NCBI GenBank assembly: GCA_025774425.1
Contig: JALGWA010000019.1
Location: 1-10,888, forward strand
Reading direction: 5' to 3'
DNA: 10,888 bases
DNA from: a bacterium
GTDB taxonomy: Bacteria; Arandabacterota; Arandabacteria; Arandabacterales; JALGWA01
Below, one piece after another: positions 1-10,888 of the stretch. Each line of letters begins with the position of its first letter. Within the stretch, counting starts at the first letter, position 1. The notes beneath the pieces were generated by a model. That model was given only the letters and a program-made list of their open reading frames with translations, made no database searches and was not told the DNA's origin. The translations under genes were made by a program, and so were the position numbers.

Positions 1-411
1 GTCGGGAAGCGTCGCCATGAGGTCGTGTGCGAATCGATCGAAGATCTCCAGGCGCCAGGCGCCTATCTCCGGCTTGAGATCGATTATCTCGACGGCGATG
101 TCGTTGATCTTCTCGATGTACTTCTTCTCCTGCCGGTAGTCGGTCGTGCCGACCGTTTTCGTACCCTTGAACATCATGTGTTCGAGCAGGTGGGAGATTC
201 CGGTGATCCCCTCGCGCTCGTTGATGCTGCCCACGCGGAATCCGATCACGCCGAAGAAGGTGGGAGAGACGTCGCGCCTTACCACGACGAACTTCATCCC
301 GTTGTCGAGGGTGAACTCGGTCACCTTGTCGGCGAGAGTGTCCGGAGCCGCGAGGCTCGGCATCAGGGTCGCCAGAAGCAGGAGCAATACGGGCAGGGCA
401 CATCTACGCAT
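1..411 (-). CDS. M16-family (insulinase/pitrilysin-like) zinc peptidase, N-terminal part, cut by window edge
   Basis: The reverse strand gives 137 codons from an ATG at 411 and stays open to the edge, so the rest of the gene lies outside the window. Residues 1-22 are a Sec signal peptide: Arg-Arg-Cys, a leucine-rich core, then a PSLAAP cleavage region without a lipobox. Residues 30-80 resemble the M16 N-terminal domain: an FTLDNGMKFVV strand, FRVGSINE, then the inverted zinc motif HLLEH at residues 74-78 (H74 and H78 as zinc ligands, E77 as general base), followed by MMFKGT. The distal zinc-binding glutamate lies beyond the edge. M16 enzymes degrade peptides or process proteins; the signal peptide puts this one in the envelope. 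An AAAGGAG ribosome site lies 8 nt before the start, and a promoter is seen at 477-505. The family is clear; substrate and total length cannot be judged. Confidence 0.93.
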   Translation of the reverse strand, partial: MRRCALPVLLLLLATLMPSLAAPDTLADKVTEFTLDNGMKFVVVRRDVSPTFFGVIGFRVGSINEREGITGISHLLEHMMFKGTKTVGTTDYRQEKKYIEKINDIAVEIIDLKPEIGAWRLEIFDRFAHDLMATLPD

Positions 412-442
412 GCTTCACTCCTTTTCCGTGTGCAGGCTCAGT

Positions 443-457
443 CCCGGCTGCGCCGGG
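443..457 (-). other. Hairpin in the 5' leader of the M16 peptidase mRNA
   Basis: CCCGGC (443-448) and GCCGGG (452-457) form a perfect 6-bp GC stem with a 3-nt loop. It lies about 18 nt upstream of the AAAGGAG ribosome site of the M16 gene, inside the predicted leader. No U-run follows on either strand, so it does not look like an intrinsic terminator. It could stabilise the mRNA 5' end or be fortuitous in GC-rich DNA. Confidence 0.35.
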
Positions 458-476
458 CGACACACCAATCCGCGCC

Positions 477-505
477 ATTATACCCATCTCGGCGCCCCCA
501 GGCAA
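477..505 (-). promoter_or_regulatory. Sigma70-type promoter of the M16 peptidase gene
   Basis: On the minus strand a perfect -10 box TATAAT (477-482) is preceded, 17 nt away, by TTGCCT (500-505; 4 of 6 matches to TTGACA). Transcription would begin near 470, giving a leader of about 58 nt before the ATG at 411. Confidence 0.65.
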
Positions 506-518
506 GCCATCAAACCAT

Positions 519-554
519 GGGGTCAGAGCTCAAAATGCACAGGGGTCTGACCCC
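519..554. repeat. REP/MITE-like inverted repeat between divergent promoters
   Basis: GGGGTCAGA (519-527) and its exact reverse complement TCTGACCCC (546-554) bracket an 18-nt A/T-richer centre. The right half (542-554) is itself a hairpin, GGGGTC-T-GACCCC. The element ends 5 nt before the -35 box of the downstream GTPase gene. Compact GGGG-led palindromes of this kind in intergenic DNA resemble REP elements mobilised by IS200-like (RAYT) transposases. I also recall similar GGGGTCAGA repeats in environmental bacterial genomes, but cannot verify copy number here. Confidence 0.55.
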
Positions 555-558
555 CGGC

Positions 559-587
559 TTGAACAGAAGCAGTTTGGCATCTAGAAT
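559..587 (+). promoter_or_regulatory. Sigma70-type promoter of the DRG-like GTPase gene
   Basis: TTGAAC (559-564) and TAGAAT (582-587) are separated by exactly 17 nt. The -10 box ends only 17 nt before the ATG at 605, so the leader would be about 10-12 nt and would hold little more than the ribosome site (GGAGGAGGG, 591-599). Confidence 0.65.
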
Positions 588-604
588 AGGGGAGGAGGGA
601 CGAT

Positions 605-1597
605 ATGCCGGCGAACCTGACTCCACAGTATTTCGAGGCGGAAAGAAAGTACAAGGAAGCGACGACGCCGCGGGAGAGGCTGCGGGCGCTGCGCGAGATG
701 CTGGCTGTGATACCCAAGCACAAGGGCACGGAGAAGCTCCAGGCCGACATCAAGCGACGCATCTCCCGCACCACCGAGGAGATCCAGCAGGCCAAGAAGG
801 GCGGGGGCGCCAGGCGGCTCGGCGAGTACGTGAAGCGCTCCGGCGCGGGCCAGGTGGTGCTCGTCGGCCCTGCGAACTCGGGAAAAAGCAGCATAGTCGC
901 CAGGCTGACCCACGCCACGCCGGAGATCGCCGCCTACCCCTACACGACCATGAAGGTGCAGCCGGCGATGATGCCGTACGAGGACATACAGATACAGCTG
1001 GTGGACATGCCGCCGATCACGGAAACGCATTACGAGGGCTGGTTCGGCAATGTCATAAGGGAGTGCGACCTCGTGCTGCTCGTCCTCGGGCTTTCGGACC
1101 TGGACCCGGACAGATCGCTCAAGGTGATCATGGATCGCATGGAAAACGCGGGCATCAAGCTGACGGCCGCCGGGGCGGACGCGGACACGCCGGATTACAG
1201 GACGACCGAGAAGAAGACGTTGCTGGTCATAAACAAGATCGACCTGGGCGGCGCCGGCATATTCATCGAGATGGTGAAGCCGGTGTCAGGCGACATCCCC
1301 GTTCATGAGATATCCTGCGAAACGGGCGAGGGCCTGGAGGACCTCCGCCGCATCATCTACGAGAAGCTGTCGATCATCAGGGTGTACTCCAAGGCGCCGC
1401 GCAAGGAGCCCGACCTGTCAAAGCCCTATGTCGTGAGGAAGGGCACCACGGTCATCGAGATGGCCAAGATAGTGCACCGCGATTTCCACGACAACCTGAA
1501 ATTCGCAAGGGTATGGGGGCACACCAAGATAGACGGCCTGCCGGTCGAGAAGGATCACGTCCTCGAGGACAAGGACATCATAGAGTTCCACACGTAG
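605..1597 (+). CDS. DRG/OBG-type GTP-binding protein with C-terminal TGS domain
   Basis: A 330-residue predicted cytosolic GTPase. Residues 1-70 form a charged helical N-terminus containing IPKHKGTEKLQADIKRRIS, like the KNKATE helix region of DRG proteins. The G domain has a P-loop GPANSGKSS (88-96), a switch I YPYTT (111-115) of the kind seen in OBG/DRG proteins, a G4 NKID (210-213) and a G5 SCETGEG (237-243). Residues about 256-330 are a TGS domain, which in this family usually contacts RNA or the ribosome. The G3 motif reads VDMPP (133-137) where the family has DxPG, so the glycine that contacts the gamma-phosphate is missing. The start is supported by GGAGGAGGG and a promoter at 559-587. 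The gene stands alone and ends 4 nt from the convergent ligA. Family members are associated with translation or ribosomes; the exact role here is unknown. Confidence 0.9.
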   Translation: MPANLTPQYFEAERKYKEATTPRERLRALREMLAVIPKHKGTEKLQADIKRRISRTTEEIQQAKKGGGARRLGEYVKRSGAGQVVLVGPANSGKSSIVARLTHATPEIAAYPYTTMKVQPAMMPYEDIQIQLVDMPPITETHYEGWFGNVIRECDLVLLVLGLSDLDPDRSLKVIMDRMENAGIKLTAAGADADTPDYRTTEKKTLLVINKIDLGGAGIFIEMVKPVSGDIPVHEISCETGEGLEDLRRIIYEKLSIIRVYSKAPRKEPDLSKPYVVRKGTTVIEMAKIVHRDFHDNLKFARVWGHTKIDGLPVEKDHVLEDKDIIEFHT

Positions 1598-1601
1598 CCG
1601 C

Positions 1602-5373
<3,772 letters not shown>

Positions 5374-5391
5374 GGCAGTCCCCCGTGCAAG

Positions 5392-5419
5392 ATTATGCCA
5401 GCGCCCGCCGCGCCGTCAA
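5392..5419 (-). promoter_or_regulatory. Sigma70-type promoter of the polX-ligA operon
   Basis: On the minus strand TTGACG (5414-5419, 5 of 6) and CATAAT (5392-5397, 5 of 6) are 16 nt apart. The -10 box ends 18 nt before the polX ATG, so the leader is about 12 nt and consists mostly of the GGGGGA ribosome site. Confidence 0.65.
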
Positions 5420-5436
5420 GGCCCGGCCCATTTGGC

Positions 5437-5465
5437 TTGGCACGCCGGGCCCGGCGTGCTAGCAT
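5437..5465 (+). promoter_or_regulatory. Candidate promoter of the M50 protease gene
   Basis: TTGGCA (5437-5442, 5 of 6) and TAGCAT (5460-5465, 4 of 6) are 17 nt apart, which would give a leader of about 50 nt before the ATG at 5523. The whole spacer is filled by a perfect palindrome (5440-5459), so access of RNA polymerase could be controlled there. Confidence 0.45.
5440..5459. promoter_or_regulatory. Perfect 20-bp palindrome, candidate operator between polX and the M50 gene
   Basis: The sequence has half-site GCACGCCGGG followed directly by its exact reverse complement. It spans the spacer of the candidate M50 promoter and ends about 20 bp upstream of the polX -35 box, so a dimeric regulator bound here could affect both genes. 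No U-run follows on either strand, so it does not look like a terminator. Confidence 0.5.
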
Positions 5466-5522
5466 GGGAGAACAAGGCGGAAGCGGCGAGGCGACAGACG
5501 CGCATGGCGCAGCGGAGGACCG

Positions 5523-6650
5523 ATGCTCAAGGCGAATATCACGCTGTTCAGGGTCTTCGGCATTCCCGTCGAGGTCAATGTGTCCTGGTTCATCATATTC
5601 GCGCTCGTCTCCTGGAGTCTCGTCTCGCTCTATTTCCCGAGCAACTATCCAGACATGGCGGTCGCCTCTTACTGGATCATGGGCATTGCGGCCGCCCTCA
5701 TGCTCTTCGCTTCCGTCGTGTTGCACGAGCTCAGCCATTCGTACGTCGCCAAGACGCACGGCGTTCCCATAACGCGGATCACCCTCTTCCTCTTCGGGGG
5801 CGTTTCGCAGATGGAGCGCGAGTCGGACAGTCCCGACACCGAGGCCAAGATCGCCATCGCCGGCCCGGCAATGAGCTTCGCACTCATGTTCGCTTTCTTC
5901 CTCGCGTACTACGCCGTGCGGGGCGCCGGTGGGACCGGGGGCGTGGCGCCCGTCTTCAGGTACCTGGCCATCGTCAACGGCATGCTCGGCGTCTTCAATC
6001 TCATCCCCGGCTTTCCGCTGGACGGCGGCAGGCTGCTCCGCGCCGCCATATGGAAGGCGACCGGCAACTTGAGGAAGGCGACCTATGTCGCCACGCGCGT
6101 CGGCAACGTCGTCGGCATCGTCTTCGTGCTTTCCGGCTTCCTCGCCGTGTTCTGGGGCTACTTCATCTTCGGCCTGTGGATGGTCATGATAGGCTTCTTC
6201 CTGCGGCAGGCCTCGGCGGCCAGTTACTTCCATGTCGTGGTCGAGGCGGCCCTCAAGGGCTACAAGGTGCGCGATGCGATGAGGAAGGACGTCGTCCTCG
6301 TCACGGGTGACATCAGCATCCAGGACCTCGTCGACGAATACGTCTTCAAGCATCACCTCGACTGCTACCCCGTGGTCGACGGGCGCGAGCTCGTGGGACT
6401 CGTCGCCGTGGAGGACATAAAGGGCATGCCGAGGCGCGTGTGGGCATCGACCCCGGTTGCCAGCGTGATGAGGACAGACCTCGACAAGATAAGCGTCGGG
6501 CCCGACGACGAACTGGCGGGTGTCTTCAGGAAGACCGTCGGCGAGCGCTGCGGCCGGCTTCCCGTCGTCGAGGGGGGCGAAGTCGTGGGCGTGGTCGCGC
6601 GGAACGACATAGTCGAGGCCATGAGAACCCTCTCCCATGTCCGGGAGTGA
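5523..6650 (+). CDS. M50 site-2-type membrane metalloprotease with two C-terminal CBS domains
   Basis: A 375-residue polytopic inner-membrane protein. Zinc site HELSH (H68, E69, H72) lies in a membrane segment (about 51-72). The third zinc ligand is in NLIPGFPLDGGR (159-170; D167), the family's second signature. Further hydrophobic segments are near 20-38, 113-133, 143-162 and 193-228. The cytosolic tail carries two CBS repeats, about 247-302 (VRDAMRKDVVLV and PVVDGRELVGLVAVEDI) and 312-366 (VASVMRTDL and PVVEGGEVVGVVARNDI), which commonly bind adenine nucleotides. Site-2 proteases cut transmembrane helices, often of membrane anti-sigma factors. GGAGG lies 4 nt before the ATG. The gene stands alone, divergent from polX, and ends 14 nt from the convergent ZAS gene. 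All catalytic residues are intact; the substrate is unknown. Confidence 0.95.
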   Translation: MLKANITLFRVFGIPVEVNVSWFIIFALVSWSLVSLYFPSNYPDMAVASYWIMGIAAALMLFASVVLHELSHSYVAKTHGVPITRITLFLFGGVSQMERESDSPDTEAKIAIAGPAMSFALMFAFFLAYYAVRGAGGTGGVAPVFRYLAIVNGMLGVFNLIPGFPLDGGRLLRAAIWKATGNLRKATYVATRVGNVVGIVFVLSGFLAVFWGYFIFGLWMVMIGFFLRQASAASYFHVVVEAALKGYKVRDAMRKDVVLVTGDISIQDLVDEYVFKHHLDCYPVVDGRELVGLVAVEDIKGMPRRVWASTPVASVMRTDLDKISVGPDDELAGVFRKTVGERCGRLPVVEGGEVVGVVARNDIVEAMRTLSHVRE

Positions 6651-6664
6651 GGCGCCCGCGCGGC

Positions 6665-7285
6665 CTACCGGATCTCCAACGCTATGACGCCTATTCCCTC
6701 GAGGTCGACCTCGAACCTGCCGGTCCCGAGCGAAGTGAAGCGCACCTTTCCCGACCGGGAGTACCTGGTCTGGGTCGCGTCGGCGGAGCGGAGTTTGGCC
6801 TTGAGCGCATCGGGCCGTTCCGAAGACCCCTCGTCGACTATGTCTATCTCCGCGGTGAGCCCGCCCTCATCCTCGCCGATCTCGACCGTGACGAGGTAGC
6901 CGGACAGGGACTCGGCTACGCGCGGCCCGGGGTCGGCCCGTCGCGTCCCCCTCACCGGCACCGGCTCCAACCTGGGAGGGGGCAGGATGTTCCCGGTCGT
7001 CTCCAGTATCTTCACCACACCCCGCCTGAGACCGGCCGTGATAGAGAGGACAGGTCCCGCGCGCACGCCGCGTGCGACGATGGCCGCCGCACGGTCCAGG
7101 GCCGCCCCGGGCGTGCGCACCGGCTCGGCCTCATGCGCGTCGACGAGCCGCTTCAGCTCGGCCACACTGCGGCGGCAGTGCGCGCATCTCTCCAGGTGGC
7201 GCTCCGCCTTTTCGCGCTCGTCCGCGCCGAGGGCGCCGTCGACGTAGGCGGCCGCTTCCGCTTGTGTAAGGCATTCGCGCTTCAT
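6665..7285 (-). CDS. Soluble zinc-finger (ZAS/zf-HC2) putative anti-sigma factor with beta-rich C-terminus
   Basis: A 206-residue protein and last gene of the four-gene operon. Residues 1-50 form a zf-HC2/ZAS-type domain with H30-x3-C34-x2-C37 and an upstream C5, the Cys-His-Cys-Cys arrangement seen in redox-sensitive RsrA-type anti-sigma factors. Residues 50-125 are a linker with no clear membrane helix. Residues about 125-206 look beta-rich (YLVTVEIG, LTAEIDIV, KVRFTS, FEVDLEGIGVIALEIR) and match no family I recognise. Following a sigma gene by 24 nt, it is most likely the cognate anti-sigma factor, acting in the cytosol rather than from the membrane. ATG 7285 is chosen because AGAGGA sits 6 nt upstream; the ATG two codons earlier (7291) would abut it. 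The zinc-finger call is firm; anti-sigma function is inferred. Confidence 0.82.
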   Translation of the reverse strand: MKRECLTQAEAAAYVDGALGADEREKAERHLERCAHCRRSVAELKRLVDAHEAEPVRTPGAALDRAAAIVARGVRAGPVLSITAGLRRGVVKILETTGNILPPPRLEPVPVRGTRRADPGPRVAESLSGYLVTVEIGEDEGGLTAEIDIVDEGSSERPDALKAKLRSADATQTRYSRSGKVRFTSLGTGRFEVDLEGIGVIALEIR

Positions 7286-7309
7286 ATGCATTCCTCTTGT
7301 ATGTGACGC

Positions 7310-7897
7310 CTAGAGCCGCCCTCCTTGGGCAAGTTTCTTGAGCCTGGCCAAAGCCCTTGATTTTCTTGCAGATAGGGCGTCGGTCGAGATGCCGAGCAGG
7401 TCGGCTATCTCCCGCTCCTTGAGCCCGTCCAGGTAGTAGAACTTGAGAATGAGTCGGTCGCGGACCGGCAGCTTCTCCAGCGCCTCACGCACCGTGAGAC
7501 CGACCTCGAGGTCGTGGTCCAGATCCACGTCGGAGGCGATCAGGCGGATGTACTCGTCTTCACCCTCGGAGACGGGCGCGTCGAGGGACACGGCCGGCTT
7601 CCGCTTTAGCGACCTCAGGTGGTCATAGGTCTTGTTGCGGGAGATGCTTATGAGCCAGGTGGTCATCTTCGAGTTCCACTTGAAGTTGCGGAGCGCCCGG
7701 CAGTCGTTGTCGAGCAACTTCTCGATGACCGACGCGTAGATGTCCTCGGCGGTCTCGGGCGAGTCGATGGAATACCTCTTGAGGAGGTTCACGATCGAGC
7801 CGTATATGCAGTCGGAGTATCGCCCGAGGAACTCCCTCCAGGCAGCCTCGTCCCGCGCTATGCATCCGGCGATGAGTTCCTTCTCGTTCATATCCAT
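7310..7897 (-). CDS. ECF-type sigma-70 family RNA polymerase sigma factor
   Basis: A 195-residue two-domain sigma factor of group IV (ECF) size. Region 2 spans about 25-98, with ETAEDIYASVIEKLL (48-62) and the core-binding and -10-recognition segment MTTWLISISRNKTYDHLR (78-95). A short acidic linker (about 105-130) follows. Region 4 spans about 136-190, with LEKLPVRDRLILKFYY and the helix-turn-helix EREIADLLGISTDALSARKSRALARLK recognising the -35 box. It lies 6 nt after the thioredoxin-fold gene and 24 nt before the ZAS gene, the classic sigma then anti-sigma order. The start is ambiguous between ATG 7897 and ATG 7891. Neither has a strong ribosome site, so translation is probably coupled to the gene above. 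No ECF-like motif is obvious upstream of the operon. Confidence 0.92.
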   Translation of the reverse strand: MDMNEKELIAGCIARDEAAWREFLGRYSDCIYGSIVNLLKRYSIDSPETAEDIYASVIEKLLDNDCRALRNFKWNSKMTTWLISISRNKTYDHLRSLKRKPAVSLDAPVSEGEDEYIRLIASDVDLDHDLEVGLTVREALEKLPVRDRLILKFYYLDGLKEREIADLLGISTDALSARKSRALARLKKLAQGGRL

Positions 7898-7903
7898 ATC
7901 CAG

Positions 7904-8533
7904 TCAGTCGGCGAGAATGAGAATTCCGACGAGCACCACGGCCGCGGCGCCCAGCAGGTATTTCCAGGTCTTCGACTTCTTCTCCACGGGTTCGGCCTCG
8001 CGCTCGGGCACCGCCTCCGCTTCCGGCGCCGCGCGCCTTATCGCCTCCTCGATATTGCCGGCCAGCGATTCCCCGCCTCCGTAGACCGTCGCCAGCACCG
8101 ACCCCCCGGGTGAGACCAGGAGCAGCGCGGGCAGGATACCCTCGCCCAGGACGGCGGCTATGACCTCGCCTCCGGGGTCGATGTAGACGGGAAGGTCGAG
8201 GTCCATATCGAGAGCCGCGCTCCGGACGTCGGCGGCCGGGCCCCGCAGCAGCATGACCGGCCGGATGCCCGCTTCGCGGATGCGCCGCGCGCGGCTTTCG
8301 AAGAAGACGGCGCCTTCCCTGCACTCCTTGAGATCGATGTCGCATATGAAGAAAAGCGTCGTGCCTTGGGCCGCGATCGAGTGCAGGTCCCGGGGGTAGT
8401 CCCAGAGGTCGGTGACGTCCAGGTCCGGCAGCCGGGCGGCGAGGCCGCGTACGGGAAGGGCCGCAAGACAGGCGGCCTGGGCGGCAAGCAGCAATACCGC
8501 AAGACCGAGCGGCGACAAGCGGCCGCCGGTCAT
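7904..8533 (-). CDS. Membrane-anchored thioredoxin-fold-like protein lacking CxxC
   Basis: A 209-residue protein. The N-terminus (8-34) is a signal peptide or anchor: LGLAVLLLAAQAACLAAL, then a possible VRGLAA cleavage site. Residues about 40-170 resemble a thioredoxin/redoxin fold: LFFICDIDLKECREG (60-74) at the usual active-site loop, RPVMLL strand, PVYIDPGG (115-122), and LPALLLVSPGG (134-144) like the cis-proline strand. C64 and C71 are six residues apart, so no CxxC is present. Residues about 190-208 form a second hydrophobic helix ending Leu-Ala-Asp, after a Pro/Glu-rich linker and KKSK. The domain is probably outside the cytoplasm. The ATG overlaps the CHAT stop (ATGA) with GAGGA just before it, which fixes the start. 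The fold is inferred from strand pattern and loops; a non-enzymatic sensor or peroxiredoxin-like role are both possible. Confidence 0.7.
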   Translation of the reverse strand: MTGGRLSPLGLAVLLLAAQAACLAALPVRGLAARLPDLDVTDLWDYPRDLHSIAAQGTTLFFICDIDLKECREGAVFFESRARRIREAGIRPVMLLRGPAADVRSAALDMDLDLPVYIDPGGEVIAAVLGEGILPALLLVSPGGSVLATVYGGGESLAGNIEEAIRRAAPEAEAVPEREAEPVEKKSKTWKYLLGAAAVVLVGILILAD

Positions 8534-9939
8534 TCCTCGATCTCCTGGAGCACGGCCCGCACCACCGCGGTCGGGCCCTTCTTGACGTCCACCGTCGCCT
8601 GCCATCTCCTGTAGCCCTTCTTCACCAGGGTCACCTGGTGTTCGCCCACATCGATCTCGAGAGCCGCGGGTGTCAATCCCGCCTCCTCGCCGTCCAGCAG
8701 TATCCGCGCGTCGGCCGGTTCGGACTCCACTATAACATACCCGACCTCGGCGCGGCTCGTCGTGCCGGTCATGCGGCGTCCCGCCTCCCGGGGGGCCAGG
8801 ATGAGGGCGAGCGCCGCCAGCACGGCGACCCCGATGCGAAGGCCCGCGCGGGCGCGCCTCCGTCCGCGGCGGGCGGGCGCCACGGTCGCCAATCCGGCAA
8901 GCGGGTCGCCGTAGAGCGCGTACGCGGCCCACGTCGGGTCGCCGGACTCGCCGCCCTTCGACAGGGCGACCCGCGCCCCGCGGAGCGCCTCGCCGAACGT
9001 GTCACCCTCGAGCAAGCGTTCGTAGAAGGCGAGCGCGGCCGAGGTCGCCGCACGGCTCGCCACATCCCACAGCGGGGCGATGCAGGCCCGCGTGCCCCGC
9101 GAGATCAGCGCCTCCATGATGCCGAGCGGGGACCGCCAGGCCGCATGCGACGCCGTCGAGCAGGTGTTGAAGAAGGCGGCCACGGGGGGCCGCCCGACGC
9201 CCTCGAAGAGCCCCGCCGAGAGCACTCCCCCTCCGTGGAGTTCGAGGCCGGGCGAGCCGTCCGGGCCCGTTGCGCCGTGACCCGTGAAGTGGAGCAGGGC
9301 GGTCTCCGGCAGGAGCGAGAGAATCATGCCTTCGCCGACCTCGGGCCCCATTGCGATGGTGATGCCGTAGCGGCCGTCCTTTCTGAAGAGATCCCTCAGC
9401 GAGTCGACTTCCCGCTCGACATCGTCCCTTATGACGGGATCGTCCGACGGGTCGCCCAGGATGAGCACCCTGTCGCCGCCGGCCTCCGCGTCCGCAGCCC
9501 CACGGCCCGCTTCCGAGTAGACCACCCGCCCGAGGGCGAAATGCAGCGAGATGAACTTCTCGCCGTCGTGGAGAATCTCGAATGGGAGATATGCGAGGGA
9601 ACGGTCGACCTTGAAGATGAAATAGATGTCGCCGCGCCGGATCTCGCTTCTCAAGCGGTCGCACTGGTCCCTGAAGAGAGCCTCGAAGAGGGCGCGGCCC
9701 GCCGCCGCGAGGTCCCCCGACGGCTCGGCTTCGGGCTCTTCCCCGGTCCCGGCGGCGTGGGCGGGACCGGCCGTCGCCCTGCGGACCGCCTCGTCGACGG
9801 CTTCGCATATCCCGTCGAGCACCGGCCTCTCGACCTGCCGGCGCCTTATCATCGGGGCCGAGCCGGGCACGTCGTAGACCACGCTCACGGACACGCGGTC
9901 TCCCGATACGGGAATGATCTCGATCTCGACGCGCTTCAT
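8530..9939 (-). CDS. CHAT-domain caspase-like protease with transmembrane helix and C-terminal PEGA domain
   Basis: A 469-residue protein and first gene of the operon. Residues 1-60 form a small strand-rich head (VEIEIIPVSGDRVSVSVVYDV), followed by an Ala/Glu-rich linker (61-76). The CHAT domain spans about 78-350: LPFEILHDG (118-126), VLILGDPSDD (158-167), the catalytic-His motif LLHFTGHG (H221), NTCSTASH with nucleophile C260, and a C-terminal APLWDV...FYERLL...AL...YGDP. Both catalytic residues are present. A very basic stretch (357-366) precedes one transmembrane helix (about 367-383), which places CHAT in the cytosol and the PEGA domain (about 399-465, VIVESEPADARILLDGEEAG) outside. CHAT proteases are caspase relatives with varied regulated substrates; PEGA domains are found in envelope proteins. 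The start has GGGAGGAGGG 4 nt upstream and a promoter at 9958-9986. Substrate is unknown; the downstream ZAS protein is a candidate. Confidence 0.92.
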   Translation of the reverse strand: MKRVEIEIIPVSGDRVSVSVVYDVPGSAPMIRRRQVERPVLDGICEAVDEAVRRATAGPAHAAGTGEEPEAEPSGDLAAAGRALFEALFRDQCDRLRSEIRRGDIYFIFKVDRSLAYLPFEILHDGEKFISLHFALGRVVYSEAGRGAADAEAGGDRVLILGDPSDDPVIRDDVEREVDSLRDLFRKDGRYGITIAMGPEVGEGMILSLLPETALLHFTGHGATGPDGSPGLELHGGGVLSAGLFEGVGRPPVAAFFNTCSTASHAAWRSPLGIMEALISRGTRACIAPLWDVASRAATSAALAFYERLLEGDTFGEALRGARVALSKGGESGDPTWAAYALYGDPLAGLATVAPARRGRRRARAGLRIGVAVLAALALILAPREAGRRMTGTTSRAEVGYVIVESEPADARILLDGEEAGLTPAALEIDVGEHQVTLVKKGYRRWQATVDVKKGPTAVVRAVLQEIEE

Positions 9940-9957
9940 GGCCCTCCTCCCGAGCGC

Positions 9958-9986
9958 ATCTTATCCAAAGGCGCGTGCACTTGCAA
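9958..9986 (-). promoter_or_regulatory. Candidate promoter of the CHAT/thioredoxin-like/sigma/ZAS operon
   Basis: On the minus strand TTGCAA (9981-9986) and TAAGAT (9958-9963) are 17 nt apart, each matching consensus at 4 of 6 positions. The -10 box ends 18 nt before the CHAT ATG, as in the polX promoter. An inverted repeat (9970-9999) encloses the -35 box. I see no ECF-type -35 (AAC core), so this looks housekeeping. Confidence 0.4.
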
Positions 9987-9999
9987 GCCACGACGCGCC
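9970..9999. promoter_or_regulatory. Inverted repeat around the CHAT operon -35 box, possible operator
   Basis: GGCGCGT (9970-9976) and ACGCGCC (9993-9999) are exact inverted 7-bp arms separated by 16 bp that hold the TTGCAA -35 box. Binding of a dimer here would block the operon promoter. In GC-rich DNA 7-bp GC arms can occur by chance, so confidence is low. Confidence 0.3.
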
Positions 10000-10009
10000 C
10001 GCTTGGCGC

Positions 10010-10038
10010 TTGACCTCGCCCGGGGCTTACAATACAGT
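10010..10038 (+). promoter_or_regulatory. Candidate promoter of the rhomboid gene
   Basis: TTGACC (10010-10015, 5 of 6) is followed after 17 nt by TACAGT (10033-10038, 4 of 6). An alternative -10, TACAAT (10028-10033, 5 of 6), would pair with TTGGCG (10003-10008) over 19 nt. An imperfect inverted repeat (10022-10044) overlaps both -10 choices. Confidence 0.45.
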
Positions 10039-10044
10039 AACCCC
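10022..10044. promoter_or_regulatory. Imperfect inverted repeat over the rhomboid promoter -10 region
   Basis: GGGG plus TTAC (10022-10030 with one bulged C at 10026) pairs with GTAACCCC (10037-10044) around a 6-nt centre. It overlaps the predicted -10 box, so it may be an operator rather than an RNA hairpin. The evidence is the symmetry alone. Confidence 0.3.
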
Positions 10045-10065
10045 GAATAGGAGCGTGAACCGGTC

Positions 10066-10860
10066 GTGGCATACTACACGAGATACACCGAGTCGAGAGT
10101 ACCCGGGCTGAGTCGGGCCGTGCGGCTGCTGATCGTCATCAACCTGGTGCTCTACCTCCTCGACTACTTCCTGCCGGCCGGCTGGCTCAGGATATTCGGG
10201 CTGGTGCCGGCCTACGTTCTCGGCCGCGGCTGGATATGGCAGCTCGTCACGTACATGTTCCTGCACGGCGGCTTGCTCCACGTGTTCTTCAACATGCTCT
10301 TCCTGTGGATGATGGGGTCCGAGCTCGAGCGCTACTGGGGCAGCAGGGAGTTCGTCAGGTACTACCTCGTGACCGGTGTCGGGGCCGGCGTGATCAATAT
10401 GCTCGTGCAGCCGCATCTCGCGGTGCCCATAATAGGCGCGTCGGGGGCGATCTTCGGGCTCATCATCGCCTTCGGCATGGCGTTCCCGGACAGGGAGCTC
10501 CTGCTCTATTTCTTCATCCGCATAAAGGCCAAGCACTTCGCCGTGCTCGTCGGACTCATCGAGCTCATCTCGCTCTTCGCCCTTCCCCATGCCGGCATCG
10601 CGAGGTTCGCGCATCTCGGCGGCCTCGTCGTCGGCTACGTCTACCTCAAGTGGGAGAGTATCACGTACCCGGCGAGGCGCTGGTACCGGAGGAGCAGGAG
10701 CAGGGCGGCGGAGGCGGCCCGGCGCCGCGTAGAGGAGCGGGAGCGCAAGATGCAGGCCGAGGTCGATCGCATTCTCGACAAGATAGGGCGGGAGGGGCTG
10801 GGGTCGCTCTCCGGCCGCGAAAGGGATTTCCTCGAGAAGCAGAGCGGAAAGCATCGTTGA
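10066..10860 (+). CDS. Rhomboid-family intramembrane serine protease
   Basis: A 264-residue polytopic membrane protein with the rhomboid signature. Hydrophobic segments lie near 18-36, 58-83, 99-117, 120-140, 157-173 and 182-195. WQLVTYMFLHGG (58-69) is followed by H72-x3-N76 (oxyanion-hole residues), the nucleophile motif GASGAIFG (124-131, S126) and the catalytic histidine in AHLGG (H183), so the Ser-His dyad is intact. Rhomboids cut transmembrane helices in the bilayer. After the last helix, a strongly basic linker (204-228) leads to a cytosolic tail with VDRILDKIGREGLGSLS and RERDFLEKQS (233-260), a short conserved-looking module seen on some bacterial rhomboids. The start is GTG 10066: an in-frame stop at 10048 excludes extension, and AGGAG lies 12 nt upstream, rather far. 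It is divergent from the CHAT operon; the substrate is unknown. Confidence 0.94.
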   Translation: MAYYTRYTESRVPGLSRAVRLLIVINLVLYLLDYFLPAGWLRIFGLVPAYVLGRGWIWQLVTYMFLHGGLLHVFFNMLFLWMMGSELERYWGSREFVRYYLVTGVGAGVINMLVQPHLAVPIIGASGAIFGLIIAFGMAFPDRELLLYFFIRIKAKHFAVLVGLIELISLFALPHAGIARFAHLGGLVVGYVYLKWESITYPARRWYRRSRSRAAEAARRRVEERERKMQAEVDRILDKIGREGLGSLSGRERDFLEKQSGKHR

Positions 10861-10888
10861 AGCACCTCAATCTCCACCCGTGGAAGGT

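Follow-up and report, generated by a model that had tools for sequence, protein, structure and literature searches.

The window, a stretch of 10,888 nucleotides (contig JALGWA010000019.1), carries four minus-strand genes encoding a CHAT-TM-PEGA protein, a thioredoxin-fold protein, an ECF sigma factor and a ZAS-type anti-sigma protein, and these genes probably specify a non-CRISPR, protease-operated switch in which the CHAT protease cleaves the ZAS after R114 and thereby frees the sigma factor. We infer binding, activation, cleavage, release and topology; what the analysis showed was the gene linkage, the intact catalytic dyad, a ZAS lacking a TM-like stretch, an invariant arginine in a ZAS loop, and a predicted CHAT fold resembling Csx29, separase and gingipain R. 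The linker arginine shared by the linked ZAS proteins is new here and was missed in the original prediction. The features are listed below.

9958..9986, minus strand: weak sigma-70-like promoter TTGCAA-17-TAAGAT, 5' of the CHAT gene; similar pair in relatives, by eye.
8530..9939, minus strand: CHAT protease-TM-PEGA protein, 469 aa; dyad H221/C260, TM-like stretch 365-383, PEGA 401-466, Asp167 directly before helix 168-188.
7904..8533, minus strand: thioredoxin-fold protein, 209 aa, with signal-like N-terminus and C-terminal hydrophobic tail (by eye), without CXXC.
7310..7897, minus strand: ECF-type sigma factor, 195 aa, regions 2 and 4.
6665..7285, minus strand: ZAS-type anti-sigma protein without TM-like stretch, 206 aa from the ATG at 7285; the ORF opens at 7291.
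6935..6964, minus strand: candidate CHAT cleavage site, ZAS residues 110-119 (208-aa numbering), PVPVR-GTRRA; R114 codon 6950-6952, putative cut after R114.

In the proposed mechanism, the ECF sigma factor would be bound by the zinc-finger half of the soluble ZAS. The CHAT domain would lie in the cytosol, with a single TM helix joining it to an extracytoplasmic portion, which is PEGA in this protein, and would be switched on by a signal. Once active, the protease would cut just C-terminal to Arg114, a conserved residue of the ZAS loop ahead of the beta domain, and the ZAS fragment would let go of the sigma factor, directly or after more degradation, so that the sigma targets could be transcribed. 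In Craspase, the cut Csx30-N remains bound to RpoE; therefore, one cut may not free the sigma factor. The switch leads to a single prediction that is cheap to check, namely cleavage after a specific, named Arg.

Linkage of CHAT to the sigma/ZAS pair had been chosen beforehand as the point on which the reading could fail, and it was found far outside the class. The order CHAT(-TM-PEGA), thioredoxin-fold, ECF sigma and ZAS was kept in all eight class genomes examined, including that of the window, which excludes chance as the cause of the cluster and bears out the four-gene minus-strand operon. Outside the class, 28 more loci were found to combine sigma, ZAS and CHAT; the gene order varies among them, with sigma and ZAS preceding CHAT in most loci. 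The thioredoxin-fold profile had no match in the loci examined outside the class. Among the judgeable loci found through the ZAS, CHAT was on the stretch in 23 of 25; leaving aside L124 and L141, where the ZAS gave no more than a partial profile match, it was on the stretch in 21 of 23. L121 (presumed sigma gene without Pfam match) and L135 (upstream side missing) were counted only in the 25; L123 and L105, beside CHAT but with a ZAS that has a TM-like stretch or lacks the beta domain, were placed outside both the 28 and the 25; and the contig-cut L052, L132, L134 and L169 were not judged for CHAT. At most seven candidates were scored in most genomes, so some ZAS genes can have been missed. 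When loci outside the class were found through CHAT (n = 18), nine were without the sigma/ZAS pair and three were cut; CHATs of such breadth therefore often serve elsewhere. ZAS relatives were listed in the named species Desulfobacter curvatus (P0071) and Desulfonema magnum (P0016), where CHAT is expected to adjoin the ZAS and genetics may be possible.

The 4-nt overlap and the 6-nt spacing originally reported for the operon were exact; the sigma-ZAS gap is 24 nt from the ATG at 7285, as claimed, but 18 nt from the ATG at 7291. The 24-nt value is favoured because relatives begin at the second ATG and the database ZAS copy has 206 aa. The single candidate promoter (9986-9958) was weak and missed by the promoter scan, which called another pair on the plus strand, but a similar pair with identical 17-nt spacing was seen by eye 5' of CHAT in five of the six class members compared (window included). 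No common ECF-type promoter was seen by eye 5' of CHAT in six class members or 5' of sigma in 15 other loci, and ECF autoregulation was rejected on this ground. The flanking rhomboid and M50 genes were not counted as parts, since neither was matched in L051 and L052, both outside the class, M50 had no match in L048, and L050 has a different downstream gene. A large part of the operon surroundings is syntenic in the class, which counts against the weight of the linkage there.

The CHAT profile matched the window protein at E 7e-24 (85.2 bits; curated cut-off of PF12770, 24) and PEGA at E 3e-14. H221 and C260 had been correctly placed as the dyad, which was present in 26/26 linked CHATs (L123 and L105 included, the cut L045 CHAT left out), then in 7/7 and 4/4 of later sets. 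The best PDB fold match of the CHAT model was Csx29 (E 5.1e-12, TM-score 0.47 on query), and Arg-specific gingipain R (E 4.3e-9) and separase were also matched; profile score, dyad and predicted clan CD fold place the protein among the CHAT peptidases. Other CHATs were joined to TPR, CsgG/LpoB-like, cyclase or AAA parts, PEGA being one of several, and the control across the membrane by PEGA that had been suggested is therefore not supported as a general feature.

The sigma protein matched regions 2 and 4 above cut-off, and also TIGR02937 (E 2.6e-24, 85.7 bits against 42.9), and its short length with these two regions only identifies an ECF sigma factor. The ZAS matched zf-HC2 at E 6.8e-7 (29.7 bits; cut-off 22.2). 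ZAS proteins carry HxxxCxxC plus a further upstream ligand, and this pattern was found here, with ligands C7, H32, C36 and C39 (208-aa numbering; beta domain at about 124-207) invariant in 9/9 ZAS. Past the zinc finger, the top 19-residue hydropathy was 1.23 in the window ZAS and below 1.6 in 43/43 of a larger set, all without a TM-like stretch, in agreement with the soluble ZAS originally described; such a stretch was absent from 26/26 linked ZAS and from only 1/21 control ZAS (L136 and L039 not among the controls). The ZAS thus differs from membrane-anchored anti-sigmas of the site-1/site-2 type, which have a TM helix. Below E 0.1, the ZAS profile reached only zinc-finger anti-sigmas in the PDB, and comparing the ZAS model with known folds (best E 9.4e-3) brought up no relative that informs on the beta domain.

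Common to the linked ZAS proteins is a motif in the linker that mostly reads P-x(n)-[V/L/I/A]-R-[G/S] and was fixed in writing before the later loci were gathered. Its Arg (R114 in the window) was present in 43/43 ZAS and, like two zinc-ligand Cys, in 31/31 below 50% identity, where P110 was kept in 28/31 and the residue after Arg was G or S in 26/31. Only four residues were invariant in 34 ZAS, namely R114, H32, C36 and C39. The strict motif, a regex drawn in part from the scored sequences themselves, was found in 25/26 linked ZAS (shuffle mean 8.7), a set including the contig-cut L052, L132 and L134 with CHAT not on the stretch, vs 5/21 control ZAS (shuffle mean 8.1), where the search for CHAT covered little flanking sequence, mostly 1.5 kb per side. 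The ZAS of L104, initially a control, had the motif and turned out to neighbour a 947-aa TPR-CHAT; L104 was therefore moved to the linked set, as L141. L160 has the motif, but its contig of 10,070 bases gave no match to CHAT. In the ZAS model, R114 lies in a coil (104-123) whose block pLDDT of 55 is the lowest of the model, followed by the C-terminal beta domain at 88-96. This flexible-loop Arg may be where CHAT cuts to switch genes on.

Alternatively, the loop Arg could be a docking or recognition motif, with CHAT acting as a scaffold that frees sigma by conformational change and no cut. Docking and cleavage sites cannot be told apart by conservation alone, and L168, with sigma, ZAS and no CHAT match in its 10.7 kb, has a degenerate motif (PSR-K) but retains the Arg. 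The separase-type Asp for a P1 Arg is also missing in CHAT: in a profile alignment counted from the separase catalytic Cys, at what we take to be its number, D2151 corresponds to T299, which is not acidic. Separase is described as recognising P1 Arg through D2151 (PMC9729208), and gingipain R and MALT1 as binding it by an Asp on helix 1 (PMC4357240). In favour of a cut, position 167 was Asp in 23/27 linked CHATs (L065 and L067, on cut contigs, being taken as linked because the same genome carries the sigma/ZAS pair at the end of a contig) vs 2/13 unlinked CHATs (L024 and L076 without a letter there, several stretches short), then in 7/7 and 4/4 of later linked sets; it was not Asp in L061, L067, L121 and L141. 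We regard docking as unlikely, because the dyad is kept throughout the linked CHATs, and because a cut site agrees well with a strictly kept Arg that mostly precedes Gly or Ser and sits in a loop of low model confidence whose length varies.

It is rather improbable that CHAT is instead the output, with sigma and ZAS answering another signal and controlling a CHAT of different substrate, for example a cell-death target. CHAT proteases do cut other substrates, sigma genes often adjoin their targets, and the prevailing gene order outside the class fits this view. However, the operon is preceded in the class by the sigma-70-like pair with no evident ECF promoter (by eye), and neither the invariant ZAS Arg nor the lack of a membrane anchor in the linked ZAS proteins would be explained.

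The thioredoxin-fold protein matched AhpC-TSA slightly below the Pfam cut-off (E 4.8e-5, 23.7 bits; cut-off 26). A redox switch, in which the ZAS would sense thiol-disulfide state as RsrA/ChrR do and be controlled via the thioredoxin-fold partner, is very improbable: the partner gene is present in 8/8 class genomes and the ZAS has a zinc site, but the hydrophobic ends of the partner suggest an extracytoplasmic location, L050 has Ser in place of its single well conserved Cys, and the CXXC of thioredoxin-type oxidoreductases was absent from the alignment. As the gene was also confined to the class among the loci examined, redox control was rejected and is not supported as general. For the protease-operated switch as first proposed, the CHAT-sigma-ZAS linkage, the dyad and the soluble-looking ZAS were supported, but general control by PEGA and thioredoxin was not.

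The description of the module as undescribed needs qualifying, since Craspase, CalpL-CalpT-CalpS, DdvA and metacaspase-sigma operons are precedents. The anti-sigmas of classical regulated proteolysis, RseA and RsiW, are membrane-anchored, unlike the ZAS here. To our knowledge, the reported examples in which an anti-sigma is cut by a dedicated cytosolic protease are mainly CRISPR-linked. Caspase-like genes in operons with sigma-70 factors are reported from Myxococcus and others, as metacaspases and not CHATs, and the term anti-sigma is absent from the main text of that paper (PMC3501461). In Myxococcus xanthus, DdvA is described as the anti-sigma of the ECF sigma DdvS (PMC4374960); in PDB 8rot/8rw5, titled for the transmembrane anti-sigma factor DdvA, a chain named "CHAT domain-containing protein" matched both our CHAT profile and model. 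Anti-sigma and CHAT thus appear to be one chain in DdvA, whereas separate genes encode them here, the ZAS without a TM-like stretch. In CalpL-CalpT-CalpS of type III CRISPR, anti-sigma cleavage releases the sigma factor, as the proposed switch would, but CalpL is a cA4-activated Lon-family protease with a SAVED domain (PMC11229360).

Among the closest known systems is also Craspase of type III-E CRISPR (Cas7-11, Csx29 TPR-CHAT, Csx30, CASP-sigma/RpoE), which likewise joins a CHAT protease to an ECF sigma inhibitor, its protease substrate being described as inhibiting the sigma factor (PMC10028731), and whose Csx29 is the best fold match. Unlike Craspase, the window CHAT has its own TM-like stretch and PEGA, and the role of inhibitor falls to a ZAS whose linker holds a conserved Arg. 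A CRISPR reading was rejected, as no Cas7-11/RAMP-family gene was matched in 8/8 class genomes (most MAGs incomplete), the same search finding RAMP in 4/14 control genomes; PADLOC matched none of the CHAT, sigma and ZAS proteins, and no PDB chain of Csx30 was matched by the ZAS profile at E up to 1. If the switch is real, a chromosomal, receptor-like protease outside CRISPR would provide a caspase-type path from signal to transcription in bacteria and would suggest an origin for the Craspase output. We tentatively propose, as a possible extension, that CHAT-ZAS-sigma systems form a widespread chromosomal class of one-protein receptor-proteases. Their sensors (PEGA, TPR, CsgG/LpoB-like, nucleotide cyclase, AAA) would be interchangeable and their substrate a dedicated soluble anti-sigma, cleaved behind an invariant Arg; Craspase could be a recruited offshoot of this class with a guide RNA replacing the sensor.

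The four-gene minus-strand operon of the original prediction was present as claimed, its genes following one another with a 4-nt overlap and then gaps of 6 and 24 nt.

8530-9939, minus strand: CHAT-TM-PEGA gene
7904-8533, minus strand: thioredoxin-fold gene
7310-7897, minus strand: ECF sigma factor gene
6665-7285, minus strand: ZAS-type (zinc-finger) anti-sigma gene

The window spans one entire contig of 10,888 bases, from an assembly that is 83% complete in 476 contigs. The genes flanking the operon there encode a rhomboid protein, an M50 protein containing CBS domains, PolX and LigA. The rhomboid and M50 membrane-protease genes stand on either side of the operon (10066-10860 and 5523-6650), an arrangement repeated in several members of the class Arandabacteria, and may have no tie to the operon. 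This CHAT was found in all eight class genomes examined, the window's included. All four genes kept the same order in 7/7 class relatives, whose CHAT identity was 30-44% and three of which are labeled Candidatus Eisenbacteria in public records. The flanks matched the window's, in part or wholly, in six of the seven; in the most distant relative (L050), the downstream gene differed. Because of this synteny, the class alone says little on function.

A CHAT-alignment scan of named genomes returned 25 loci, 7 from the class and 18 from elsewhere. Sigma and ZAS adjoined CHAT in six of the 18 (Desulfobacteraceae L060; Desulfobacterales L066; Omnitrophota L062, L064 and L072; and, divergently, the Deltaproteobacteria bin L061); the pair was absent from nine, and three more were cut. 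A ZAS-profile search of 386 genomes gave matches in 47 at E up to 1e-8. In further searches, matches occurred in 8/9 genomes from which earlier loci came, in 6/9 of the phylum of genome G272, in 2/3 of that of G047 and in 5/59 of the family of the L060 genome. In the 386-genome search, near-full-length matches numbered 16, eight from the class and eight from outside (G055, G047, G194, G272 with two, G324, G312 and G242), the rest being shorter. CHAT lay on the retrieved stretch for seven of these outside eight; in G055 (L052), the contig stops within a gene opening with a cyclase-like part, like the CHAT gene of G047, the likeness (after 9951) being judged by eye only. CHAT was present in 23 of the 25 judgeable ZAS-found loci (L115-L121, L124, L135, L139-L141, L160-L168 and L175-L178), some of which are mutually close relatives, and none lay on the stretches of L160 and L168.

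In all, sigma, ZAS without a TM-like stretch and CHAT shared one stretch in 28 loci outside the class (L051, L060, L061, L062, L064, L066, L072, L115-L120, L124, L139-L141, L161-L167 and L175-L178). The usual order was sigma-ZAS-CHAT; L124 has CHAT-sigma-ZAS, and L061 and L116 have opposite-strand arrangements. Of the four domains predicted to co-occur, these three did so there, whereas the thioredoxin-fold profile had no match in any outside locus.

One Desulfobacterales bin (G390) seemingly holds four different ZAS modules, each beside a CHAT (L066, L135, L139 and L140). In L105/L143 (G060) and L123 (G327), the ZAS next to sigma and CHAT either has a TM-like stretch or lacks the beta domain, possibly a membrane-anchored variant. 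Short tandem repeats of about 18-20 bases lie directly upstream of the sigma gene in L118 (about 6000-6110).

The TM-like stretch was absent from 26/26 ZAS of sigma-ZAS-CHAT loci (linked), vs its presence in 20/21 control ZAS, and from 43/43 of a larger set that includes L160 and L168. The C-terminal part of linked ZAS is a beta domain, and a loop of variable length, carrying a motif that is mostly P-x(n)-[V/L/I/A]-R-[G/S], joins it to the zinc-finger part. The motif was fixed in writing before later loci were retrieved. H32, C36, C39, P110 and R114 were invariant in 12 diverse ZAS, and all but P110 in 34. Among 31 ZAS below 50% identity, R114, C36 and C39 were each kept in 31, H32 in 30, and G or S followed R114 in 26. 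In the ZAS model (mean pLDDT 84), R114 lies in the coil 104-123, whose block 111-120 scores lowest (pLDDT 55), ahead of the beta domain (pLDDT 88-96). The protein P0022 stops just short of the motif arginine in a foreign-looking tail, which is probably an artefact of the assembly.

The His-Cys dyad, H221 and C260, was retained in 26/26 linked CHATs, then in 7/7 and 4/4 from later loci, and a TM-like stretch followed the CHAT domain in 20/26. The AlphaFold model of the window CHAT (mean pLDDT 83) matched Csx29 best (8eex, E 5.1e-12), followed by other Craspase CHATs and separases, then by gingipain R, DdvA and SAVED-CHAT. Fusion partners differ: PEGA in the window, and TPR, CsgG/LpoB-like, cyclase or AAA among nine other linked CHATs scanned. 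A guanylate/adenylate cyclase domain opens some (L051:7390-10611, L060:2515-5679 and L115:3216-6131) and would couple nucleotide signaling to the protease. At L061:3011-6763, the linked CHAT shares one protein with an AAA_16 ATPase and TPR repeats, an architecture like that of immune receptors.

Sequence evidence that CHAT would prefer arginine at P1 is mixed. In separase, P1 Arg is read by D2151, with K670 as the Craspase counterpart (PMC9729208); the window CHAT has no acidic residue at that position, T299 standing there instead. In gingipain R and MALT1, a helix-1 Asp binds P1 Arg, and the same is proposed for a metacaspase (PMC4357240). Asp167 of the window CHAT immediately precedes helix 168-188 of the model and may be its equivalent. 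Asp occupied this position in 23/27 linked vs 2/13 unlinked CHATs, an enrichment that may reflect closer kinship among the linked ones.

Beyond the observed linkage, dyad, motif and missing TM-like stretch of ZAS, we infer binding, cutting and release. In the most likely mechanism, the part fused to CHAT would switch it on, and CHAT would then cut ZAS after R114 and free the sigma factor. Release may need additional degradation, because Csx30-N stays on RpoE after the cut in Craspase (PMC9729208). The nine CHAT loci without sigma and ZAS weigh slightly against this reading.

Metacaspase-sigma operons were already noted in 2012 (PMC3501461). No stand-alone CHAT-ZAS-sigma module was among the matches listed in a literature search that did not extend to the principal paper classifying ECF factors, and it may have been noticed before. 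Craspase works in this way with guide RNA (PMC10028731); CalpL does so with a Lon-family protease (PMC11229360); and DdvA appears to carry CHAT within the anti-sigma protein itself (PMC4374960, and the fold and profile matches here). The module is filed as a new form among protease-released ECF sigma factors, an already known kind.
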